This document shows positions 1-64,000 of a stretch of 64,000 nt of DNA, piece after piece. Under the pieces are notes generated by a model that was not told the DNA's origin, did not search any database, and saw only the letters and a list, made by a program, of their open reading frames with translations. Each line of letters opens with the position of its first letter. Position 1 is the first letter of the stretch. A program made the position numbers and the translations under genes. Where the stretch lies: positions 372,001 to 436,000 of the forward strand of contig NC_007498.2 in assembly GCF_000012885.1 (NCBI RefSeq), written 5' to 3'. The stretch comes from Syntrophotalea carbinolica DSM 2380 (GTDB taxonomy: Bacteria > Desulfobacterota > Desulfuromonadia > Desulfuromonadales > Syntrophotaleaceae).

Positions 1-645
1 GATGTTGTTGAAATTGTTAATAGATATAAAAGACTTACAAAAACTGCAGAAATTCTAGGTCAGATTCTTAAGAATTACTATGGGTCAATTAAGCGTGATA
101 GGAAAATAGAGTTAATAAAGGAAGTTTTTGATGGGCCTTTGAGGATGCAGGGATCTTTGTATAAAGATATGCTTAATGATCCCGGTCCTCTAGTTAAAGA
201 GATAGAGTCTTTTATTGATTTTAAGGGGAAGAATCTTGATAAAGATAAAAAGAGAATTATCGCAAAAAAAATATGTTTTCGTATTCTTGGGCTAGTTAGT
301 ACAAGCCTAATACATCAAACAGCCATATATGTTTGCTCAGATGATTTGAAAGAAGAGATAGGGCAAGCTGTAAAGAGCAGTAAAACAATTGCATATAGAT
401 TGTTAGAGGCGGCTGTTGATCTTTCAACTCCTGGATTTGTCAATGCGGAAAAATTATCAAACTTGTCCAAAACATTGTCTAATAATCCATTCGCTTTTAC
501 AATGTTGCAGACGCTTGTGCTATATCATTTACATATGTTTCATACAGACTTTCGAGTGAGACAAAAACTCTGTCAATCATTAAAAATAGAGATGTCAACA
601 TCTCGTCATATCGATGTAAATAGCAAAGATAGAAAAATTTTGTAA
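1..645 (+). CDS. C-terminal part of an unknown AT-rich protein (5' end outside window)
   Basis: The reading frame is open from base 1 to the TAA at 643-645, so the gene begins upstream of the window and only its last 214 residues are seen. The visible part is lysine-rich and predicted largely helical, with no signal peptide and no catalytic motif that I recognise. Base composition is clearly more AT-rich than everything downstream, which suggests horizontal transfer. It lies directly upstream of an HNH nuclease gene, so it could be the tail of a large defence-type protein, but that is only inference from position and composition. An internal TTG at 139 could in principle start a shorter product, but continuity to the window edge argues against it. 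Confidence 0.6.
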   Translation, partial: DVVEIVNRYKRLTKTAEILGQILKNYYGSIKRDRKIELIKEVFDGPLRMQGSLYKDMLNDPGPLVKEIESFIDFKGKNLDKDKKRIIAKKICFRILGLVSTSLIHQTAIYVCSDDLKEEIGQAVKSSKTIAYRLLEAAVDLSTPGFVNAEKLSNLSKTLSNNPFAFTMLQTLVLYHLHMFHTDFRVRQKLCQSLKIEMSTSRHIDVNSKDRKIL

Positions 646-809
646 TAAGGAATGGGAGTAGGTCTTGGGTCACTTTACTCATTAGGATGAAGTGGTCCGC
701 GGCAGGTGCCCCATTTCCGAACCTGTTTTTGACCTTCGCTATTATTCGCGAATTTCAGATGCCAGAGAATGACATCTCTGGCAGATTTCGAGGTTGTTCC
801 TGCTTTGCC

Positions 810-1811
810 ATGTACCGTCATCCAATCAGTGCAGAGGCTAATTTGCCCATTACCGAAAAATACCAGAAATCCTTCACCCACCTCAACCGCGCACCGGGCC
901 GCGTTTGGACACCGGCAACGAAAAAGAAAGCTCCGCACAAACCCTTGCTGCTTCTGGCTCTCCTCGACCTTTTCGCCCAAGGTCATATCCAAACCAATTT
1001 CATCGAACTTACTCCTGATCTCAGCGATCTTTTCACCCTTTACTGGTCTCGCATCGTTCTTCCGGGTCAGAAAAGCTCTGTTGCGTTTCCTTTCTTCTTT
1101 CTGAGAAGCGAAGGTTTTTGGCATCTGGTGCCGGTACCGGAAAAAGAGCAGGTGCTGGCGTCGACAAAGTCCATCAGCACTGTCGGCCAACTGCGTGACA
1201 TCGCTCTGGGAGCGAGGCTGGACGATGAACTGTTTGCTCTTTTGCAGAACGAGAACAACCGTGAAATGCTGCGCGCAGCGCTCATCACCGCCCACTTCAG
1301 TGAAGATGTTCATCCGGCTCTGATCGAGCAGGGAGCGGTGAACGCCGAAGCTTTCGACTATAGTTTGCGCTTGTACGAGAAGGCGCATGGAAAGATCGGA
1401 GATAAAGAAGAGAAATACAAACCGGCGGTGCGCGATCAGGGTTTCCGTCGGGCCATTGTCAATGCCTATGGCCATCGCTGTGCCCTGTGTGGCATCCGCA
1501 TGCTTACCCCGGATGGGCATACCGTGGTCGATGCTGCTCATATCGTGCCCTGGAGCGAGAGCCATAACGATGACATTTCCAATGGTATGGCGCTTTGTCG
1601 CCTGTGTCATTGGACCTTCGATGAGGGCATGCTTGGGGTGCGCAATGACTACACCGTGATCACCTCGCCTTTGCTGGTTCGAAACACGAATGTGCCGGGT
1701 TTTCTGCTTAACCTTGCCGACCGGCCGATCATCGGACCGCCGGAACGTGATCTGTGGCCGGCTCTGGAATCCTTGGTCCATCACCGTAAAAGGTTTCGAC
1801 TCAGATCATGA
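810..1811 (+). CDS. HNH endonuclease, restriction-like
   Basis: The protein is probably a DNA endonuclease. The N-terminal part has the helical block HKPLLLLALLDLF, known from restriction-associated HNH proteins of about 300 residues. The C-terminal part carries a zinc-binding HNH fold: CALCG, then DAAHIVPW, then SNGMALCRLCH and FDEG, giving two CxxC pairs and the catalytic AAHI histidine. The open frame extends to 687, but the residues before about 810 look like read-through. ATG 810 lacks a good ribosome site, and TTG 843, preceded by AGAGG at a spacing of 5, is an equally plausible start. The stop overlaps the ATG of the HIT gene (ATGA), so the two are probably translationally coupled. Its target is unknown; no methylase is visible in the window. 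Confidence 0.75.
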   Translation: MYRHPISAEANLPITEKYQKSFTHLNRAPGRVWTPATKKKAPHKPLLLLALLDLFAQGHIQTNFIELTPDLSDLFTLYWSRIVLPGQKSSVAFPFFFLRSEGFWHLVPVPEKEQVLASTKSISTVGQLRDIALGARLDDELFALLQNENNREMLRAALITAHFSEDVHPALIEQGAVNAEAFDYSLRLYEKAHGKIGDKEEKYKPAVRDQGFRRAIVNAYGHRCALCGIRMLTPDGHTVVDAAHIVPWSESHNDDISNGMALCRLCHWTFDEGMLGVRNDYTVITSPLLVRNTNVPGFLLNLADRPIIGPPERDLWPALESLVHHRKRFRLRS

Positions 1812-2191
1812 CCACCAAAGTGTGCCCATTCTGCAACCCGAATATTAGATCCCGCATCGTGGCCGAACACGGCAGCGTGTTTGCCGTGTCCGACATCTAT
1901 CCAGTAACCGATGGCCATCTGCTCATCCTGCCCAAACGTCATATCTCCGACTGGTTCTCTCTGACGGAAGAGGAACGGCAAGATGCCGAAAAGCTGATCC
2001 TTTGTATGCGAGAAAAGCTCCTCATCGATGATCCGACCATTACCGGCTTCAATATCGGCGTGAACTGCGGCGCCAGCGCCGGCCAGACGATTTTCCATGT
2101 TCACATTCACCTCATTCCCCGGCGGGACGGTGATGTCGATGATCCGCGTGGCGGGGTGCGGGGCGTGATTCCGCATAAACAAAAATACTGA
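1808..2191 (+). CDS. HIT family hydrolase
   Basis: This 127-residue protein is a histidine-triad nucleotide hydrolase or transferase, a family acting on nucleotide conjugates such as Ap4A or AMP-lysine. The active-site triad is HVHIHLIPR near residue 98, and the N-terminal CPFC is the usual half of the zinc-binding motif in bacterial HIT proteins. Length is normal for the family. It overlaps the end of the HNH gene by four bases (ATGA), an unusual pairing that suggests co-transfer or coupling. A decayed second copy of this gene lies near 4.4 kb. The exact substrate cannot be told from sequence. Confidence 0.85.
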   Translation: MTTKVCPFCNPNIRSRIVAEHGSVFAVSDIYPVTDGHLLILPKRHISDWFSLTEEERQDAEKLILCMREKLLIDDPTITGFNIGVNCGASAGQTIFHVHIHLIPRRDGDVDDPRGGVRGVIPHKQKY

Positions 2192-2219
2192 TCTTGCGAT
2201 GTCTTTCATCTCGGGAGAG

Positions 2220-2336
2220 ATGATGCAAAAGAAAACCGCTTTTTGTCTGGTCCTGTTATCGAATTTTGTCCTTTGGAGCCCTGGGCATGTTCTTGCCGAA
2301 CGGGGTATGATCGATCCGTTACCATGTGGCAATTGA
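2220..2336 (+). CDS. possible small secreted peptide (38 aa)
   Basis: A short frame starts with tandem ATG codons just after GGGAGAG and encodes a classic-looking signal peptide: basic MQKK, a hydrophobic core rich in Leu, Phe and Val, and a VLA-like cleavage site near residue 26. The frame then stops after only about a dozen mature residues, including one Cys. It may be a genuine small exported peptide or the surviving 5' end of a truncated secreted protein gene. I do not recognise a family. Confidence 0.3.
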   Translation: MMQKKTAFCLVLLSNFVLWSPGHVLAERGMIDPLPCGN

Positions 2337-2418
2337 GCCACACCCAGAATTTAGACAGATCAATCTTGGAAAAATTCGATGAAGTCAGGCCGCTCGTCAT
2401 AGGCAGGTAAAACTGGGA

Positions 2419-2437
2419 CCGGTCAAGTCTTGACCGG
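2419..2437. other. perfect inverted repeat
   Basis: CCGGTCAAG-T-CTTGACCGG is a perfect palindrome with a one-base spacer in the HIT/selO intergenic region. It could be an operator or a terminator stem without a U-tract. Its function is not known. Confidence 0.35.
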
Positions 2438-2470
2438 GTGCGATGGGGGCAGCAAATCTATTCTGACAAA

Positions 2471-2503
2471 AAAATACGGCCCTTCCCAAACGGGAAGGGC
2501 CGT
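2471..2503. terminator. terminator between HIT-side genes and selO
   Basis: A 12-bp perfect stem (ACGGCCCTTCCC / GGGAAGGGCCGT, loop AAAC) sits between convergent genes. An A-run on its left side gives a strong U-tract for the minus strand, so it chiefly ends selO; readthrough control from the plus strand is possible. Confidence 0.85.
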
Positions 2504-2519
2504 TTGCTATTAAGCTGCA

Positions 2520-3998
2520 TCAGGTTCCACAGAAGGTTTGATAGGGTTTCTCTGATGGCGGCGGCGGTTGGCGGTACTCGGCATGTTCGGGCTGATCATC
2601 GTAGGGCCGGGACAAGACCTCGAGCAGCTTTTCCAGCACGGTGAAATCGTGTCGCTCTTGCGCGGCGGCCAGGGCTTCTTCGACCCTATGGTTACGCGGG
2701 ATAAAAGCCGGGTTGTGTGCACGCATGAGCGCGCGGGAGGCTTCCACGGGTTCCTCCTGCCGGGTCAGGCGGGTCTGCCAGCGCTGGTGCCATGCGGTGA
2801 AGCTTGGTTCGCGGAAGAATGGTGTGTCGGGCAGGGTTTCCAGCGCCAGGTCTCGCAGGGTGTTGGTGTAGTCCGCTTGATTCTGCTGCATGCATGTCAA
2901 CAGATCCTGCATCAAAGACATGTCGGCGTCTTCTTTGGTGAAGAGGCCGAGCTTGGCCCGCATGCCGTCCATCCTCAAGCGCTGGAATATATCGGGAAAC
3001 GTAGCCAGGCTCCGGTTGGCCAATTCAACGGCTTTTTCCCCTTCGTCGTGCAGTACCGGCAGCAGGGTTTCGGCGAAACGGGTCACGTTCCACTGGGCCA
3101 TGGCAGGCTGCCTGGCGAAGGCATAGCGACCATCCTGGTCGATGGAGCTGAATACGGTGTCGGGGTCGTAACTGTCCATGAACGCGCAAGGGCCGTAATC
3201 GATGCTTTCACCACACAGGGCCATATTGTCGGTGTTCATCACGCCATGGATAAAGCCGACATGCAGCCAACGGACGACGAGTTCCACCTGTTTTTCCAGT
3301 ACCGTCTGCAAGAGAGCCAAAAAAGGGTTGTCGGCTTGCAGCAACTCCGGGAAGTGGCGGTGGATGGTATACTCGGCCAGAGTACGAATACCGTCCCGGT
3401 TCCCCTGCGCCGCGAGGTATTCGAAGGTGCCGACGCGGATGTGGCTGGCCGCCACCCGTGTGAGGATCGCGCCGGGTAGCGGGGTTTCACGGTATACCGG
3501 TTCGCCGGTGGTGACCACCGCAAGGCTGCGGGTGGTCGAGATGCCAAGGGCATGCATCGCTTCGCTGATGATGTATTCCCGCAGCATCGGTCCCAGCACC
3601 GCTCGTCCGTCGCCGCTGCGGGAAAATGGCGTCCGGCCGGAGCCTTTGAGCTGGATGTCGAAGCGTTGCCCCGTGGGCGTGATGTGCTCGCCCAGCAAGT
3701 GGGCGCGGCCATCGCCGAGCATGGTGAAATATCCGAACTGATGCCCTGCATAAGCCTGGCAGATCGGTTGCGCACCCTCGGGGATGCGGTTACCCGAGAA
3801 GATAGCGACGCCCTCGTCTCCCGCCAGGGTGTTGGTGGCCAAACCCAGGGCGTCGGACAGCGAGCTGTTGAAGATCGCCATCTGTGGCGCACGCACCGGG
3901 GTGGGGTCGAGACGGGTGTACAGATAATCCGGCAGGCGGGCATAGCTGTTATCAAAATTCCAGCCCGGGCCGGTGGTTGTATTATCGGTGGCTTTCAT
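2520..3998 (-). CDS. selO: Protein adenylyltransferase SelO (YdiU)
   Basis: SelO is a pseudokinase-fold enzyme that transfers AMP from ATP to protein Ser/Thr/Tyr and is linked to redox stress. The 492-residue length is typical. Visible family features are the N-terminal YAGHQFGYF and LKGSGRTPFSR segments (nucleotide binding), the HGVMNTDN catalytic loop, the DYGP metal-binding element that replaces DFG, and a C-terminal FCGT whose Cys corresponds to the position that is selenocysteine in animal SelO. It is the second gene of a two-gene minus-strand operon: its ATG overlaps the TGA of the upstream 92-residue gene. A strong terminator follows. Confidence 0.93.
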   Translation of the reverse strand: MKATDNTTTGPGWNFDNSYARLPDYLYTRLDPTPVRAPQMAIFNSSLSDALGLATNTLAGDEGVAIFSGNRIPEGAQPICQAYAGHQFGYFTMLGDGRAHLLGEHITPTGQRFDIQLKGSGRTPFSRSGDGRAVLGPMLREYIISEAMHALGISTTRSLAVVTTGEPVYRETPLPGAILTRVAASHIRVGTFEYLAAQGNRDGIRTLAEYTIHRHFPELLQADNPFLALLQTVLEKQVELVVRWLHVGFIHGVMNTDNMALCGESIDYGPCAFMDSYDPDTVFSSIDQDGRYAFARQPAMAQWNVTRFAETLLPVLHDEGEKAVELANRSLATFPDIFQRLRMDGMRAKLGLFTKEDADMSLMQDLLTCMQQNQADYTNTLRDLALETLPDTPFFREPSFTAWHQRWQTRLTRQEEPVEASRALMRAHNPAFIPRNHRVEEALAAAQERHDFTVLEKLLEVLSRPYDDQPEHAEYRQPPPPSEKPYQTFCGT

Positions 3999-4273
3999 AG
4001 GCCTCCAGACAATTGTGAAGACTTCTCGACCTCTTTTCGAATAGATTGCAGAAGTATCATCCCATCGCCAAGATCGTGCTTCATATCCTTGGCTGCGGCA
4101 GCATGTTTTTTGATATACGGGTGATCGGCGCCATGGATTTCCAGAACCAGATCTTTAACAGCATCGCAAAACAGGGCAATGTCCTGGGTTGCATCTTTGC
4201 CCGGGTTCTCCCAAGCCATGTTACCGTGCTCAATGAGCAAATCGATCTTTTGAAGCAACTCCCTACCGTTCAT
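3995..4273 (-). CDS. hypothetical 92-aa protein co-transcribed with selO
   Basis: This small acidic, soluble, helical protein has no signal peptide or membrane segment. It ends within the first codons of selO (overlap ATGA), which strongly implies one mRNA and translational coupling. Several His and Asp residues lie in its second half (HGADHPYIKKH), but no known metal-binding pattern is complete. I do not recognise the family; a role tied to SelO, as a partner or substrate, is a guess from gene order. Confidence 0.65.
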   Translation of the reverse strand: MNGRELLQKIDLLIEHGNMAWENPGKDATQDIALFCDAVKDLVLEIHGADHPYIKKHAAAAKDMKHDLGDGMILLQSIRKEVEKSSQLSGGL

Positions 4274-4372
4274 AATCGCCTCCGTAACCGTTACAGAAAA
4301 TTTCGGCGAAAACCATCGTTATTATTTCGGTCATGCTTCCAGACTATACCCGCAGCACCCCGGAAGGCAAAT

Positions 4373-4455
4373 ATCCTCGTTGAGGACTCAACCATTACCG
4401 GTTTCCATATCGGGGTGAACTGCGGGGAGGGATTCCGCATAAGCAGAAATACTGA
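4373..4455 (+). pseudogene. internally deleted remnant of the HIT gene
   Basis: Bases 4373-4455 match the 3' half of the HIT gene at about 2025-2191. TITGF-IGVNCG is followed directly by the gene's last codons (PHK-QKY and stop), with the intervening segment encoding the HVHIH active site missing. Flanking sequence beyond the stop also resembles that of the intact gene for a short stretch. The catalytic triad is gone, so it cannot be functional. The rest of 4274-4806 holds no gene I can support. Confidence 0.7.
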
Positions 4456-4720
4456 TCCTGCATGTGGAGATGCCTTGTCGATTGGTAACCTGGGCGTTAG
4501 AGTCGCACGATGGCTGGACCGCTTCTCTTATCCGCTGAAGTGGGGCCGTGGGGGCTTTGTTTCGACAACCGTTTTGCTTTGACCTTGCCGGGAGGCGAGT
4601 CTTGACCAAAACAAGGTTATGCAGTAGGGTGAAGTTTCCTTATTAGCATGTATTTTGTATCGACTTGATCCAATGCAAGGCTAGCGATGAATTTGCAGAA
4701 CGCTGTTTTGATAAAAATGA

Positions 4721-4756
4721 AGCCACCCGGCGCTTTGAGGCGCGGGTGGCTTTTTG
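4721..4756 (+). terminator. intrinsic terminator upstream of the PAS kinase
   Basis: The stem AGCCACCC(G)GCGC / GCGCGGGTGGCT is followed by TTTTTG. It insulates the kinase gene from the decayed HIT region and would stop plus-strand transcription arriving from 4.3-4.7 kb. Confidence 0.75.
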
Positions 4757-4806
4757 TTGTTTGACGGCGAATCCCGGGGGATGAATCCGGGGCTGGGTGC
4801 ACGGAT

Positions 4807-7800
4807 ATGCAGGAAAGGCGGTGGCAAAAAATGTATCTGATCCTTGAAGGAGAAGATCAGGATCCAAAGGCTTTGCAGCAGCTGCTGAAGGATCACGGGT
4901 ACACGGTTTCGCTGCGAAGCGGTGCCGGCCCGGAGGCAGCCGCCAGGACCGAAACGGCCGAGGAAAACCTGCCGCTGGCGTTTCTGGCTCATTTCATCGA
5001 TGGCATCATCGTCGTGGATGTCGAAACCGTGGGGGTGAAGTACGCCAATAAGGCTTTTGCCGACATGCTTGGATACAGTCTGGAAGAAGTTCATCGGCAT
5101 AAGGTCTGGGACTGGGATGCCGTCTGGTCGCGGGAAGAAATCGAAGAGATGTCTGCGACGCGGAACTGGCCGGGGGAACATTTCGAGACCCGCCTTCGGT
5201 GCAAGGACGGACGGGTGCTGGATGTGGCCATCAGCCATAAGCCGATCTTCTGGCAGGGAGCGGAGCTCGTCTTGTGTGTGATCGAGGATATCACTGAGCG
5301 CAAGCGAACCGAGCGCGTGCTGCATCTCACGCAATTCACCGTGGAAAAAACCGATGATCAGGCCTTTTGGATGGATCCCGAGGGGCGGTTTCTCTACGTC
5401 AACGAAGCAGCCTGTACCGCTTTGGGTTACAGCCGGGAAGAACTCGAAGGCATGCCGATATGGGAAGTCGATCCGAATGTTACCCGGGAAAACGCTGTCG
5501 ATTATTGGCTGCGATTGAAAGAACAAGGCTCGATGCGTTTCGAAAGCCTGCACCGGGCCAAAGATGGACGTATCTACCCGGTGGAGGTTCGCGGAAATTA
5601 CGTTAATTATGACGGCAGGGAATACAGTTGTGTCTTTGTCACGGATCTCAGCGAACGCCGGCAGGCGGAACAGCAATTGCGGCAAGCCAATCTTGTGCTG
5701 GAGAGCAGTCCGGCGGTTTTGTACCGCCGCAAAGCACAGCCGGGATGGCCGTTGGAAATGGTCACGAGGAACGTTGCCTGTTTCGGATATGCCCCCAACG
5801 AACTTTTGTCCGGGGCTGTTTCTTTCGCGGACCTGGTTCATCCGGAGGATCTCGACCGGGTGGCTGCCGAGGGAACGGAATATACCCTCCAGGGTGAAGA
5901 CCGCTTTCAGCAGGAATATCGGATCGTCACCAGGGGGGGGGATGTCCGCTGGGTCGATGACCGTACCGTTGCCGAACGGGATGGGCAAGGGAGGGTGACC
6001 CACTATCAGGGCATCGTTCTGGACATCACCGACCGCAAACGGACCGAACTCGTCATGGCGGCGCGCATGCGCCTGATTCAGTTCGCTGCTACGCACACCC
6101 TGGACGAACTGCTGGAAGCCACCCTGGACGAGGCGGAAGATCTGACCGACAGCCAGATCGGTTTTTTTGTGTTTCTCGATGCCGATCAGAAAACCCTCTC
6201 CATGCAGAACTGGTCCACCAGGACCAAGCGGGATTTCTGTACGGCGCAAGGCAAAGGGCTGCACTATCCGGTATCGCAGGCCGGGGTATGGGCCGACTGT
6301 ATTCACCAGCGTCGGCCGGTTATTCACAACGACTATGCCGCTCTTCTCCACCGTAAGGGGCTGCCGCCAGGGCACTCTCCACTGATGCGGGAACTGGTCG
6401 TGCCGGTCTTCCGCGGCGAGAACATTATGGCCGTCGTTGCGGTGGGTAACAAGTCGCAGACCTACACGCCGCAGGACGTGGAAGCGGTTTCTCTTTTGGC
6501 CGATCTCGCCTGGACGATTGCCGAGAGCAAGAAGGCCGAGGAAGCCTTGGAAAACCGCCTGGTCGCTTTGACCCGCCCGTTGGAGGATGCTGCCGGCGTC
6601 ACCTTCGAGGAGTTATTCAATCTGTCAGACATCCAGCGTCTGCAGGATGATTTCGCCCAGGCCACCGGCGTGGCGTCTCTTATCACCCTTCCGGACGGTA
6701 CGCCCCTCACCGAGCCCAGTAACTTCTGCCGCTTCTGCACAATGATCCGGGCGACGGAAAAAGGGGCCGTCAATTGTATAAAATCCGACGCAGTACTGGG
6801 CAGACCTTCAGCCTTGGGTTCGACTGTGCGGAAATGCTTGAGCGGAGGGCTTTGGGGGGCTGGCGCCGCCATCCTGGTCGGGGGGCGTCATATTGCCAGT
6901 TGGCTTATCGGCCAGGTGCGAGACGCGAATGTGACCGAAGAACAGGTACGTGCCTGCGTTCGAAAAACAGGTGTCGATGAAGAGGCCGTGTTGGAGGCCT
7001 TCCGTGAAATTCCGGTCATGCCCCGTGAGCGCTTCGGCCAGGTCGCCCAGGCGTTGAATACGCTGGCCGGGCAACTTTCCTCCATCGCTTACCAGAATGT
7101 GCAGCAGGCCCGTTTCATCACCGATTACAAACAGGCCGAAGAAGCGCGCCGCAAGTCCGAGAGCGAGTATAAATCGATAGTCGAGCATGCCCCCTTCGGC
7201 ATCACCCGTTCCACCCGGGAGGGCAAACTGCTCAGTGTCAATCCGGCGCTCGCCTCCATTCTGAAATACGATTCGGTGCAGGAGTTGATGGAGACCGTCA
7301 ACCGTTCCAGCATTCAGGAGGTGCTTTTCCCCAAACCTGAGGAGCGGGATGCCCTGGTGGATAAAGTCCTCACGCAGGATGCCTGGTATGTCTTCAACAA
7401 CCGGTTACGCTGTAAGGATGGCAGTATCGTAACCTGCCGGGTCCATTCCCGGCGGATCGCCGATGAGGGCGGTCTGATCGGTGAATTCGAAAGTTTTCAG
7501 GAGAACATCACCGATCAATTGGCTGCGCAAGAGGCGCTGCGGGAGAGCGAGGAGAAGTTTCGCGTGCTGGCGGAGACCTCGCCGGTGGCGATCTGCCTCT
7601 ATCAGGAGGATCGGCACATCTATGCCAATCCCGCCATGGAGCGGCTATTCGGTTACGACGCCGACACGTTGTGCAACATGAACATCTGGGATATAGGCCA
7701 CGAAGATTCCCGGGACCTGATTCGGGAGCGGGGGCTTGCCCGGCTGGCGGGACAAAGTGTATCCGGTCAGTATGAAATCAAATACCTGACCAAGGCTGGT

Positions 7801-8526
7801 GGTGAGGGGTATGTGCTGATTTCAGCCGGGTTGATCGAATACCAGGGCCGTCCTACCGGGGTGGCGTCGTTTCTCGATATAACCGAGCGCAAACGGACCG
7901 AACAGCTGATCCGGGCGTCCCTGAAGGAGAAGGACGTGTTGTTGCGGGAGATCCATCACCGGGTCAAGAACAACCTGCAGGTGGTGTCGAGCCTGCTGTA
8001 TCTGCAGTCACAGAAGTTCAGTGATGCGGAGCTGCAGAACTGCTTTCTGGAAAGCCAGAGTCGCATCTGTTCCATGGCCATAGCCCATGAGCAGCTTTAC
8101 CAGTCCAAGAACCTGGCGGACATCAGCATCAAGACCTATCTGGAGAACCTGGTGCAGCAACAGCAACAGATCCTTTTCTCTCCCGGCCAGCAGATCGATT
8201 GCCGGCTGACGGTCGAGGATATCCCCCTCGATATCGAAAAGGTGGTTCCCTGCGGCCTGCTGATCACCGAGTTGCTGTCCAATGCCTACAAGCACGCTTT
8301 TGCCGATGGCCGCAGCGGGCAGGTGGCGATTTCGTTGCACAGCCATGCCGGGCAGTTTGAACTGACGGTGGCCGACAACGGCGTGGGGGTGCCCGCCGAT
8401 TTCGATTATTGCTCTCCCAAAACCCTCGGCCTGCAGCTGGTGACGGCACTGGTCAATCAGCTCAACGGTACCCTCGAGGTGGAGAGTCGCAGCGGCACCT
8501 GTTTCCGGGTGCGATTTGAAGGGTAA
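4807..8526 (+). CDS. multi-PAS/GAF/PocR sensor histidine kinase (HisKA_2 type)
   Basis: This is a soluble 1239-residue sensor kinase with no membrane segment. Approximate order: a short receiver-like N-terminus (residues 10-50), three PAS/PAC domains (60-165, 175-285, 295-410), a GAF domain (420-575), a PocR-type ligand domain with clustered cysteines CRFC (about 600-775), two more PAS domains (785-905, 912-1030), a HisKA_2 phosphoacceptor (EIHHRVKNNLQ, about 1048), and a C-terminal ATPase with ITELLSNAYKHA and DNGVG. The N-terminal LILEGEDQD...LLKDHGY resembles the start of a receiver, but the rest of that domain is absent. ATG 4831, nearer to AAGGCGG, is an alternative start. No response regulator is adjacent, so it is an orphan kinase. 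PocR and PAS suggest sensing of a small molecule or redox state. Confidence 0.88.
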   Translation: MQERRWQKMYLILEGEDQDPKALQQLLKDHGYTVSLRSGAGPEAAARTETAEENLPLAFLAHFIDGIIVVDVETVGVKYANKAFADMLGYSLEEVHRHKVWDWDAVWSREEIEEMSATRNWPGEHFETRLRCKDGRVLDVAISHKPIFWQGAELVLCVIEDITERKRTERVLHLTQFTVEKTDDQAFWMDPEGRFLYVNEAACTALGYSREELEGMPIWEVDPNVTRENAVDYWLRLKEQGSMRFESLHRAKDGRIYPVEVRGNYVNYDGREYSCVFVTDLSERRQAEQQLRQANLVLESSPAVLYRRKAQPGWPLEMVTRNVACFGYAPNELLSGAVSFADLVHPEDLDRVAAEGTEYTLQGEDRFQQEYRIVTRGGDVRWVDDRTVAERDGQGRVTHYQGIVLDITDRKRTELVMAARMRLIQFAATHTLDELLEATLDEAEDLTDSQIGFFVFLDADQKTLSMQNWSTRTKRDFCTAQGKGLHYPVSQAGVWADCIHQRRPVIHNDYAALLHRKGLPPGHSPLMRELVVPVFRGENIMAVVAVGNKSQTYTPQDVEAVSLLADLAWTIAESKKAEEALENRLVALTRPLEDAAGVTFEELFNLSDIQRLQDDFAQATGVASLITLPDGTPLTEPSNFCRFCTMIRATEKGAVNCIKSDAVLGRPSALGSTVRKCLSGGLWGAGAAILVGGRHIASWLIGQVRDANVTEEQVRACVRKTGVDEEAVLEAFREIPVMPRERFGQVAQALNTLAGQLSSIAYQNVQQARFITDYKQAEEARRKSESEYKSIVEHAPFGITRSTREGKLLSVNPALASILKYDSVQELMETVNRSSIQEVLFPKPEERDALVDKVLTQDAWYVFNNRLRCKDGSIVTCRVHSRRIADEGGLIGEFESFQENITDQLAAQEALRESEEKFRVLAETSPVAICLYQEDRHIYANPAMERLFGYDADTLCNMNIWDIGHEDSRDLIRERGLARLAGQSVSGQYEIKYLTKAGGEGYVLISAGLIEYQGRPTGVASFLDITERKRTEQLIRASLKEKDVLLREIHHRVKNNLQVVSSLLYLQSQKFSDAELQNCFLESQSRICSMAIAHEQLYQSKNLADISIKTYLENLVQQQQQILFSPGQQIDCRLTVEDIPLDIEKVVPCGLLITELLSNAYKHAFADGRSGQVAISLHSHAGQFELTVADNGVGVPADFDYCSPKTLGLQLVTALVNQLNGTLEVESRSGTCFRVRFEG

Positions 8527-8624
8527 CGGCCGCCGTTGGTGCAGGCATTATCCCGGTTTCGTGTTCGACTGGTTCCTGATGGTAAAATGGGTTGTGACCG
8601 CATGATCTGAAAGGAGACGCAGGG

Positions 8625-8882
8625 ATGCAACCGGTTCAGGATCTGCTCCACCGCATTCAATGGGACAAGGCTTTCGCCGATGCGGATTTCGAGATCGGGT
8701 ATTACGATCGCATCGAAGACCGGATTATTCTGGTGCCCTTTTCGGCGCTTCATTTTCGAAAGGATGATCGTTTCGCCTTCGAACTCTACGACAGCAGCGG
8801 CCAGATCCACAGCGTGCCGTTTCATCGGGTGCGGGAGATTTATCGGGACGGGAAGTGTATCTGGAGGCGGGTTTCGAAATGA
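8625..8882 (+). CDS. DUF504 / MJ1316-type small domain protein
   Basis: The 85-residue protein matches the DUF504 (MJ1316) family in length and pattern: PVQDLLHRIQWD at the start, then DFEIGYYDR, RIILVPF and IPFHRVREIYRDG-like strands. The family has been proposed to recognise RNA cyclic-phosphate ends. A strong ribosome site (AAAGGAG) precedes the ATG. It stands alone between the kinase and a membrane protein gene, 98 bases after the kinase stop; co-transcription is possible but not shown. Confidence 0.75.
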   Translation: MQPVQDLLHRIQWDKAFADADFEIGYYDRIEDRIILVPFSALHFRKDDRFAFELYDSSGQIHSVPFHRVREIYRDGKCIWRRVSK

Positions 8883-9045
8883 AGATGCCGCCACCTTTGG
8901 CGCACCCAGCGGTGTGGGAGCCAGGCGGCTAGGATGCCCTTTGGCTTCCCGAACGATATTCCCCGCATATCGGTAAGCAATGGTGGGCATCGAGGCATAG
9001 ATCTGCTATCCTGCGCGATGAGATACTCACCGTCAGGATGATACG

Positions 9046-9975
9046 ATGTTTCCAGCTTCTTTCCGCCTGATCCCTTTCCGTGCATTTCTGCCGGCGGGGA
9101 TCGTTTTTATACTTTTCTCCTTCGTGTCGCTGGGCCTTTTGGCAACCGCGCCGCTATCCTTCGACCTATCGACTTTCGCGCCTTTGCTCGTCCCTCTGGT
9201 AGCCCTGATTTTCATCGTGATGTTGTCGATGGCCTGCGCCGTTTTCACCGTGTACCAGGAACCCTTGTTCGCTCGTTTCCAGGGTCTGCGACGCATCATG
9301 GTTTTGGGGACCCTTACGCTGGAGGCCGTCCTTGTATCGGTTCTCTGCCATACGCACATCCATCAAAATCTGTTTTGTGCCCTGGCTTCGGCCAATCTGG
9401 TGGTGATGGCCTTGCTGCTGGGAAATTTTCTGGTCAGCGGTCTTAACAGGCCTTCGGAGCTTATCCCGGTCTGCATTGTCATGTCGATTGCGGACCTGAT
9501 AAGTGTTGTCAACGGTCCAAGCAAACAGATGATCGAAGGGATAGAGGCTTTTTATCGGCATGGGCGCCTCGGGGCTGTCCCCTGGTCCGATTTTCTGCTG
9601 GTCAAGATCGCCGTGCCCGGTGTCGATCACATGTTGCCGGTTTTCGGCGTAACGGATGTTGTGGTTCTGGCTTTTCTGGTTGCTGCGGCGCATAAGTTCC
9701 GGTTGAACGATAACCTGCTGGGGCGCGGGCTTGGGGACATGCCGGGGTGGCCATGCCTGGCCCGCTGGTTTCCGGCGGCGGCGGGCGGCCTAGCCTTTGC
9801 CCTGCTTGCGGCGCATGGTTTTGACATGTTTCTGCCGGCGTTGCCGGTGATTGCGTGCTTTTTTCTCGGCTACACCGTCCCGCGTTATCCGAAGATGCGC
9901 CTGCTGGGGAGGACCGAATGGACGGTGGTGTCTGTCAGTCTCGCGATTCTGTGCGGCTGGGCGATATGGGTATGA
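9046..9975 (+). CDS. polytopic membrane protein, candidate presenilin/SPP-like aspartyl protease
   Basis: The 309-residue protein has about nine hydrophobic segments. Three features fall in the order and spacing of signal peptide peptidases: an Asp in a membrane segment (SIAD150LISV, followed by a K-x-M stretch as in archaeal presenilin homologues), a GxxD motif in the next core helix (FGVTD204, preceded by VKIAVPG, which resembles the KLVFP element), and a PAL motif (LPALP, residues 263-267) in a late helix. The D-D and D-PAL distances are about 54 and 60 residues; SPP has about 46 and 52. The canonical GxGD glycine is Thr here and the usual YD tyrosine is Ala, so activity is uncertain. Assignment is inference from motifs. 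A weak AGGAT site precedes the ATG. Confidence 0.6.
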   Translation: MFPASFRLIPFRAFLPAGIVFILFSFVSLGLLATAPLSFDLSTFAPLLVPLVALIFIVMLSMACAVFTVYQEPLFARFQGLRRIMVLGTLTLEAVLVSVLCHTHIHQNLFCALASANLVVMALLLGNFLVSGLNRPSELIPVCIVMSIADLISVVNGPSKQMIEGIEAFYRHGRLGAVPWSDFLLVKIAVPGVDHMLPVFGVTDVVVLAFLVAAAHKFRLNDNLLGRGLGDMPGWPCLARWFPAAAGGLAFALLAAHGFDMFLPALPVIACFFLGYTVPRYPKMRLLGRTEWTVVSVSLAILCGWAIWV

Positions 9976-10083
9976 CCGGGTTGAACCTGCCTTTTGTAAA
10001 ACTCTGCAGTTGTGGGAACTCGCCGGATTTGCTACTATTCGGAAAAAATTAACTGCGTCAAATTCGACGCCAAGGAGAATGTC

Positions 10084-10788
10084 ATGATGGAAGATCAGGC
10101 TGTTCGCCACGCAGAGTCTGCTGTCATTTCGCAGGCGGAGGCGTTTTTCCCCAAGGTTTATAACTGGATGGCGGCCGGGCTTGCCGTTTCGGCCATCGTT
10201 GCATTGCTGACCGTTTACAGCCGGACCATGATGCAGCTGGTTTTCGGCAACCGGTTGGTGTTCTACGGCCTGCTTATTGCCGAACTGCTGCTGGTGGTAA
10301 CTCTCTCGGGGGCCATTCGGCGTCTGAGCGCGGCCGCCGCGACCGGCTTTTTCCTTCTGTACTCCGCCCTCAGCGGGGTGACGCTGGCGGCGATTTTTGT
10401 CCTTTATACCCAGAGTTCCATCGCCAGCACCTTTCTGGTAACGGCCGGAACCTTCGGCGCTATGAGCATCTACGGCCATGTCACCCGCCGCGATCTGACC
10501 TCCTGGGGCAGCTTTTTGTTCATGGGCCTGATCGGTTTTCTGCTGGCGTCGGTGGTCAATATCTTTATGCAAAGCGAGATGATCTATTGGGTCAGCACCT
10601 ACTGCGGCATTCTGATCTTCGTCGGGCTGACCGCCTACGATACCCAGAAACTCAAAGTGCTGGCCATGGGCGGTTTTGCCAACGGCGAAGAACGGCATAA
10701 GATGGCCATTCTCGGCGCGCTGCGTCTATATCTCGATTTTATCAATCTGTTCCTGCTGTTACTGCGGGTTCTCGGTCGGCGCCGCTGA
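10084..10788 (+). CDS. Bax inhibitor-1 / YccA family membrane protein
   Basis: The 234-residue protein has a short soluble N-terminus followed by seven hydrophobic segments, which is the BI-1 (TMBIM) fold, a family of calcium-leak or stress-related channels in the inner membrane. Diagnostic pieces are FFPKVYNWMAAGL at the first helix and the conserved YDTQKLK near the C-terminus, whose Asp belongs to the pH-sensing pair of the family. AAGGAG upstream supports ATG 10084 over the longer open frame. A hairpin with a T-tail follows the stop, so it is monocistronic. Confidence 0.88.
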   Translation: MMEDQAVRHAESAVISQAEAFFPKVYNWMAAGLAVSAIVALLTVYSRTMMQLVFGNRLVFYGLLIAELLLVVTLSGAIRRLSAAAATGFFLLYSALSGVTLAAIFVLYTQSSIASTFLVTAGTFGAMSIYGHVTRRDLTSWGSFLFMGLIGFLLASVVNIFMQSEMIYWVSTYCGILIFVGLTAYDTQKLKVLAMGGFANGEERHKMAILGALRLYLDFINLFLLLLRVLGRRR

Positions 10789-10813
10789 GCGGGGAGCCGG
10801 GCTATGGATACAC

Positions 10814-10843
10814 AAGGGGCGGCCACGATATGGCGCCCCTTTT
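10814..10843 (+). terminator. terminator of the BI-1 family gene
   Basis: The stem AAGGGGC...GCCCCTT, with an inner GGCCA/TGGC extension, is followed by TTTT. It lies about 25 bases after the stop codon. Confidence 0.7.
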
Positions 10844-10978
10844 CCAATGGTGCGGAGGTTAAAGGCGATTTAAGGCTTTGAACTTTCATGGAAAGCTATG
10901 TGCCGTCACCTGCCCGAGGGCAGATCGCCGGATATAAACGCGATGCTCCGAAGGGCCCTTTGCCGAGGCAATATCTGT

Positions 10979-11007
10979 TTGACATCCACAAACAGGTTTT
11001 GTAGGTT
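10979..11007 (+). promoter_or_regulatory. candidate sigma-70 promoter of the yedF operon
   Basis: A perfect TTGACA (10979-10984) is separated by 17 bases from TAGGTT. The -35 is consensus and the -10 is weak. It is the only good candidate in the 329-base gap before yedF, and the leader to the ATG would be about 105 bases. Confidence 0.45.
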
Positions 11008-11117
11008 GTAATCCCTGTTTTGAACTGTTTCCAATCATTTATTCCCTATTCCAAAATAGCATGTCACCGTTGCAGCGGGCTTTCGACCGCCCGGATGCAA
11101 AGACGATTGGAGGAACC

Positions 11118-11717
11118 ATGGCCAAACGCGTTATCGATTGCCGGGGCTTGTCCTGTCCACGGCCTGTGGTAGAGACCAAAAAGGCCATGGAGGCGTTCCC
11201 GGATGCGGAAATCGAGGTGCTGCTGAATGACGAGATCGCCTGCGAGAATGTGTCACGACTTGCCGCCGGCCGCCATTGGACAGTGGTCGCCGTGACCCGG
11301 GAGGGAGAGGATATCCAGCTTCTGCTGCGGTCGGAAAACGCCGAAGCCGGCGAGCCTGCCCCGGAAGCTTTGTCCGATGAGGAGGCCTTTCTGGTCTATT
11401 GTCCGTCGGACAAGCTCGGCCGGGGAGACGATAAACTGGGCGAGATATTGATGCAGAGTTTTATCAAATCACTTGTCGATATGCCTCCGTTGCCAAAACG
11501 GATAGTTTTTCTCAATAGCGGTGTGCGACTGGCAACCGAAGGGTCGGCGGTTCTCGATACGCTGCGGTATTTCGAGGAACAGGGGGTGGAAATTTTCTCC
11601 TGCGGAACCTGCCTCGATTTCTTCGGCCTCAAGGAGCAACTGCGGGTCGGCAATGCCACCAATATGTTCGAGATCATAACGGCGCTGCGGAGTTTTGACC
11701 GGGTGGTGCAGCCATGA
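11118..11717 (+). CDS. yedF: YedF, selenium/sulfur metabolism protein
   Basis: The 199-residue protein fuses an N-terminal TusA-like domain (DCRGLSCPRPVVETKKA, with the sulfur-carrying Cys in the CPxP motif, near residue 13) to a C-terminal DsrE/F-like domain with a second cysteine (IFSCGTCLDFF). This is the YedF architecture found in organisms that use selenium, where it is thought to carry persulfide or selenide. AGGAACC supports ATG 11118. It overlaps the next gene, a cysteine desulfurase, by ATGA, giving a sulfur/selenium relay of desulfurase, carrier and DUF3343. Confidence 0.9.
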   Translation: MAKRVIDCRGLSCPRPVVETKKAMEAFPDAEIEVLLNDEIACENVSRLAAGRHWTVVAVTREGEDIQLLLRSENAEAGEPAPEALSDEEAFLVYCPSDKLGRGDDKLGEILMQSFIKSLVDMPPLPKRIVFLNSGVRLATEGSAVLDTLRYFEEQGVEIFSCGTCLDFFGLKEQLRVGNATNMFEIITALRSFDRVVQP

Positions 11718-12859
11718 TTTATCTCGATAATGCCGCGACCACCTTTCCCAAGCCGGATGCGGTCTGGGAGGCGGTCCTTGAATGCGGCAAGACAGCCTGC
11801 GGTAATCCCGGCCGCAGCGGCCATCCCCTGGCTGCGGCAGCGGCCCGGGAGGTCTTTGCGACGCGCGAAGCTCTGGCCGAATTGTTCCATGTCGAGGATT
11901 CATCCCGCATCATTTTTACCTATAATGCCAGTATGGCACTCAATACGGCCATTTACGGCTACATGACCAACGGCGGCCATGTCGTCACCTCTTCCATGGA
12001 ACACAATTCAGTGATGCGTCCGTTACATACTCTGCAGCAGCAGGGGCGCATCTCTCTGACGGTTGTGCCCTGCAGTTCAAAGGGGGAGCTCGATCCGGAC
12101 GATGTGAAACGGGCCGTGCAAGCCGACACCCGGCTGGTGGTGCTCACCCACGCTTCCAATGTATGCGGTACCATCCTGCCTGTCCGCGAGGTCAAGCAGT
12201 TGCTGCCCGATATACCGTTGCTGGTCGATGCGGCGCAGACCGCGGGGGTTCTGCCCATCGATATCGCGGCATCCGGCATCGACATGCTGGCTTTTTCGGG
12301 GCACAAGGGATTGCTGGGGCCGATGGGAACCGGCGGCTTGTATGCCGCGCCGTCGCTGCGGCTCGCACCGTTGATGCAGGGCGGGACCGGCAGCCGCTCG
12401 GAGGATCTGGAGCAGCCCGGGTTTATGCCCGATGCCCTGGAGGCGGGCACGCCCAATGTTCCGGGACTCAGCGGATTGCATGCGGGGGTGCGGTTTCTGC
12501 AGGATACGGGGCTCGCGACGGTCAGGGCGCATGAAATGGATCTTACCCGACAGCTGATCGACGGCATTGTCGGCCACGAAAAGATCCGCGTTCACGGTCT
12601 GGCGGATGCGGCACGGCAGACCGCTGTGGTTTCGGTCACCATCGACGGGCGGGATCCCGGCGACATCGCGCGGACTTTGGATCGGGATTTCGGCATCGCC
12701 TGCAGGGCCAGCCTGCACTGCGCCCCGGTAGCCCACCGGACCCTCGGAACCTACCCCCACGGGACAGTACGACTCTCCATGAATTATTTCAACAGCCAGG
12801 ACGATGTACGGGAAGCCGTGCGGGCGCTGCACGTCATTGCGGAGCAGGGGGAAGCATGA
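11714..12859 (+). CDS. cysteine desulfurase family aminotransferase (class V)
   Basis: This PLP enzyme should release sulfur from cysteine, or selenium from selenocysteine, to a carrier. It has the N-terminal YLDNAATT, the Schiff-base lysine in SGHKGLLGP (about residue 200), and a C-terminal catalytic Cys in LHCAPVAH. The 381-residue length fits the SufS-like group. It is embedded between yedF and a DUF3343 gene with four-base overlaps on both sides, so the three are expressed together. That context suggests selenocysteine lyase or selenium-delivery activity over general Fe-S work, but sequence alone cannot separate these. Confidence 0.88.
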   Translation: MIYLDNAATTFPKPDAVWEAVLECGKTACGNPGRSGHPLAAAAAREVFATREALAELFHVEDSSRIIFTYNASMALNTAIYGYMTNGGHVVTSSMEHNSVMRPLHTLQQQGRISLTVVPCSSKGELDPDDVKRAVQADTRLVVLTHASNVCGTILPVREVKQLLPDIPLLVDAAQTAGVLPIDIAASGIDMLAFSGHKGLLGPMGTGGLYAAPSLRLAPLMQGGTGSRSEDLEQPGFMPDALEAGTPNVPGLSGLHAGVRFLQDTGLATVRAHEMDLTRQLIDGIVGHEKIRVHGLADAARQTAVVSVTIDGRDPGDIARTLDRDFGIACRASLHCAPVAHRTLGTYPHGTVRLSMNYFNSQDDVREAVRALHVIAEQGEA

Positions 12860-13137
12860 AAAAAGAGGGCTGTTACGTACTGATCCTGCCGTCGATCCAT
12901 CATATTCTGAAGGTGGAAAAAGGGGCCAAGTCCCGGAGTATTTCCGTGGAGCTGATTCCGACGCCGAGGCAGATTTCCTCCGACTGCGGCATGGCGGTGG
13001 AACTTTATCCGGAGGTGCTTGAGCGTCTTTTGGCGATGGTTACGGAAATCAACGTGCCGGATTGGGAACTGTACCGCCGCGAAGGCGGCGACTATCAGCT
13101 CGTTCGGGAACCTGGTGCAACCGGCAGCCAGGCCTGA
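12856..13137 (+). CDS. DUF3343 putative Se/S carrier protein
   Basis: The 93-residue protein matches the DUF3343 family, found beside yedF and desulfurase genes and proposed to carry sulfur or selenium. It has the family's N-terminal strand (CYVLILPSIHHILKVEK), a central SSDCGMAV with the conserved Cys, and a short charged tail. The ATG overlaps the desulfurase stop. It is the last gene of the operon; no clear terminator stem was found in the following 190 bases. Confidence 0.8.
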   Translation: MKKEGCYVLILPSIHHILKVEKGAKSRSISVELIPTPRQISSDCGMAVELYPEVLERLLAMVTEINVPDWELYRREGGDYQLVREPGATGSQA

Positions 13138-13325
13138 AACCGTTTGCAAAGCACACCCCTTCTTGCGCCAGCGGATGCCTGATTCCACGCGTCCATGCGT
13201 CTCCTGAAAATTCTCTCCGTTTACGTTCCTTCCGTGCTACGGAGTTCCCAAGTATCCGGTGTTGAAAAACCGCTGCCGTTTCTCTCGTATTGCACCAAAA
13301 TCTGCCCGATTCTCAGCCTTTGCTA

Positions 13326-14180
13326 TCAATCCCGGGTCTTTTCCTGAATCAGATGCACATCCTGCTGCGGGAAAGGAATGTGGACGCCGGCTTCGGCCAG
13401 AGCCTTGTGTATCGCCAGATTCACCTGGTAAAGGGTCTGGAAATATTGCTTGGTCGGCACCCAGTAGCGCAAGCCGATGTTGATGGAGGAGTCGGCAAAG
13501 GCTTCGATACCTACCTGCGGTGCGGGATCCTTGCGCACCTCATCAAACCGGTTCAGAACCTGTTGCAGAACCTCGATCGCCTGTTCCGGGTCGTCGTCGT
13601 AGGAAATGCCCACCGAGGTTTCGATGATGCGGTTTTCGAAGGAATTGGTCAGGATTTCTCCGACGATGTGCTTGTTGGGAATGGTGATCTGCTCGCCGTC
13701 CTCGGTGGAGAGAATGGTTGCGGCCAGGCGGATCTCGTCGACCACTCCGCTGACACCCTGCACCTGTATGGTGTTGCCGACCACAAACGGCCGGGTCAGG
13801 ATCAGGGTCAGTCCGGAGCCGTAGTTGGACAGCGGCCCCTGGATGGCGAAACTGGTGCCGAAAGCCAGAGCGCCGAGGGCGGCGATGAAGGGGGCAATGG
13901 AGATGCCGAATTTGCCGATGGCGACGATCACCACGAACACCATGATCATCAGCTTGACGCTGCTGGCAAAGAACTTCGACAGGGTGATGTCGATGTTGCG
14001 TTTCTCGCAAACCCGCAGTACCAGGCGCGATAACCAGCCGGACAGCTTCAATCCGACAATCAGGATGATCAGGGCGCCGAGGATCTGGAAACTGTAGGTG
14101 ACGACGAACTGTGTCACCATGTCGACGATCTTTTGCAGGGTTTCCATCTCCTGGCCGATCAATTTGCTCTCCGGATTCAT
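13326..14180 (-). CDS. mscS: small-conductance mechanosensitive channel (MscS)
   Basis: The 284-residue inner-membrane channel opens under hypo-osmotic stress. Three hydrophobic segments (about residues 25-50, 68-90, 95-125) are followed by the soluble beta/vestibule part. The pore helix shows the Gly/Ala-rich pattern of MscS (GALAFGTSFAIQGPLSNYGSG), and the beta domain contains the GVVDEIRLAATIL and NKHI signatures. A strong GGAGG precedes the ATG. It is a single minus-strand gene convergent with the yedF operon. Confidence 0.92.
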   Translation of the reverse strand: MNPESKLIGQEMETLQKIVDMVTQFVVTYSFQILGALIILIVGLKLSGWLSRLVLRVCEKRNIDITLSKFFASSVKLMIMVFVVIVAIGKFGISIAPFIAALGALAFGTSFAIQGPLSNYGSGLTLILTRPFVVGNTIQVQGVSGVVDEIRLAATILSTEDGEQITIPNKHIVGEILTNSFENRIIETSVGISYDDDPEQAIEVLQQVLNRFDEVRKDPAPQVGIEAFADSSINIGLRYWVPTKQYFQTLYQVNLAIHKALAEAGVHIPFPQQDVHLIQEKTRD

Positions 14181-14386
14181 CGCTTACCTCCTGAATGATG
14201 CCTGGCACATTTATGCGGGTATAGGGCTCACCCGTGTTTTCGGTCCTTACTCAATGCATATGCAACCGCCGGGTGCGTTTGCCGTTGCGTAGTATAAAAC
14301 AAAAATAACGGAATTGCAGCAGGGATACATGAACCGATTGCAGCCACAAGAGTGACGCGTATGCGGAGCCCGGTCCGGCGGCAGGG

Positions 14387-14941
14387 TCACTTCAGATAGG
14401 TCTTTTTTAATCGTTTCAGAAGTTTGTGAAAAGCCTCGTGTCGACCGGGACCGATGCGTTCCTTCTCCAGGTTTTCGAAGGCTTCCAGCAGCTCGGCATC
14501 CTGGCGCAGGTCGAGATGTTTCTCGGCCAGGGGAAACAGCACGGTCCGTTCTTTTTCGATGTGCAACTCCAGCAGATCCATGTATTGCGAAACGGTTTCG
14601 GCGAACAGCTGCGCGCCCCTGGCGTCGCCGCTGCGGATGCGGGCAAGGCTTTCCTGCAAAGTGGCGATCAGCTTGCGTCCCGTGGCATGTTCGTCGAGCA
14701 GTGTTTCCACCGGATGGCCCTGGCGCGGCAGGCCGGCCTCTTCCAATGCCGGGAACAGATACTCTTCCTCTTTGCTGTGGTGACAGCGGTCGATAAACAC
14801 CGAGAGAAATTCGGCCATGGCTTGCAGATCCTCGGGGGGGACCGTTTCCTGCCTTTCAAGCCGGCCGGCGACATTTTCCAGGATCAGCAGCATCTGCATG
14901 ATCCCCTCATGTTCCTTTTTCAGTTGCTCTATGGCTTGCAT
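14387..14941 (-). CDS. hemerythrin HHE-domain protein
   Basis: The 184-residue all-helical protein binds a di-iron centre. The expected ligands are visible: His in KKEHEGI, the H-HSKEEE pair in helix two (CHHSKEEEYLFP), HATGRK, and H-EKERTVLFP in the last helix. Such proteins sense or store oxygen or NO in anaerobes. AAGGAG supports the internal ATG at 14941. It is followed after 14 bases by nothing upstream but the radical SAM gene, so both may share a transcript starting before amrS. Confidence 0.85.
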   Translation of the reverse strand: MQAIEQLKKEHEGIMQMLLILENVAGRLERQETVPPEDLQAMAEFLSVFIDRCHHSKEEEYLFPALEEAGLPRQGHPVETLLDEHATGRKLIATLQESLARIRSGDARGAQLFAETVSQYMDLLELHIEKERTVLFPLAEKHLDLRQDAELLEAFENLEKERIGPGRHEAFHKLLKRLKKTYLK

Positions 14942-14955
14942 GATGATGCTCCTTT

Positions 14956-15984
14956 TCAGGGGCTGTGATTTCCTGCCATACCCACCCCGGCTATGGTCTC
15001 TGAACATGCGGGACAGGTTCCATCGTGACGAATGATGTTTTCAGCGACACTGAATCCCATACGGCGGATCAATATTGTGCCGCAGCCGGGGCAGGTGGTG
15101 TCGGTCTCCTCAGCCACGTTGCCCAGGTAGATATGCCGTAGCCCGGCGCCGCGGCCGATTTCCTCGGCCCGGTGCAGGGTCGTCTGCGGAGTGGGGGGCA
15201 GGTCGCGCATTTTGTAGTGGGGAAAGAACCGGCTGATGTGCCAGGGGGTATCGGCCCCCAGTTCCCGGCTTACGAACTCCGCCAGTTCCTTGAGCTCTGC
15301 CGGATCGTCGTTGAGACCGGGAATGATAAGCGTGGTTACCTCGAGCCAGATGCCGAGGGTTTTCATTTTTTTCAGGCTGTCCAGTACCGGCTGCAGGCGG
15401 GCACCGATATGCTGGCGGTAGGTGGCGTCGCGAAAGGCTTTCAAATCGACGTTGGCGGCGGAGAGCCAGGGACGGGCGGTGTCGAGAAGCTCGGCGGTCA
15501 TGTAGCCGTTGGTGACGAACACGTTGGCCAACCCGGCATCACGGGCCTGACAGGCGGTATCGTGGGCGTATTCGAAAAAGATACTCGGTTCGGTGTAGGT
15601 GTAGGCGATGGAACGGCATCCGGAACGCTGCGCCTCGGTCACGATCTGCTCCGGGGTGGCAGGATGGCCGGCGATGAAATGTTGTTCGCGCGGCATCTGC
15701 GAAATTTCCCAGTTCTGGCACCAAGCACAGCGGAAATTGCATCCGGGCGTGGCGATGGAAAACGACAGAGAACCGGGGTAGAAGTGGAACAACGGTTTTT
15801 TTTCGATGGGATCGACGGCCTGGCTGATGGTGCGACCGTAGACCAGGGTATAGAGGGTGCCGCCGCGGTTTTCGCGCACCTGGCACAGACCCAGGTGGCC
15901 GTCGCCAATGGTGCATTGGTGGGCGCACACCTGGCATCGCACCTTGTTGTCCGGCAGTTTGTCGTAGAGCATGGCTTCTTTCAT
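14956..15984 (-). CDS. amrS: AmmeMemoRadiSam system radical SAM enzyme
   Basis: The 342-residue radical SAM protein belongs to the AmrS group (formerly pyruvate formate-lyase activating-like). The SAM cluster motif is CNFRCAWC in TPGCNFRCAWCQNWEIS. A second cysteine set at the N-terminus (CQVCAHQCTIG) and a rubredoxin-like C-terminal set (CPGCG, CPAC) are typical. GGGAGG before ATG 15984 supports this start. The usual AmmeMemoRadiSam partner genes (AMMECR1, Memo) are not in this window. The substrate is unknown. Confidence 0.85.
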   Translation of the reverse strand: MKEAMLYDKLPDNKVRCQVCAHQCTIGDGHLGLCQVRENRGGTLYTLVYGRTISQAVDPIEKKPLFHFYPGSLSFSIATPGCNFRCAWCQNWEISQMPREQHFIAGHPATPEQIVTEAQRSGCRSIAYTYTEPSIFFEYAHDTACQARDAGLANVFVTNGYMTAELLDTARPWLSAANVDLKAFRDATYRQHIGARLQPVLDSLKKMKTLGIWLEVTTLIIPGLNDDPAELKELAEFVSRELGADTPWHISRFFPHYKMRDLPPTPQTTLHRAEEIGRGAGLRHIYLGNVAEETDTTCPGCGTILIRRMGFSVAENIIRHDGTCPACSETIAGVGMAGNHSP

Positions 15985-16313
15985 CGCAGGTCCTCCCTTT
16001 TTGTCGGATCTGATTTTCAGTTTATCAGCTTCTGCTGAATTTTCGGAATTGGATCGGGTAAAACGGATGGTCAGACGGCAGTGTCGGGTGATCGATGATT
16101 CTCGGGCCTGATTCAACTCAGAAGCATCGCGGAACCTGTGAAAAGCGGAAAAACCTGATACCTTAATTTGTATATAGTTGTTTTACCGGGAGAACAGCGG
16201 TGCTATCGAAGGATAGAGTTGCCCTTATCGACAGTCTTTGCGCAACCGTGTCGATCTTTGCAAGAACCGAAAACGCAGAACGCGATTGAAAACAGCATAA
16301 AGGAGGCGGTGCC
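15985..16313. other. divergent intergenic region, no gene seen
   Basis: This is the shared upstream region of amrS (minus) and the aldo/keto reductase (plus). I see no supported coding region or stem; a TATAGT-like -10 at about 16172 is possible for the reductase but its -35 is poor. Confidence 0.4.
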
Positions 16314-17141
16314 ATGATTCCCAAACGTGTCCTCGGTAAAACCGGCCAGACAGTGACCTGTATCGGTCTTGGCGGCGAAGGGGTATTGCGGACCTTTGGC
16401 CGGGAACCGGAGGCACGGAACCTGATCGCGCGGGCGCTTGACCTGGGCATTACCTACATGGAGTCGGCAAGGGCCTATTCCGGTAGCGAATCCTATTACG
16501 GGCGGGCACTTGGCGAACGGCGTAAGGAGGTTTTTCTGGCCAGCAAGGCCCATGAGCGAACCGCCAAAGGGGCCTGGACACAGCTGCAGCAAACCCTGGA
16601 AAACATGCGTACCGAATGGCTCGATTTGTGGCAGGTGCACGATGTGCGCACCTCCCGTGATCTGGAGAGGATCTTCGGCCCGGGTGGGGCCATCGAGGCT
16701 TTTGACCGGGCCAAGCGCGAAGGCAAGGTGCGGTTTGTCGGCGTGACCGGCCATGAAAATCCGGATATCCTGCTGCAGGCTTTGGATCTGTACGATTTCG
16801 ATACGGTACTGATGCCGGTCAATCCGGCGGAACCGGCCTGGGGCAGTTTCCCCGAAAAGGTATTGCCCGAAGCCGAGTCCCGCGGTCTTGGCATTGTCGG
16901 TATGAAAGTGCTGTGCCGTGGTTTCGGTCTGCAACTGCCCGGTTTGCAGAATCCCGTACCCTGGCTGCGTTATGCGCTGGCACAGGGCGTATCGACCATG
17001 GTCATCGGTTGCGACGATCCATGGCAGTTGGAGCAGAATGTTGCTGCCTGCAGTGAAAAACCCATGTCGGTTCAGGAATGTCGACAGTTGGAAGAGGCGG
17101 TTGCGCCCTGGGCGCGAAAGTTGATGTATTACAAACCGTAG
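16314..17141 (+). CDS. aldo/keto reductase family oxidoreductase
   Basis: The 275-residue TIM-barrel NAD(P)H-dependent reductase has the catalytic pattern of the family: the Asp/Tyr region around YMESARAYSGSESYYG, the Lys in FLASKAHER, and the His in QVHDVR. The substrate strand GVTGHENPD and C-terminal cofactor segment VIGCDDPWQLEQN are also seen. Unlike many deltaproteobacterial relatives it has no C-terminal ferredoxin domain. AAGGAGG precedes the ATG. The substrate is unknown. A structured A repeat begins about 20 bases after the stop. Confidence 0.88.
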   Translation: MIPKRVLGKTGQTVTCIGLGGEGVLRTFGREPEARNLIARALDLGITYMESARAYSGSESYYGRALGERRKEVFLASKAHERTAKGAWTQLQQTLENMRTEWLDLWQVHDVRTSRDLERIFGPGGAIEAFDRAKREGKVRFVGVTGHENPDILLQALDLYDFDTVLMPVNPAEPAWGSFPEKVLPEAESRGLGIVGMKVLCRGFGLQLPGLQNPVPWLRYALAQGVSTMVIGCDDPWQLEQNVAACSEKPMSVQECRQLEEAVAPWARKLMYYKP

Positions 17142-17160
17142 GGTCGGTGTTTTTTGATTT

Positions 17161-17383
17161 GCTGTTACGCCCTCCCCTGTGACGCCGCCGGAACGGAGCG
17201 GGCGGCGGGCGAAACAGGCGGACGACTGAGCGCAGCGAATCTCGTCCGCCCGCCCGACGGTCGCGCCGTGGAGGGCACCCGCCGCAGGCGGGCCAGGAGC
17301 GGGGCACCTTTCTCTGCTTACTATCTTTTGGTGTGAAAAGAGAGTAAGGCGCCGGGTGGGGGCGCGACCCCACGGTGTTGAAG
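17161..17383 (+). repeat. A repeat, copy A1
   Basis: This is a full-length copy of the ~220-base GC-rich element whose core begins GACGCCGCCGGAACGGAGC. It folds into several hairpins: GGCGGAC/GTCCGCC (17217/17244), CCCGCC/GGCGGG (17278/17287), an imperfect CTTACTATCT/AGAGAGTAAG, and GTGGGG/CCCCAC (17356/17368). The last helix carries a T-A pair where other copies have C-G, a compensatory change. It starts just after the aldo/keto reductase gene on the same strand. Confidence 0.9.
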
Positions 17384-17410
17384 TTGAAGGACCAAAAGCA
17401 AATTCTTTAC

Positions 17411-17670
17411 ACTTCAAGTTCGCCGGTCCCGGCCGGCAGCCGGCTTACTTTCTTTACTCGTCTAAAGAAAGTAACCAAAGAAAGGACGTAAAGTCGGCTG
17501 CCGCCATCACTGGATTTCGCGAGATGACGGTGCTGGCGATCACCGTTGCTGTGAAATAAGAGGTGCTTCAGCTTCGTATGCGGCATCTGCGAAACGATGG
17601 CGGTTCACCAGTGGTCTACGAGGCTGTTGCAGACACCGGCGCTGCTGGATTGTCTTATAACAGCTTTGCT
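17411..17670 (+). repeat. B repeat, copy B1
   Basis: This ~260-base element is shared with 26931-27190. It contains a long nested hairpin: an outer CGGCAGCCG/CGGCTGCCG and an inner ACTTTCTTTA/TAAAGAAAGT. It lies between A1 and the truncated A1'. No convincing open reading frame is conserved between the copies. Confidence 0.85.
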
Positions 17671-17741
17671 GTTACCCCCCTTTTGACGCCGCCGGAGCGG
17701 AAGCGGGCGGCGGGCGGGGGCGCAACCCCGCGGTGTTGCAG
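17671..17741 (+). repeat. A repeat, internally deleted copy A1'
   Basis: Both ends of the A element are kept (GACGCCGCCGG at the left, CGCAACCCCGCGGTGTTG at the right), but about 150 central bases are missing. It abuts B1 directly, completing an A-B-A arrangement. The following 165 bases to the next ATG hold no feature I can support. Confidence 0.85.
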
Positions 17742-17907
17742 TTTTGTTCTTCATCATAGGTAACACTTTGATTCCGGTATATGGATAACCTTCGTGAGGC
17801 CCTCCTTTCGCTTTTCCGTTAGGAAGATAAATACATAACCCTCTTCCATCCCTCGACCATGCCTGCTAAACTCCCGGGTGTTTTCCTCATGAAACAAGGG
17901 AGTCGCC

Positions 17908-18573
17908 ATGTCTCGAACGTTTATTCGTCCTTTGCTCTGCGCCTGTCTGGCGCTCTGTTTTTTATCCGTGGGAACAAGCCGGGCGGCCGAGCCCGGTCTG
18001 TCAAAAAGTATTGCGCAGCTTGAGGCGCGTATCGCGGCCTATGTTCCGGATCCTCGTTACCGGGAAGACCGTTTCGGGTTGATCGTTGTCAAGCAGGCCA
18101 TCGTCAGTCTAAAGGCCGGCTCCGGCGGCATCGGTGCCTGCCTGGTCGATGCCCGCACCGGCAAGGTGGTCGAGAGGGGGCGCAATCGGCAATACAGCCC
18201 CTATTTTCGCAGCGATATGCATGCGGAGATGGATCTGCTCAACCGCTACGAGGATCGATTGAAGAAGAAAGGCGGTTCCAATTCGAGCGGCGATCCGCGT
18301 CAGTGCGGTGATCTGATACTGTTTACCTCCACGGAACCCTGTCCCATGTGCCTGACCCGCATCATCAATTCCGGGATACAACGCATGTACTATCTCAATC
18401 CGGATATGGAAGGGGGCATGGCTCATCGCATGGAGCACCTGCCGAAGTTCTGGCGCGAATTTGCCGCCGGCCGGGATTTTCGTCAGGCGGAATGCTCTCC
18501 GACCCTGAGAAAAATCGCGGAAGATCTTTTCCGCCACTCCGTACGGTCTTTTGCCAGAAAAAGCCAGCCTTGA
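17908..18573 (+). CDS. exported cytidine/deoxycytidylate deaminase-like protein
   Basis: The 221-residue protein has a signal peptide (residues 1-26, ending SRAA) and then a zinc-dependent deaminase fold: HAEMD (zinc His plus catalytic Glu) and PCPMC (two zinc cysteines). These are the CDA-superfamily active-site motifs. Such enzymes normally act on cytosolic nucleosides, bases or tRNA, so an exported form is unusual; relatives annotated as nucleoside deaminases with leader peptides may act in the periplasm. GGGAG precedes the ATG. Its substrate is unknown. Confidence 0.82.
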   Translation: MSRTFIRPLLCACLALCFLSVGTSRAAEPGLSKSIAQLEARIAAYVPDPRYREDRFGLIVVKQAIVSLKAGSGGIGACLVDARTGKVVERGRNRQYSPYFRSDMHAEMDLLNRYEDRLKKKGGSNSSGDPRQCGDLILFTSTEPCPMCLTRIINSGIQRMYYLNPDMEGGMAHRMEHLPKFWREFAAGRDFRQAECSPTLRKIAEDLFRHSVRSFARKSQP

Positions 18574-18784
18574 TGCCGTTCTTATGACAGTCTGGCCGGT
18601 TTATTTTCGGTACCGGTAAACCGATTCGGCGTTGTTTCGTCTATACCACTGAAAGAAATCCGGCAGGAATCTCATCCTCCCTGCAGAGCCGCCCGCAAGC
18701 CGGTCATCATAAAGGGTTGGTAACAAGGGACAGCGCAGGTTGCACGGTGTGGCAATAATCGCCGGGCCTGTTAGGAGAGTGGTC

Positions 18785-20062
18785 ATGAGACGGATAGCAC
18801 TGGTATTTTCGGTTGTGCTGGTAACGCTGTGCGGAACGGGACAGGTTTTTGGGCAGACCGTCGAAACCCTCGACGAGCCCGAACAGCTGGCCATGTCCGA
18901 TACTCTGCAATACGCTTTGGAAAACAACCCGACCAGTCAGGTTGCCAACTGGGTGAACCCGGATACCGGGCGATCCGGTTCGGTGGTGCCGGTCAAGACT
19001 TTCACCAATGAGCTGGGCCAGCCGTGTCGCGAATTTGTCACCACGATTATTATCGGTGGTCAGGAAGAGCAGGGCTACGGTACCGCCTGCCGTCAACCGG
19101 ACGGATCCTGGCAGATTGTGGCCGATGAGCAGGCATCGACATCCACGCAGGCTCCCACCAACGTTTATGTTTATCCGCCGCAGCGGTATTATTACGTGTA
19201 CCCCGATGCGTATTATTACTACCCGTCGCGATTCTATTATCCCTACAATATTTTCCTGAGTTTCGGGTTTATTTTCCGCAGCGGATCTTTGTATTACGGT
19301 TCGTATTACCTGGATAACTACCATTTCCATCGTCGTCATCCGGTTCATGTGCGATCCCGGATCTATGTCGGCCCTCGTATTTTTACCCGCCATCGCTGGT
19401 ACACTCACCCCTACGTTCACCATCGTACGCGAGGGCCTTCGCCGGCCTATCGCTATCGCACTGAAGAACGTCGACGGACCACCATCACTCCGAGGTATCG
19501 CGACCGTCAGGACCACCGTCAGCAACGCATCTTGCGAGATCGAAGTCGCATCCAGCAACCGCGTATCCAGCAGAGACAGCCTGCCGTGAAACGCCAGCAG
19601 CAGAAGGCGCCGGTACTGCGTCAGCACCGCGATTCGGGCAATCAGGGCCGTATCCAGCAGAGACAGCCTGCCGTGAAACGCGAGCAGCAAAGGGCGCCGG
19701 TACTGCGTCAGCACCGCGATTCGGGTAATCAGGGTCGTATCCAGCAGAGACAGCCTGCCGTGAAACGCGAGCAGCAAAGGGCACCGGTACTGCGCCAGCA
19801 CCGCGATTCGGGAAAGCAGAGCCGTATTCAGTCGCAGCGGCCGCAACAGACACGATCGGCAGTTAAATATGAGCGGCGCAAAGCACCGGCCACGGGCCGA
19901 GGCGACATCCGCAATCAGAGTCGGTCCCGTTCAGCCCAGGTGCAGGGCAAACAACCTGTGGTGCAACGCGAACAGCAAAGATCGGTATCTCGGCGAGCCC
20001 CCGAAGTGCGCCAGCAGCAAAATCCCATGGCGCACCAGGGCGGTCGGCGGATGGCGAGATAA
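18785..20062 (+). CDS. secreted surface-antigen-like protein with Gln/Arg-rich tandem repeats
   Basis: The 425-residue protein starts with a signal peptide (residues 1-24) and a domain resembling the 17-kDa surface antigen family: ALENNPTSQVANWVNP, then REFVTTIIIGGQEEQGYGTAC and DGSWQIV. It continues with a Tyr-rich and then His/Arg-rich stretch and ends in a very basic, Gln/Arg-rich low-complexity tail with three 29-residue tandem repeats. TAGGAGAG supports ATG 18785. It is probably an envelope or periplasmic protein; the basic tail might bind polyanions. Function is unknown. Confidence 0.75.
   Translation: MRRIALVFSVVLVTLCGTGQVFGQTVETLDEPEQLAMSDTLQYALENNPTSQVANWVNPDTGRSGSVVPVKTFTNELGQPCREFVTTIIIGGQEEQGYGTACRQPDGSWQIVADEQASTSTQAPTNVYVYPPQRYYYVYPDAYYYYPSRFYYPYNIFLSFGFIFRSGSLYYGSYYLDNYHFHRRHPVHVRSRIYVGPRIFTRHRWYTHPYVHHRTRGPSPAYRYRTEERRRTTITPRYRDRQDHRQQRILRDRSRIQQPRIQQRQPAVKRQQQKAPVLRQHRDSGNQGRIQQRQPAVKREQQRAPVLRQHRDSGNQGRIQQRQPAVKREQQRAPVLRQHRDSGKQSRIQSQRPQQTRSAVKYERRKAPATGRGDIRNQSRSRSAQVQGKQPVVQREQQRSVSRRAPEVRQQQNPMAHQGGRRMAR
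19562..19822 (+). repeat. three 87-base in-frame tandem repeats
   Basis: Units begin at 19562, 19649 and 19736, each encoding 29 residues starting RIQQRQPAVKR. Copies two and three are nearly identical at DNA level, implying recent duplication and likely copy-number variation. Confidence 0.9.
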
Positions 20063-20327
20063 GACACAGGCCGCATCCGTTACAAAACAGCTGAGCACAT
20101 GGTTGTTGGAGAATTCCCCGGATTTTACATTTTGGCCGATATTCCACCCGGTTCGCGCGCCAGGCAGCCGGGTGTATTTATGGGCCATGTAAATCTCTGT
20201 CGTGGATACGACGGGTTATTTTCATTTTTTTTACACAGTTTCTCCTTATTGACATGGTAAGCCTACGTCTCATGAAACTTCATGCAGATCGACCTTGATG
20301 ACCCTTCAGCGTTTAAAGGCATGCCTT
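20063..20327. other. intergenic region with weak stem
   Basis: An ACCCGG/CCGGGT inverted repeat (20146-20173) may end the surface-protein transcript. A TTGACA at 20249 could be the -35 of the downstream regulator, but its -10 is poor. Confidence 0.3.
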
Positions 20328-21026
20328 ATGGAAATTTCGGCCAACCATGAAAAGAACATCTGGATACTTGCCCATCAGGCTCAACCGGATCTATCCTCCC
20401 TGCAGGATCTTATGGGGGGTGGTTATCACCTGCAACCGTTTGCCATCCGCAAAAGCGCTGTCCTGCATCCGCCCCAAAAGGTGGATCTGGCCCTTTTGGA
20501 TATGGCGGCATCAACCCAGGATGCCATGACCAGCATCATGCGATTGCGGGAGGATTATAAAGGGCCGTTGGCGGTGCTGGATAACCATCCCAACGAAAGA
20601 CGTCATATCCTTGCCCTTGAAATCGGCGCCGATGACTATCTGCAGCAACCCGTCAGTTCGCCGGTGCTGGCGGCGCGTATCGAAGCTTTGTTGCGCCGCT
20701 ATCAGCAGGCGGAAAGGGAACCCTCGGCGGTGATCTCTGTCGGCGATCTGACCATTGACGCAACGCGCAGGGAGGTGACCAAAAATGAGAAGGTCATTTC
20801 GGTCACCACTGTCGAGTTCAAATTGCTCTGGTATCTGGCCAGCCATGCCGGCATAGTGGTGAGCCGCAACGATATTCATCTGGCTCTTTATAATCGGGAA
20901 TACAACGGTATCGACCGTTCCGTCGATATGTACATCTCTCGGTTACGAAAAAAACTTGGCGACTGTCCCGCCCATCCCACGTTGCTCAAAACCATCCGCG
21001 GCGACGGCTACCTGTTTGTCGGGTAA
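20328..21026 (+). CDS. OmpR-type response regulator with degenerate receiver
   Basis: The 232-residue protein has a receiver domain (about 1-115) and a winged-helix trans_reg_C DNA-binding domain (135-232, with FKLLWYLASHAG and VDMYISRLRKKLGD...TIRGDGYLF). The phospho-acceptor Asp is present (LALLDMA), but the acidic pocket at the first strand is replaced by AHQAQ and the conserved switch Lys is Gln (LQQP), so normal phosphorylation is doubtful. AAAGG supports ATG 20328; ATG 20298 is an alternative. It precedes nifE by 310 bases with a terminator between, so it need not regulate nif genes. No cognate kinase is adjacent. Confidence 0.8.
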   Translation: MEISANHEKNIWILAHQAQPDLSSLQDLMGGGYHLQPFAIRKSAVLHPPQKVDLALLDMAASTQDAMTSIMRLREDYKGPLAVLDNHPNERRHILALEIGADDYLQQPVSSPVLAARIEALLRRYQQAEREPSAVISVGDLTIDATRREVTKNEKVISVTTVEFKLLWYLASHAGIVVSRNDIHLALYNREYNGIDRSVDMYISRLRKKLGDCPAHPTLLKTIRGDGYLFVG

Positions 21027-21061
21027 TATTCGCTTGCCCCCATCGAATCCATTTCATCCAT

Positions 21062-21108
21062 AGCCCCCGGGTTTCCGGCGACAGATCATGCCGGGCTCCC
21101 TGGGGGCT
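21062..21108 (+). terminator. terminator after the response regulator
   Basis: The stem AGCCCCC/GGGGGCT has an inner CCGG/CCGG element and is followed by GTTCGATTT. It separates the regulator from the nif promoter. Confidence 0.55.
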
Positions 21109-21249
21109 GTTCGATTTGAGTCACCTTTCTTAACTTTGCTTTCCAACTTCCTCCTCCGTTTGCTTAAAAAGTAATCAACGCCTTCTTTTTCATCGCGCAA
21201 GTTCGCTCTTCAAAGTTGTAAGTTGCCGAAATAGCGTATTTTTATATAC

Positions 21250-21265
21250 TGGCAGGGGTTTTGCT
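21250..21265 (+). promoter_or_regulatory. sigma-54 promoter of nifEN
   Basis: TGGCAGG-N4-TTGCT has GG and GC at the exact -24/-12 spacing. The leader to the GTG start is about 60 bases. A near-match to a NifA site, TGT-N10-TCA at 21108-21123, lies about 130 bases upstream but misses one base of ACA, so the activator is uncertain. Confidence 0.75.
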
Positions 21266-21336
21266 TTATGTATGGCATAAAGCCTGTCCTCTCTCCCTCC
21301 AGGCTTACTTCATCTGTTTAAAAAAGGAATCAGGCC

Positions 21337-22689
21337 GTGGCAACTAAACCAAAAATTCGAGAATTGCTGGACGAGAGTGCCTGCGCTCACAACAAAACCA
21401 AGACGGCTGGCTGTAACAAAACAGTCCCCGGTGCCACTACTGGCGGATGTGCCTTCGAGGGGTCGCAGATCTCTCTTTTCCCTTATGCCGATGCAGCGCA
21501 TCTGGTGCACGGTCCCATAACCTGCGTGGGGGCTTCCTGGGAAACCCGGTTGACCCGAACCAGTTGGCAGGGCCGCGATATGACCCAGATGGGTTTTACC
21601 ACCGGCATTTCCACCAACGACGTGGTCTTCGGCGGGGAGGAAAAATTACGGCAATCCATCGACTATATCGTTGGGCATTACGCCCCTCAGGCGGTATTTG
21701 TCTACAGTACCTGCGTTACGGCCATGATCGGTGATGATATCGATGCCGTCTGCCGTCAGGCACAGCAGGACCATGGTATTCCCATGGTGCCGGTACACGC
21801 TCCCGGTTTTGTCGGCGGCAAAAATCTCGGCAGCCGGCTGGCTGGCGAAGCGGTGCTGACGCATCTGATCGGCACTCTCGAGCCGGAGGAAACGACGCCT
21901 TTCGACATCAACCTGATCGGCGATTACAACGTTACCGGCGATATGTGGCAATATGCTCCGCTGCTGAAGGAACTCGGCATTCGGATATTATCCACCCTGA
22001 GTGGCGACGGCCGGGTGGCCAGGATACGCACCGCGCACCGCGCGCACCTCAATGTTCTGGTGTGCGCCAAGTCACTGATCTCGCTGCCGCGTAAACTCAA
22101 GGAAAAATACGGCATTCCGTTCATCTCCGTGTCCTTTTACGGTAAGCGCGATACCAGCGCCAGCATTCTCGCCATCGCCGAAGGCCTTGGCGATGCCGAC
22201 CTGATCGCCCGCACCAAGCAGCTCATTGCCCGCGAAGAGGCCCGTCTGGAAGAACGCCTTGCTCCCTACCGGGAGATTTTCCGCGGCAAGAAGGCGGTGT
22301 TGAATACCGGCGGCAACAAATCGTGGTCCATCGCCTCGGCTTTGCAGGATCTGGGCATCGAGGTTGTAGCCACTTCGGTAAAAAAATCCACCCAGGTGGA
22401 CAAGGAAAAGGCGCGTAAGTATCTGGGGGAAAAAGGGGTGCTGATGACCAACCCGGGAGCGGAGCAGGCCAAAATTATCGACCAAACCGGTGCCGACCTG
22501 CTGCTGGCGGGAGGACGCAGTCTATATACGGCCATCAAGAAGAAGATCGCTTTCGCTGATGTCAACCAGGAGAAAAAGAAGAGTTACGGCGGTTACGAGG
22601 GGTTGCTCAATCTGGCCGAAGATCTGAAAAATGCCCTGGAAAATCCGGTATTCAAAAACGTCGCAAGGAGGGCACCGTGGGAGAAATAA
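21337..22689 (+). CDS. nifE: nitrogenase FeMo-cofactor assembly protein NifE
   Basis: NifE pairs with NifN to form the scaffold on which the NifB cofactor matures to FeMo-co. The 450-residue protein has the NifE-type N-terminus (PGATTGGCAFEG, then ADAAHLVHGPITCVGASWETR) with the cluster-binding cysteines at GGCAFEG, PITCVG and VYSTCVTAMIGDD. GTG 21337 is supported by AAGGA eight bases upstream and by family alignment. It overlaps nifN by 13 bases. A sigma-54 promoter lies about 70 bases before the start. nifH, nifD and nifK are not in the window. Confidence 0.93.
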   Translation: MATKPKIRELLDESACAHNKTKTAGCNKTVPGATTGGCAFEGSQISLFPYADAAHLVHGPITCVGASWETRLTRTSWQGRDMTQMGFTTGISTNDVVFGGEEKLRQSIDYIVGHYAPQAVFVYSTCVTAMIGDDIDAVCRQAQQDHGIPMVPVHAPGFVGGKNLGSRLAGEAVLTHLIGTLEPEETTPFDINLIGDYNVTGDMWQYAPLLKELGIRILSTLSGDGRVARIRTAHRAHLNVLVCAKSLISLPRKLKEKYGIPFISVSFYGKRDTSASILAIAEGLGDADLIARTKQLIAREEARLEERLAPYREIFRGKKAVLNTGGNKSWSIASALQDLGIEVVATSVKKSTQVDKEKARKYLGEKGVLMTNPGAEQAKIIDQTGADLLLAGGRSLYTAIKKKIAFADVNQEKKKSYGGYEGLLNLAEDLKNALENPVFKNVARRAPWEK

Positions 22690-23969
22690 GCCACAAAATC
22701 GAGAAACCGCTGCAGATCAATCCTATCCGGCTGTCGCAGCCCATGGGGGCAGCGCTGGCTTTCCTCGGTATCGACGGCTGCATGCCGCTCATGCATGGCG
22801 GTATGGGGTGTACGTCCTTCACCAAGGTGTTTCTGACCCGCCATTTTTGCGAGCCGATCGCTATCCAGACCACGGCTGTTACGGATGTCACCGCGATCCT
22901 CGACGGTGGCGACAGCAGCATCGTCGAAGCGGTGCACAACATCACCAAAAAAGTTACCCCCAGTCTCGTCGGCCTGCATACCACCGGTCTGACCGAAACC
23001 AAGGGCGATGACATCCGTGGCGCGGCCAAACAGGTCGATTTTCCCATGGTTTATGTGCATACGGCCGACTACGAAGGCGGATTGGAAAGTGGCTGGGGCA
23101 AAACGGTCAAGGCGATCATCGAGCAACTGGTCGAAGAGCGCTCACAGGTCCAGTCCGACAAAGTGGTGTTGCTGCCCCATGTGTCCATGCAGCCCATCGA
23201 GGTGGAAAAGCTCAAGGATTTCATCGCACTGTTCGGCCTGGAGGTTGTAGCCCTGCCGGATCTTTCCACTTCGCTTGACGGTCACCTGGGTGAGAAACAG
23301 AGTGCTCTGAGCAGCGGTGGCGTTAAGGTTGAGGCCATCGTCTCGATGGCCGATGCCGCAACGGTTATCTCCGTCGGTGCATCGATGCAACTCAGTGCCG
23401 AAGCCTTGTTGAAAAAAAATGCCGCCATGCGGCATATCCACATGGACCATGTGCAGGGGTTGGTGGCAACAGATGCGCTGGTGGAGCAATTGCTTGCCCT
23501 GACCGGTATGGAACAGCCGCCGGCCAGTGTGGTGCGCTGGCGCAAACGGCTGCAGGATGTCATGCTGGACAGCCATTTTTCCTTGGGCCAGACCCGTGTG
23601 ATGGTGACCGGGGAACCCGATTTTGTGGCCGGAGCCTGTGAACTTCTGTCCGAGGCCGGCGCCCGCATCAGTGTGGCCCTGTCGACGGTGGACTCGCCAC
23701 AGCTGGAAGCCATAAACGCGGCAAAAGTCATGGTCGGCGATCTCGAGGACGCCGAGAAGCTGCAGGCCGAGTACGATCTTATTGTCGGCAGCATGCATGC
23801 CGAAGCCCTGGCGCATCGATTCGGCAAGGCATTGGTGCTACGCGGTTTTCCCTGCTGGGAGATCGTCGGCAACCAGCTGAAAAACGATCTTTTATATGAA
23901 GGCGGGGCGTATTTTCTCTGTGAAACGGCCAATGCCGCCGAAGCGATGCGCATGGGGAGCCACGATTAA
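22677..23969 (+). CDS. nifN: nitrogenase FeMo-cofactor assembly protein NifN
   Basis: NifN is the partner of NifE in the scaffold complex. The 430-residue protein shows NifN features: KPLQINPIRLSQPMGAALAFLGI, MHGGMGCTSFTKVFLTRHF, and TAVTDVTAILDGGD. The GTG start is inside the end of nifE and has AAGGAGG just upstream. The stop is followed after about 20 bases by repeat A2, so the nif transcript likely ends or is processed there. Confidence 0.93.
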   Translation: MGEISHKIEKPLQINPIRLSQPMGAALAFLGIDGCMPLMHGGMGCTSFTKVFLTRHFCEPIAIQTTAVTDVTAILDGGDSSIVEAVHNITKKVTPSLVGLHTTGLTETKGDDIRGAAKQVDFPMVYVHTADYEGGLESGWGKTVKAIIEQLVEERSQVQSDKVVLLPHVSMQPIEVEKLKDFIALFGLEVVALPDLSTSLDGHLGEKQSALSSGGVKVEAIVSMADAATVISVGASMQLSAEALLKKNAAMRHIHMDHVQGLVATDALVEQLLALTGMEQPPASVVRWRKRLQDVMLDSHFSLGQTRVMVTGEPDFVAGACELLSEAGARISVALSTVDSPQLEAINAAKVMVGDLEDAEKLQAEYDLIVGSMHAEALAHRFGKALVLRGFPCWEIVGNQLKNDLLYEGGAYFLCETANAAEAMRMGSHD

Positions 23970-23990
23970 CAGTTGGTTTTCCGATTTGGC

Positions 23991-24213
23991 GTTGCCGTTA
24001 ATCCCCTTGTGACGCCGCCGGAACGGAGCAGGCGGCGGGCGAAACCGGCGGACGACTGAGCGCAGCGAATCCCGTCCGTCCGCCCGACGGTTGCGCCGTG
24101 GAGGGAACCCGCCGCAGGCGGGCCAGGAGCGGGGCACCTTTCTCTGCTTACTCTCTATTGGTGTAAAAAGAGAGTAAGGCGCCGTGGGGGGGCGCGACCC
24201 CGCGGTGTTGCAG
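23991..24213 (+). repeat. A repeat, copy A2
   Basis: This full-length copy follows nifN. Helix GGCGGAC/GTCCGTC (24047/24074) holds a G-U wobble intermediate between the G-C and A-U forms seen in other copies. CTTACTCTCT/AGAGAGTAAG is perfect here. Confidence 0.9.
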
Positions 24214-24250
24214 TTGGTGTTCGGTGGAAAGAACTAAAATCGTTACCTTA

Positions 24251-24290
24251 ACTTCAAGTTCACCGGTCCCGGACGGCCGCCGGCTTGACA
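24251..24290 (+). repeat. B repeat, 5' fragment
   Basis: The first ~40 bases of the B element (ACTTCAAGTTCACCGGTCCC onward) are followed by an abrupt break. The fragment lies between A2 and A3, keeping the A-B-A order. Confidence 0.7.
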
Positions 24291-24311
24291 AGCAGCTGTG
24301 CTGCTTTCGGT

Positions 24312-24533
24312 TTTGCCGTTAATCCCCTTGTGACGCCGCCGGAACGGAGCAGGCGGCGGGCGAAACAGACGGACGACTGAGCGCAGCGAATCTTGTCCGT
24401 CCGCCCGACGGTTGCGCCGTGGAGGGAACCTGCCGCAGGCAGGCCAGGAGCGGGGCACCTTTCTCTGCTTACTCTCTATTGGTGTAAAAAGAGAGTAAGA
24501 CGCCGTGCGGGGGCGCGACCCCGCGGTCTTGAA
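24312..24533 (+). repeat. A repeat, copy A3
   Basis: Compensatory changes are seen in two helices: GACGGAC/GTCCGTC (24068/24395 region, A-T in place of G-C; left arm at 24368) and CCTGCC/GGCAGG (24429/24438, T-A in place of C-G). CTTACTCTCT/AGAGAGTAAG is perfect. Confidence 0.9.
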
Positions 24534-24619
24534 GTTAAGGGTTCAAAGATAAATCCCTACACTTTTCACTCTTGTAGGACAAACAACACAAAACTTTAAC
24601 TTTCCGGAAGGAATGCTCC

Positions 24620-25627
24620 ATGCTTCTTTACACCGACACCATCCGCCGCTGGGCAACCGACTATCGTCGTTGTCGCGACCTCACCGATCCCCACGGGACG
24701 GGAGAGGTCGGCATGGCTCATGGCGAGGAGGGCACCCGCATCGCCGTGCGGTTTACGGTGCATCTCCAGGGCGCGTTGATTACCGATGTCGGTTATCAGG
24801 TGTTCGGTTGCGGTTACTCCATGGCTGCTTGCGCCGCAGCGGCAGAGCTGGCCTGTAACAAAAATTTGCCGTCGGCAATGGCCATTGACGCTTCGCAGGT
24901 CGATGCGTTGCTCGATGGCTTGCCGCCGGAGCGCAGTTATTGCGCCGATCTGGCGGTGGAAGCATTGCAGGCGGCCCTTGCCAGTGCCAGTGGTGATGCG
25001 CAGACCGTTCAGGCCGCCTATCATCCTGCCGAAGAGGAACACGGCCCCCGCGTTCATGCCGATCATCCTGTGTACCGTGCCCTGATGGACAGTACTCCGG
25101 TTGAAGGTAGCTCAGAGGAAAACCGGCATCTGTTCGCCTGTCTGCTCAGCGTTGCCGCCGACGAACCGTACGACACCGCGGCGGCCCTTGGCCTGAGTGC
25201 CGATGATCTGAAGGTACTTTTGGAAACCTGGTTCCCGGAATGCAGCCCGGGACTGTTCAGCCAAGCGGATCGGTCGGAGCAGGTTCCTCCCGAGTATAAC
25301 GACGAAGTGCTGCAAATTCTGCTTACCCATGTGCCACGGGAGGCGAATGGCACACTGCAGACCTCATCTCTTCTGTTGGCCCGCATCATCGCGGCCCGAA
25401 CCGCCTATCCCGGTCATCTGTGGGTCGCCATGGGGTTATTCGAACGCCCCCAGTTGAGCGCTTCCATTCGCCGGCTGCTACCATCACTGGCTGCGGCCAA
25501 TAATCAGAACATGCGTTGGAAACGCTACCTGTTCAAACAAGTCTGCGATCTCAACGGCGGGATGATGTGCAAATCCCCCAATTGTGGAGATTGCAGCGAT
25601 TACGCGATCTGTTTTCCGGAAGACTGA
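24620..25627 (+). CDS. nifQ: IscU-like/NifQ fusion protein
   Basis: The 335-residue protein joins an N-terminal NifU/IscU-type scaffold domain (about 1-125) to a C-terminal NifQ domain (about 155-335). NifQ is a molybdenum-Fe-S protein that supplies Mo for FeMo-co; its cluster motif C-x4-C-x2-C-x5-C is intact as CKSPNCGDCSDYAIC, preceded by MRWKRYLFKQVCD. In the scaffold part, GCGYSM and YCADLA match the second and third IscU cysteines, but the first (usually in GAPACGD) is replaced by AHGEEG, so cluster assembly is probably altered. AAGGA precedes the ATG. It follows nifEN across an A-B-A repeat block. Confidence 0.87.
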   Translation: MLLYTDTIRRWATDYRRCRDLTDPHGTGEVGMAHGEEGTRIAVRFTVHLQGALITDVGYQVFGCGYSMAACAAAAELACNKNLPSAMAIDASQVDALLDGLPPERSYCADLAVEALQAALASASGDAQTVQAAYHPAEEEHGPRVHADHPVYRALMDSTPVEGSSEENRHLFACLLSVAADEPYDTAAALGLSADDLKVLLETWFPECSPGLFSQADRSEQVPPEYNDEVLQILLTHVPREANGTLQTSSLLLARIIAARTAYPGHLWVAMGLFERPQLSASIRRLLPSLAAANNQNMRWKRYLFKQVCDLNGGMMCKSPNCGDCSDYAICFPED

Positions 25628-25722
25628 GCTGCAACCCGGTTTTCCCCACCCCTTTGTCTTTTCCCCACCGACAGGTTATAATCCGCCCCTCTACCGATGA
25701 TTCCATTCCGAGGGGCTTCCGC

Positions 25723-26607
25723 GTGCAGCTTATCAAGCATCAATTCAATTTTATACGTTCCCTGCTGGAGATGATTGCATTCTCCCATTCAGTGTTCGCT
25801 TTTCCCTTTGCCCTGTTGGGGGCGTTACTGGCGGTGCAGGCCAGCGGCGCCTGGCCGACTGCGGCTCAGCTGGGCTGGATATGTCTGGCCATGGTCGGTG
25901 CCCGTTCCGGTGCCATGGGGCTCAACCGCATCATCGATGCCGGCCTCGATGCCGAGAATCCGCGCACCCGCGGGCGTCATATCCCCAGCGGCAAAGTCTC
26001 CCGGCGGGCGGCCTGGCTGCTGGTCTGTGTGTCCTTTGCCGCGTTGCTGCTGGCGGCGGGCATGCTCAATTCCTTGTGTCTGATGCTGGCGCCGCTGGCG
26101 GTAGCGCTATTCGTTCTTTATCCGTTTTGCAAGCGCTTTACGGCGCTGTCGCACCTGGTATTGGGTGCCTGTCTGGGCGCGGCACCGGTCGGCGCCTGGA
26201 TTGCGTTGCGCGGCGATGTGCGCTGGCCGGTGGTGCTGTTAGGGGTTGCGGTTTTGCTGTGGGTGGCGGGCTTCGATATCCTTTATGCGCTGCAGGACGA
26301 AAGCCATGATCGCCGCGCCGGTCTGCATTCACTGCCGGTACGATTGGGCGCCCGCCGGGCCTTGTTGCTGGCGCGCGTGCTGCACACGCTGATGGTGCTG
26401 CTGTTGGCGGGAGTGGCTTTTGGCGGCGGATTGGGTGGTCTCTTTCTGTGCGGGGTGCTGGTGACGGCCGGCCTGCTGGCCTGGGAACATCGCCTGGTGC
26501 GGCACGATGATCTGAGTCGCCTCAATCAGGCTTTTTTTACCATGAACGGTCTTATAAGCGTGTTATTGTTTGGGTTTGCGCTGGGGGATGTTCTGGTCCG
26601 TTTTTGA
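25723..26607 (+). CDS. mqnP: UbiA-family prenyltransferase, probable MqnP
   Basis: The 294-residue integral membrane protein has about eight helices and attaches a polyprenyl chain to an aromatic acid. The two Asp-rich Mg-diphosphate sites are present as NRIIDAGLDAENPRT and YALQDESHDRRAG. GTG 25723, preceded by GAGGGG, is chosen over the longer open frame because it leaves a short N-terminus before SFSHSVFAFPFALL-like sequence, as in relatives. With ubiX, mqnE and mqnC downstream, it most likely serves the futalosine menaquinone pathway. Confidence 0.85.
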   Translation: MQLIKHQFNFIRSLLEMIAFSHSVFAFPFALLGALLAVQASGAWPTAAQLGWICLAMVGARSGAMGLNRIIDAGLDAENPRTRGRHIPSGKVSRRAAWLLVCVSFAALLLAAGMLNSLCLMLAPLAVALFVLYPFCKRFTALSHLVLGACLGAAPVGAWIALRGDVRWPVVLLGVAVLLWVAGFDILYALQDESHDRRAGLHSLPVRLGARRALLLARVLHTLMVLLLAGVAFGGGLGGLFLCGVLVTAGLLAWEHRLVRHDDLSRLNQAFFTMNGLISVLLFGFALGDVLVRF

Positions 26608-26660
26608 ATATCCGAACAGCTCTACATTTTAATGCTGCTCCTGGATTGTTTAAGCGGCTG

Positions 26661-26880
26661 TGCCGTTTTTCCCCTCGTGACGCCGCCGGAACGGAGCAGG
26701 CGGCGGGCGAAACCGGCGGACGACTGAGCGCAGCGAATCTTGTCCGCCCGCCCGACGGTTGCGCCGTGGAGGGAACCTGCCGCAGGCAGGCCAGGAGCGG
26801 GGCACCTTTCTCTGCTTACTATCTTTTGGTGTAAAAAGAGAGTAAGGCGCCGTGCGGGGGCGCGACCCCGCGGTGTGGAA
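26661..26880 (+). repeat. A repeat, copy A4
   Basis: This full-length copy follows mqnP. It carries the compensated CCTGCC/GGCAGG helix (26776/26785) also seen in A3, with the G-C form of helix GGCGGAC/GTCCGCC (26715/26742). Confidence 0.9.
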
Positions 26881-26930
26881 GGAGAAGAACTGAGGGCGTT
26901 GTTGTATCGAGGACCAAGGCAAACATCTCA

Positions 26931-27190
26931 AACTTCAACTTCGCCGGTCCCGGCCGGCAGCCGGGTGGCTTTCTTTACTCGTCTAAAGAAAGTCACCAAA
27001 GAAAGGACGTAGGGTCGGCTGCCGCCATTACTTGATGTCTCGGGATGGCGGTGCTGTCGATCACCGTCGCAATGAAAAAAGGATACTTCAGCTTCGATTG
27101 CGGCATCTTCGAAATGATCGTGGTTCGCCAGTGGTCTACGAAGCTGTTGCCGACACCGGCGCTGCTATATTGTCTTATAACAGCTTTGCT
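26931..27190 (+). repeat. B repeat, copy B2
   Basis: It aligns with B1 along its whole length with scattered substitutions and keeps the ACTCGTC loop hairpin. It joins A5 directly at TTTGCTGTTAATCCCC. Confidence 0.85.
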
Positions 27191-27407
27191 GTTAATCCCC
27201 TTGAGACGCCGCCGGAACGGAGCGGCTGGCGGGCGAAACCGGCGGACGACTGAGCGCAGCGAATCTTGTCCGCCCGCCCGGCGGTTGCTCCGTGGAGGGA
27301 ACCCGCCGCAGGCGGGCCAGGAGCGGGGCACCTTTCTCTGCTTACTATCTTTTGGTGTAAAAAGAGAGTAAGGCGCCGTGCGGGGGCGCAACCCCGCGGT
27401 GTTGAAG
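27191..27407 (+). repeat. A repeat, copy A5
   Basis: This full-length copy lies directly before ubiX, with standard G-C forms of both main helices (27241/27268 and 27302/27311). With A4 and B2 it forms the third A-B-A block. Confidence 0.9.
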
Positions 27408-27460
27408 TTTCGTTCATCATCATGGGTAACACGTAAAGTATCCGAAGAAGGGAATTCTTC

Positions 27461-28066
27461 ATGCAACATATTCTTGTGGCCATAACCGGCGCCTCCGGCG
27501 CAGTGTACGGCCTGCGCCTGGTCGAAGAGCTGCTGGCTTCAAAATGCCGGGTAACCCTGCTGCTGAGTCGTTCCGGTCGGCAGGTGCTGGCCCATGAAAC
27601 CGGACTGGATTGGCAGGGCTCCGTCGCGCAACGACTGCGAAAAATGCGCGAGCATTTCACCTGCGGCGAACAGCTGATGCATTACGATGAAGACGATATG
27701 TTTGCACCGCCGGCCAGCGGCTCCGCATCGCCGACCGCTATGGTTGTGGCGCCCTGTTCCATGGGTACCGCAGGGCGGTTGGCGGCCGGCATCAGCGGCA
27801 ATCTCATTGAACGGGCGGCGGATGTGGCCCTGAAAGAGGGGCGGACGTTGCTGCTGGTGCCTCGGGAGACGCCGTTGTCGGCCATCCACCTGGAGAACCT
27901 GTTGCGCTTGTCGCGTGCCGGGGCACGTATCGTGCCGGCCATGCCGGCCTTTTACCAGCAACCGCAAAGCATGGCCGAGCTGATCGATTTTATGGTCGGG
28001 AAAATACTCGATGGGCTGGGCATCGAACATAAACTCTTCCGGCGTTGGGGGGATGACGCCTCGTGA
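27461..28066 (+). CDS. ubiX: flavin prenyltransferase UbiX
   Basis: UbiX makes prenylated FMN for UbiD-type decarboxylases. The 201-residue protein has the N-terminal flavin-binding ITGASGAVYGLRL, the central VVAPCSMGTAGRLAAGIS and LLVPRETPLS signatures, and normal length. It lies in an overlapping cluster with mqnE (GTGA) and mqnC, consistent with supplying cofactor to the late decarboxylase of menaquinone synthesis; no ubiD gene is in the window. Confidence 0.93.
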   Translation: MQHILVAITGASGAVYGLRLVEELLASKCRVTLLLSRSGRQVLAHETGLDWQGSVAQRLRKMREHFTCGEQLMHYDEDDMFAPPASGSASPTAMVVAPCSMGTAGRLAAGISGNLIERAADVALKEGRTLLLVPRETPLSAIHLENLLRLSRAGARIVPAMPAFYQQPQSMAELIDFMVGKILDGLGIEHKLFRRWGDDAS

Positions 28067-29151
28067 TATCCTTATCTGACATCGCCGCCAAGGTCGAAGC
28101 CGGCCACCGCCTCAGCGAGGCCGAGGCGGTTTTTCTGCTGCAGTCATCCGATCTGTTGGCGGTAGGCGAACTGGCGGCCCTGGCCAATCGGCGCCTGCAT
28201 GGCGATAAGGTCTATTTCAATGTCAACCGCCACATCAATTACACCAATATTTGCGTGAATAACTGCGCTTTCTGTGCGTTCCGGCGCGATGACGGGGCGG
28301 CAGGAGGTTATACCCTGAGCCTGGAGCAGGTTGCCGCACGGGCCAAACAGGCCGCCGCCGCGGGAGCCACCGAGGTGCATGTGGTGGGCGGGTTGCATCC
28401 GCATCTGCCGCTGGCGTTTTACGAACAGATACTGCGTACCATTCGCGAGAGCGGTCCGGATCTGCATATCAAGGCCTTTACCGCCGTGGAGCTGGCGCAT
28501 TTTTCCGCCATCAGCGGCCGGCCGCTGGAAGAAGTCATCGGCCGTTTGCAGGCGGCCGGCCTGCAGTCGCTGCCCGGTGGCGGCGCGGAGGTTTTCGCCG
28601 AACGCGCCCGGGCGCACCTCTGCCCGGAAAAGATTTCCGGCACCCGCTGGCTGGAGGTGATGCGCACCGTCCATCAGGCCGGTCTGCGCTCCAACGCCAC
28701 CATGTTGTTCGGCCATCTGGAGACTCCGGTCGAACGTATCGAGCACCTGGCCCGACTACGCGCTTTGCAGGATGAAACAGGCGGCTTCCAGGCGTTTGTG
28801 GCATTGCCGTTTCAGGATGTGGGAACCCGTCTCGACGGGGTACGGGGGCCCGGCGGGGTCGAGATTCTCAAAACCCTGGCGGTGGCACGACTGTTCCTCG
28901 ATAACATTTCCCATATCAAGGCCTACTGGGTGATGCTCGGCGTCAAATTGGCGCAGGTGGCCCTGGCTTTCGGCGTCAACGACCTGGACGGCACCGTAGT
29001 GGAAGAGCAGATCGGTCATCAGGCCGGCGCCGCTTCCCCCCAGGCTTTGAGCCGCGAGGGGCTGGTGCGCATGATTCTCCGGGCTGGACGTACGCCGGTT
29101 GAGCGGGACAGCCTGTACCAAGACCTGGGGCGGGAGCGGTCAGGATGCTGA
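28063..29151 (+). CDS. mqnE: aminofutalosine synthase MqnE
   Basis: This radical SAM enzyme joins 3-enolpyruvylbenzoate to adenosine to make aminofutalosine. The 362-residue protein has the cluster motif CVNNCAFC after NRHINYTNI, plus the family segments EVHVVGGLHP and LPGGGAEVF. The GTG start overlaps the ubiX stop (GTGA). Its stop lies inside the start of mqnC. It is distinguished from MqnC by its CAFCAF context and by the HPHLP and FGHLETP segments. Confidence 0.9.
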   Translation: MISLSDIAAKVEAGHRLSEAEAVFLLQSSDLLAVGELAALANRRLHGDKVYFNVNRHINYTNICVNNCAFCAFRRDDGAAGGYTLSLEQVAARAKQAAAAGATEVHVVGGLHPHLPLAFYEQILRTIRESGPDLHIKAFTAVELAHFSAISGRPLEEVIGRLQAAGLQSLPGGGAEVFAERARAHLCPEKISGTRWLEVMRTVHQAGLRSNATMLFGHLETPVERIEHLARLRALQDETGGFQAFVALPFQDVGTRLDGVRGPGGVEILKTLAVARLFLDNISHIKAYWVMLGVKLAQVALAFGVNDLDGTVVEEQIGHQAGAASPQALSREGLVRMILRAGRTPVERDSLYQDLGRERSGC

Positions 29152-30212
29152 ACGTCATAGCTGAGAAACTCGAGGGCGGCCAGGCTCTCAACCGCAAGGA
29201 CGCTCTTTACTTGTTGCAGCAGGCCGATCTGCTGGCCCTGGGAAGAATGGCCGATGGTGTGCGCCGCCGTTTGCACCCGCAGGGCCGGGTGACCTTCGTG
29301 GTCGATCGTAACGTCAACTATACCAATGTCTGCCGGACCGGCTGCCGTTTCTGTGCTTTTTACCGGCAACTGGATGATTCGGACGCCTACCTGCTGTCCC
29401 ACGCGCAGATCCTCGACAAGGTTGCCGAGCTTGCGGCCTGCGGCGGGACCCAGTTGTTGTTGCAGGGCGGACTGCATCCCGAGTTGCGCATCGCGTGGTT
29501 CGAAGAGTTGTTTCGCCGTCTGCGTCGGGATTTCCCCGGTGTGCAGATCCATTCTCTGTCCCCCGCCGAAATCGTTCATCTGGCCAATCAGTCCGGCCTG
29601 ACCGTGGAGGAATGCCTGCGCCGGTTGCAGGCCGCCGGTCTGGCTTCCCTGCCGGGTGGCGGTGCGGAAATCCTGGTCGATCGCGTGCGGCGCCGCATCT
29701 CGCCGGACAAAATCGGCTGGCGCAAGTGGGTTGAAGTCATGGAAACTGCCCATCGGATGGGATTACCCGGCACTGCGACCATGATGTTCGGTGCCGGTGA
29801 AACCGATGAGGATATCGTCACCCATCTGTTGCGGGTGCGCGCTCTGCAACAACGCACCAACGGATTCAGCGCCTTCATCCCCTGGTCCTACCAGCCCGGC
29901 AATACCGAACTCGGCGGCGAGGAGGCCACCGGCATCGATTACCTGCGGGTACTGGCGGTATCCCGACTGGTACTGCACAATATTCCCAATATTCAAGGCA
30001 GCTGGGTCACCCAGGGCGGCAAGCTGGCCCAGGTCGCGCTGTTCTTCGGCGCCAACGATCTGGGCGGTACCATGCTCGAGGAAAACGTGGTGGCCGCTGC
30101 AGGCGCAACCTTCCGGCTGGATCGCGAGGAGCTGCTGGCGCTGGTGCGTGAGGCCGGTTTTGTGCCTGCCCGGCGGACGACGGGGTATGAAATCCTGGAA
30201 GAGTATGTTTAA
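29145..30212 (+). CDS. mqnC: cyclic dehypoxanthine futalosine synthase MqnC
   Basis: This radical SAM enzyme cyclises dehypoxanthine futalosine. The 355-residue protein carries CRTGCRFC after DRNVNYTNV, then LLLQGGLHP, SLPGGGAEIL and MMFGAGET, and ends with NIQGSWVTQGG and GANDLGGTMLEENV, as typical of MqnC. It overlaps mqnE by seven bases. The two enzymes are paralogues sharing the same core. The other futalosine genes (mqnA, mqnB, mqnD) are not here. Repeat A6 starts within ten bases of the stop. Confidence 0.9.
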   Translation: MLNVIAEKLEGGQALNRKDALYLLQQADLLALGRMADGVRRRLHPQGRVTFVVDRNVNYTNVCRTGCRFCAFYRQLDDSDAYLLSHAQILDKVAELAACGGTQLLLQGGLHPELRIAWFEELFRRLRRDFPGVQIHSLSPAEIVHLANQSGLTVEECLRRLQAAGLASLPGGGAEILVDRVRRRISPDKIGWRKWVEVMETAHRMGLPGTATMMFGAGETDEDIVTHLLRVRALQQRTNGFSAFIPWSYQPGNTELGGEEATGIDYLRVLAVSRLVLHNIPNIQGSWVTQGGKLAQVALFFGANDLGGTMLEENVVAAAGATFRLDREELLALVREAGFVPARRTTGYEILEEYV

Positions 30213-30220
30213 GTGATGGG

Positions 30221-30437
30221 TTGTCCCCCCTTGTGACGCCGCCGGAACGAAGCGGGTGGCGGGCGAAACAGGCGGACGACTGAGCGCAGCGAATCTTGTC
30301 CGCCCGCCCGTCGGTTGCGCAGTGGAGGGAACCCGCCGCAGGCGGGCCAGGAGCGGGGTGCCCTTTTTCTGCTTACTCTGTTTGGGCATGCAAAAAGAGT
30401 AAGGCGCCGTGCGGGGGCGCGACCCCGCGGTCCTGAT
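30221..30437 (+). repeat. A repeat, solitary copy A6
   Basis: This is the only A copy without a B partner, between mqnC and hisC. Main helices are in the G-C form (30271/30298 and 30332/30341). The CTTACTC/GAGTAAG stem is shortened and its loop is changed. Confidence 0.9.
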
Positions 30438-30560
30438 TTTAAAGCTTTATGTTCGAATGACTAACGACCTTTGACGCATGGCTACGTCAACCTTGCACCC
30501 GCCTAAGATTTCCTTTAGGCTATCAACTTCAGCAACCAACTTTTTCATGCCGGAGGCATC

Positions 30561-31604
30561 ATGAACCCGATGCGTAAAAATATTGCGGAAATGGCCGGTT
30601 ATGTTCCGGGTTTTCAGCCGCGCGACGAGCAAAACTATACCAAGCTCAACACCAACGAAAATCCCTATCCCCCATCGCCGAAGGTTATCGAGGCGATCCT
30701 GGCCGAGGTCGGCGACAATCTGCGCAAGTATCCCGATGCCGCCAGCCGCGCCGGCTGCGAGGAGGCGGGTCGTTTGTACGGTTTCGATCCGGATTGGGTT
30801 ATCATGGCCAACGGCTCGGACGAGGTGCTCAACAACCTGATCCGTGCGTTTGCCGGCGAAGGGGAGGAGATCGCTTATGTCCACCCGTCCTATTCCTATT
30901 ACAGTACCCTGGCTGAGATCCAGGGTGCTAAAGTCCGTACGTTCCTGCTCGATGAGGGCTGGGCGCTGAAGGATTTTCCCGAGCGTTATACGGGCAAGCT
31001 TTTTTTCCTGACCAACCCCAACGCGCCTTTAGGGTTCTGTTACCCTCAGGAATTCATCGAGGAACTGGCCGGCCGGGTTGACGGCATGCTGGTTGTGGAC
31101 GAGGCTTATGCCGACTTTGCCAAAGAAAACTCCCTGGATTTGGTACGGCGTCTGCCCAATGTGGTGGTGACGCGCACCTTTTCCAAAAGTTATTCGCTGG
31201 CCGGCATGCGTTTGGGCCTGGCCATCGCTCATCCTGAGGTGATTGCGGCTTTGAACAAGATCCGCGATCATTACAATCTCGACCGCCTCGCCCAGACGGC
31301 TTGTGTGGCGGCTCTGGCGGATCAGGAATATTTTCAGCAATGCGTGAGCAAAATTCGTGAGACGCGCGACTGGTTCAGCGCCGAACTGCGGGTGCTGGAC
31401 TGGGATGTCATCCCGTCCCACGGCAATTTCGTTTTTGCGACCCCGCCGGACCGTAATGGCAAGCGCGTTTACGATGCCCTTTTCGAACGGCGCATCCTGG
31501 TGCGTTATTTCAGTGATCCGGTGCTTTCCCATGGCCTGCGCATCTCCGTCGGCACCCGCGAGGAGATGGAGAAAACCCTGGCCGCTCTGGCCGATATCGG
31601 TTGA
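30561..31604 (+). CDS. hisC: histidinol-phosphate aminotransferase
   Basis: This class I/II PLP aminotransferase makes histidinol phosphate from imidazole-acetol phosphate with glutamate. The 347-residue protein has [13 protein letters not shown] at the start, the ANGSDEVL cofactor segment, VDEAYADF, the Schiff-base Lys in [16 protein letters not shown], and a C-terminal [16 protein letters not shown] precedes the ATG. It stands apart from other his genes and overlaps mutY by TTGA or closely precedes it, so it may also serve in aromatic amino acid transamination. Confidence 0.9.
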
Positions 31605-32674
31605 GCGCAGAAGTCATGCCATCGCTGCCCTGGCCGGCAGACACGATGAACCGGTGTCTGCTGGACTGGTATGGACGCTGCGGCCGCGATCTGCCCTGGA
31701 GGCGGACCCGCGACCCATATCGCATCTGGCTGTCGGAAATCATGTTGCAGCAGACCGGCGTGACAGCGGTGATCCCTTACTACGAGCGTTTTTTGGCTGC
31801 GTTCCCCAGTGTCGCGGCATTGGCCGCCGCACCCCTGGAACAGGTGCTGGAGCTCTGGGCGGGGCTGGGCTACTATCGCCGCGCCCGGTTTTTGCACGAG
31901 GCCGCCTGCAAGGTGGTGTCTGAACATGGCGGACAATTCCCCGAGACGCCCGAGGCGATTCAGGCCTTGCCCGGCATCGGCCGTTCCACAGCCGGCGCTA
32001 TCGTTTCCATCGCCTTTGATCGCAAGGCACCGATTCTGGACGGGAATGTACGGCGGGTGCTGTGCCGGTTGCTGGCCATATCCGGTGATCCCCGTTCCAG
32101 CAAGGTGGAAAAGCGGCTCTGGCAATGCGCCGATGCCCTTACGCCCGAAGATCGGCCTCACGACTACGCCCAGGCCATTATGGATCTGGGGGCCACGGTC
32201 TGCAAGCCGCGTCGCCCCGACTGCCAAGCCTGCCCTTTGTCCGGATTGTGTCAGGCTTTCTGGCAGGGGATACAGGAGCAATTGCCGCAGCGTGCTACGC
32301 GCAAAACAGTGCCTCTGGTACAACAGGTGGCGGTGCTGATAGAGCGGGAAGGACGCTATCTGGTGCGCAGGCGTCCCCTGGACGGCATGCTTGGCGGGTT
32401 ATGGGAGTTTCCCTCCGTGGCCGTGCCCGAAGGCAAAACTGCGGAAACCGCGGCTCGTACCTTGCTGGCCGGTGAAGGCTTGTCGGCCGGTCTGAGCCCG
32501 GTGGGAACGGTGCGCCATGCTTACAGCCATTTTCGTGTGGAATTGCACGTGTTCGCCTGCCGGGAAAACCGTGCCGGCATGGTCGCTGACGAGGAACATC
32601 GCTGGCTGTCCCCGCAGGAACTGGCCGACTGGCCACTGCACGGGTCCCATAAAAAGGCCCTTGTTCTGCTGTGA
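31601..32674 (+). CDS. mutY: A/G-specific adenine glycosylase MutY
   Basis: MutY removes adenine mispaired with 8-oxoguanine. The 357-residue protein shows [12 protein letters not shown] with catalytic Glu, the helix-hairpin-helix [12 protein letters not shown] with VRRVLCR, the [4Fe-4S] loop C-x6-C-x2-C-x5-C ([17 protein letters not shown]), and a C-terminal NUDIX-like domain ([18 protein letters not shown]) that recognises 8-oxoG. The TTG at 31601 overlaps the hisC stop; ATG 31616 is an alternative start, and neither has a strong ribosome site. Confidence 0.92.
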
Positions 32675-32723
32675 ATGATTTTTACCGTGCCTGAGGCACA
32701 CCCGATAAAACTTAGGAGAATTC

Positions 32724-33851
32724 ATGTCTTTGCCCCCCATACTGGTCGACGACGTATCCATAGCCCGATTGGCGCAGGAGTTGCGCGATGAGGCCGTCAT
32801 CGCCGTCGATCTCGAAGCCGATTCCCTGCATTCCTATCAGGAAAAGGTCTGTCTGCTGCAGATATCCACTTCGACCCGAACGGTTCTGGTCGACCCGCTG
32901 GCCGTGGAGGACCTGGCCGCTCTGGCACCGGTATTGGCCGACCCGACTATTCGCAAGATTTTTCATGCCGCTGATTACGACATCCGTTGCCTGTTTCGGG
33001 ATTTCAGGATAGAGGTCCAAGGTTTGTTCGATACCATGATCGCCTGCCAGATGCTCGGTGAAAAGCGTGTCGGTCTGGCCGACGTGCTGGCCAAATATCT
33101 GGATGTCGAACTCGATAAGCGTTACCAGCGGGCCGACTGGTCGAAACGTCCGCTGGAGGAGGGCATGATCCTTTACGCCATGGAGGATACCTGCCATCTG
33201 CATCGGCTGACGGAGATCCTCGAGGGGCGCCTGCGGGACATGGGACGTTTGAGCTGGGCCGAGGAGGAATTCGCGTTGCTCCAGAAGGTGCGCCATTCGG
33301 AAAATAACGGTCCGCTGTTTATGCGCGTGAAAGGCGCCGGCTTGTTGGAACGCAAGCAACTGGCAGTGCTTGAACAATTGTTGCAATGGCGTGATGAGGA
33401 AGCATGCCGCCGGGATCGCCCTGCCTTCAAGGTCGTTGGCAACAAAACCTTGCTCGGTTTGGCGCAAATCATGCCCGGCAGCCTTCGGGAAGCGAAGGGC
33501 ATAGAGGGCTTTTCGCCGCGGCTGGCCGATCGTTATGGTCGGGCCTTGATCGGGGTGGTGTGCAAAGCCGCAGCCATTCCCAGAGAGGAGTGGCCGGTCT
33601 ATCCGCGCGGCGAACGCCGTGAGCGGGATCCCGCCGTTGAGGGACGCATGAAGGATCTCAAGCAGGTGCGTGCGGCCATGGCGGAAGAACTCGATATGGA
33701 TCCCGGTATCCTGGTCAATAATGCGCAACTCGAAGGGGTGGCCAGGGCCTGTCCGGCCGACATGGATCAATTAACGGAACTCGGCATATTGAAGAACTGG
33801 CAGCGGGAAGTGCTTGGTGAGGGCTTGCTGGGCGCATTAAACCGTGGTTGA
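32724..33851 (+). CDS. rnd: ribonuclease D
   Basis: This 3'-5' exoribonuclease trims tRNA and other small RNAs. The DEDD-type catalytic residues are visible: DLEAD (Exo I), HAADYDIRCL (Exo II) and YAMEDTCHL (Exo III). The C-terminal half contains an HRDC domain (about 215-290) and the remainder of a second helical domain. Length (375) is normal. TAGGAG precedes the ATG. It is convergent with fumC across a bidirectional terminator. Confidence 0.92.
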   Translation: MSLPPILVDDVSIARLAQELRDEAVIAVDLEADSLHSYQEKVCLLQISTSTRTVLVDPLAVEDLAALAPVLADPTIRKIFHAADYDIRCLFRDFRIEVQGLFDTMIACQMLGEKRVGLADVLAKYLDVELDKRYQRADWSKRPLEEGMILYAMEDTCHLHRLTEILEGRLRDMGRLSWAEEEFALLQKVRHSENNGPLFMRVKGAGLLERKQLAVLEQLLQWRDEEACRRDRPAFKVVGNKTLLGLAQIMPGSLREAKGIEGFSPRLADRYGRALIGVVCKAAAIPREEWPVYPRGERRERDPAVEGRMKDLKQVRAAMAEELDMDPGILVNNAQLEGVARACPADMDQLTELGILKNWQREVLGEGLLGALNRG

Positions 33852-33996
33852 GGGCCGCAGCAGGCGCTTTGCACTGCTGTTTGTCCACAATTGTTCATTG
33901 CCGGGGAAACCCTGTTCTGGAAAGGGTTTGGGGTCTTTTTAATGAAGCCGTGGAGGCTGCGTCCACAAACAATCCACAGAGGGTGCGGACAATAAA

Positions 33997-34028
33997 AAAA
34001 CGGCCGGGCCTTGGGCCGCGGCCGTTTT
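33997..34028. terminator. bidirectional terminator between rnd and fumC
   Basis: AAAACGGCC/GGCCGTTTT with a GC-rich inner loop provides U-tracts in both directions for the converging genes. Confidence 0.85.
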
Positions 34029-34049
34029 AATCTTCATAGTGCGTGGGGC

Positions 34050-35456
34050 TTAGCGTGTCTTGCCGGGAATGCCCGGTTCCGTCATGGGTCGCGGGTCGAG
34101 AACCTGTGCCAGCTTTTCCTCGGGCAACACCTGTTGTTCCAGGGCGACTTCGCGCACCGTACGCCCGCTGGCAAAGGCCTGCTTGGCGATATCGGCCGCC
34201 TGGTCGTAGCCGATCACCGGTGCCAGGGCCGTACACATGGCCAGACTCTGTTCCACAAGCGATTCGCAGCGCGCCCGATCGGCTTCCAGTCCCTGCAGGC
34301 ACCGTCGGGTGAACTGGGTTGATGCGTTGGTCAGCAAGGTGATCGATTGCAGCAGGTTGTGGGCCATGACCGGCATCATCACGTTCAATTCGAAGTTGCC
34401 GGACAATCCGCCCAGGGCAATCGCCGCATCGTTGCCGATGACCTGGGCGCAGACCTGCATAAGACTTTCAGCCATGACCGGATTGACCTTGCCCGGCATG
34501 ATGGAACTGCCCGGCTGTACCGGCGGCAACTGCAGCTCGCCGATGCCGCAGCGCGGTCCGCTGCCGAGCAGGCGGATGTCGTTGGCGATCTTGAACAGCG
34601 CGCAGGCTCCTCGCTTGAGGGCGCCGCTGGCCGCTACCACGGCATCCTTGGCGGCCTGAGCTTCAAAATGGTTGCTGGCTTCACGAAATTCCAGCCCGGT
34701 TTGGTCGCTGATGGCGGCGATGGCACGGGTGGCGAATTGCGGGTGTGCATTAAGCCCGGTGCCGACGGCGGTGCCGCCCAGTGCCAGTTCCAGCAGGTCG
34801 TCCTGGGCGCGTTCGATGCCACGGATGGCCAGTGCCAGCTGGCGCGCGTAACCTGAGAATACCTGGCCGAGACGCACCGGCGTTGCATCCTGCAGGTGGG
34901 TGCGGCCGATCTTGATGATGTCATTGAAGGCCAATGCTTTTTCGCCCAGGGCTTCCTGCATGTCAAACAGTGCCTTGACCAGGCTGTTGCGGATTTCCAG
35001 GGCTGCGGCAATGTGCATGGCAGTCGGGATAACGTCGTTGCTCGATTGACCGAGGTTGACGTGATCATTGGGGTGCACCGCACGTGAACCGGCGGCTTGC
35101 CCCAGAATCTGGGCGGCGCGATTGGCAATGACCTCGTTGGCGTTCATGTTGGTGCTGGTGCCGGAGCCGGTCTGAAAAATATCCAGCACGAAGTGCTCGT
35201 CGAGTTCGCCGTTGATCACTTCGTCGGCAGCTTGCATGATCGCAGTGGCGCGTTGCTCGTCGAGCATGCCCAGCTCCAGATTGGCTTGAGCTGCGTAGCG
35301 TTTGATCAGGCCGAGAGCATGAATGAACGGGCGCGAAAAACGTTGGCCGGAGATGGGGAAGTTGGCCAGAGCCCGGGCTGTCTGGGCACCGTATAGGGCC
35401 GAAGCGGGTACCTCCATGGTACCCATGGAATCTTTTTCGATTCTGGTCGCGGTCAT
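34050..35456 (-). CDS. fumC: fumarate hydratase, class II
   Basis: This enzyme interconverts fumarate and malate. The 468-residue protein has the superfamily signature GSSIMPGKVNP, the active-site regions TGSGTSTNMNANEV and HPNDHVN, and GRTHLQDA. It is the iron-free homotetrameric type. ATG 35456 with GGAGATA upstream is preferred to the longer open frame. It is a single minus-strand gene. Confidence 0.94.
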   Translation of the reverse strand: MTATRIEKDSMGTMEVPASALYGAQTARALANFPISGQRFSRPFIHALGLIKRYAAQANLELGMLDEQRATAIMQAADEVINGELDEHFVLDIFQTGSGTSTNMNANEVIANRAAQILGQAAGSRAVHPNDHVNLGQSSNDVIPTAMHIAAALEIRNSLVKALFDMQEALGEKALAFNDIIKIGRTHLQDATPVRLGQVFSGYARQLALAIRGIERAQDDLLELALGGTAVGTGLNAHPQFATRAIAAISDQTGLEFREASNHFEAQAAKDAVVAASGALKRGACALFKIANDIRLLGSGPRCGIGELQLPPVQPGSSIMPGKVNPVMAESLMQVCAQVIGNDAAIALGGLSGNFELNVMMPVMAHNLLQSITLLTNASTQFTRRCLQGLEADRARCESLVEQSLAMCTALAPVIGYDQAADIAKQAFASGRTVREVALEQQVLPEEKLAQVLDPRPMTEPGIPGKTR

Positions 35457-35618
35457 AAATATATCTCCATTGCAGGTACGTCGTAAGTCCAATCAAGGGA
35501 CCATCAAAACACGATTTTGCCTTTGAGAATAGACAACCGTTCCCACTCTGTCAACGTTACGGAAACTTCTCATCAGCCTGATTGGCACCCCGCCGATTGT
35601 CCGGCAGCGAGGATTACC

Positions 35619-36227
35619 ATGAAAAACCTGGCACATTTCTTTTTTGAAGTCGGCATGCTCAAACGCACCCCGCGCACCGGGTTTCAGTTTCTCGGTTCCG
35701 GGGCCGAATCGGTGGCCGAGCATTCGTTTCGCACCGCTGTTATCGGATTTACCCTGGCGCGCCTCGACGGGCAGGTCGATGTCGGCCGGGTGTTGCAGTT
35801 GTGCCTGTTTCACGATGTGCCCGAGGCGCGTCTCGGGGATCTCAATTATGTGAATAAAAAATATGTACAGGCCGATGAACAGCGCGCCGTGGACGATCTG
35901 GCCGCGACACTGCCTTTCGGCGAGGAGTATCGGCAGACCCTGGCGGAATTCGCGGCCCGCGAATCCCGCGAATCGCTGCTGGCCCACGATGCCGATCAAC
36001 TGGAAATGATTCTGGCCCTGAAGGAGTACAAGGATCTCGGCAACCGCTATGCCGACGAGTGGTATCCGTTCTGCGTACGGCGGCTCAAAACCGATCTGGC
36101 CTGCAGGTTGGCCGAAGATATCTGGACCACCGATTCGACACGCTGGTGGTTCGACAACGACAGTGACTGGTGGGTGAATGGCAGCCATGGTGGAAATCCG
36201 GTTGACTGCCCCGATGATAAGTGCTAG
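35619..36227 (+). CDS. HD-domain hydrolase (YfbR/HDDC2-like nucleotidase)
   Basis: The 202-residue metal-dependent phosphohydrolase has the full HD set: VAEHSF, FHDVPEARLGD and a late AHDADQLEM. The arrangement resembles 5'-deoxynucleotidases of the YfbR/HDDC2 group. GAGG supports ATG 35619. An unusually Trp/Asp-rich C-terminus (TRWWFDNDSDWW) follows the core. It lies just before serS in the same direction, with 76 bases between, so co-transcription is possible. Confidence 0.85.
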   Translation: MKNLAHFFFEVGMLKRTPRTGFQFLGSGAESVAEHSFRTAVIGFTLARLDGQVDVGRVLQLCLFHDVPEARLGDLNYVNKKYVQADEQRAVDDLAATLPFGEEYRQTLAEFAARESRESLLAHDADQLEMILALKEYKDLGNRYADEWYPFCVRRLKTDLACRLAEDIWTTDSTRWWFDNDSDWWVNGSHGGNPVDCPDDKC

Positions 36228-36303
36228 ATAAATAGCCCTTGTCAAGGCTTTTATCCGGGGCTTCCGGATGCAAGCGACCCATGCATAAAAACGGGAGAGT
36301 TCC

Positions 36304-37575
36304 ATGCTGGATCTGAAATTTGTACGCGATCATTTTGCCGAAGCCGAACAACGGCTGGCAACCCGGGGCGGCGCCGTTGATCTGTCCGCCTTTACCGATC
36401 TGGATGCCCGCCGGCGTACTCTGCTGGGCGAGTCCGAGTCTCTCAAGGCTGAAAAGAACCAGGTTTCGGCGCTGATCGGCAAGACCAAAGACAAAAGTCA
36501 GGTGCAGGGCGAAATTGCACGCATGAAAGACGTATCCGTGCGTATCAAGGAACTGGACGAGGAGCTCAAGCAAGTTGAGGGCGATTTGCGCACCTTGCTG
36601 ATGACGCTGCCCAATCTGCCCCATGAAGATTGTCCTGTCGGTACTTCCGAAGACGATAACAAGGAAGTCCGGCGCTGGGGGCAGGTGCCCGAATTCGATT
36701 TTGAGGCGCAATCCCACTGGGATATCGGCGAGCGTCTCGATATTCTCGATTTCGAGCGGGCCGGCAAGCTCGCCGGTGCCCGTTTTGCCATTTACAAAGG
36801 GGCTGGAGCCAGGCTGGAACGGGCTTTGATAAATTTCATGCTCGACCTGCACACCGGCGAGCACAAATATGTTGAAATTCTCCCACCCCTTATGGTAAAC
36901 AGGGACACCATGACGGGGACGGGACAACTCCCCAAGTTTGAAAGCGATCTTTTTCATCTTGACGATCCGGATTTTTTCCTGATTCCGACCGCCGAAGTGC
37001 CGGTGACCAACATTCACCGGGATGAGATTCTGGCGGATGGCGACCTGCCTGTATGCTACGCAGCTTATACGCCCTGCTTCCGCAAGGAGGCCGGGTCCCA
37101 TGGTCGCGATACCCGCGGGCTGATTCGCATGCATCAGTTCAACAAGGTTGAGCTGGTCAAGTTCGCCCGTCCCGAAGAGTCGGATCAGGAATTGCTGAAA
37201 CTGCTGGATAATGCCGAAGAGGTGCTGCGGCGTCTGAAACTGCCCTATCGGGTGGTCGACCTGTGCACGGGCGATATCGGTTTTTCCGCGGCGCGTACCT
37301 TCGATATCGAAGTGTGGCTGCCCGGTCAGCAGACGTTTAGAGAGATATCTTCCTGCTCCAATTTCCGTGACTTCCAGGCTCGTCGCGCCGCGATTCGTTT
37401 CCGTCGCGAGGAAAAGGGTAAGCCGGAGTTGGTGCATACCTTGAACGGTTCCGGTCTGGCCGTGGGCCGTACGCTGGTTGCCATATTGGAAAACTATCAG
37501 CAGGAAGACGGTTCGGTGGTGATACCCGAAGCGTTGCGACCCTATATGGGCGGAGTGGAAAAGATTTCAGCATAA
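36304..37575 (+). CDS. serS: seryl-tRNA synthetase
   Basis: This enzyme charges tRNA-Ser, and tRNA-Sec where present. The 423-residue class II enzyme has an N-terminal coiled-coil arm (about 30-105, Lys/Glu-rich) and a catalytic core with PTAEVPVTN, the motif 2 [14 protein letters not shown] with MHQFNKVE, and motif 3 near [18 protein letters not shown] precedes the ATG. It is followed immediately by tRNA-Ser(UGA), and two further tRNA-Ser genes lie within 1.1 kb, a functional clustering of enzyme and substrates. Confidence 0.96.
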
Positions 37576-37593
37576 AGGAATGGCCGAATCCAC

Positions 37594-37679
37594 GGAGGAG
37601 TGGCCGAGTGGTTTAAGGCGGCGGTCTTGAAAACCGTTGTGCGAAAGCACCGTGGGTTCGAATCCTACCTCCTCCGCCA
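37594..37679 (+). tRNA. tRNA-Ser (anticodon UGA)
   Basis: The acceptor stem GGAGGAG/CTCCTCC, long variable arm, TTCGAAT T-loop and encoded CCA are present. The anticodon loop CTTGAAA gives TGA. Confidence 0.95.
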
Positions 37680-37806
37680 TCTCTTGTACGAGAATAAATC
37701 GTCAGGGGTAAGGCAATTATGGGTTGACCTGTTCTTCAGGTAAGGTTAAAGTCTGGTTTCGAAATTGCCCTGCGGGGCATATACAGGAAAAAGCAAGTCG
37801 TTATAC

Positions 37807-37902
<96 letters not shown>

Positions 37903-37986
37903 TTGCGGCAAAAAAATTATTCCGATTCGGTAAAAAAAACGTTGACAAAAAAAGCCAAATCGGCGATAACTTCACCTCGCAAACAC

Positions 37987-38063
<77 letters not shown>

Positions 38064-38082
38064 TTTTAAAAATATCGACCCC

Positions 38083-38592
38083 GTGGATCTTGATCAACAA
38101 GACAGGGGCTTTATGCAAGAGGCCCTGGTAGAGGCCTCAGCCGCCGCAAGGTTGGGTGAGGTTCCTGTCGGGGCTGTTGTCGTTAAAGACGGCATGATTA
38201 TCGGCCGGGGTCACAACCTGCGGGAAACCAGTAACGATCCCACGACCCATGCCGAGATGATTGCTATCCGGCAGGCTGCTGCCGCCATCGATTCCTGGCG
38301 GCTGATCGGTTGCACGCTGTATGTGACGCTGGAACCCTGCGTCATGTGCATGGGGGCTATTATCCTGGCCCGAATCCCGCGACTTGTTTTCGGCAGTCGT
38401 GATCCGCGTGTCGGAGCTGTGGGCTCCATTTTCGATCTGTCCCGGGACGAGCGTTTCAACCATCAGGTGGCGGTCACCGAAGGTGTTCTTGCCCTGGAAA
38501 GCAGCGATATGCTCAGCGGTTTTTTTCGGCAGTTACGGGCCGAGAAAAAAAGCCGCAAGCGCAAGGCTGCCGATAGCGAAGATCAAACATAG
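38083..38592 (+). CDS. tadA: tRNA-specific adenosine deaminase TadA
   Basis: TadA converts A34 of tRNA-Arg(ACG) to inosine. The 169-residue zinc enzyme has HAEM (catalytic Glu) and PCVMC (zinc cysteines), with the family's EVPVGAVVVKDG strand. GTG 38083 is chosen because alignment with other TadA proteins needs residues before FMQEAL; ATG 38113, with a modest AGGGG site, would remove them. The gene begins only 20 bases after its substrate tRNA gene and probably shares its transcript. Confidence 0.92.
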   Translation: MDLDQQDRGFMQEALVEASAAARLGEVPVGAVVVKDGMIIGRGHNLRETSNDPTTHAEMIAIRQAAAAIDSWRLIGCTLYVTLEPCVMCMGAIILARIPRLVFGSRDPRVGAVGSIFDLSRDERFNHQVAVTEGVLALESSDMLSGFFRQLRAEKKSRKRKAADSEDQT

Positions 38593-38606
38593 TAGGTTAT
38601 GTGTAC

Positions 38607-38694
38607 GGAGGGGTGTCCGAGAGGTCGAAGGTGACAGACTCGAAATCTGTTGTACCGCAAGGTACCGTGGGTTCGAATCCCACCCCCTCCGCCA
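38607..38694 (+). tRNA. tRNA-Ser (anticodon CGA)
   Basis: The acceptor GGAGGGG/CCCCTCC stem, long variable arm and encoded CCA are present. Stem ACAGA/TCTGT encloses CTCGAAA, giving CGA. Confidence 0.95.
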
Positions 38695-38935
38695 TATATA
38701 TAGGGGCCTGGCCTGATCGGTCGGGCCCTTTTGTCGTTATTTTAGCCGGCCCCTGTCCGATGGGGCTGTGGACCTCATTTTCACCTGTATTTACATAAGT
38801 GCCATCCTCCTACGAGCCGGGAAAGGGAATCGATGGCATTGGCAGCGGTTATTGACCGCCGGATTCTCGACCACGCCTTCGTTTTCTTTTTACCTTTTGC
38901 TCCGTTTATACGAGCTTTATCCAAACAGGCTATTC

Positions 38936-40687
38936 ATGACTGAAGAAGTGCTTACCACCTTTGCCGAATTATCTTTGTGCCCCGAAATCAATCGCGTTAT
39001 TGAGGAAATCGGGTACGAAACACCGTCTCCCATCCAGGCGCGCAGTATCCCGCCGTTGCTGGAAGGCCGGGATCTTTTGGGTCAGGCCCAGACCGGTACG
39101 GGGAAAACCGCAGCCTTTGCCCTGCCGTTACTCAGTCGTCTCGATTTGTCGCTGCGAAGCCCGCAGGTGCTGGTGTTGACCCCGACACGCGAGCTGGCCT
39201 TGCAGGTTGCCGAGGCGGTGCAGACCTATGCCCGCCATCTGCAGGGGTTTCATGTGCTGCCCGTGTATGGAGGACAGAATATGGGACAACAGTTGCGCCA
39301 GTTGCAGCGCGGTGCCCATGTCGTGGTCGGTACTCCGGGGCGCATCCAGGATCATCTGCGGCGCGGCACTCTGAAGCTCGATCGCCTGTCCTGCGTGGTG
39401 GTCGACGAGGCCGATGAGATGCTTAAAATGGGGTTTATCGACGATGTCGAGCAGATTCTTGAGCATGCGCCGGAACAGCGGCAGACGGCTCTTTTCTCCG
39501 CCACCATGCCCAACGAGGTGCTCAAGGTCGCGCGTCGTCACCTGCGGGAACCCGTCGAGGTGCGCATCAAGGCCAAAACCTCCACGGTTGAGACCATTTC
39601 CCAGCGCTTTTGGCAGGTCAGGGGGGTGCGTAAGCTCGATGCCCTGACGAGGATTCTCGAGGCCGAAGACATCGACGCCATGATCGTTTTCGTGCGGACC
39701 AAGATTGCCACTGTCGAGTTGGCGGAGAAGCTCGAGGCGCGGGGGTTTTCCAGTGCGGCTTTGAACGGCGATATGACCCAGGCTCTGCGGGAGAAAACGG
39801 TTGAACGCCTCAAAAGCGGGAGCCTCGATATCGTTGTCGCCACCGATGTCGCGGCCCGTGGTCTTGATGTTCAGCGCATCAGCCATGTGGTCAACTATGA
39901 TATCCCTTACGACACGGAATCTTACGTACATCGCATCGGTCGTACCGGCCGGGCGGGGCGCGAAGGTTCGGCTATCCTGTTTGTGGCTCCCCGCGAGCGA
40001 CGTATGCTCGCAGCGATCGAACAGGCGACGCGGCAGAAGATCGCGCCCATGAAACTGCCGAGTCGCCAGGACATTACCAATCGGCGGGTCGCTCTTTTCA
40101 AGGAGCAGATTCTCGATGCCATGCAGTCGCAGGATCTTGAGTTTTTCGAAGATTTGATCGACGGTATTCAGCAGGAATTCGATACCGAACCCCGAACCGT
40201 TGCCGCGGCTTTGACGTATCTTCTGCAGAAGGACCGCCCTCTGCTTCCTGATGAGGAGGCTTTCGAGGAGGTTCTGCCGGCTTCTGGCGGACGGTTCGAT
40301 GGTGGCGGCCGGAGTCATGCCGACGAGGGGCTCCAGCGCTACCGCATCGAGGTCGGTCGGGTTCATGGCGTGGTACCCGGGCACATTGTCGGTGCTATCG
40401 CCAACGAGGCGAAAATCAGCAGTCGCGATATCGGTCAGATAAAGATCTATCACGATTTCAGTTTGGTTGACCTGCCAGCCGATCTTTCACCTGCCGTTAT
40501 GCGCCATTTGCAAAAGGTCTGGGTTTGCGGTCAGCAGTTGCAGCTTGTCCCCGACCTCGGCCCCGGCCCTCGCCAGGAAAGGCCTCCCAGGCGTCGCTCC
40601 GGCGGGAGATCCTTCGACAAGCGCGGTGGCAAACCTGGACGGAAGAAATTTTCCGGTGGGAAGCGCCCGCCCAAAAAGACGCGATAG
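38936..40687 (+). CDS. deaD: DEAD-box ATP-dependent RNA helicase (DeaD/CsdA type)
   Basis: This RNA helicase acts in ribosome assembly and cold adaptation. The 583-residue protein has all core motifs: AQTGTGKT, PTRELA, TPGR, DEAD, SAT and HRIGRTGRAGR. A C-terminal DbpA-like RNA-binding domain (about 480-545, IEVGRVHGVVPGHIVGAIANEA) is followed by a basic Arg/Lys/Gly tail, which is the DeaD layout. ATG 38936 is preferred to the long N-terminal open frame, which has no family similarity. A strong terminator follows. Confidence 0.93.
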   Translation: MTEEVLTTFAELSLCPEINRVIEEIGYETPSPIQARSIPPLLEGRDLLGQAQTGTGKTAAFALPLLSRLDLSLRSPQVLVLTPTRELALQVAEAVQTYARHLQGFHVLPVYGGQNMGQQLRQLQRGAHVVVGTPGRIQDHLRRGTLKLDRLSCVVVDEADEMLKMGFIDDVEQILEHAPEQRQTALFSATMPNEVLKVARRHLREPVEVRIKAKTSTVETISQRFWQVRGVRKLDALTRILEAEDIDAMIVFVRTKIATVELAEKLEARGFSSAALNGDMTQALREKTVERLKSGSLDIVVATDVAARGLDVQRISHVVNYDIPYDTESYVHRIGRTGRAGREGSAILFVAPRERRMLAAIEQATRQKIAPMKLPSRQDITNRRVALFKEQILDAMQSQDLEFFEDLIDGIQQEFDTEPRTVAAALTYLLQKDRPLLPDEEAFEEVLPASGGRFDGGGRSHADEGLQRYRIEVGRVHGVVPGHIVGAIANEAKISSRDIGQIKIYHDFSLVDLPADLSPAVMRHLQKVWVCGQQLQLVPDLGPGPRQERPPRRRSGGRSFDKRGGKPGRKKFSGGKRPPKKTR

Positions 40688-40748
40688 AATATTCTTTTTC
40701 AGGTAGAGAAATATTCATATCCTGTTGCACCGTATCATTCATTTAAAG

Positions 40749-40786
40749 AAGCCCGTCCAAGACTTTTGGATTGGGCTTTTTTTTTT
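40749..40786 (+). terminator. terminator of deaD
   Basis: AAGCCC-CCAA/TTGG-GGGCTT forms a bulged stem followed by an uninterrupted T-run of ten bases. Confidence 0.9.
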
Positions 40787-41349
40787 ATCTGAGCATTCCG
40801 GATGTTTTCCGCTTCGGCGGTTATGGCGTTGTCCTGATCTTTGGGCATGCCCGGTTTGCAGCGGTTTGTGTCGTCAGTGGTTGCGGGGAAAGGAAATCCG
40901 GCGGTTGTACGGTGGTTGAATGTATTTATGGCCATGAGGTGGTGGGTGATGGTTCAACCCTGGTGCTTGGATACCGGATTTTGTAAAACGGAAAGCCGAA
41001 TCGTAAAACATCGGTTGCCTTGATTGGGTTGTGTTTGCCTTGTCAGGAGGTTCGGATTTCTGGTGTCTTCGCGATACGGCTTTTCGAAGGATATCTTTAT
41101 TTCTCCGGTGTCATTTTGAGAAGCGATGCCGAGGGATAAATTGTCCTTTTTGTACATATGTCAAAATGGATCAACCTAAAATGAGCCTAATGTTTCCTTG
41201 AATTCGCGACCTGTCGTACCCGCGTTCTTTGGGTGTGTTTTAAAACTACATAAAAATCAATGGCTTACCAGTTGTGTCATAGCTGTTTTGTCTTGCTTTG
41301 GGCATTTGTCGCAGGGGAATGCATTTCTCTATTTTGAGAAAAATCACCA
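40787..41349. other. intergenic region, no supported gene
   Basis: This is the upstream part of a 1.2-kb gap between deaD and the membrane-protein gene. Short open frames lack ribosome sites and recognisable domains. The regulatory elements of the next operon begin at 41350. Confidence 0.5.
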
Positions 41350-41384
41350 CCGGACACCTGTCTCACTTCTGTTTATTCGTCTCA
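41350..41384 (+). promoter_or_regulatory. candidate AcoR enhancer (UAS) of the membrane-protein/bdh operon
   Basis: CCGGACA-CC-TGTCTCA (41350-41365) matches 11 of 14 positions of the palindrome TGAGACA-N2-TGTCTCA found perfect ahead of thiC. A right half-site, CGTCTCA, follows at 41378-41384. It lies about 165 bases upstream of the -24 element. Confidence 0.55.
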
Positions 41385-41527
41385 AAATTGCCTCGTCTGT
41401 ATACCTTTTCAGGGATTTCGTTCTGATGTCGTATACGCCCTTCGTTGCCCCTGCCGTTTGTGTAATTGCTGGTAAAACAACAGTTTGAAAACGGTTTTTG
41501 ACCAAAATTCATAGGAGATGCAGGAGT

Positions 41528-41543
41528 TGGTACAACCATTGCG
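41528..41543 (+). promoter_or_regulatory. sigma-54 promoter of the membrane-protein/bdh operon
   Basis: TGGTACA-N4-TTGCG has exact -24/-12 spacing with one departure from consensus in the -24 box. Predicted start is about 41554, giving a long leader of roughly 365 bases that includes a tiny open frame at 41786. Confidence 0.7.
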
Positions 41544-41785
41544 ATTTAGCTCCATACCGTAAAGACGATTTTTCGAGGCGGGTTTTTGGGGCTTTCCTGG
41601 CCCCCTGGACAGTGGCCGGACCGGCAGAACGGAAGTTGGATTTCATTACGAGAAAGTCTTGGGGGAAGGAGGCTTTGGTTTAGCTCTGATTAAGAAATGC
41701 CGGTTGGCAAATTTGCTCCAGGGCGGCAGGTAATGGCAAATGGTTGGTTTTGGGGATTTGATCAACATTGAATGGAGGAGTTTTT

Positions 41786-41818
41786 ATGGGGTCACAAAAA
41801 GCGAAGGGCGGTACCTGA
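41786..41818 (+). CDS. possible 10-codon leader peptide
   Basis: A perfect GGAGG is placed six bases before an ATG, and the frame stops after ten codons (MGSQKAKGGT). It may be a leader peptide or a decayed gene start in the sigma-54 transcript. There is no attenuator-like stem immediately after. Confidence 0.25.
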   Translation: MGSQKAKGGT

Positions 41819-41919
41819 TTGGCGTAATTGATTTTCTGTTCGTGCAGGGCTGAAGATTTGCGGTTGCGCGCAGTTGTGTCAATCGCTCTTGTAAACCTTT
41901 AGCAAAAAGGAAGCTTTAC

Positions 41920-42906
41920 ATGGAACCTTATAGCTTGAATACAATTCTCATAGTTTTCGGTGGTGGTGTTGTCGGTACCGCGCTGGGTGGTCTCTGGGCC
42001 ATTATTTTGTGTGCTTTGGTGGCGTTGGTGGGGATCGGTGTTTTATTGGCGGGCGGCTCGGATTTCGTTCTTGCGCAGATCGCTTTCGGTCCCATCTTCG
42101 GCCCTCATACCGGCGGCTTCGGTGCTGCCCTGATGGCCGGATGTTATGCTGTGTGGAAGAAAAATCATCCTGGCGGTTCCGCTAAGGATATCTTGACTCC
42201 TTTGCTGCATACTTCAGGCGATGTCATGGTTATGGGCGGGGTTTTGTCTGTAGCCGCTCATTTGCTGCTGCAGGTCGTGGTCAAAATACCGATCCTGAAT
42301 CAGTCCGACGGTGTTGCCGTAACGCTGGTGCTGATGACCTTCCTGACGCGTCTTGTTTTCCTTAAGGAAAGCCCCATCGGGCAGGCTGCGTCCATCAAGG
42401 AGCACGGTCTGCTTGGCACCAACGACTATGCTATTTCCTGGGCTGGCTGGCAGTCGCCCATGTCTAAAAATATCCCTATGTCCTTCGGCATGGGCTTGTT
42501 GTCCGCCGGCATGGCCTGGGGTTTGAAAATGCAGCTTGATCCGCTGGTCGCAGCCGGGCAGGTATCGGGTCTCGGTGGATTCCTGGCGCCTCTGGTCGTC
42601 GGCTGGGTGTTCTGTATCCTGATTCTTTTGCCGCTGCAGGTATCGACGGGTACCATTCAGCAGGTGCCGATTATGCACTGCATGGCGATTATCGCCGCAT
42701 GGACCTTTATGCACACCGGCTCGGTTCTGGCCGGCGGTATCGCCGCAGTCATCGCCGGTATGGTTCAGGAGTTGTCGGCCCGTCTGTTTTACAACCATGC
42801 TTCTTCGCATGTTGACCCCCCTGCAGTGGGGATCGCAATCTGTACTTTGCTTGTCAATCTTTTGATGAAACCGGAATTTCTCAATATGGCAGCCCTGTTC
42901 AAATAA
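41920..42906 (+). CDS. polytopic membrane protein of unknown function, candidate acetoin/butanediol permease
   Basis: The 328-residue protein has eight to ten hydrophobic segments and conserved-looking loops GPIFGPHTGGFG, LLHTSGDVMVMGG and HASSHVDPPAVG. No signal peptide or nucleotide-binding site is present. I do not recognise the family. It is the first gene after a sigma-54 promoter and lies 58 bases before the butanediol dehydrogenase, which makes a transport role for acetoin, butanediol or a related product reasonable but unproven. AAAGGAAG precedes the ATG. Confidence 0.7.
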   Translation: MEPYSLNTILIVFGGGVVGTALGGLWAIILCALVALVGIGVLLAGGSDFVLAQIAFGPIFGPHTGGFGAALMAGCYAVWKKNHPGGSAKDILTPLLHTSGDVMVMGGVLSVAAHLLLQVVVKIPILNQSDGVAVTLVLMTFLTRLVFLKESPIGQAASIKEHGLLGTNDYAISWAGWQSPMSKNIPMSFGMGLLSAGMAWGLKMQLDPLVAAGQVSGLGGFLAPLVVGWVFCILILLPLQVSTGTIQQVPIMHCMAIIAAWTFMHTGSVLAGGIAAVIAGMVQELSARLFYNHASSHVDPPAVGIAICTLLVNLLMKPEFLNMAALFK

Positions 42907-42964
42907 GGGATTTCTATTAAACATAGCGTCGAGACGCTAATTACCGCAGAAAGGAAGCAAAGAA

Positions 42965-44032
42965 ATGGCTGAAACGATGAAGGCAGCAGTATGGCATGCA
43001 AAAAAAGACATCCGCGTAGAGGAAGTACCTGTACCGGCTCCGCCCAAGGCTGACGAAGTTCAGATCAAAGTGGATTACTGTGGTATCTGCGGATCCGACC
43101 TGCATGAATACCTCGCAGGCCCGATCTTTATCCCCACCGAGCCCCATCCCCTGACCGGCCACAGCGGCAAGACCATTCTGGGGCATGAATTCTCCGGTAC
43201 GGTCGTGGCCGTTGGCTCCAATGTTACCACCGTGCGGGTTGGCGACAAAGTCGCTCCCGATGCATGTCAGCACTGCGGCACCTGCGTTACCTGCCGCGAA
43301 GGGCGCTACAACGTCTGCGAAAAACTGGCTTTTACCGGTCTGATGGCCGAAGGCGCGTTCGCCAAATACGTTAACGTTCCCTCCAATATCGTCTATGTGC
43401 TTCCCGAAGGTGTCACTCAGGAAGACGCAGCTCTGATCGAGCCCATCGCCACCGGTTTCAAAGCCGTGCGCATGGCCGGCACCATCCTCGGCGAGACCAT
43501 CGTGGTTTTCGGCGCGGGTACTATCGGTCTCGCTACCCTGCAGTGTGCCAAGGCTGCCGGCGCCGGTAGATGCATCGTTGTTGAAATGTCCGCCGCTCGC
43601 AAGGCCCTGGCCAAAGAGTGTGGCGCCGACGTTATTCTCGATCCCAAAGAATGCGACGTTATCGCCGAAATCAAGAAGCTGACCGGCGGTTCCGGTGCCG
43701 ACGTATCCTTCGAGTGTATCGGCAACAAGATCACCGGCCCTCTGGCTGTAGAAGCTATTCGTAACAACGGCCGTGCCGTTATCGTCGGGATTTTCGAAGA
43801 GCCCAGCTCTTTCAACTTCTTCAGCCTCAGTGCTACCGACAAGAAGGTTATCGGTACCCTGGCTTACACCCTGGATGACTTCAAAGGCGTAAGTCTGCTG
43901 CTGGCCAACGGCGCAATCAAAGCCGCTCCGATGATCACCGGCAAAATTGAGCTCGACGATATCGTCGACAAAGGTTTTGAAGAGCTGGTCAACAACAAGG
44001 ATGCCCATATCAAGATCCTTGTAAAACCTTAA
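42965..44032 (+). CDS. bdhA: zinc-dependent 2,3-butanediol dehydrogenase
   Basis: This medium-chain NAD(H) alcohol dehydrogenase interconverts 2,3-butanediol and acetoin. The 355-residue protein has catalytic zinc ligands in CGICGSDLHEY and GHE, the structural zinc site C-x2-C-x2-C-x7-C (CQHCGTCVTCREGRYNVC), and a Rossmann motif GAGTIG. The segment PLTGHSGKTILGHEFSG is typical of (R,R)-butanediol dehydrogenases. AAAGGAAG precedes the ATG. Its place in the aco region links diol oxidation to acetoin cleavage. Confidence 0.88.
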   Translation: MAETMKAAVWHAKKDIRVEEVPVPAPPKADEVQIKVDYCGICGSDLHEYLAGPIFIPTEPHPLTGHSGKTILGHEFSGTVVAVGSNVTTVRVGDKVAPDACQHCGTCVTCREGRYNVCEKLAFTGLMAEGAFAKYVNVPSNIVYVLPEGVTQEDAALIEPIATGFKAVRMAGTILGETIVVFGAGTIGLATLQCAKAAGAGRCIVVEMSAARKALAKECGADVILDPKECDVIAEIKKLTGGSGADVSFECIGNKITGPLAVEAIRNNGRAVIVGIFEEPSSFNFFSLSATDKKVIGTLAYTLDDFKGVSLLLANGAIKAAPMITGKIELDDIVDKGFEELVNNKDAHIKILVKP

Positions 44033-44049
44033 GTTAGTATTGCTCCAGG

Positions 44050-44079
44050 GCTCCGTCGGAGGGAAATCTCCGGCGGAGC
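44050..44079 (+). terminator. intercistronic hairpin after bdhA
   Basis: The 12-bp stem GCTCCGTCGGAG/CTCCGGCGGAGC has one wobble pair and loop GGAAAT, followed by only a short T-rich stretch. It is more likely a partial terminator or a 3'-end stabiliser setting bdhA mRNA levels above those of downstream genes. Confidence 0.6.
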
Positions 44080-44146
44080 TTTCGTCCCATCCCGGGAACC
44101 GGTCCATGTCCTAGTGAGAATAGTTTAATAAGCAAGAGGAAGCAAA

Positions 44147-44488
44147 ATGAACAGCCGGATAGACGATGACATGTTGAAGCGTCTTGTTTCATACGAGGGC
44201 TATGTCGAGAAGCTCTTCAGTCAGGCAGCGCGCAGGCGCTGGTTGGAGATGAACTCCGATGTCGTGCAGGATTACGAAAAACTCAAGGTGCTGAAAAAAA
44301 ACATTTCTTCGCTGGTCGACCTGGCCTTTTTCAGGTTCGGGGTCGAGCACGGCCTGATGAAGATCGACAGCAGGAACATGGTCTCCGATTTGAACGAAGA
44401 TCTCGAAACCCTCGCAGCGCAGCTGCAGAAAGTTGAATGGGATCCCTGCTGTTCGTCCACCGATCAGGACTTTGCCCTGGTTGTCTGA
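44147..44488 (+). CDS. hypothetical 113-aa protein in the bdh operon
   Basis: This soluble, mostly helical and charged protein has no signal peptide. A C-terminal DPCCSS pair of cysteines is the only notable motif. AGAGGAAG precedes the ATG, so it looks translated. It falls between bdhA and a DUF6506 gene in a single-direction operon. I do not recognise a family; a link to butanediol/acetoin metabolism is inferred only from position. Confidence 0.6.
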   Translation: MNSRIDDDMLKRLVSYEGYVEKLFSQAARRRWLEMNSDVVQDYEKLKVLKKNISSLVDLAFFRFGVEHGLMKIDSRNMVSDLNEDLETLAAQLQKVEWDPCCSSTDQDFALVV

Positions 44489-44566
44489 TTCAGGGTTTGC
44501 TTTCTCTTATGACTTAATGGTTCGCGGTAAGTTTTTTCGTCAGGGTAAAGAAACGAAAGGCATGAT

Positions 44567-44869
44567 ATGGCTCTGAAGGCTGCGTTTATATTTGTCGCTC
44601 CAGGCGCCGATCCGGACAAGGACCGTAGTGTTGTTGCCACACCTGAGGTGGAGTTGACCGTCGTCGGGGTGAGTGATTATGCGAGTGCTGAGAAAGTGGC
44701 TGCTGCGTTGGTAGCCGCAGGCATCGTCGCCATTGAATTGTGCGGCGGTTTCGGGCATGCCGGTACGGCACGCATTGCCAAGGCGGTAGAAGGGAAAGCC
44801 GCTGTCGGCGTCGTGCGATTTGATAACCATCCCGGACTGGACGGGAAGAGCGGCGACAGTATGTTCTGA
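44567..44869 (+). CDS. DUF6506 family protein
   Basis: The 100-residue protein matches the DUF6506 pattern: KAAFIFVAPGADP at the start, PEVELTVVGV, then ELCGGFGHAGTARIAKAVEGK and VGVVRFDNHPG. The fold is likely small alpha/beta. The family has no established function that I know. A conserved Cys-Gly-Gly and several His residues might bind a ligand. It has a modest ribosome site (AAAGG) and continues the bdh operon. Confidence 0.7.
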   Translation: MALKAAFIFVAPGADPDKDRSVVATPEVELTVVGVSDYASAEKVAAALVAAGIVAIELCGGFGHAGTARIAKAVEGKAAVGVVRFDNHPGLDGKSGDSMF

Positions 44870-44948
44870 TGGCCGGTGTTCTCCCATCCGCATCCCGGCT
44901 CGCAATTTCAAGCAGATGAGGTACTAAGTAGAAAGAAGGAGTCTTTTT

Positions 44949-45440
44949 ATGAAACCTCTGTACAACAAAGTGCTGCAAGTAGCCATGGTTGTGAAGGATT
45001 GTGATGCTGCCGTAAAACTCTGGGCCGACAAATACGGCATCGGTCCCTGGAATATTTACGAATTCAACCCGGATACCGTTAACGACATGATCATCCGCGG
45101 CGAAAAGGTTGATTATGCCATGCGTCTCGCTTTGTGCGATATCGGGGGCGTTCAATGGGAGCTGATCGAGCCGAAAGACGACAAAAGCATTTACGCGGAG
45201 TTTCTTAAAGATAAGGGCGAAGGCCTGCATCATGTCGCTTTCGGAACCGACAATTATCAGGAAACCGTCAAGTTTTACAAGGATAAGGGGCTTCCCGTTC
45301 TGCAGGGTGGCGAATGGTCGGGGCTGACCTACACTTATCTCGATTCGCAAAAAGATCTCAACCTTATAGCGGAGATTTACGACCTCGTGCCTGATTTCGA
45401 CTGGCCGGAACCGCAGGCTGTCTATCCATCCGCGAAATAG
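44949..45440 (+). CDS. VOC (glyoxalase/epimerase-like) family protein
   Basis: The 163-residue protein has two beta-alpha-beta-beta-beta units of the vicinal oxygen chelate fold. Likely metal ligands are Glu in QWELIEP, His in GLHHVAFG and Glu in LIAEIYD; the usual first-strand ligand is Gln (VLQVAMVVKD) instead of His, so metal binding may be altered. The layout resembles methylmalonyl-CoA epimerase and lactoylglutathione-lyase-like proteins. AAAGGAG precedes the ATG. It may act on an alpha-hydroxyketone or other small ketone given the operon, but this is inference. Confidence 0.78.
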   Translation: MKPLYNKVLQVAMVVKDCDAAVKLWADKYGIGPWNIYEFNPDTVNDMIIRGEKVDYAMRLALCDIGGVQWELIEPKDDKSIYAEFLKDKGEGLHHVAFGTDNYQETVKFYKDKGLPVLQGGEWSGLTYTYLDSQKDLNLIAEIYDLVPDFDWPEPQAVYPSAK

Positions 45441-45601
45441 GGTATGTGGACACTGCCATCCTTGCGAAAGAAGTCGGGAAGCCGCCGCAGGTTTTCGGCG
45501 AGGTTTCCTGTCTCGTGTCCGAGGATGACGATTGCTCGACTGGCCACTCGGTGCCGATCCATGCAGGCACCGTGTGTTCAGGTATCGCAAATGAGGGGTG
45601 T
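45434..45601 (+). pseudogene. C-terminal remnant of a short-chain dehydrogenase (acetoin reductase-like)
   Basis: In the frame running through 45446, the translation reads GYVDT...KEVGKPPQVFGEVS...LVSEDDDCSTGHSVPIHAG, which follows the end of SDR enzymes (the P-G-x-V-T, RPEE, FLxSxxxxxxTGQ and VDGG pattern). The catalytic Tyr/Lys and the Rossmann half are absent and the frame overlaps the end of the VOC gene, so it is a fragment. SDR-type butanediol dehydrogenases end this way, so a lost budC-like gene is plausible. Confidence 0.5.
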
Positions 45602-45703
45602 TTCTTGCGCTGCATCCCTCATTTTCAAAGCTTTTAAGATTTTGTTTTGCATGATCCTGTTTTTTCTCAATGACATTCAACTCATTGCAGGGAGAGGTGA
45701 CGT

Positions 45704-46039
45704 ATGGGTATTGAAGGAAAAGGCAAAATGTTGAAAATCTTTCTCAACGAAAACACCAAGGATGGAAATGAGCTTCTGTATGAAAAGATCGTGCAGACGG
45801 CATTTGAGAAGGGTTTGGCCGGGTCCATGGTGTTTCGGGGGGTCGAGGGTTTCGGTTTTTGTTGTGAAAAATGCCGAACCATCCATGAGGGCCTGACGAT
45901 TTCCAAATGTCAGCCGATGGTTATCGAATTTATCGATACCGAAGAGAAGCTTGCCGAACTGGTTCCTGTTTTGAAGGGGATGCTTAAAACCGGTGCCATG
46001 ATTATGCAGGATGTGGATGTTTTGTTTGACAAGTATTGA
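45704..46039 (+). CDS. DUF190 family PII-like protein
   Basis: The 111-residue protein matches DUF190, a small ferredoxin-like fold related to PII signal proteins: MLKIFLNENTK, LYEKIVQTAFEKGLAGSMVFRGVEGFG, and a C-terminal MQDVDVLFDKY. A central CCEKC cluster is an addition of interest that might bind metal. GGGAGAGG precedes the ATG. Such proteins often bind nucleotides and control partner proteins; here the partner could be the operon's membrane protein, which is a guess. Confidence 0.8.
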   Translation: MGIEGKGKMLKIFLNENTKDGNELLYEKIVQTAFEKGLAGSMVFRGVEGFGFCCEKCRTIHEGLTISKCQPMVIEFIDTEEKLAELVPVLKGMLKTGAMIMQDVDVLFDKY

Positions 46040-46184
46040 GATTAACCGTGGGGTCCTTTAAAACCATCTGCCTGCGTTGAAAGGAGGGGAACCGGTCTGG
46101 GCAACCACCTTTTTTGCTACATCATTCAGTTTGTTTGAGGAGAAGTTTTTGTATCAAGTTGTTGGGACTTTTTTGGAGGTGTTT

Positions 46185-47066
46185 ATGAGAACAGTCGTTA
46201 AAAAAATTTCCATGCTGTTTCTGGTTGCAACCTTTTTGTTGATTGGTGGTTTTGCTACGGCAACGCAGTCGTTTGCCGCCGACGCTATCATCCCTTACAG
46301 TGTTATCGGAACGAACGAATATAATCTTCCCGTTAATTTTGATGAACCGATTAATCTGCTTCTTTCCTACAACCTCTGGCAAAACACAACGGATAGCTGG
46401 GGTCCTGATGGAGACGACACCAGTATCCTGCTTTCCGTAAATAAGTTTGCCCGTCTTTTTACCATCGAAGGTATTGATAACTGGGGCTTTCTGTGGGAAG
46501 CGGTTCTCGGCTATGGCGGTATCGGGACCGAGTCCGGCGACAATCTTAACGGCATGATCGATCCTCAGGTCGGTTTTGTTGCGTGGACCAAGCCTATTCC
46601 GACCTGGACCGCCTGCTTCGAATACTGGATGTATCTGCCCTTCGGCTCCAACGAACTTACCGATAATGCCCTTTCTCACGCTGTTACCTGGATGAACAAT
46701 CATCAGTTGTTCGATGGTAAAGTTGTCGTCGACTGGGACCTCGGCTACAAGATCCGCGGCGACCAGCGTAAAGGCGGTGACCGGAACGAACTGGGCAACT
46801 CGCTGTTTACCAACTGGGTCGTTACCTATAAGCACAACCCCTGGATCAATCCCAGCATTCATGTCGATTATGAGACCGGTGAAGCCGGCAAGAGCAAGGA
46901 TACCGGAGATACCATCGCTTCTTATGACCGGCTGCAGGTCGGTATCGGTAACAGCATGAAGATCACCGATCGCCTTCTGTTCGACTTCTGGTACAGCAGA
47001 GGCATCGCCGGGAGAAACACCGCGCGTTCCAATGCGGTTTATACCCGCTTCATCTGGTCCTTCTAA
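46185..47066 (+). CDS. outer-membrane channel-like protein (phenol-degradation MetA/SphA type)
   Basis: The 293-residue protein has a signal peptide (about 1-32, ending SFAAD) followed by a beta-rich barrel sequence with alternating hydrophobic residues and a C-terminal Phe (RFIWSF), the usual signal for outer-membrane insertion. It resembles the transporter group found near aromatic and ketone catabolic genes. TTGGAGG supports ATG 46185. As the last gene of the butanediol operon, it may let diols or acetoin enter the periplasm. The inference is from family and position. Confidence 0.75.
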   Translation: MRTVVKKISMLFLVATFLLIGGFATATQSFAADAIIPYSVIGTNEYNLPVNFDEPINLLLSYNLWQNTTDSWGPDGDDTSILLSVNKFARLFTIEGIDNWGFLWEAVLGYGGIGTESGDNLNGMIDPQVGFVAWTKPIPTWTACFEYWMYLPFGSNELTDNALSHAVTWMNNHQLFDGKVVVDWDLGYKIRGDQRKGGDRNELGNSLFTNWVVTYKHNPWINPSIHVDYETGEAGKSKDTGDTIASYDRLQVGIGNSMKITDRLLFDFWYSRGIAGRNTARSNAVYTRFIWSF

Positions 47067-47102
47067 GTATTACAGGACCGTTTGAGCTTCCATCAGTGTC
47101 AT

Positions 47103-47137
47103 GGAAACCTTCCCCGGGTCATTCGGGGAAGGTTTCC
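47103..47137 (+). terminator. terminator hairpin of the bdh operon
   Basis: A perfect 14-bp stem GGAAACCTTCCCCG/CGGGGAAGGTTTCC with a seven-base loop lies 36 bases after the stop. The T-tail is weak, but the stem is very stable. Confidence 0.75.
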
Positions 47138-47582
47138 TGCATGAAAGTGGATGGATGCTGGATCGGATAAAATCTGAGAATTGTTTGTGACGCATAAGAG
47201 CAGGTTTTTGAGTGCTTCTGTGGGATTGGCATCAGTCGTGCATTGTTCTGATTCGTAAGATGGGGAGCATGACATCGTAACGCCCTGGTAAGTAGGTTTA
47301 GGGGCGGTGTTGCAATGCTGTTTCCATCCAGGGTATTTTGGGCTTCAATTCGTAACGAGCTTCCGGCCCTTAAAAAATCAGCGCTGCCTTCCGGAGTCGA
47401 TATCCTTTTTGAACGGCATACTTGAATCCCGTACCACGAATGAATGTAGGGTGTCGATGCTGCCCTCGAACATGTTTTTGGGCATGTTGAATGATGGCAA
47501 CAGGGTTATTTTGGATGACGATAGCAGGGGGCGGCGCTGCAAGTTCGGGGGTTCCGTTTATCGCATTTTCTCATCTGTATGG
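47138..47582. other. intergenic region, no supported gene
   Basis: Nothing convincing is seen here. One open frame (47307-47663) lacks a ribosome site and overlaps the acoR start region. Confidence 0.5.
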
Positions 47583-47611
47583 TTGTCAGTAAAACAGGAT
47601 TCTGCTATGCT
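47583..47611 (+). promoter_or_regulatory. candidate sigma-70 promoter of acoR
   Basis: TTGTCA and TATGCT are separated by 17 bases. Each is near consensus. It would give a leader of about 65 bases before acoR. Confidence 0.4.
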
Positions 47612-47683
47612 GCGGGTTAACGTAAACATTGTTTATATTTTGAAGGCTGTATTCCGTCAATGATTATTCATGAGGTGGGAAGA

Positions 47684-49738
47684 ATGCCTGAACAGGAAGT
47701 CAACCGGCATATTCAACGGATATTTTCCTGTGTTTCCGGTAACAGGGGCAATGAGGGGCAGCAAATCGAGGCTCCTATTGTTACCTCCTGGGAGCGTAGT
47801 CTTCAGCATTACGGTATCGATCCTAGTGAACCCAACCCGGTTCAGGTGCTGACAGCTGCCGAATTGCGGGAATATACCCGTCCTATCGAACGTTTCCTGC
47901 GTATTGCCAAAGCAGGGGTTCAGTTTCTGCACCGTCAGGTCGCCGACCTCGGTTACTCGACCCTGCTGTGCGACGCCCACGGGGTGACCGTCGACTGGCG
48001 GGGCGACGAGCGTTTTTCCCGCCAGTGGAAAGATGCCGGGCTCTATCTTGGTGCGGTGTGGAATGAGCATCAGGAGGGAACCTGCGGGGTTGGTACCGCG
48101 CTCATCGAGCAGACGGCTCTTACTGTTCACAAAGGCGATCACTTCCGAGCCAAAAACGCCAATCTGACATGCTCCTGTGCTCCCATTATCGGCCCGAGTG
48201 GCAAAACTATGGGGCTGATCGATGTTTCCGCTCTGCATTCTCCCGATTCCAAGGAGAGTCAGCACCTTGCCCTGCAGTTGGTCATGCAGTCCGCACGCAT
48301 GATCGAAAGCGCCTATTTCCTCAATCAATATGAAGACCAGTGGGTGTTGAAGCTGAATTTCGAGCGGGAACTCGCCGAAGTGTCGAGTGAATGTCTGGTG
48401 GCCATCGATGGCGAAGGCAGGATCCTTGCCGCTGATCGCATCGCGTGTCGCACCCTGGGGCACGAAGTTCCCGGCGGCAATCTGGTGGGACGTTTTGTCC
48501 GGGAAGTGTTTGATCTGAATTTTGAAAAACTGCTGGATGTCTATTCCAATTCCAGTATGGTTTTGCCTATCCGGACCCAAGCCACCGGTCTCCAGCTGTT
48601 TGCCTGTTTGCGGAGCCCTCAGGCTATCTCGGTCAAGCCGGTGGGGCGCGTGGAGCCCGTCGCCCCGCCCCGGCGCCAGGTGCCGCTGGCGGGTCAGCCG
48701 TTGACCCTCGATTATCTGGCGGGGGACGATCGCAAGCTTCAGGACAGCGTCGAGCGTATCAAGCGGGTCATGAATAAACCCATTCCGATATTGCTCAACG
48801 GTGAGACGGGTACGGGCAAGGAGATGTTTGCCCAGGCTATCCATCATGCCAGTCGGCGTGCCGACAAGCCTTTTGTCGCGGTCAACTGCGCGGCAATCCC
48901 CGAATCCCTTATAGAAAGTGAACTGTTCGGCTATAAGGACGGGGCTTTTACCGGCGCTCGCAGTAAGGGGATGCGCGGCAAGATCCTGCAGTCGGACGGC
49001 GGAACCTTGTTTCTCGATGAAATCGGCGATATGCCGGCCAGTCTGCAGCCGAGGCTGTTGCGGGTTCTCGCGGAGCGCGAAGTCACCCCCCTGGGCGGGG
49101 AAACGGCGATTCCCGTCGATCTGCATGTCATCTGTGCAACCCATCGTAATATTCTGGATATGGTGGCCAGCGGCGCATTCCGGGAGGATCTCTATTATCG
49201 CCTTAACGGGATCGCCTTCGAGTTGCCGTCGTTGCGTGAGCGTTCCGATCTGGAACGTTTGATCAACGACGTGCTTTTGATCGAGGCCGGCAACAGCGTC
49301 GAGAGCGTAGTCATCGATGATGCGGCTATGCGGGTCATGACGGATTTTTGCTGGCCGGGCAACATTCGGCAGTTGCGCAATGCTCTGCGGTATGCCCTGG
49401 CAGTTTGTGATAACGGTGTAATTACCTGCGCCGACCTGCCGGTGGATATCACGGTTACCGGATCGACGGATCCCGCAGCCGCGTCGTTGACCGCTTCTCG
49501 TCGGCAGCCGGTTGCCCAGTTGCCCGAAGAGCCTGTCAGGCCGCCTGCTGCGTCGGTGGTCGACGAGGCCGTTGCCGGTCTCAATGCCATGGAGCAGGCT
49601 GAGCGTCAGGTTATCCTTGAGGCCCTTCAGAAGTACAAGTGGCAAGTGTCCAAGGCTGTCAAAGAGGTCGGCATCAGTCGCGCGACCATGTATCGCAAGA
49701 TGGATAAATATGCCATCGTGCCGCCCAATAAGCGTTAA
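47684..49738 (+). CDS. acoR: sigma-54 dependent activator AcoR
   Basis: AcoR activates acetoin catabolic genes with sigma-54 RNA polymerase in response to acetoin. The 684-residue protein has an N-terminal GAF-like sensory region (about 50-200), a PAS-like segment (235-320), the AAA+ domain with GETGTGKE (about 372), GAFTGAR (about 420, the sigma-54 contact loop) and FREDLYYRL, and a C-terminal Fis-type helix-turn-helix (KAVKEVGISRATMYRKM). No receiver domain is present, so it should sense ligand directly. ATG 47684, with GAGGTGGGA just upstream, is preferred to in-frame ATG 47660. Three sigma-54 promoters lie around it. Confidence 0.92.
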   Translation: MPEQEVNRHIQRIFSCVSGNRGNEGQQIEAPIVTSWERSLQHYGIDPSEPNPVQVLTAAELREYTRPIERFLRIAKAGVQFLHRQVADLGYSTLLCDAHGVTVDWRGDERFSRQWKDAGLYLGAVWNEHQEGTCGVGTALIEQTALTVHKGDHFRAKNANLTCSCAPIIGPSGKTMGLIDVSALHSPDSKESQHLALQLVMQSARMIESAYFLNQYEDQWVLKLNFERELAEVSSECLVAIDGEGRILAADRIACRTLGHEVPGGNLVGRFVREVFDLNFEKLLDVYSNSSMVLPIRTQATGLQLFACLRSPQAISVKPVGRVEPVAPPRRQVPLAGQPLTLDYLAGDDRKLQDSVERIKRVMNKPIPILLNGETGTGKEMFAQAIHHASRRADKPFVAVNCAAIPESLIESELFGYKDGAFTGARSKGMRGKILQSDGGTLFLDEIGDMPASLQPRLLRVLAEREVTPLGGETAIPVDLHVICATHRNILDMVASGAFREDLYYRLNGIAFELPSLRERSDLERLINDVLLIEAGNSVESVVIDDAAMRVMTDFCWPGNIRQLRNALRYALAVCDNGVITCADLPVDITVTGSTDPAAASLTASRRQPVAQLPEEPVRPPAASVVDEAVAGLNAMEQAERQVILEALQKYKWQVSKAVKEVGISRATMYRKMDKYAIVPPNKR

Positions 49739-49826
49739 ACGGCAATTTCGATACGTTCAAATCAGCAGGTTTATGCTGGGCGGGGTCGTCTTATCGTAGA
49801 GAGACACCCCATGGCTTCATAATCAT

Positions 49827-49867
49827 AAAAATGGCTGTCGCGGCAGGGTGCCGGGCAGCCATTTTTT
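49827..49867 (+). terminator. terminator of acoR
   Basis: AAAAATGGCTG/CAGCCATTTTTT forms the stem base around a GC-rich loop, with a T-run at the end. Confidence 0.85.
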
Positions 49868-49966
49868 ATGGTTCGGTAATGGTGTTTTGCTGTCGGTCTT
49901 TCATTGGGTGCCGCAGTCCGGGCTGCTGAAAAGGTGGCAACGGTCGGGAGCTCTGGGGTGGCGCTT

Positions 49967-50006
49967 CGGGACAGGTGTTTCTGTAAAGGCTGAGACAAGT
50001 GTCTCA
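49967..50006 (+). promoter_or_regulatory. AcoR enhancer pair of the thi operon
   Basis: A perfect palindrome, TGAGACA-AG-TGTCTCA (49991-50006), is preceded 24 bases upstream (centre to centre) by a degenerate copy (49967-49982, 10 of 14 matches). They lie about 140-180 bases before the -24 box, the normal distance for sigma-54 enhancers. AcoR as the binder is inferred from recurrence at acoA and the bdh operon. Confidence 0.75.
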
Positions 50007-50144
50007 ATTTGAGGAAAGCGATGGTGTCTTACGTTGCCTTTTCAGCCGTATGGCAAGGGCCATGACGATGATAAGGGTCCTGGGTGTCGGCGCTTGCGCC
50101 TTCTGCAGGGTTTTGTGGAAAAGAGGAGGGTCTCATCGGAGGCT

Positions 50145-50160
50145 TGGCCTGCTTCTTGCG
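50145..50160 (+). promoter_or_regulatory. sigma-54 promoter of the thi operon
   Basis: TGGCCTG-N4-TTGCG is near-consensus with exact spacing. Predicted start is about 50171, leaving a 130-base leader. Confidence 0.8.
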
Positions 50161-50207
50161 CATTGATTTCATAAAAACAAAGGTCGCGGGAAGTTAACCG
50201 CCATGAG

Positions 50208-50222
50208 GTCCCGTGACGGGAC
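50208..50222 (+). other. leader hairpin before thiC
   Basis: GTCCCG-TGA-CGGGAC is a tight hairpin in the thiC leader. No TPP-riboswitch core is seen around it. Confidence 0.4.
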
Positions 50223-50241
50223 GACCGGGGATACGGTTTAA

Positions 50242-52092
<1,851 letters not shown>

Positions 52093-52102
52093 CGGAGGAT
52101 CC

Positions 52103-52306
52103 ATGTCGCAATTAACGGTAAACGGTAAACCATTGGTCCTGCCGCTGCCGGCAACCATTCTGGATGTGTTGAATCGTCTCAATTTCGACCCAACCAAAGT
52201 TGCCGCGGAGTTGAACGGAACCGTTGTCATGCGGGATGCCTTTGGTGAAACCGATCTGAACCGTAATGATTGTCTGGAAATCGTTCAATTCGTCGGCGGG
52301 GGCTGA
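52103..52306 (+). CDS. thiS: sulfur carrier protein ThiS
   Basis: The 67-residue ubiquitin-like protein carries thiocarboxylate sulfur for thiazole synthesis. It ends in the required Gly-Gly (FVGGG), here with an extra Gly. The strand pattern [11 protein letters not shown] and [10 protein letters not shown] is typical. GGAGG precedes the ATG, ten bases after thiC. The adenylating enzyme ThiF is not in the window. Confidence 0.93.
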
Positions 52307-52335
52307 ACCCTGCCGCTTTGACCAAAGGTTATATC

Positions 52336-53112
52336 ATGGATGAACTCGTCATTGCCGGTCGGTCTTTTTCCTCCCGCCTGATGGTCGGGACCGGAAAATT
52401 CGCCTCCAACTCTCTGATGGCAGACGCCCTGGCCGCGTCGGGGTCGCAGATCGTCACCGTCGCTTTGCGCCGGGTCGACATCGACCGACCCGAAGACGAT
52501 CTGCTGGCTCATATCGATCGGGACAAGTATCTGCTGCTGCCCAATACCAGCGGTGCCCGCGACGCCGACGAGGCTGTGCGCCTGGCGCGTCTGGCGCGCG
52601 CCGCCGGCTGCGAGCCCTGGGTCAAGCTGGAGGTCACTCCCGACCCTTACTATCTGCTGCCCGATCCCATCGAAACCCTCAAGGCCGCCGAAATTCTGGT
52701 CAAGGAAGGCTTTGTGGTGTTGCCCTACATCAATGCCGACCCGGTACTGGCCAAGCATCTGCAGGAAGCCGGCACCGCCACGGTGATGCCGCTGGGAGCG
52801 CCCATCGGCACCAACAAGGGGGTGCGCACCCGCGACAACATCGCCATTATCATCGAGCAGGCCATCGTACCGGTGGTGGTCGATGCGGGTCTTGGCGCAC
52901 CGTCGCATGTGGCCGAGGCCATGGAGATGGGTGCCGATGCGGTGCTGGTCAATACCGCCCTGGCCGTGACCCCGGATCCCGCGGGTATGGCCAACGCCTT
53001 TCGCCTCGGGGTGGAGGCCGGGCGCCGCGCGTTTCTGGCGGGTCTTCCGGCCCAGCAACAGAAGGCCGAGGCGTCCAGCCCCCTGACCGGATTTTTGAGG
53101 GACGAACAGTGA
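52336..53112 (+). CDS. thiG: thiazole synthase ThiG
   Basis: ThiG condenses deoxyxylulose phosphate, dehydroglycine and ThiS sulfur into the thiazole. The 258-residue TIM barrel shows VGTGKFAS at the start, the Schiff-base lysine in [22 protein letters not shown], and [22 protein letters not shown] for phosphate binding. ATG 52336 is preferred to a longer frame overlapping thiS. It overlaps thiH by GTGA. Confidence 0.95.
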
Positions 53113-54233
53113 ATTTTCTCGACGAATTCAACAGCTACGATCGCGGCGAGCTTGCGCAACGGATTATGTCATGCCGGGCTGCCGATGTGGAACGAGCGCT
53201 GACGGCGGAACATCTGCGCAGTGCCGATTTTATGGCGCTGCTGTCGCCGGCGGCGCACGGTTACCTGGAGTCGATGGCACAAAAAGCCCACCGTCTGACG
53301 CAGCAGCGTTTCGGCAAAACCATCCAGCTCTTTGCGCCGCTGTACATCTCCAACGAATGCAGCAACGGCTGCCTGTACTGCGGCTTCAACGCCGCCAACA
53401 AGGTCGCGCGGCGCACCTTGAGCCTGGACGAAGTCGAAGCCGAGGCCCGCATCCTGCGCCAGCGCGGTTTCCGTCATGTGCAGATTCTTACCGGTGAAGC
53501 TCCCCGGGCTGTGGATAACGATATGCTGGCAGCGGTGGTCCGCCGGATTCGGCCATTGTTTTCCGCCATCAGCATCGAAGTCTATCCCATGGAAGAAGCC
53601 GGCTACCGACAGATGGTCGATGCCGGCGTCGACAACCTGACCGTTTATCAGGAGACGTACGATCGCGATCTGTACGACAAGCTGCATCCCTTCGGTCGTA
53701 AAAAGGATTTTGACTGGCGTCTGACCACTCCCGACCGCGGCGGTGCGGCGGGACTGCGTTCCATCGGTATCGGTGCCTTGTTGGGGCTGAGCGACTGGCG
53801 CGTCGAAGGTGTGCTGGTCGGGTTGCACGCGCGACACCTGGCGCGTACCTGGTGGCGCAGTCGGGTGAATGTATCCTTTCCGCGCATGCGGCCCGCCGGG
53901 GGCGGGTTCAATCCGCTGGCGCCGGTATCCGACAGTGCCCTGGTGCAACTGATCTGCGCGCTGCGACTGTTGATACCCGATGCCGGGCTGGTGCTGTCGA
54001 CCCGCGAAAGCTCCAGTTTGCGCGATCATCTGCTGCCTTTGGGTATCACCCAGCTGAGTGCCGGCTCCTGTACTGCCCCGGGCGGGTATGGCGACGAGGG
54101 GCACGGTAGCGAGCAGTTTGCCATTGACGACGACCGCGACGCCGAACAGGTTTGCGCCATGCTGCGCGCCCAGGGATATGAGCCGGTATGGAAGGATTGG
54201 GATCGCACCTTTATGGATCGGCAGGCCGTTTGA
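53109..54233 (+). CDS. thiH: 2-iminoacetate synthase ThiH
   Basis: This radical SAM tyrosine lyase produces dehydroglycine for ThiG, the anaerobic route replacing ThiO. The 374-residue protein has the cluster motif C-x3-C-x2-C ([10 protein letters not shown]), the LTGEAP segment, and [11 protein letters not shown] and [17 protein letters not shown]. The GTG start overlaps the thiG stop. Use of ThiH over ThiO fits a strict anaerobe. Confidence 0.95.
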
Positions 54234-54321
54234 GCCGCTGCCTCGTAGACGTTTCCCCGGCGGGAATCACGTCGGTCGAATGATTTGAGCTATTCAGATA
54301 ACCGGTAAGGAGAAAAGGGAT

Positions 54322-55404
54322 ATGACAGGCACGATAGCCGATGGTGTTACCGTAGGTATTATTGCCAACCCTGCTTCAGGGCGGGATATCCGGCGGCTGA
54401 TCAGTGCCGCTTCGGGTTTTACCATTGCCGAAAAGGCCAATATCGTCCGAAGGTTATGTCTGGGTATGCGCCTGATCGGCGTCGACAGGGTTTGCATGAT
54501 CCCTGATCGTTCGGGTATTGCAGGTACGTTGCTGCGCGATAAGGAACACGGAGTCAAGGTTCTCGACGAAAAGTGGCCGGAAATCGAATTGCTCGACATG
54601 CGCGTGGAAGAAAAAGCCATCGATACTCTGCGTGCTGTTGATCTGATGGTGGCTAAGGGAGTTCAGGTCATTATCGTGCTCGGGGGCGACGGCACCCATC
54701 GGCTGGTCGCCAACAACTGCGGCTCTATCCCTATTGTTGCTCTTTCCACCGGTACAAATAACGCTTTTCCTCATTTTCAGGAGGCGACGGTCGCCGGAAT
54801 GGCGACCGGCCTGGTGGCACGAGGAGCTGTCCCGGCCTGTGAGGCGACTCAGCGCAACAAGGTGCTGCGGCTGGAGATCAACGGTCAGTGCCGGGATCTG
54901 GCATTGGTTGATCTCTGTCTCACCGATGACAGATGGGTCGGGGCCCGGGCTATGTGGCGGCCGGAACGGGTCAAGGAAATCTTTGTCACCTACGCGGAAG
55001 CCGACGCCATCGGGTTGTCTTCGGTTGCCGGTTTGGCCAATCCCATCCCGCGGGACAGCGGCCAGGGTCTTCATCTGGTGCTGTGTCCACCGGGACAGGG
55101 TATACTGACCGTTTGCGCGCCCATCGCTCCGGGACTGATTTTGCCCGTAGGGATATCGGAGTTGCGCATCTTGAGGCCGAATGAATATATCCCCGTCGAT
55201 ATGGCCAATGGAGTCGTGACGTTGGATGGCGAACGGGAGTTTGCGTTCCGCAAGGATGATAAGATCAATGTGTGGCTCGATCTCGATGGTCCTTTTACCA
55301 TCGATGTGCCGCGGGTTATGCATGTCGCCGCCGAGCGTGGCGTCTTCACCTGGCCTTCGCCTTATATCTGCACCGATAATGTCACGCAGGGGGCGGGAGA
55401 GTAG
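54322..55404 (+). CDS. acoX: AcoX, ATP-NAD kinase-like protein
   Basis: AcoX is regularly found in acetoin dehydrogenase clusters; its role is unsettled. The 360-residue protein has an NAD-kinase/diacylglycerol-kinase-type fold: GIIANPASGRD at the start, the GGDGT motif in VLGGDGTHR (about residue 118), and STGTNNAFP. These imply ATP binding and phosphorylation of a small molecule or cofactor. AAGGAG precedes the ATG. It lies between thiH and thiE, inside the thiamine operon, which hints at a cofactor-related task. Confidence 0.88.
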   Translation: MTGTIADGVTVGIIANPASGRDIRRLISAASGFTIAEKANIVRRLCLGMRLIGVDRVCMIPDRSGIAGTLLRDKEHGVKVLDEKWPEIELLDMRVEEKAIDTLRAVDLMVAKGVQVIIVLGGDGTHRLVANNCGSIPIVALSTGTNNAFPHFQEATVAGMATGLVARGAVPACEATQRNKVLRLEINGQCRDLALVDLCLTDDRWVGARAMWRPERVKEIFVTYAEADAIGLSSVAGLANPIPRDSGQGLHLVLCPPGQGILTVCAPIAPGLILPVGISELRILRPNEYIPVDMANGVVTLDGEREFAFRKDDKINVWLDLDGPFTIDVPRVMHVAAERGVFTWPSPYICTDNVTQGAGE

Positions 55405-55409
55405 GTTTT

Positions 55410-56030
55410 ATGACGCGGGAAGATATCTGCGGCGTTTATCTGATTACCGAATCTGTGCCTGATATGCTGGAAAGGGTGCGTATTGCCCTGGCAAACGGTG
55501 TGAAGGTGGTGCAGTACCGCGGTAAAAACGATCCCGAAGCAAAGCGCCTGCCCATGGCCAACCGGTTGCGTTGCTTGTGCGGAGAGTACGGGGCGTTTTT
55601 TATCGTCAACGATGATCCTGGCCTGGCGCTGGCCTGCCGGGCTGACGGCGTACATTTGGGCCAAGGCGATGGTTCGGTGATGCAGGCCAGGCAAATGCTG
55701 GGCGAAGCGGCCCTTATCGGCGTCTCGACCCACTCTCTTTCCGAAGCTGAACAGGCCCAGCGGCAGGGTGCCGATTATATCGGTTTCGGCTGTCTTTTCG
55801 CGACTGCATCGAAGCGGGATACGGTGTCCGCGTCGCTGGATGAATTGCGGCTTGTAAGGCATGTCGTGTCGTTGCCGATTGTAGCGATCGGCGGCATCCA
55901 TATTGGTAATGCTGCGCTGGCTGTTCAGGCCGGAGCGGATGCCGTGGCCGTCATTTCGGCCGTGATGCAGGCCGATGATTGCAAATCTACCGTGTGTGAA
56001 CTGGACCGTCAGTGCCGCGCCCTCATTTAA
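55410..56030 (+). CDS. thiE: thiamine-phosphate synthase ThiE
   Basis: ThiE couples HMP-PP with thiazole phosphate to make thiamine phosphate. The 206-residue TIM barrel has the expected VQYRGK, NDDPGLALACRADGVHLGQ, IGVSTHS, DYIGFGCLFATASK and AIGGI elements. GGGAGAG precedes the ATG, five bases after acoX. HMP-P kinase (ThiD) and thiamine-phosphate kinase (ThiL) are not present here and must be elsewhere. Confidence 0.94.
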   Translation: MTREDICGVYLITESVPDMLERVRIALANGVKVVQYRGKNDPEAKRLPMANRLRCLCGEYGAFFIVNDDPGLALACRADGVHLGQGDGSVMQARQMLGEAALIGVSTHSLSEAEQAQRQGADYIGFGCLFATASKRDTVSASLDELRLVRHVVSLPIVAIGGIHIGNAALAVQAGADAVAVISAVMQADDCKSTVCELDRQCRALI

Positions 56031-56221
56031 GCCTTTCGCTGTGAGTGGCGAACTTCGGCGAAGGTTTTGTCTGCCAAGTTTTTCCTGCCACGTTACTTCC
56101 GGGATCATTCTCTTCTTTCCCTGGATGACATTTCTCTCTAGTCCTTACGCAGGCCAGGCCGTTGTGCTTTGCCTGTTTTTTTGCTTTTCTACGAGCATTG
56201 CCCGGGGTGAAAAGCGAAGCC

Positions 56222-56294
56222 TCGCAAACCTGTCTCAATTCCTCAACCGGGGTTTTGCGACAGATGTTTGTCTTGCCGTAAGACACTTGTATCA
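56222..56294 (+). promoter_or_regulatory. AcoR enhancer cluster of acoABC
   Basis: Three copies of the palindrome motif are seen: a right half TGTCTCA (56231-56237), TGCGACA-GA-TGTTTGT (56256-56271) and TAAGACA-CT-TGTATCA (56279-56294, 12 of 14). The last two are 23 bases apart centre to centre, like the pair before thiC. They lie about 175-240 bases upstream of the -24 box. Confidence 0.65.
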
Positions 56295-56390
56295 AAATTA
56301 TCAAAACCTCTGAGAACCAGTGCTCTCAAATACTTGCAATGCAAACATTCAGGATTGTTCAGATCTTTTTTTGAAAAACTTTTACATCTG

Positions 56391-56436
56391 AAATCCCTCG
56401 CAAAAACAATGTTTTGCGAATTGCTTTTAGGGATTT
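56391..56436. other. nested inverted repeat between enhancer and promoter
   Basis: AAATCCCT/AGGGATTT encloses TCGCAAAA/TTTTGCGA. It sits in the region looped between AcoR sites and the sigma-54 promoter. It could be a binding site or a terminator for thiE readthrough. Confidence 0.35.
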
Positions 56437-56467
56437 GGGAGTGTTTGTTTTTTGCGATCCGGATCCT

Positions 56468-56483
56468 TGGCACCTGTTGTGCT
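56468..56483 (+). promoter_or_regulatory. sigma-54 promoter of acoABC
   Basis: TGGCACC-N4-GTGCT has a consensus -24 box and exact spacing to the -12 GC; the -12 box departs at one T. Predicted start is about 56494. Confidence 0.7.
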
Positions 56484-56669
56484 CTAACACATGACCGTGA
56501 GACCAAGCGCGGCCGTATCAAGAGCCTGTCTTGCGGTCATCGATTCAGCAGCGGCTTGCCACCTCCAGGCGGGCGTGAGGCAGGTCGGGATCGACTATCA
56601 CAGGTGAAGATCGGTCAATCGTTACCCTATCGTTTTATGGCACGATCCAAAGGAAGAAGGGAGAAGCAA

Positions 56670-57650
56670 ATGAAGACACAACTGTCGAAAGAGGATCTTC
56701 TCAAAGCTTATCGCAAGATGCGGGAGATTCGGGAGTTTGAAGACCGTGTGCATGTTGAGTTCGCGAAAGGGACTCTCCCCGGCTTCGTTCATCTGTATTC
56801 AGGTGAGGAAGCTGTGGCTGTTGGTGTTTGTTCACACCTCAACGATCTGGACCGTATCGCCAGTACCCACCGCGGCCATGGACACTGCATCGCCAAGGGT
56901 GTTGAGCTCGAAGGCATGATGGCCGAGATCTACGGCAAGAAAACCGGTACCTGCGGCGGTAAGGGCGGTTCCATGCATATTGCCGACCTCGACAAAGGTA
57001 TGATGGGTGCAAACGGTATCGTCGGTGCCGGTCCCCCGCTGATCGCTGGTGCTGCTCTGGCTTCCAAACTGCGCAAAGACGGCAGCGTCGGTGTGGTTTT
57101 CTTCGGCGACGGTGCTTCCAACCAGGGTACCAACTTCGAGTCGATGAACTTCGCCGTTACCCTGGATCTGCCGATGATCTTCGTTCTGGAGAACAACGGT
57201 TACGCCGAGTCGACTTCTCCCAAGTACTCCGCCAAAGTCGGTTCCGACAATATCGCTGACCGCGCCCGCGGTTTCGGCATGCCCGCAGTCACCGTCGACG
57301 GCAACGATTTCTTCGCCGTTTACGAAGCTGCCGGGGAAGCTATTGAGCGCGCCCGCAAAGGCGGCGGCCCTACCTTCATCGAGTGCAAGACCATGCGTTA
57401 TTTCGGTCACTTCGAAGGTGATGCCCAGACTTATCGTCCCAAGAACGAAGTTAAGGACGCCCGTGCCAATGATTGCCCTCTGAAGCGCTTTGCTGACGCT
57501 GCGATCTCCGCCGGCCTGGTGGAAGCCGCTGATATCGAGGCCATCGATAAGGATGTTCTGGCCCAGGTCGAAAAGGCTGTCAAGGACGCCGAGGTCGCAC
57601 CGCAGCCTGATATGGAAGCGTTGATGGCCGACGTGTATGTATCTTACTGA
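56670..57650 (+). CDS. acoA: acetoin dehydrogenase E1 alpha subunit
   Basis: With AcoB this TPP enzyme cleaves acetoin into acetaldehyde and an acetyl group passed to lipoyl-AcoC. The 326-residue protein has the TPP/Mg motif GDGASNQG...LPMIFVLENN (about residues 145-175), STHRGHGH with the conserved active-site His, and KGGSMHI. GGGAGAAG before ATG 56670 excludes the longer open frame. It is the first gene after a sigma-54 promoter with upstream enhancer sites. Confidence 0.95.
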   Translation: MKTQLSKEDLLKAYRKMREIREFEDRVHVEFAKGTLPGFVHLYSGEEAVAVGVCSHLNDLDRIASTHRGHGHCIAKGVELEGMMAEIYGKKTGTCGGKGGSMHIADLDKGMMGANGIVGAGPPLIAGAALASKLRKDGSVGVVFFGDGASNQGTNFESMNFAVTLDLPMIFVLENNGYAESTSPKYSAKVGSDNIADRARGFGMPAVTVDGNDFFAVYEAAGEAIERARKGGGPTFIECKTMRYFGHFEGDAQTYRPKNEVKDARANDCPLKRFADAAISAGLVEAADIEAIDKDVLAQVEKAVKDAEVAPQPDMEALMADVYVSY

Positions 57651-57688
57651 TCCCTTTTTGACGAAAAGATATAGAAAGGAATAAGACG

Positions 57689-58702
57689 ATGGCTAGAAAG
57701 ATTATGTTCAAGGACGCACTGAACGAAGCGATGCGTTTGGAGATGGAACGTGACGAGTCCGTTGTCCTCATCGGGCTCGACGTTGCCGGCGGCGCCGGTA
57801 CCGTTACTCTGGACAAGGAGCGCGATTCCTGGGGCGGCGTTCTCGGCGTCAGCAAGGGTCTGTATCCGCTGTTCCCCGACCGTATCATCGATACTCCGAT
57901 CTCCGAGTCCGCTTATATCGGTGCTGCCGTCGGCGCTTCGGCTTGTGGATTGCGCGCCATCGGCGAGCTGATGTTCTCCGACTTCATGGGCGTCTGCTTT
58001 GACCAGCTGTACAACCAGGCTGCCAAGTTCCGTTACATGTTCGGTGGCAAGGCTGTTACCCCGGTAACCATCCGCACCATGATCGGCGCCGGTTTCAGCG
58101 CCGCCGCTCAGCATTCCCAGAGTCCTTACTCGATGTTCGCTCATGTGCCGGGTCTGAAGTGCATCATCCCCTCCAACCCCTACGATGCCAAAGGTCTGCT
58201 GGCCGCTTCCATTGCGGATGACGATCCCTGCGTGTTCTTCGAGCACAAAGCTCTTTACACCATGAAGGGCGAGGTTCCTGAAGAGCACTACACCATTCCT
58301 CTGGGCAAAGCCAATGTTGTTCAGGAAGGTAAGGACGTTACCATCGTTGCTCTGGCCCGCATGGTTCAGTTCGCCGAAAAGGCTGCCAAGAAGCTGGCCA
58401 AAGACGGTATCGAGTGCACCATTATCGATCCCCGTACCATCTCGCCGATGGACTGGGACGCCATCTACTCCAGCGTCGAGAAGACCGGTCGCCTGGTGGT
58501 TGTTGACGAAAGCTATGACCTCTGCGGCGTTGCTTCCGATATCTGCGGGCACGTGTCCCAGAATGTGTTCGGCGCTTTGAAGGCAGCTCCCCAGATGGTA
58601 ACGGCTCCGTTCGTTCCTACGCCTTTTGCAGCCAATCTTGAGGCCGCTTACCTGCCTGACGCTAAGAAAATCGAAGCGGCTGTACGTAAAACCATGGAGT
58701 AA
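57689..58702 (+). CDS. acoB: acetoin dehydrogenase E1 beta subunit
   Basis: The 337-residue transketolase-like beta chain completes the E1 active site. Family features are the N-terminal GLDVAGGAGT, the DTPISESAYIGAAVGAS segment with the conserved Glu that activates TPP, and QHSQSPYSMFAHVPGLK. AAAGGAAT precedes the ATG. It lies 38 bases after acoA and 5 bases before acoC. Confidence 0.95.
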   Translation: MARKIMFKDALNEAMRLEMERDESVVLIGLDVAGGAGTVTLDKERDSWGGVLGVSKGLYPLFPDRIIDTPISESAYIGAAVGASACGLRAIGELMFSDFMGVCFDQLYNQAAKFRYMFGGKAVTPVTIRTMIGAGFSAAAQHSQSPYSMFAHVPGLKCIIPSNPYDAKGLLAASIADDDPCVFFEHKALYTMKGEVPEEHYTIPLGKANVVQEGKDVTIVALARMVQFAEKAAKKLAKDGIECTIIDPRTISPMDWDAIYSSVEKTGRLVVVDESYDLCGVASDICGHVSQNVFGALKAAPQMVTAPFVPTPFAANLEAAYLPDAKKIEAAVRKTME

Positions 58703-58707
58703 GTATC

Positions 58708-60060
58708 ATGAGTGACAATAGAATCATAGCTCTCACCATGCCCAAGTGGGGCCTGACCATGGAAGAAGGCACCATCTCTTCCTGGCTGATGGACGAGGGC
58801 GACACTATCGAAGTCGGGAGTGAAATTCTCGAAGTCGAAACCGACAAGATCGCGCAGCCCGTTGAAAGTGCTGTCGAAGGTATCCTGCGTCGCAAGATCG
58901 GTGAAGAAGACGAAGAATACCCTGTGAAGGCTCTGATCGGGATCATCGCTGCAGAGGATGTCACCGAAGAGGAAATCGACGCGTTTATCGCCAGCTACGG
59001 CGGCGAAGGTGCTGAGGGTTCCGATGAAGATGAAGCTCCTGCAGAAACCGCTGCTGCACCTGAAGGTATCTATGAGCTGACCATGCCCAAGTGGGGCCTG
59101 ACCATGGAAGAAGGCACCATCTCTTCCTGGCTCATCGACGAAGGGGATGAAGTCGAAGTCGGTACCGAGATCATGGAAGTTGAGACGGATAAGATCGCTC
59201 AGCCGGTTGAAAGTACCGTGGCAGGTGTGTTGCGTCGCAAGATCGGTGAAGAGGACGAGGAATATCCGGTAAAAGCCTTGATCGGTATTATTGCCGATGC
59301 CTCGGTATCCGATGCCGATATCGATGCTTACCTTGCCAGCCGTGGTGGCGAAGCCGCCTCGGGTGACGAGGAAGAAGAAGCTGCAGCTCCGGCGCAGCCG
59401 ACCAGCAAGCCGATGTCGGCCATGCGTGCCGCCATCTCCAATACGGTGACCAACTCGTGGACTATTCCCCAGTTCCCGGTCACCATGGGCATCGAGATGG
59501 GTGCGGCCAAGGAATTCCGTGCCGGTCTCAAGGCTGCAGGCAAGGCTGTTTCCATGAACGATATGGTAATCAGGGCCTGTGGCAAGGCCATCGAGCAGTA
59601 CCCGATGGTTAACGCCACTCTGGGCGGCAAGGAATATGGCCTTAATGCCGATGTAAACATCGCCGTTGCCGTCGGCACCGACGATGCTCTGATGATGCCG
59701 GTTGTCAAGGGCTGTCAAGCCCTCAGCCTTGAAGAAGTTGCCAGCGCTTCCCGCGCTGTAATCGACAAGGTTAAGGCCGGTACCTGCGGCCCTGCTGAAA
59801 TGGCTGGTGGTAACTTCGCCATTTCCAACCTGGGTATGCTCGGGGTCGATTCATTCGGTGCCCTGGTGCCCCCGGGAATGTCTGCGATCCTGGCAGTTGG
59901 CGGCATCAAAGACGAAGTCGTAGTGAAAGATGGCGAAATGGTTCCCGTGTCAACGATGAAGGTGACCCTGGTAGCCGACCACCGGGTGGTGGACGGGTTG
60001 TACTCCGCCCAGTTCCTGGTGGAACTGAAGCGTCTTCTGGAAAATCCCGAAGAGCTTTAA
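58708..60060 (+). CDS. acoC: acetoin dehydrogenase E2 with two lipoyl domains
   Basis: E2 transfers the acetyl group from E1 to CoA. The 450-residue protein has two tandem lipoyl domains (about 7-85 and 122-200), each with the modified Lys in ETDKI, then an acyltransferase core with catalytic ADHRVVDG near the C-terminus. The two lipoyl domains share a ~50-base block of near-identical DNA 345 bases apart, so the duplication is recent or kept homogeneous. Between lipoyl domain two and the core there is an acidic Ala-rich linker with no clear peripheral subunit-binding domain, so how the E3 partner docks is unclear. Confidence 0.94.
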   Translation: MSDNRIIALTMPKWGLTMEEGTISSWLMDEGDTIEVGSEILEVETDKIAQPVESAVEGILRRKIGEEDEEYPVKALIGIIAAEDVTEEEIDAFIASYGGEGAEGSDEDEAPAETAAAPEGIYELTMPKWGLTMEEGTISSWLIDEGDEVEVGTEIMEVETDKIAQPVESTVAGVLRRKIGEEDEEYPVKALIGIIADASVSDADIDAYLASRGGEAASGDEEEEAAAPAQPTSKPMSAMRAAISNTVTNSWTIPQFPVTMGIEMGAAKEFRAGLKAAGKAVSMNDMVIRACGKAIEQYPMVNATLGGKEYGLNADVNIAVAVGTDDALMMPVVKGCQALSLEEVASASRAVIDKVKAGTCGPAEMAGGNFAISNLGMLGVDSFGALVPPGMSAILAVGGIKDEVVVKDGEMVPVSTMKVTLVADHRVVDGLYSAQFLVELKRLLENPEEL

Positions 60061-60077
60061 TTTTAGATAGCAAAAAG

Positions 60078-60103
60078 CCGGCACCCCCTCAAAGGGGTGC
60101 CGG
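60078..60103 (+). terminator. hairpin after acoC
   Basis: The perfect ten-base stem CCGGCACCCC/GGGGTGCCGG lies just after the stop, with no T-run. It may be an attenuating or mRNA-protecting stem between acoABC and lipA-acoL. The 240 bases following it to lipA contain no gene I can support. Confidence 0.55.
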
Positions 60104-60344
60104 TCGATAAAAGATTTCGCGGAATAGCGTTTGTGTATATTTGGTATAGTCGGATCATGAAAAAAGAGTCAGGGGTTGTTGGTCTTGCTCAGGATTTCAT
60201 GTGCCGGGGATGACAGCCCATGTTGAGCTGCTGATCGAAGGCGATTGGGTCGGTCAGGTTCGAAGAGTTGTGATGATTCTGCACGAGACGGTATTACGGG
60301 TTTGATGCCGCACAAAGGGCATCGGGAAGATAAGGGTCACGATC

Positions 60345-61274
60345 ATGGATGTTGGACAAAAAAAACGTGGTGCCGATAAAACGGCCCTAGCGACGACTGA
60401 TGAGCAAGGCGCTTTGTCCAAGCCGACCTGGATCCGCGCCAAGGCGCCGATCTCGCCGGAGGTTGGCAGGTTGACGGGAATCCTGCGTGATTTGCATCTG
60501 CATACGGTGTGCGAAGAGGCCAGCTGTCCCAACCTCGGCGAATGTTTCAAGCGTGGGACGGCAACCTTCATGATCATGGGCGATGTCTGTACGCGTCGTT
60601 GTCCCTTTTGCGACGTGGCACATGGCCGGCCTGCTGCCTTGGATACCGAAGAGCCGGGACATCTGGCGGACGCCATCGGCGCCATGAAGCTCAAATACGT
60701 GGTGATCACCTCGGTGACCAGGGACGATCTGGAAGATGGCGGCGCCGCACATTTCGCACAGTGTATCGAATCCATCCGCAAGAAAACCGAGGGTGTCAAG
60801 GTGGAGATCCTGGTGCCTGATTTCCGGGGGCATGTCGATGCCGCCCTCAAGAACCTCGGCAACTGTCTGCCCGACGTGTTTAACCATAATCTTGAAACGG
60901 TACCGCGTCTTTATGCGGAGTCACGACCTGGTGCCCGTTATCACGAATCTTTGCGGTTGTTGCAGCGGTTTAAGGAAACCTATCCCGGTATACCGACCAA
61001 ATCCGGCCTGATGCTGGGATTGGGCGAAACAGACGAAGAGATCCTTGAAGTTATGCGGGATTTGCGGGTGCACGGTTGCGATATGCTGACCATCGGACAG
61101 TATCTGCGACCCAGTCGCCATCATCTGCCGGTTCAGCGCTATGTAACCCCGGAGCAGTTCGAGGCGTTTCGGGTTGCCGGTTTAAAGATGGGCTTTTCCC
61201 AGGTCGCTTCAGGGCCGCTGGTGCGTTCTTCCTATCACGCCGATCTACAGGCAAAAGAAGTTTTGCATACATGA
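60345..61274 (+). CDS. lipA: lipoyl synthase
   Basis: LipA inserts two sulfurs into octanoyl groups on E2 domains. The 309-residue radical SAM enzyme has both iron-sulfur motifs: the auxiliary-cluster [12 protein letters not shown] and the SAM-cluster CTRRCPFC, plus [15 protein letters not shown] and a late [15 protein letters not shown] precedes the ATG. Its place between acoC and acoL points to a dedicated role in lipoylating AcoC. A lipB or lplA partner is not in the window. Confidence 0.95.
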
Positions 61275-61323
61275 CAAGCCGCGGTTAAAACCCAGGAGTT
61301 TTGCCGCATAAGGAGAATATAAA

Positions 61324-62736
61324 ATGGCTGACGAAATTTTCGATCTTATCGTATTGGGTGCCGGTCCCGGAGGTTATGTCGGGGCGATCCGCGCAGCTCA
61401 GCTCGGCATGAAGGTCGCCGTGGTGGAAAGTCGTCCGACCCTCGGCGGTGTGTGCCTTAACGAAGGCTGCATTCCGAGTAAAGCGCTGCTCGACTCCAGC
61501 GAACATTTCGCTCTGGCGCGGGACAAGTTCGATATGCACGGCATCGAGATCCCTGCACCGAAGCTTAACCTGGCCAAGATGATGGAGCGCAAGGAAGGCG
61601 TTGTCAGCGATCTTACCGGCGGCATCGCGTTCCTTTTCAAAAAGAATAAAGTTACCTGGATCAAGGGCCGCGGCAAGCTGCTCGGAGCCGGTGGCGACGG
61701 TCTGCAGCAGGTTGAAGTGACCGGTAAGAACGCCGGCGTGGTCAAGGGCAAGAATGTTCTGCTGGCTACCGGCGGCAAGGTTGCGCAGGTTCCCGGCATT
61801 ACCGTAGACAACGATGTGATCATCGACAACGTCGGCGCCCTGAGCATTGATAAAGTCCCCGAACATCTGATGATCATCGGCGCCGGCTATATCGGTCTGG
61901 AGCTCGGATCCGTGTGGTTGCGCCTCGGCTCCAAGGTTACCGTGGTCGAAATGTTGCCCAAAATGCTGCCTAAGACCGACGCCGATACCACTCAGGCGCT
62001 GCAGCGCTCCCTGAAAAAACAGGGCATGACCTTCAACATGGGCACCACCGTCGGCGGTATCGAAGTGTCCGGCGGTAAGGCGACCGTGAAATTGGTCAAA
62101 AACGATAAAGAAAAAGAAGTTGTGTGCGACAAGGTGCTCATGTCCATCGGTCGCAAGCCCAATACCGACGGCCTCGGTCTGGAAGAACTCGGTGTGGAAA
62201 TGGGCGAGCGCGGAACCATCAAGGTCGATGACAATTACGCCACCAATGTCCCGGGTATCTACGCTATCGGCGACCTGATCCCCGGCCCCATGCTGGCGCA
62301 CAAAGCCTCCGAAGAAGCCGTGGTTTTCGTGGAGCGCCTGGTCGGGAAAAATTCCGAAGTTCACTACGGTACCATCCCCGGTGTCTGCTATACCTGGCCG
62401 GAAGTGGCTTCCGTCGGCAAAACCGAGCAGCAGCTGCAGGAAGAGGGTACCCCCGTCAAAGTCGGTAAATTCAATTTCGTCGGCAACGGTCGTGCCCGCG
62501 CCATGGCGGAAACCGAAGGTTTCGTCAAGATCATCGCCCATGCCGAGAACGGGCAGGTGCTGGGTGTGCACATCTTCGGGCCTCGCGCTTCCGATATGAT
62601 TGCTGAAGCCGTGGCGGTTATGAGCTACGGCGGTACGGCCCACGACATCGGTGCCATGTTCCACGGTCATCCGACCCTGTCCGAAGCGGTCAAGGAAGCC
62701 GCTCTGGATGTGGACGGCGCCGCCGTACACTGCTGA
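61324..62736 (+). CDS. acoL: dihydrolipoyl dehydrogenase (E3)
   Basis: This flavoprotein reoxidises the dihydrolipoyl groups of AcoC with NAD+. The 470-residue protein has the FAD Rossmann motif GAGPGGY, the redox disulfide in GGVCLNEGCIPSK, the NAD-binding GAGYIGLELG, and the C-terminal active-site His in HGHPTLSEA. Unlike some aco E3 proteins it has no extra lipoyl domain. AAGGAG precedes the ATG, and two terminators follow, closing the aco cluster. Confidence 0.95.
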   Translation: MADEIFDLIVLGAGPGGYVGAIRAAQLGMKVAVVESRPTLGGVCLNEGCIPSKALLDSSEHFALARDKFDMHGIEIPAPKLNLAKMMERKEGVVSDLTGGIAFLFKKNKVTWIKGRGKLLGAGGDGLQQVEVTGKNAGVVKGKNVLLATGGKVAQVPGITVDNDVIIDNVGALSIDKVPEHLMIIGAGYIGLELGSVWLRLGSKVTVVEMLPKMLPKTDADTTQALQRSLKKQGMTFNMGTTVGGIEVSGGKATVKLVKNDKEKEVVCDKVLMSIGRKPNTDGLGLEELGVEMGERGTIKVDDNYATNVPGIYAIGDLIPGPMLAHKASEEAVVFVERLVGKNSEVHYGTIPGVCYTWPEVASVGKTEQQLQEEGTPVKVGKFNFVGNGRARAMAETEGFVKIIAHAENGQVLGVHIFGPRASDMIAEAVAVMSYGGTAHDIGAMFHGHPTLSEAVKEAALDVDGAAVHC

Positions 62737-62794
62737 TAAATCTAAACGTGAAAATAACTGTTTTAGGCTAGTCCTGCGAGGGCTGACCTGCTTG

Positions 62795-62832
62795 CCGGGA
62801 GGTGGACCTCCTAGCCGCCTCCCGGTCTTTTT
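62795..62832 (+). terminator. first terminator after acoL
   Basis: The stem CCGGGAGG/CCTCCCGG is followed by TCTTTTT. Confidence 0.8.
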
Positions 62833-62867
62833 ACCGTTTTATTCTTCCTCTCCAAGTTCCTCCTGTA

Positions 62868-62910
62868 CCAAGTGGAAACGATTCGGGTCCGTTTCCACTT
62901 GGATTTTTTC
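62868..62910 (+). terminator. second terminator after acoL
   Basis: The perfect 13-bp stem CCAAGTGGAAACG/CGTTTCCACTTGG is followed by ATTTTTT. With the first terminator it makes a tandem stop; the rest of this 308-base gap shows nothing else. Confidence 0.9.
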
Positions 62911-63044
62911 CATGGGGAGATGGGTAGAGGACAGGTTGTTTGTGGAAATCCGGCAAGCGTATCGTGGCGCTTGCCTTCATGGCCGGGGTGATTGTCATGC
63001 CGCCGATGCCATGACCATAATTCAAACGGGAAACAGGGGAGACC

Positions 63045-63872
63045 ATGAAACAGTTCAAGGTGGATAAATCACGTTGTACCCAATGTGGCGAATGTATTCA
63101 GGATTGTGTGTTCGGGTTGCTCAGCATGGAGCAAGGTTATCCGGCATTGCCCGCCGATAAAGAGTCTGTCTGCATCGAATGCCAGCACTGTATGGCGGTT
63201 TGCAAACCCGGTGCGATAAGTATTTTAGGATTGGATCCGGCCGATAGTATGCCGTTGGAAGGCCGGTTTCCGAATCAACATCAGATGGAGACCTTGATCA
63301 AGGGGCGCCGATCCATCCGGCGGTATGCGCCCGAACCCCTTGCCAGTGAAACCATCGACGAGTTGTTGAAAATAACCGCGCACGCGCCTACGGGGGTTAA
63401 CGCCCGCGGGGTGGAGTTCCTGGTTGTCGAGGATCCGGCGACCATGGCGGCTATTAGGCAGGAAACCCTGGAAGCGTTACAGGATCTGGCTCGCAGGGAT
63501 GCGATCCCGGATAACTTGTGCATCATGAAAGACATCGTTCCGCTGATGGAACAGGGGCTTGATCCGATTTTCCGAAATGCTCCGCATCTGCTGATTGCCT
63601 CGGCCGCACAAGGGGTCCCTTGCCGGGAGGCGGATGTGTTTATTGCTCTGAGTTATTTTGAGCTGTTGGCTGCCAGTGCCGGTATCGGTACCACCTGGTG
63701 TGGACTTGGCAAGTGGGCCATGGTCGATCTGGCACCGCAATTGTTGAAGTCGGTAGGTGTTCCCGAGGACCATGACGTGGTGTACCTGATGCTGTTCGGT
63801 ACGCCGGATGTGAAGTATTATCGGACGGTACAGCGGGACCAGGACGCTAAAATACGGCGCCTGGTGAAGTAG
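63045..63872 (+). CDS. ferredoxin-nitroreductase fusion protein
   Basis: The 275-residue protein has two N-terminal [4Fe-4S] motifs (CTQCGECIQDC and CIECQHCMAVCKP, residues about 11-53) and a C-terminal nitroreductase-type FMN domain (RRSIRRYAPEPL for FMN phosphate, APTGVNARG, then GIGTTWCG). Such fusions use ferredoxin-like electrons to reduce an unknown organic substrate in anaerobes. AGGGGAG precedes the ATG. It follows the aco terminators and so is transcribed separately. The last 128 bases of the window hold no feature I can support. Confidence 0.88.
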   Translation: MKQFKVDKSRCTQCGECIQDCVFGLLSMEQGYPALPADKESVCIECQHCMAVCKPGAISILGLDPADSMPLEGRFPNQHQMETLIKGRRSIRRYAPEPLASETIDELLKITAHAPTGVNARGVEFLVVEDPATMAAIRQETLEALQDLARRDAIPDNLCIMKDIVPLMEQGLDPIFRNAPHLLIASAAQGVPCREADVFIALSYFELLAASAGIGTTWCGLGKWAMVDLAPQLLKSVGVPEDHDVVYLMLFGTPDVKYYRTVQRDQDAKIRRLVK

Positions 63873-64000
63873 CTTTTCTGCGATCTGAAAGCGAAAGACC
63901 GCTCAATCGATACGGTGGCGGCCGTAGGGGGCAGCTGAGTTGAACTCCTTTGGTATTTCGAGTCATCAGGTTGCCCGCCATCGACGGGACACAGAAGTTT

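Follow-up and report, generated by a model that had tools for sequence, protein, structure and literature searches.

Type A and type B copies in the window

The window (the whole stretch analysed, 64,000 nt, positions 372,001 to 436,000 of contig NC_007498.2 of Syntrophotalea carbinolica DSM 2380) carries six full-length copies of a type A repeat, each 207–215 nt long, and one deleted copy, in agreement with the initial annotation. All lie on the plus strand: A1 (17171..17385, 3' module 17301–17374), A2 (24003..24215, 3' module 24131–24204), A3 (24324..24536, 3' module 24452–24525), A4 (26671..26883, 3' module 26799–26872), A5 (27198..27409, 3' module 27325–27398), A6 (30227..30433, 3' module 30356–30429), and the deleted copy (17677..17743), which keeps some 40 nt from the 5' end, joined to the final 36 nt of the element. 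The earlier statement that the repeats are all on the plus strand holds only for type A within the window and fails for a minus-strand subtype, type B, that adjoins three of the window copies. One type B element (minus strand, approximately 17391..17675, 3' module 17418–17491, loop pseudoknot CGTC/GACG) lies opposite A1 with the 3' ends facing each other, a 3'-end fragment (minus strand, 24251..24286, genome 396251–396286) lies between A2 and A3, and a further element (minus strand, approximately 26932..27190, 3' module 26939–27012) lies between A4 and A5. The last forms a head-to-head doublet with A5, with modules 313 nt apart and with only local likeness between its B and A arms, in which it departs from a classical REPIN.

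Searched genome-wide, type A gave 29 matches (24 full copies, one truncated copy, and four fragments), of which the 25 longest had E ≤ 3.4e-50, 24 being nearly full length and one spanning 188 of 231 bases, and the repeats are therefore not due to chance. A covariance model, R1, comprising hairpin H4 and its flanks and trained on 36 sequences, scored 41.9–74.3 bits on 6/6 type A copies and 2/2 type B copies; the training set already contained three of the type A copies and one of the type B copies, which therefore match by construction.

Fold and covariation

Folding of the unit, on one defined strand, gives a long hairpin domain on the 5' side, then a short hairpin, then hairpin H4, in which the apical loop is paired to bases immediately 5' of the hairpin (pseudoknot 1), and finally an H-type pseudoknot on the 3' side (pseudoknot 2). 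The compensatory changes described earlier for three helices are all present: helix 1 (GGCGGAC/GTCCGCC) has a G-C pair in A1, A4, A5 and A6, G-U in A2, and A-U in A3, helix 2 becomes CCTGCC/GGCAGG in A3 and A4, and helix 4 becomes GTGGGG/CCCCAC in A1. That helix set was incomplete, since there are further helices and two covarying pseudoknots.

An order-wide alignment of 30 sequences from nine genera (53 pairs, 1559 cells) was evaluated against shuffles and slid partners, controls that only approximate the test against a phylogenetic null proposed initially. Paired cells made up 95.7% of the 1559 (slid-partner controls, 44–51%), both sides had changed in 27/53 pairs, both pseudoknots covaried, and none of 500 shuffles matched the alignment on any of five measures. 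Reading of the element strand is favoured by 40 G-U vs 11 A-C cells. For pseudoknot 1, a multi-phylum set had a run of at least 4 Watson-Crick pairs in 58/84 unique copies (permuted mean 22.3, maximum 35 in 10,000), and when 66 copies from a set that overlaps this one were scored in another way, 0/5000 permutations were as good. High-GC stems fold easily, and a passive repeat might owe its structure to base composition alone; with the slid and shuffled controls and both permutation tests against it, we regard this reading as highly improbable. The collapse of the slid controls and the 0/500 shuffles instead strongly support the earlier proposal that selection acts on a folded single strand and that the repeat is not passive junk.

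Among 23 copies of the S. carbinolica genome, stem variants found in a single copy kept pairing in 9/15 cases (random substitutions, 45/270 expected), so that constraint on resident copies fits as well as constraint on a moving lineage. In Pseudomonas, four orthologous copies were too alike for a constraint test, their loci sharing about 95% identity as far as the element.

Orientation relative to genes

For the orientation count, genes were called with a codon score, and 35 modules of the S. carbinolica genome (34 plus one weak match) were entered, 33 of which could be placed between called genes. The repeats had been described as running in the direction of the flanking genes; genome-wide, orientation is random, with 13 modules with and 13 against co-directional gene pairs (13 and 12 when the weak match is left out). 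Random orientation is one half of the refutation set out initially, the other half being a lack of expression. Cruder gene calls gave 9 with and 7 against in the same genome, and 20 and 19 in a broad set. Codon-scored genes around 76 broad-set copies gave 14 with, 23 against, 30 tail-tail, and 9 head-head.

These counts bear on the reading that the repeat acts in cis on the upstream gene, as a 3'-UTR element or in processing or termination, which would account for the window's type A copies following same-strand genes and for the common tail-tail sites (30/76). The even split in co-directional pairs speaks against it, as do the variable presence of copies at both orthologous sites examined (below) and the neighbouring genes: all-against-all BLASTP of 754 ORFs from 120 loci yielded no recurrent neighbour gene, the groups that did recur being ABC and RND genes, either scattered or in orthologous positions, and ORFs overlapping the element. 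A 3'-UTR regulator, one of the three roles first offered, is thus unsupported, given the random orientation and the lack of a recurring neighbour, and we consider the cis-acting reading as a whole quite unlikely.

Gain, loss and arrangement of copies

At the two orthologous sites that were compared, copies differ in presence between congeners. The gap orthologous to that of A6 lacks the copy in three congeners (G002, G003, and G004), the three in which it could be read, and the gap before a UbiX-like gene holds three modules in S. carbinolica, one in G002, two in G003, and none in G004. An exact empty site or a target duplication was not obtained in the congeners because their gaps differ too much, and no gene order shared between copy clusters of S. 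carbinolica and G004 was seen.

Head-to-head doublets and arrays are common in other genomes. Congener G004 has 9 head-to-head spacings of 325–336 nt and 10 tail-to-tail spacings of 77–140, a further genome (G016) has 15 head-to-head spacings of 309–322 and 12 tail-to-tail of 44–47, the named loci have 10 head-to-head, 1 tail-to-tail, and 2 same-way neighbours, and in nine Lysobacter doublets the arms are conserved, the middle varies, and the ends are distinct. A doublet is not required, because neighbours less than 700 nt apart in the S. carbinolica genome are mostly same-way (7, against 3 tail-to-tail and 2 head-to-head) and many modules are solitary (15/34 in this genome, 34/60 in the named loci).

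Of the three roles offered initially, a non-autonomous mobile element fits best, on account of presence/absence at two sites, doublets and tandem arrays, and random orientation to genes. Other readings that were considered and not adopted are integron attC sites, CRISPR, and HEARO-type RNAs. We favour, with moderate confidence, a REPIN-like non-autonomous mobile element in which the fold, as RNA or single-strand DNA, is what selection keeps. Units occur singly, in tandem, or, in many genomes, as head-to-head doublets built up into arrays, a course comparable to that from REP doublets to REPINs to REPIN clusters. A trans-acting enzyme may move the element and recognise its fold, in RNA or in single-stranded DNA; such recognition would be the reason why the fold is kept. 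Against this reading stand the lack of an autonomous partner in the BLASTP comparison above, the lack of an exact empty site or target duplication in the congeners, the solitary and same-way modules, and the pairing kept by variants of resident copies.

In the portions available of the REPIN/BIME description (PMC3116915), likenesses to the present elements include an extragenic location, tandem clusters and singlets, as well as compensatory changes and lack of autonomy; inverted doublets are a likeness for G004, G016, and Lysobacter, and a less clear one for S. carbinolica, where same-way neighbours prevail. The present elements differ in that each arm is about 200 nt long and contains two pseudoknots, in having no linked RAYT that we found, in that the B and A arms are different subtypes, and in the frequency of solitary and same-way copies. 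If a RAYT (Y1 transposase) moved the element, as in a classical REP/BIME/REPIN system, this would agree with the inverted doublets, tandem clusters, extragenic sites, and solitary copies, and with five Y1_Tnp genes in the S. carbinolica genome; type A copies there also run with the strand marked as leading by local GC skew at 13/17 intergenic sites by hand count, which would suit strand-biased insertion, but the genes have this bias too. However, no module lies within 1.5 kb of any of the five Y1 loci, a Y1_Tnp match is lacking in 4/37 element-positive genomes (two rated 100% complete, and all four with only 1–3 element matches each) and present in 20/21 element-negative genomes, the broad set has no bias by local GC skew (36 with, 42 against, 78 loci scored of 94), and the long, doubly pseudoknotted arms are not short palindromes. 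Dependence of the element on a RAYT is not supported, and the classical system is an improbable reading.

Distribution, TwoAYGGAY and CsrA

Named contigs on which the 3' half is found again include those of Pseudomonas, Lysobacter, Psychromonas, Vogesella, and Latescibacterota, and 20 genomes chosen as carriers have 3–80 modules each. Neither a 20-base core nor the hairpin pattern had a match among viral contigs, and a 552-base query had none among plasmids. Type A probably belongs, as a subfamily, to a broad superfamily of non-autonomous mobile elements of about 200 nt.

Among the copies tested, Rfam 15 recognises only the 5' half of some distant members. No Rfam 15 family matched the window copies (whole window; 23950–27500 at E up to 10), nor was the gathering score of TwoAYGGAY (RF01731) reached by them in these scans, and no Rfam family was found in the loci of seven relatives scanned. 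A TwoAYGGAY search of the whole S. carbinolica genome at E up to 1 gave no match, and was also silent in control genomes. The pair of AYGGAY hairpin loops is absent from the type A copies, five of six having no such motif and A3 a single ACGGAC inside helix 1, not in a loop. Elsewhere, in the loci scanned, the five distinct above-threshold TwoAYGGAY matches (L094, L096 twice, L098, and L108) each end upstream of an R1 module, at a distance of 0–57 nt. In those of Pseudomonas and Psychromonas, TwoAYGGAY (listed by Weinberg et al. 2010, PMC2864571) corresponds to the 5' domain of the element, and the Rfam model, filed as cis-regulatory, is without the 3' module. The literature searched, as far as its accessible text goes, holds no link between TwoAYGGAY and a repeat element.

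These matches suit a trans-acting CsrA/RsmA-binding regulatory RNA, a sponge dispersed in many copies with TwoAYGGAY as its gammaproteobacterial form. CsrA binding is predicted for TwoAYGGAY in the consulted part of the RMfam paper (PMC4333381), CA[AGT]GGANG occurs 5' of the hairpin 64 times in sense and 5 times in antisense (shuffled mean 4.6; 104 non-independent sequences), and in a tally of 62 element sequences (2–6 per genome, 20 named genomes) AYGGAY was found in elements of 10/12 genomes with CsrA and 0/8 without. This match is confounded by descent, because all 12 CsrA genomes are gammaproteobacteria by title. Against a sponge, 8 of 20 element-bearing genomes are without a CsrA match, one of these having 65 modules, CANGGANG is present in 4/4 elements of a CsrA-less genome (G268), the window copies are without a TwoAYGGAY match, and their GGA motifs are sequence motifs whose placement in hairpin loops is only putative. 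Within the order, the related AGGA motif gives no clear signal, being found in 18/29 elements of CsrA-positive and 5/15 elements of CsrA-negative genomes (tallied by model coordinates on 44/55 matches, partial and repeated ones dropped). Judged from these motifs, gammaproteobacterial members may have a role in binding CsrA; as an account of the family, the sponge is doubtful.

Still more speculative is a transposable regulatory RNA that would carry CsrA/RsmA-binding hairpins in hosts with CsrA and other 5' domains in hosts without it, so that selfish repeat and CsrA sponge would be one molecule on the double-pseudoknot fold of several phyla.

For the mobile element favoured here, a two-pseudoknot fold present in few to dozens of copies across several phyla, and matched by Rfam 15 only in the 5' half of some members among the copies tested, brings together extragenic mobile repeats and structured RNA candidates, which are usually separate subjects. 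It suggests that TwoAYGGAY as described lacks a 3' half and is of mobile origin, and with a well-defined element the question of why bacterial repeats keep folds becomes testable.

Comparison with described repeats

The 'multicopy nucleotide sequences' of Pelobacter carbinolicus (PMC3543383) probably list the copies described here, the accessible part of that paper giving no structure or wider family. The 'class 4' pentanucleotide sites of Geobacter metallireducens were considered, and no resemblance to the element was seen in the available part of their description (PMC2700814). By description, the element can be likened to the intergenic P. fluorescens repeats R178 (101 bp) and R200 (320 bp), which have similar copy numbers (8–47 where present), and a tail-repeat-tail bias is reported for P. 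fluorescens repeats in the portion available of the same paper (PMC2718517).

Copies in the window and in the genome

The initial annotation had described a ~220-base repeat (type A) in six full-length copies (A1–A6) and one deleted copy. The repeat proved true, re-examination of the sequence showed all seven to be real, and the helix states given for them were correct when the copies were re-read. A whole-genome search of Syntrophotalea (Pelobacter) carbinolica DSM 2380 (single contig, 3,665,893 bases, window at 372001–436000) produced 29 type A matches (24 nearly full, 1 truncated, 4 fragments), with 15 of the 25 longer copies lying within 347–402 kb. A covariance model of the 3' module, comprising the H4 hairpin and its flanks (R1, trained on 36 sequences, four of them from the window), identified 34 modules in this genome. 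A divergent second repeat (type B, 17395–17701 and 26916–27221, minus strand) is not separate from type A, since it carries the same 3' module. The P. carbinolicus genome paper gives multicopy sequences in supplements (PMC3543383), and these may include the copies described here.

Fold and covariation

The structure alignment comprised 30 full-length sequences from nine genera (16 rows from relatives and 14 from S. carbinolica, A1 being represented twice). The 53-pair structure was paired in 95.7% of cells, and both-side changes were present in 27 of the 53 pairs (152 such cells). No measure of this structure was reached by any of 500 shuffled alignments, and sliding the partners by 1–3 columns left 44–51% paired and 7–10 doubly changed pairs; shuffles and slides were the nulls applied. 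The element structure has seven helices, including two pseudoknots. In one, the loop of hairpin H4 pairs with bases 5' of it, and three of the four pairs are doubly changed (columns placed by hand before counting, one gapped column skipped). The other is an H-type pseudoknot at the 3' end, in whose first stem two of the four pairs are doubly changed. The biggest stem switch was GCGGGCG/CGCCCG in S. carbinolica versus TTTTGCG/CGCAAAA in related genera. Since mismatches read on the element strand were G-U in 40 cases versus A-C in 11, it is probably this strand that folds; the G-U excess suits RNA as the folded form, a DNA strand also being possible.

Breadth across bacteria

Repeat matches were found in 37 of the 58 genomes searched, S. 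carbinolica included, many covering the 3' half only, and a hairpin pattern search with one genome per species returned at least 120 stretches. Among the matches listed were, by title, Pseudomonas, Lysobacter, Luteimonas, Psychromonas, Vogesella, Methylotenera and Thiobacillus, and environmental assemblies labelled Neisseria, Latescibacterota, Cystobacterineae and Gemmatimonadota, some possibly misbinned. Because the search pattern itself dictates the H4 stem, independent evidence in this set comes only from the loop pseudoknot; a run of at least 4 Watson-Crick pairs was present in 58 of the 84 unique copies among the matches listed (permutation control: mean 22.3, maximum 35 in 10,000). Under strict filters, R1 matched 13 of the 198 genomes of the phylum, S. 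carbinolica included. R1 also matched all 20 named genomes, which had been preselected for the hairpin pattern (3–80 modules each). In one Cystobacterineae assembly (G268, source of locus L112), 17 of the listed modules start <250 bases from a contig start; near-identical copies seem to break this assembly, so its copy number is likely an underestimate.

Relation to TwoAYGGAY and CsrA

Searches of Rfam 15 gave no match to the window copies or to element copies in seven relatives' loci, and the window element is not a TwoAYGGAY member by Rfam score. TwoAYGGAY matches were obtained in named loci (3 in 19, plus two loci from a second, overlapping set), and because each of the five ends 0–57 nt 5' of an R1 module, this RNA family seems to correspond to the 5' half of certain members of the element family in gammaproteobacteria. 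CsrA binding is predicted for TwoAYGGAY in one paper (PMC4333381). The motif CA[AGT]GGANG occurred 5' of H4 64 times in sense versus 5 in antisense (shuffled mean 4.6; 104 non-independent sequences). AYGGAY was present in elements of 10/12 named genomes with CsrA and 0/8 without, a match explained equally well by descent, since all 12 CsrA genomes are gammaproteobacteria by title. Titration of CsrA is hypothesised, from motif content, for some members only and not as an explanation of the whole family, because AYGGAY is confounded by descent, CANGGANG is found in one CsrA-less genome (Cystobacterineae, 4/4 elements) as well as in 8/12 named CsrA genomes, and within the order the AGGA motif showed no clear association with CsrA (18/29 elements of CsrA+ versus 5/15 of CsrA- genomes, four of the latter genomes being <90% complete).

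Arrangement, site variation and probable mobility

Head-to-head modules were spaced by 309–336 nt in the congener G004 and in G016, by 313–315 nt in S. carbinolica, by 392–393 nt in G039 and by 136–466 nt in named loci; tail-to-tail spacing was 44–140 nt across the same four genomes. Neighbours in S. carbinolica were most commonly same-way (7, versus 3 tail-to-tail and 2 head-to-head), and 15 of the 34 modules were solitary. Dense tandem doublet arrays with periods of ~505 and 560 bases were seen in G016:C7 (L276, L277) and G004:C1 1330–1346 kb (L083). Nine Lysobacter doublets have ~200 nt arms in common, a variable middle and distinct ends. Several of the nine (L335–L343, Lysobacter sp. M2-1) are flanked by a palindromic repeat, ATCCCCGCG...CGGGGAT, then CAAGGACGTTGC, which may be a target common to them or belong to a composite unit.

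Presence was compared at two orthologous sites. A6 is missing in three congeners (G002, G003, G004) from the gap preceding the orthologous aminotransferase gene, and the gap preceding a UbiX-like flavoprotein gene holds 3 modules in S. carbinolica, 1 in G002, 2 in G003 and 0 in G004. Other short direct repeats are present in the A6-less gap (L281, L283); in G003 these are CAACTGA-type units, in G004 a long GGTTCAA/GGTTCGA run. TAACTGA repeats are reported from Beggiatoaceae (PMC4679880).

Orientation counts rest on simple gene calls. Among 33 S. carbinolica modules between called genes, 13 lay with and 13 against co-directional gene pairs, and 76 copies from many taxa were divided into 14 with, 23 against, 30 tail-tail and 9 head-head. 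The few head-head sites in this broad set suit promoter avoidance; S. carbinolica is without such a shortage (4 head-head, 2 tail-tail among 20 sites). Spacing, site variation and gene orientation suit a mobile element tolerating either orientation. The best explanation, held with moderate confidence, is a family of pseudoknotted mobile elements that resemble REPINs, without being assigned to them, but are far larger.

A classical REP/REPIN system moved by RAYT, the Y1 transposase linked to such repeats, is considered improbable. The same-way neighbours and the strand count in S. carbinolica, where type A copies at 13 of 17 intergenic sites follow the leading strand as judged by local GC skew (a bias shared by genes), weigh slightly towards it and slightly against the main reading. 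Y1 transposases are common yet do not track the element, since they are missing from 4 of the 37 element-positive and 1 of the 21 element-negative genomes. None of the five Y1 genes of S. carbinolica has a module within 1.5 kb, and all-against-all BLASTP of 754 ORFs from 120 loci found no partner-like protein family recurring beside the element.

Other features of the window

Three in-frame 87-base repeats (19562–19831, 91–95% alike to the first) lie inside the ORF at 18740–20062, which encodes a protein with 29-residue repeats whose N-terminal part matches a 17 kDa surface antigen domain, and four tRNA genes lie within ~1.1 kb at 37594–38691.
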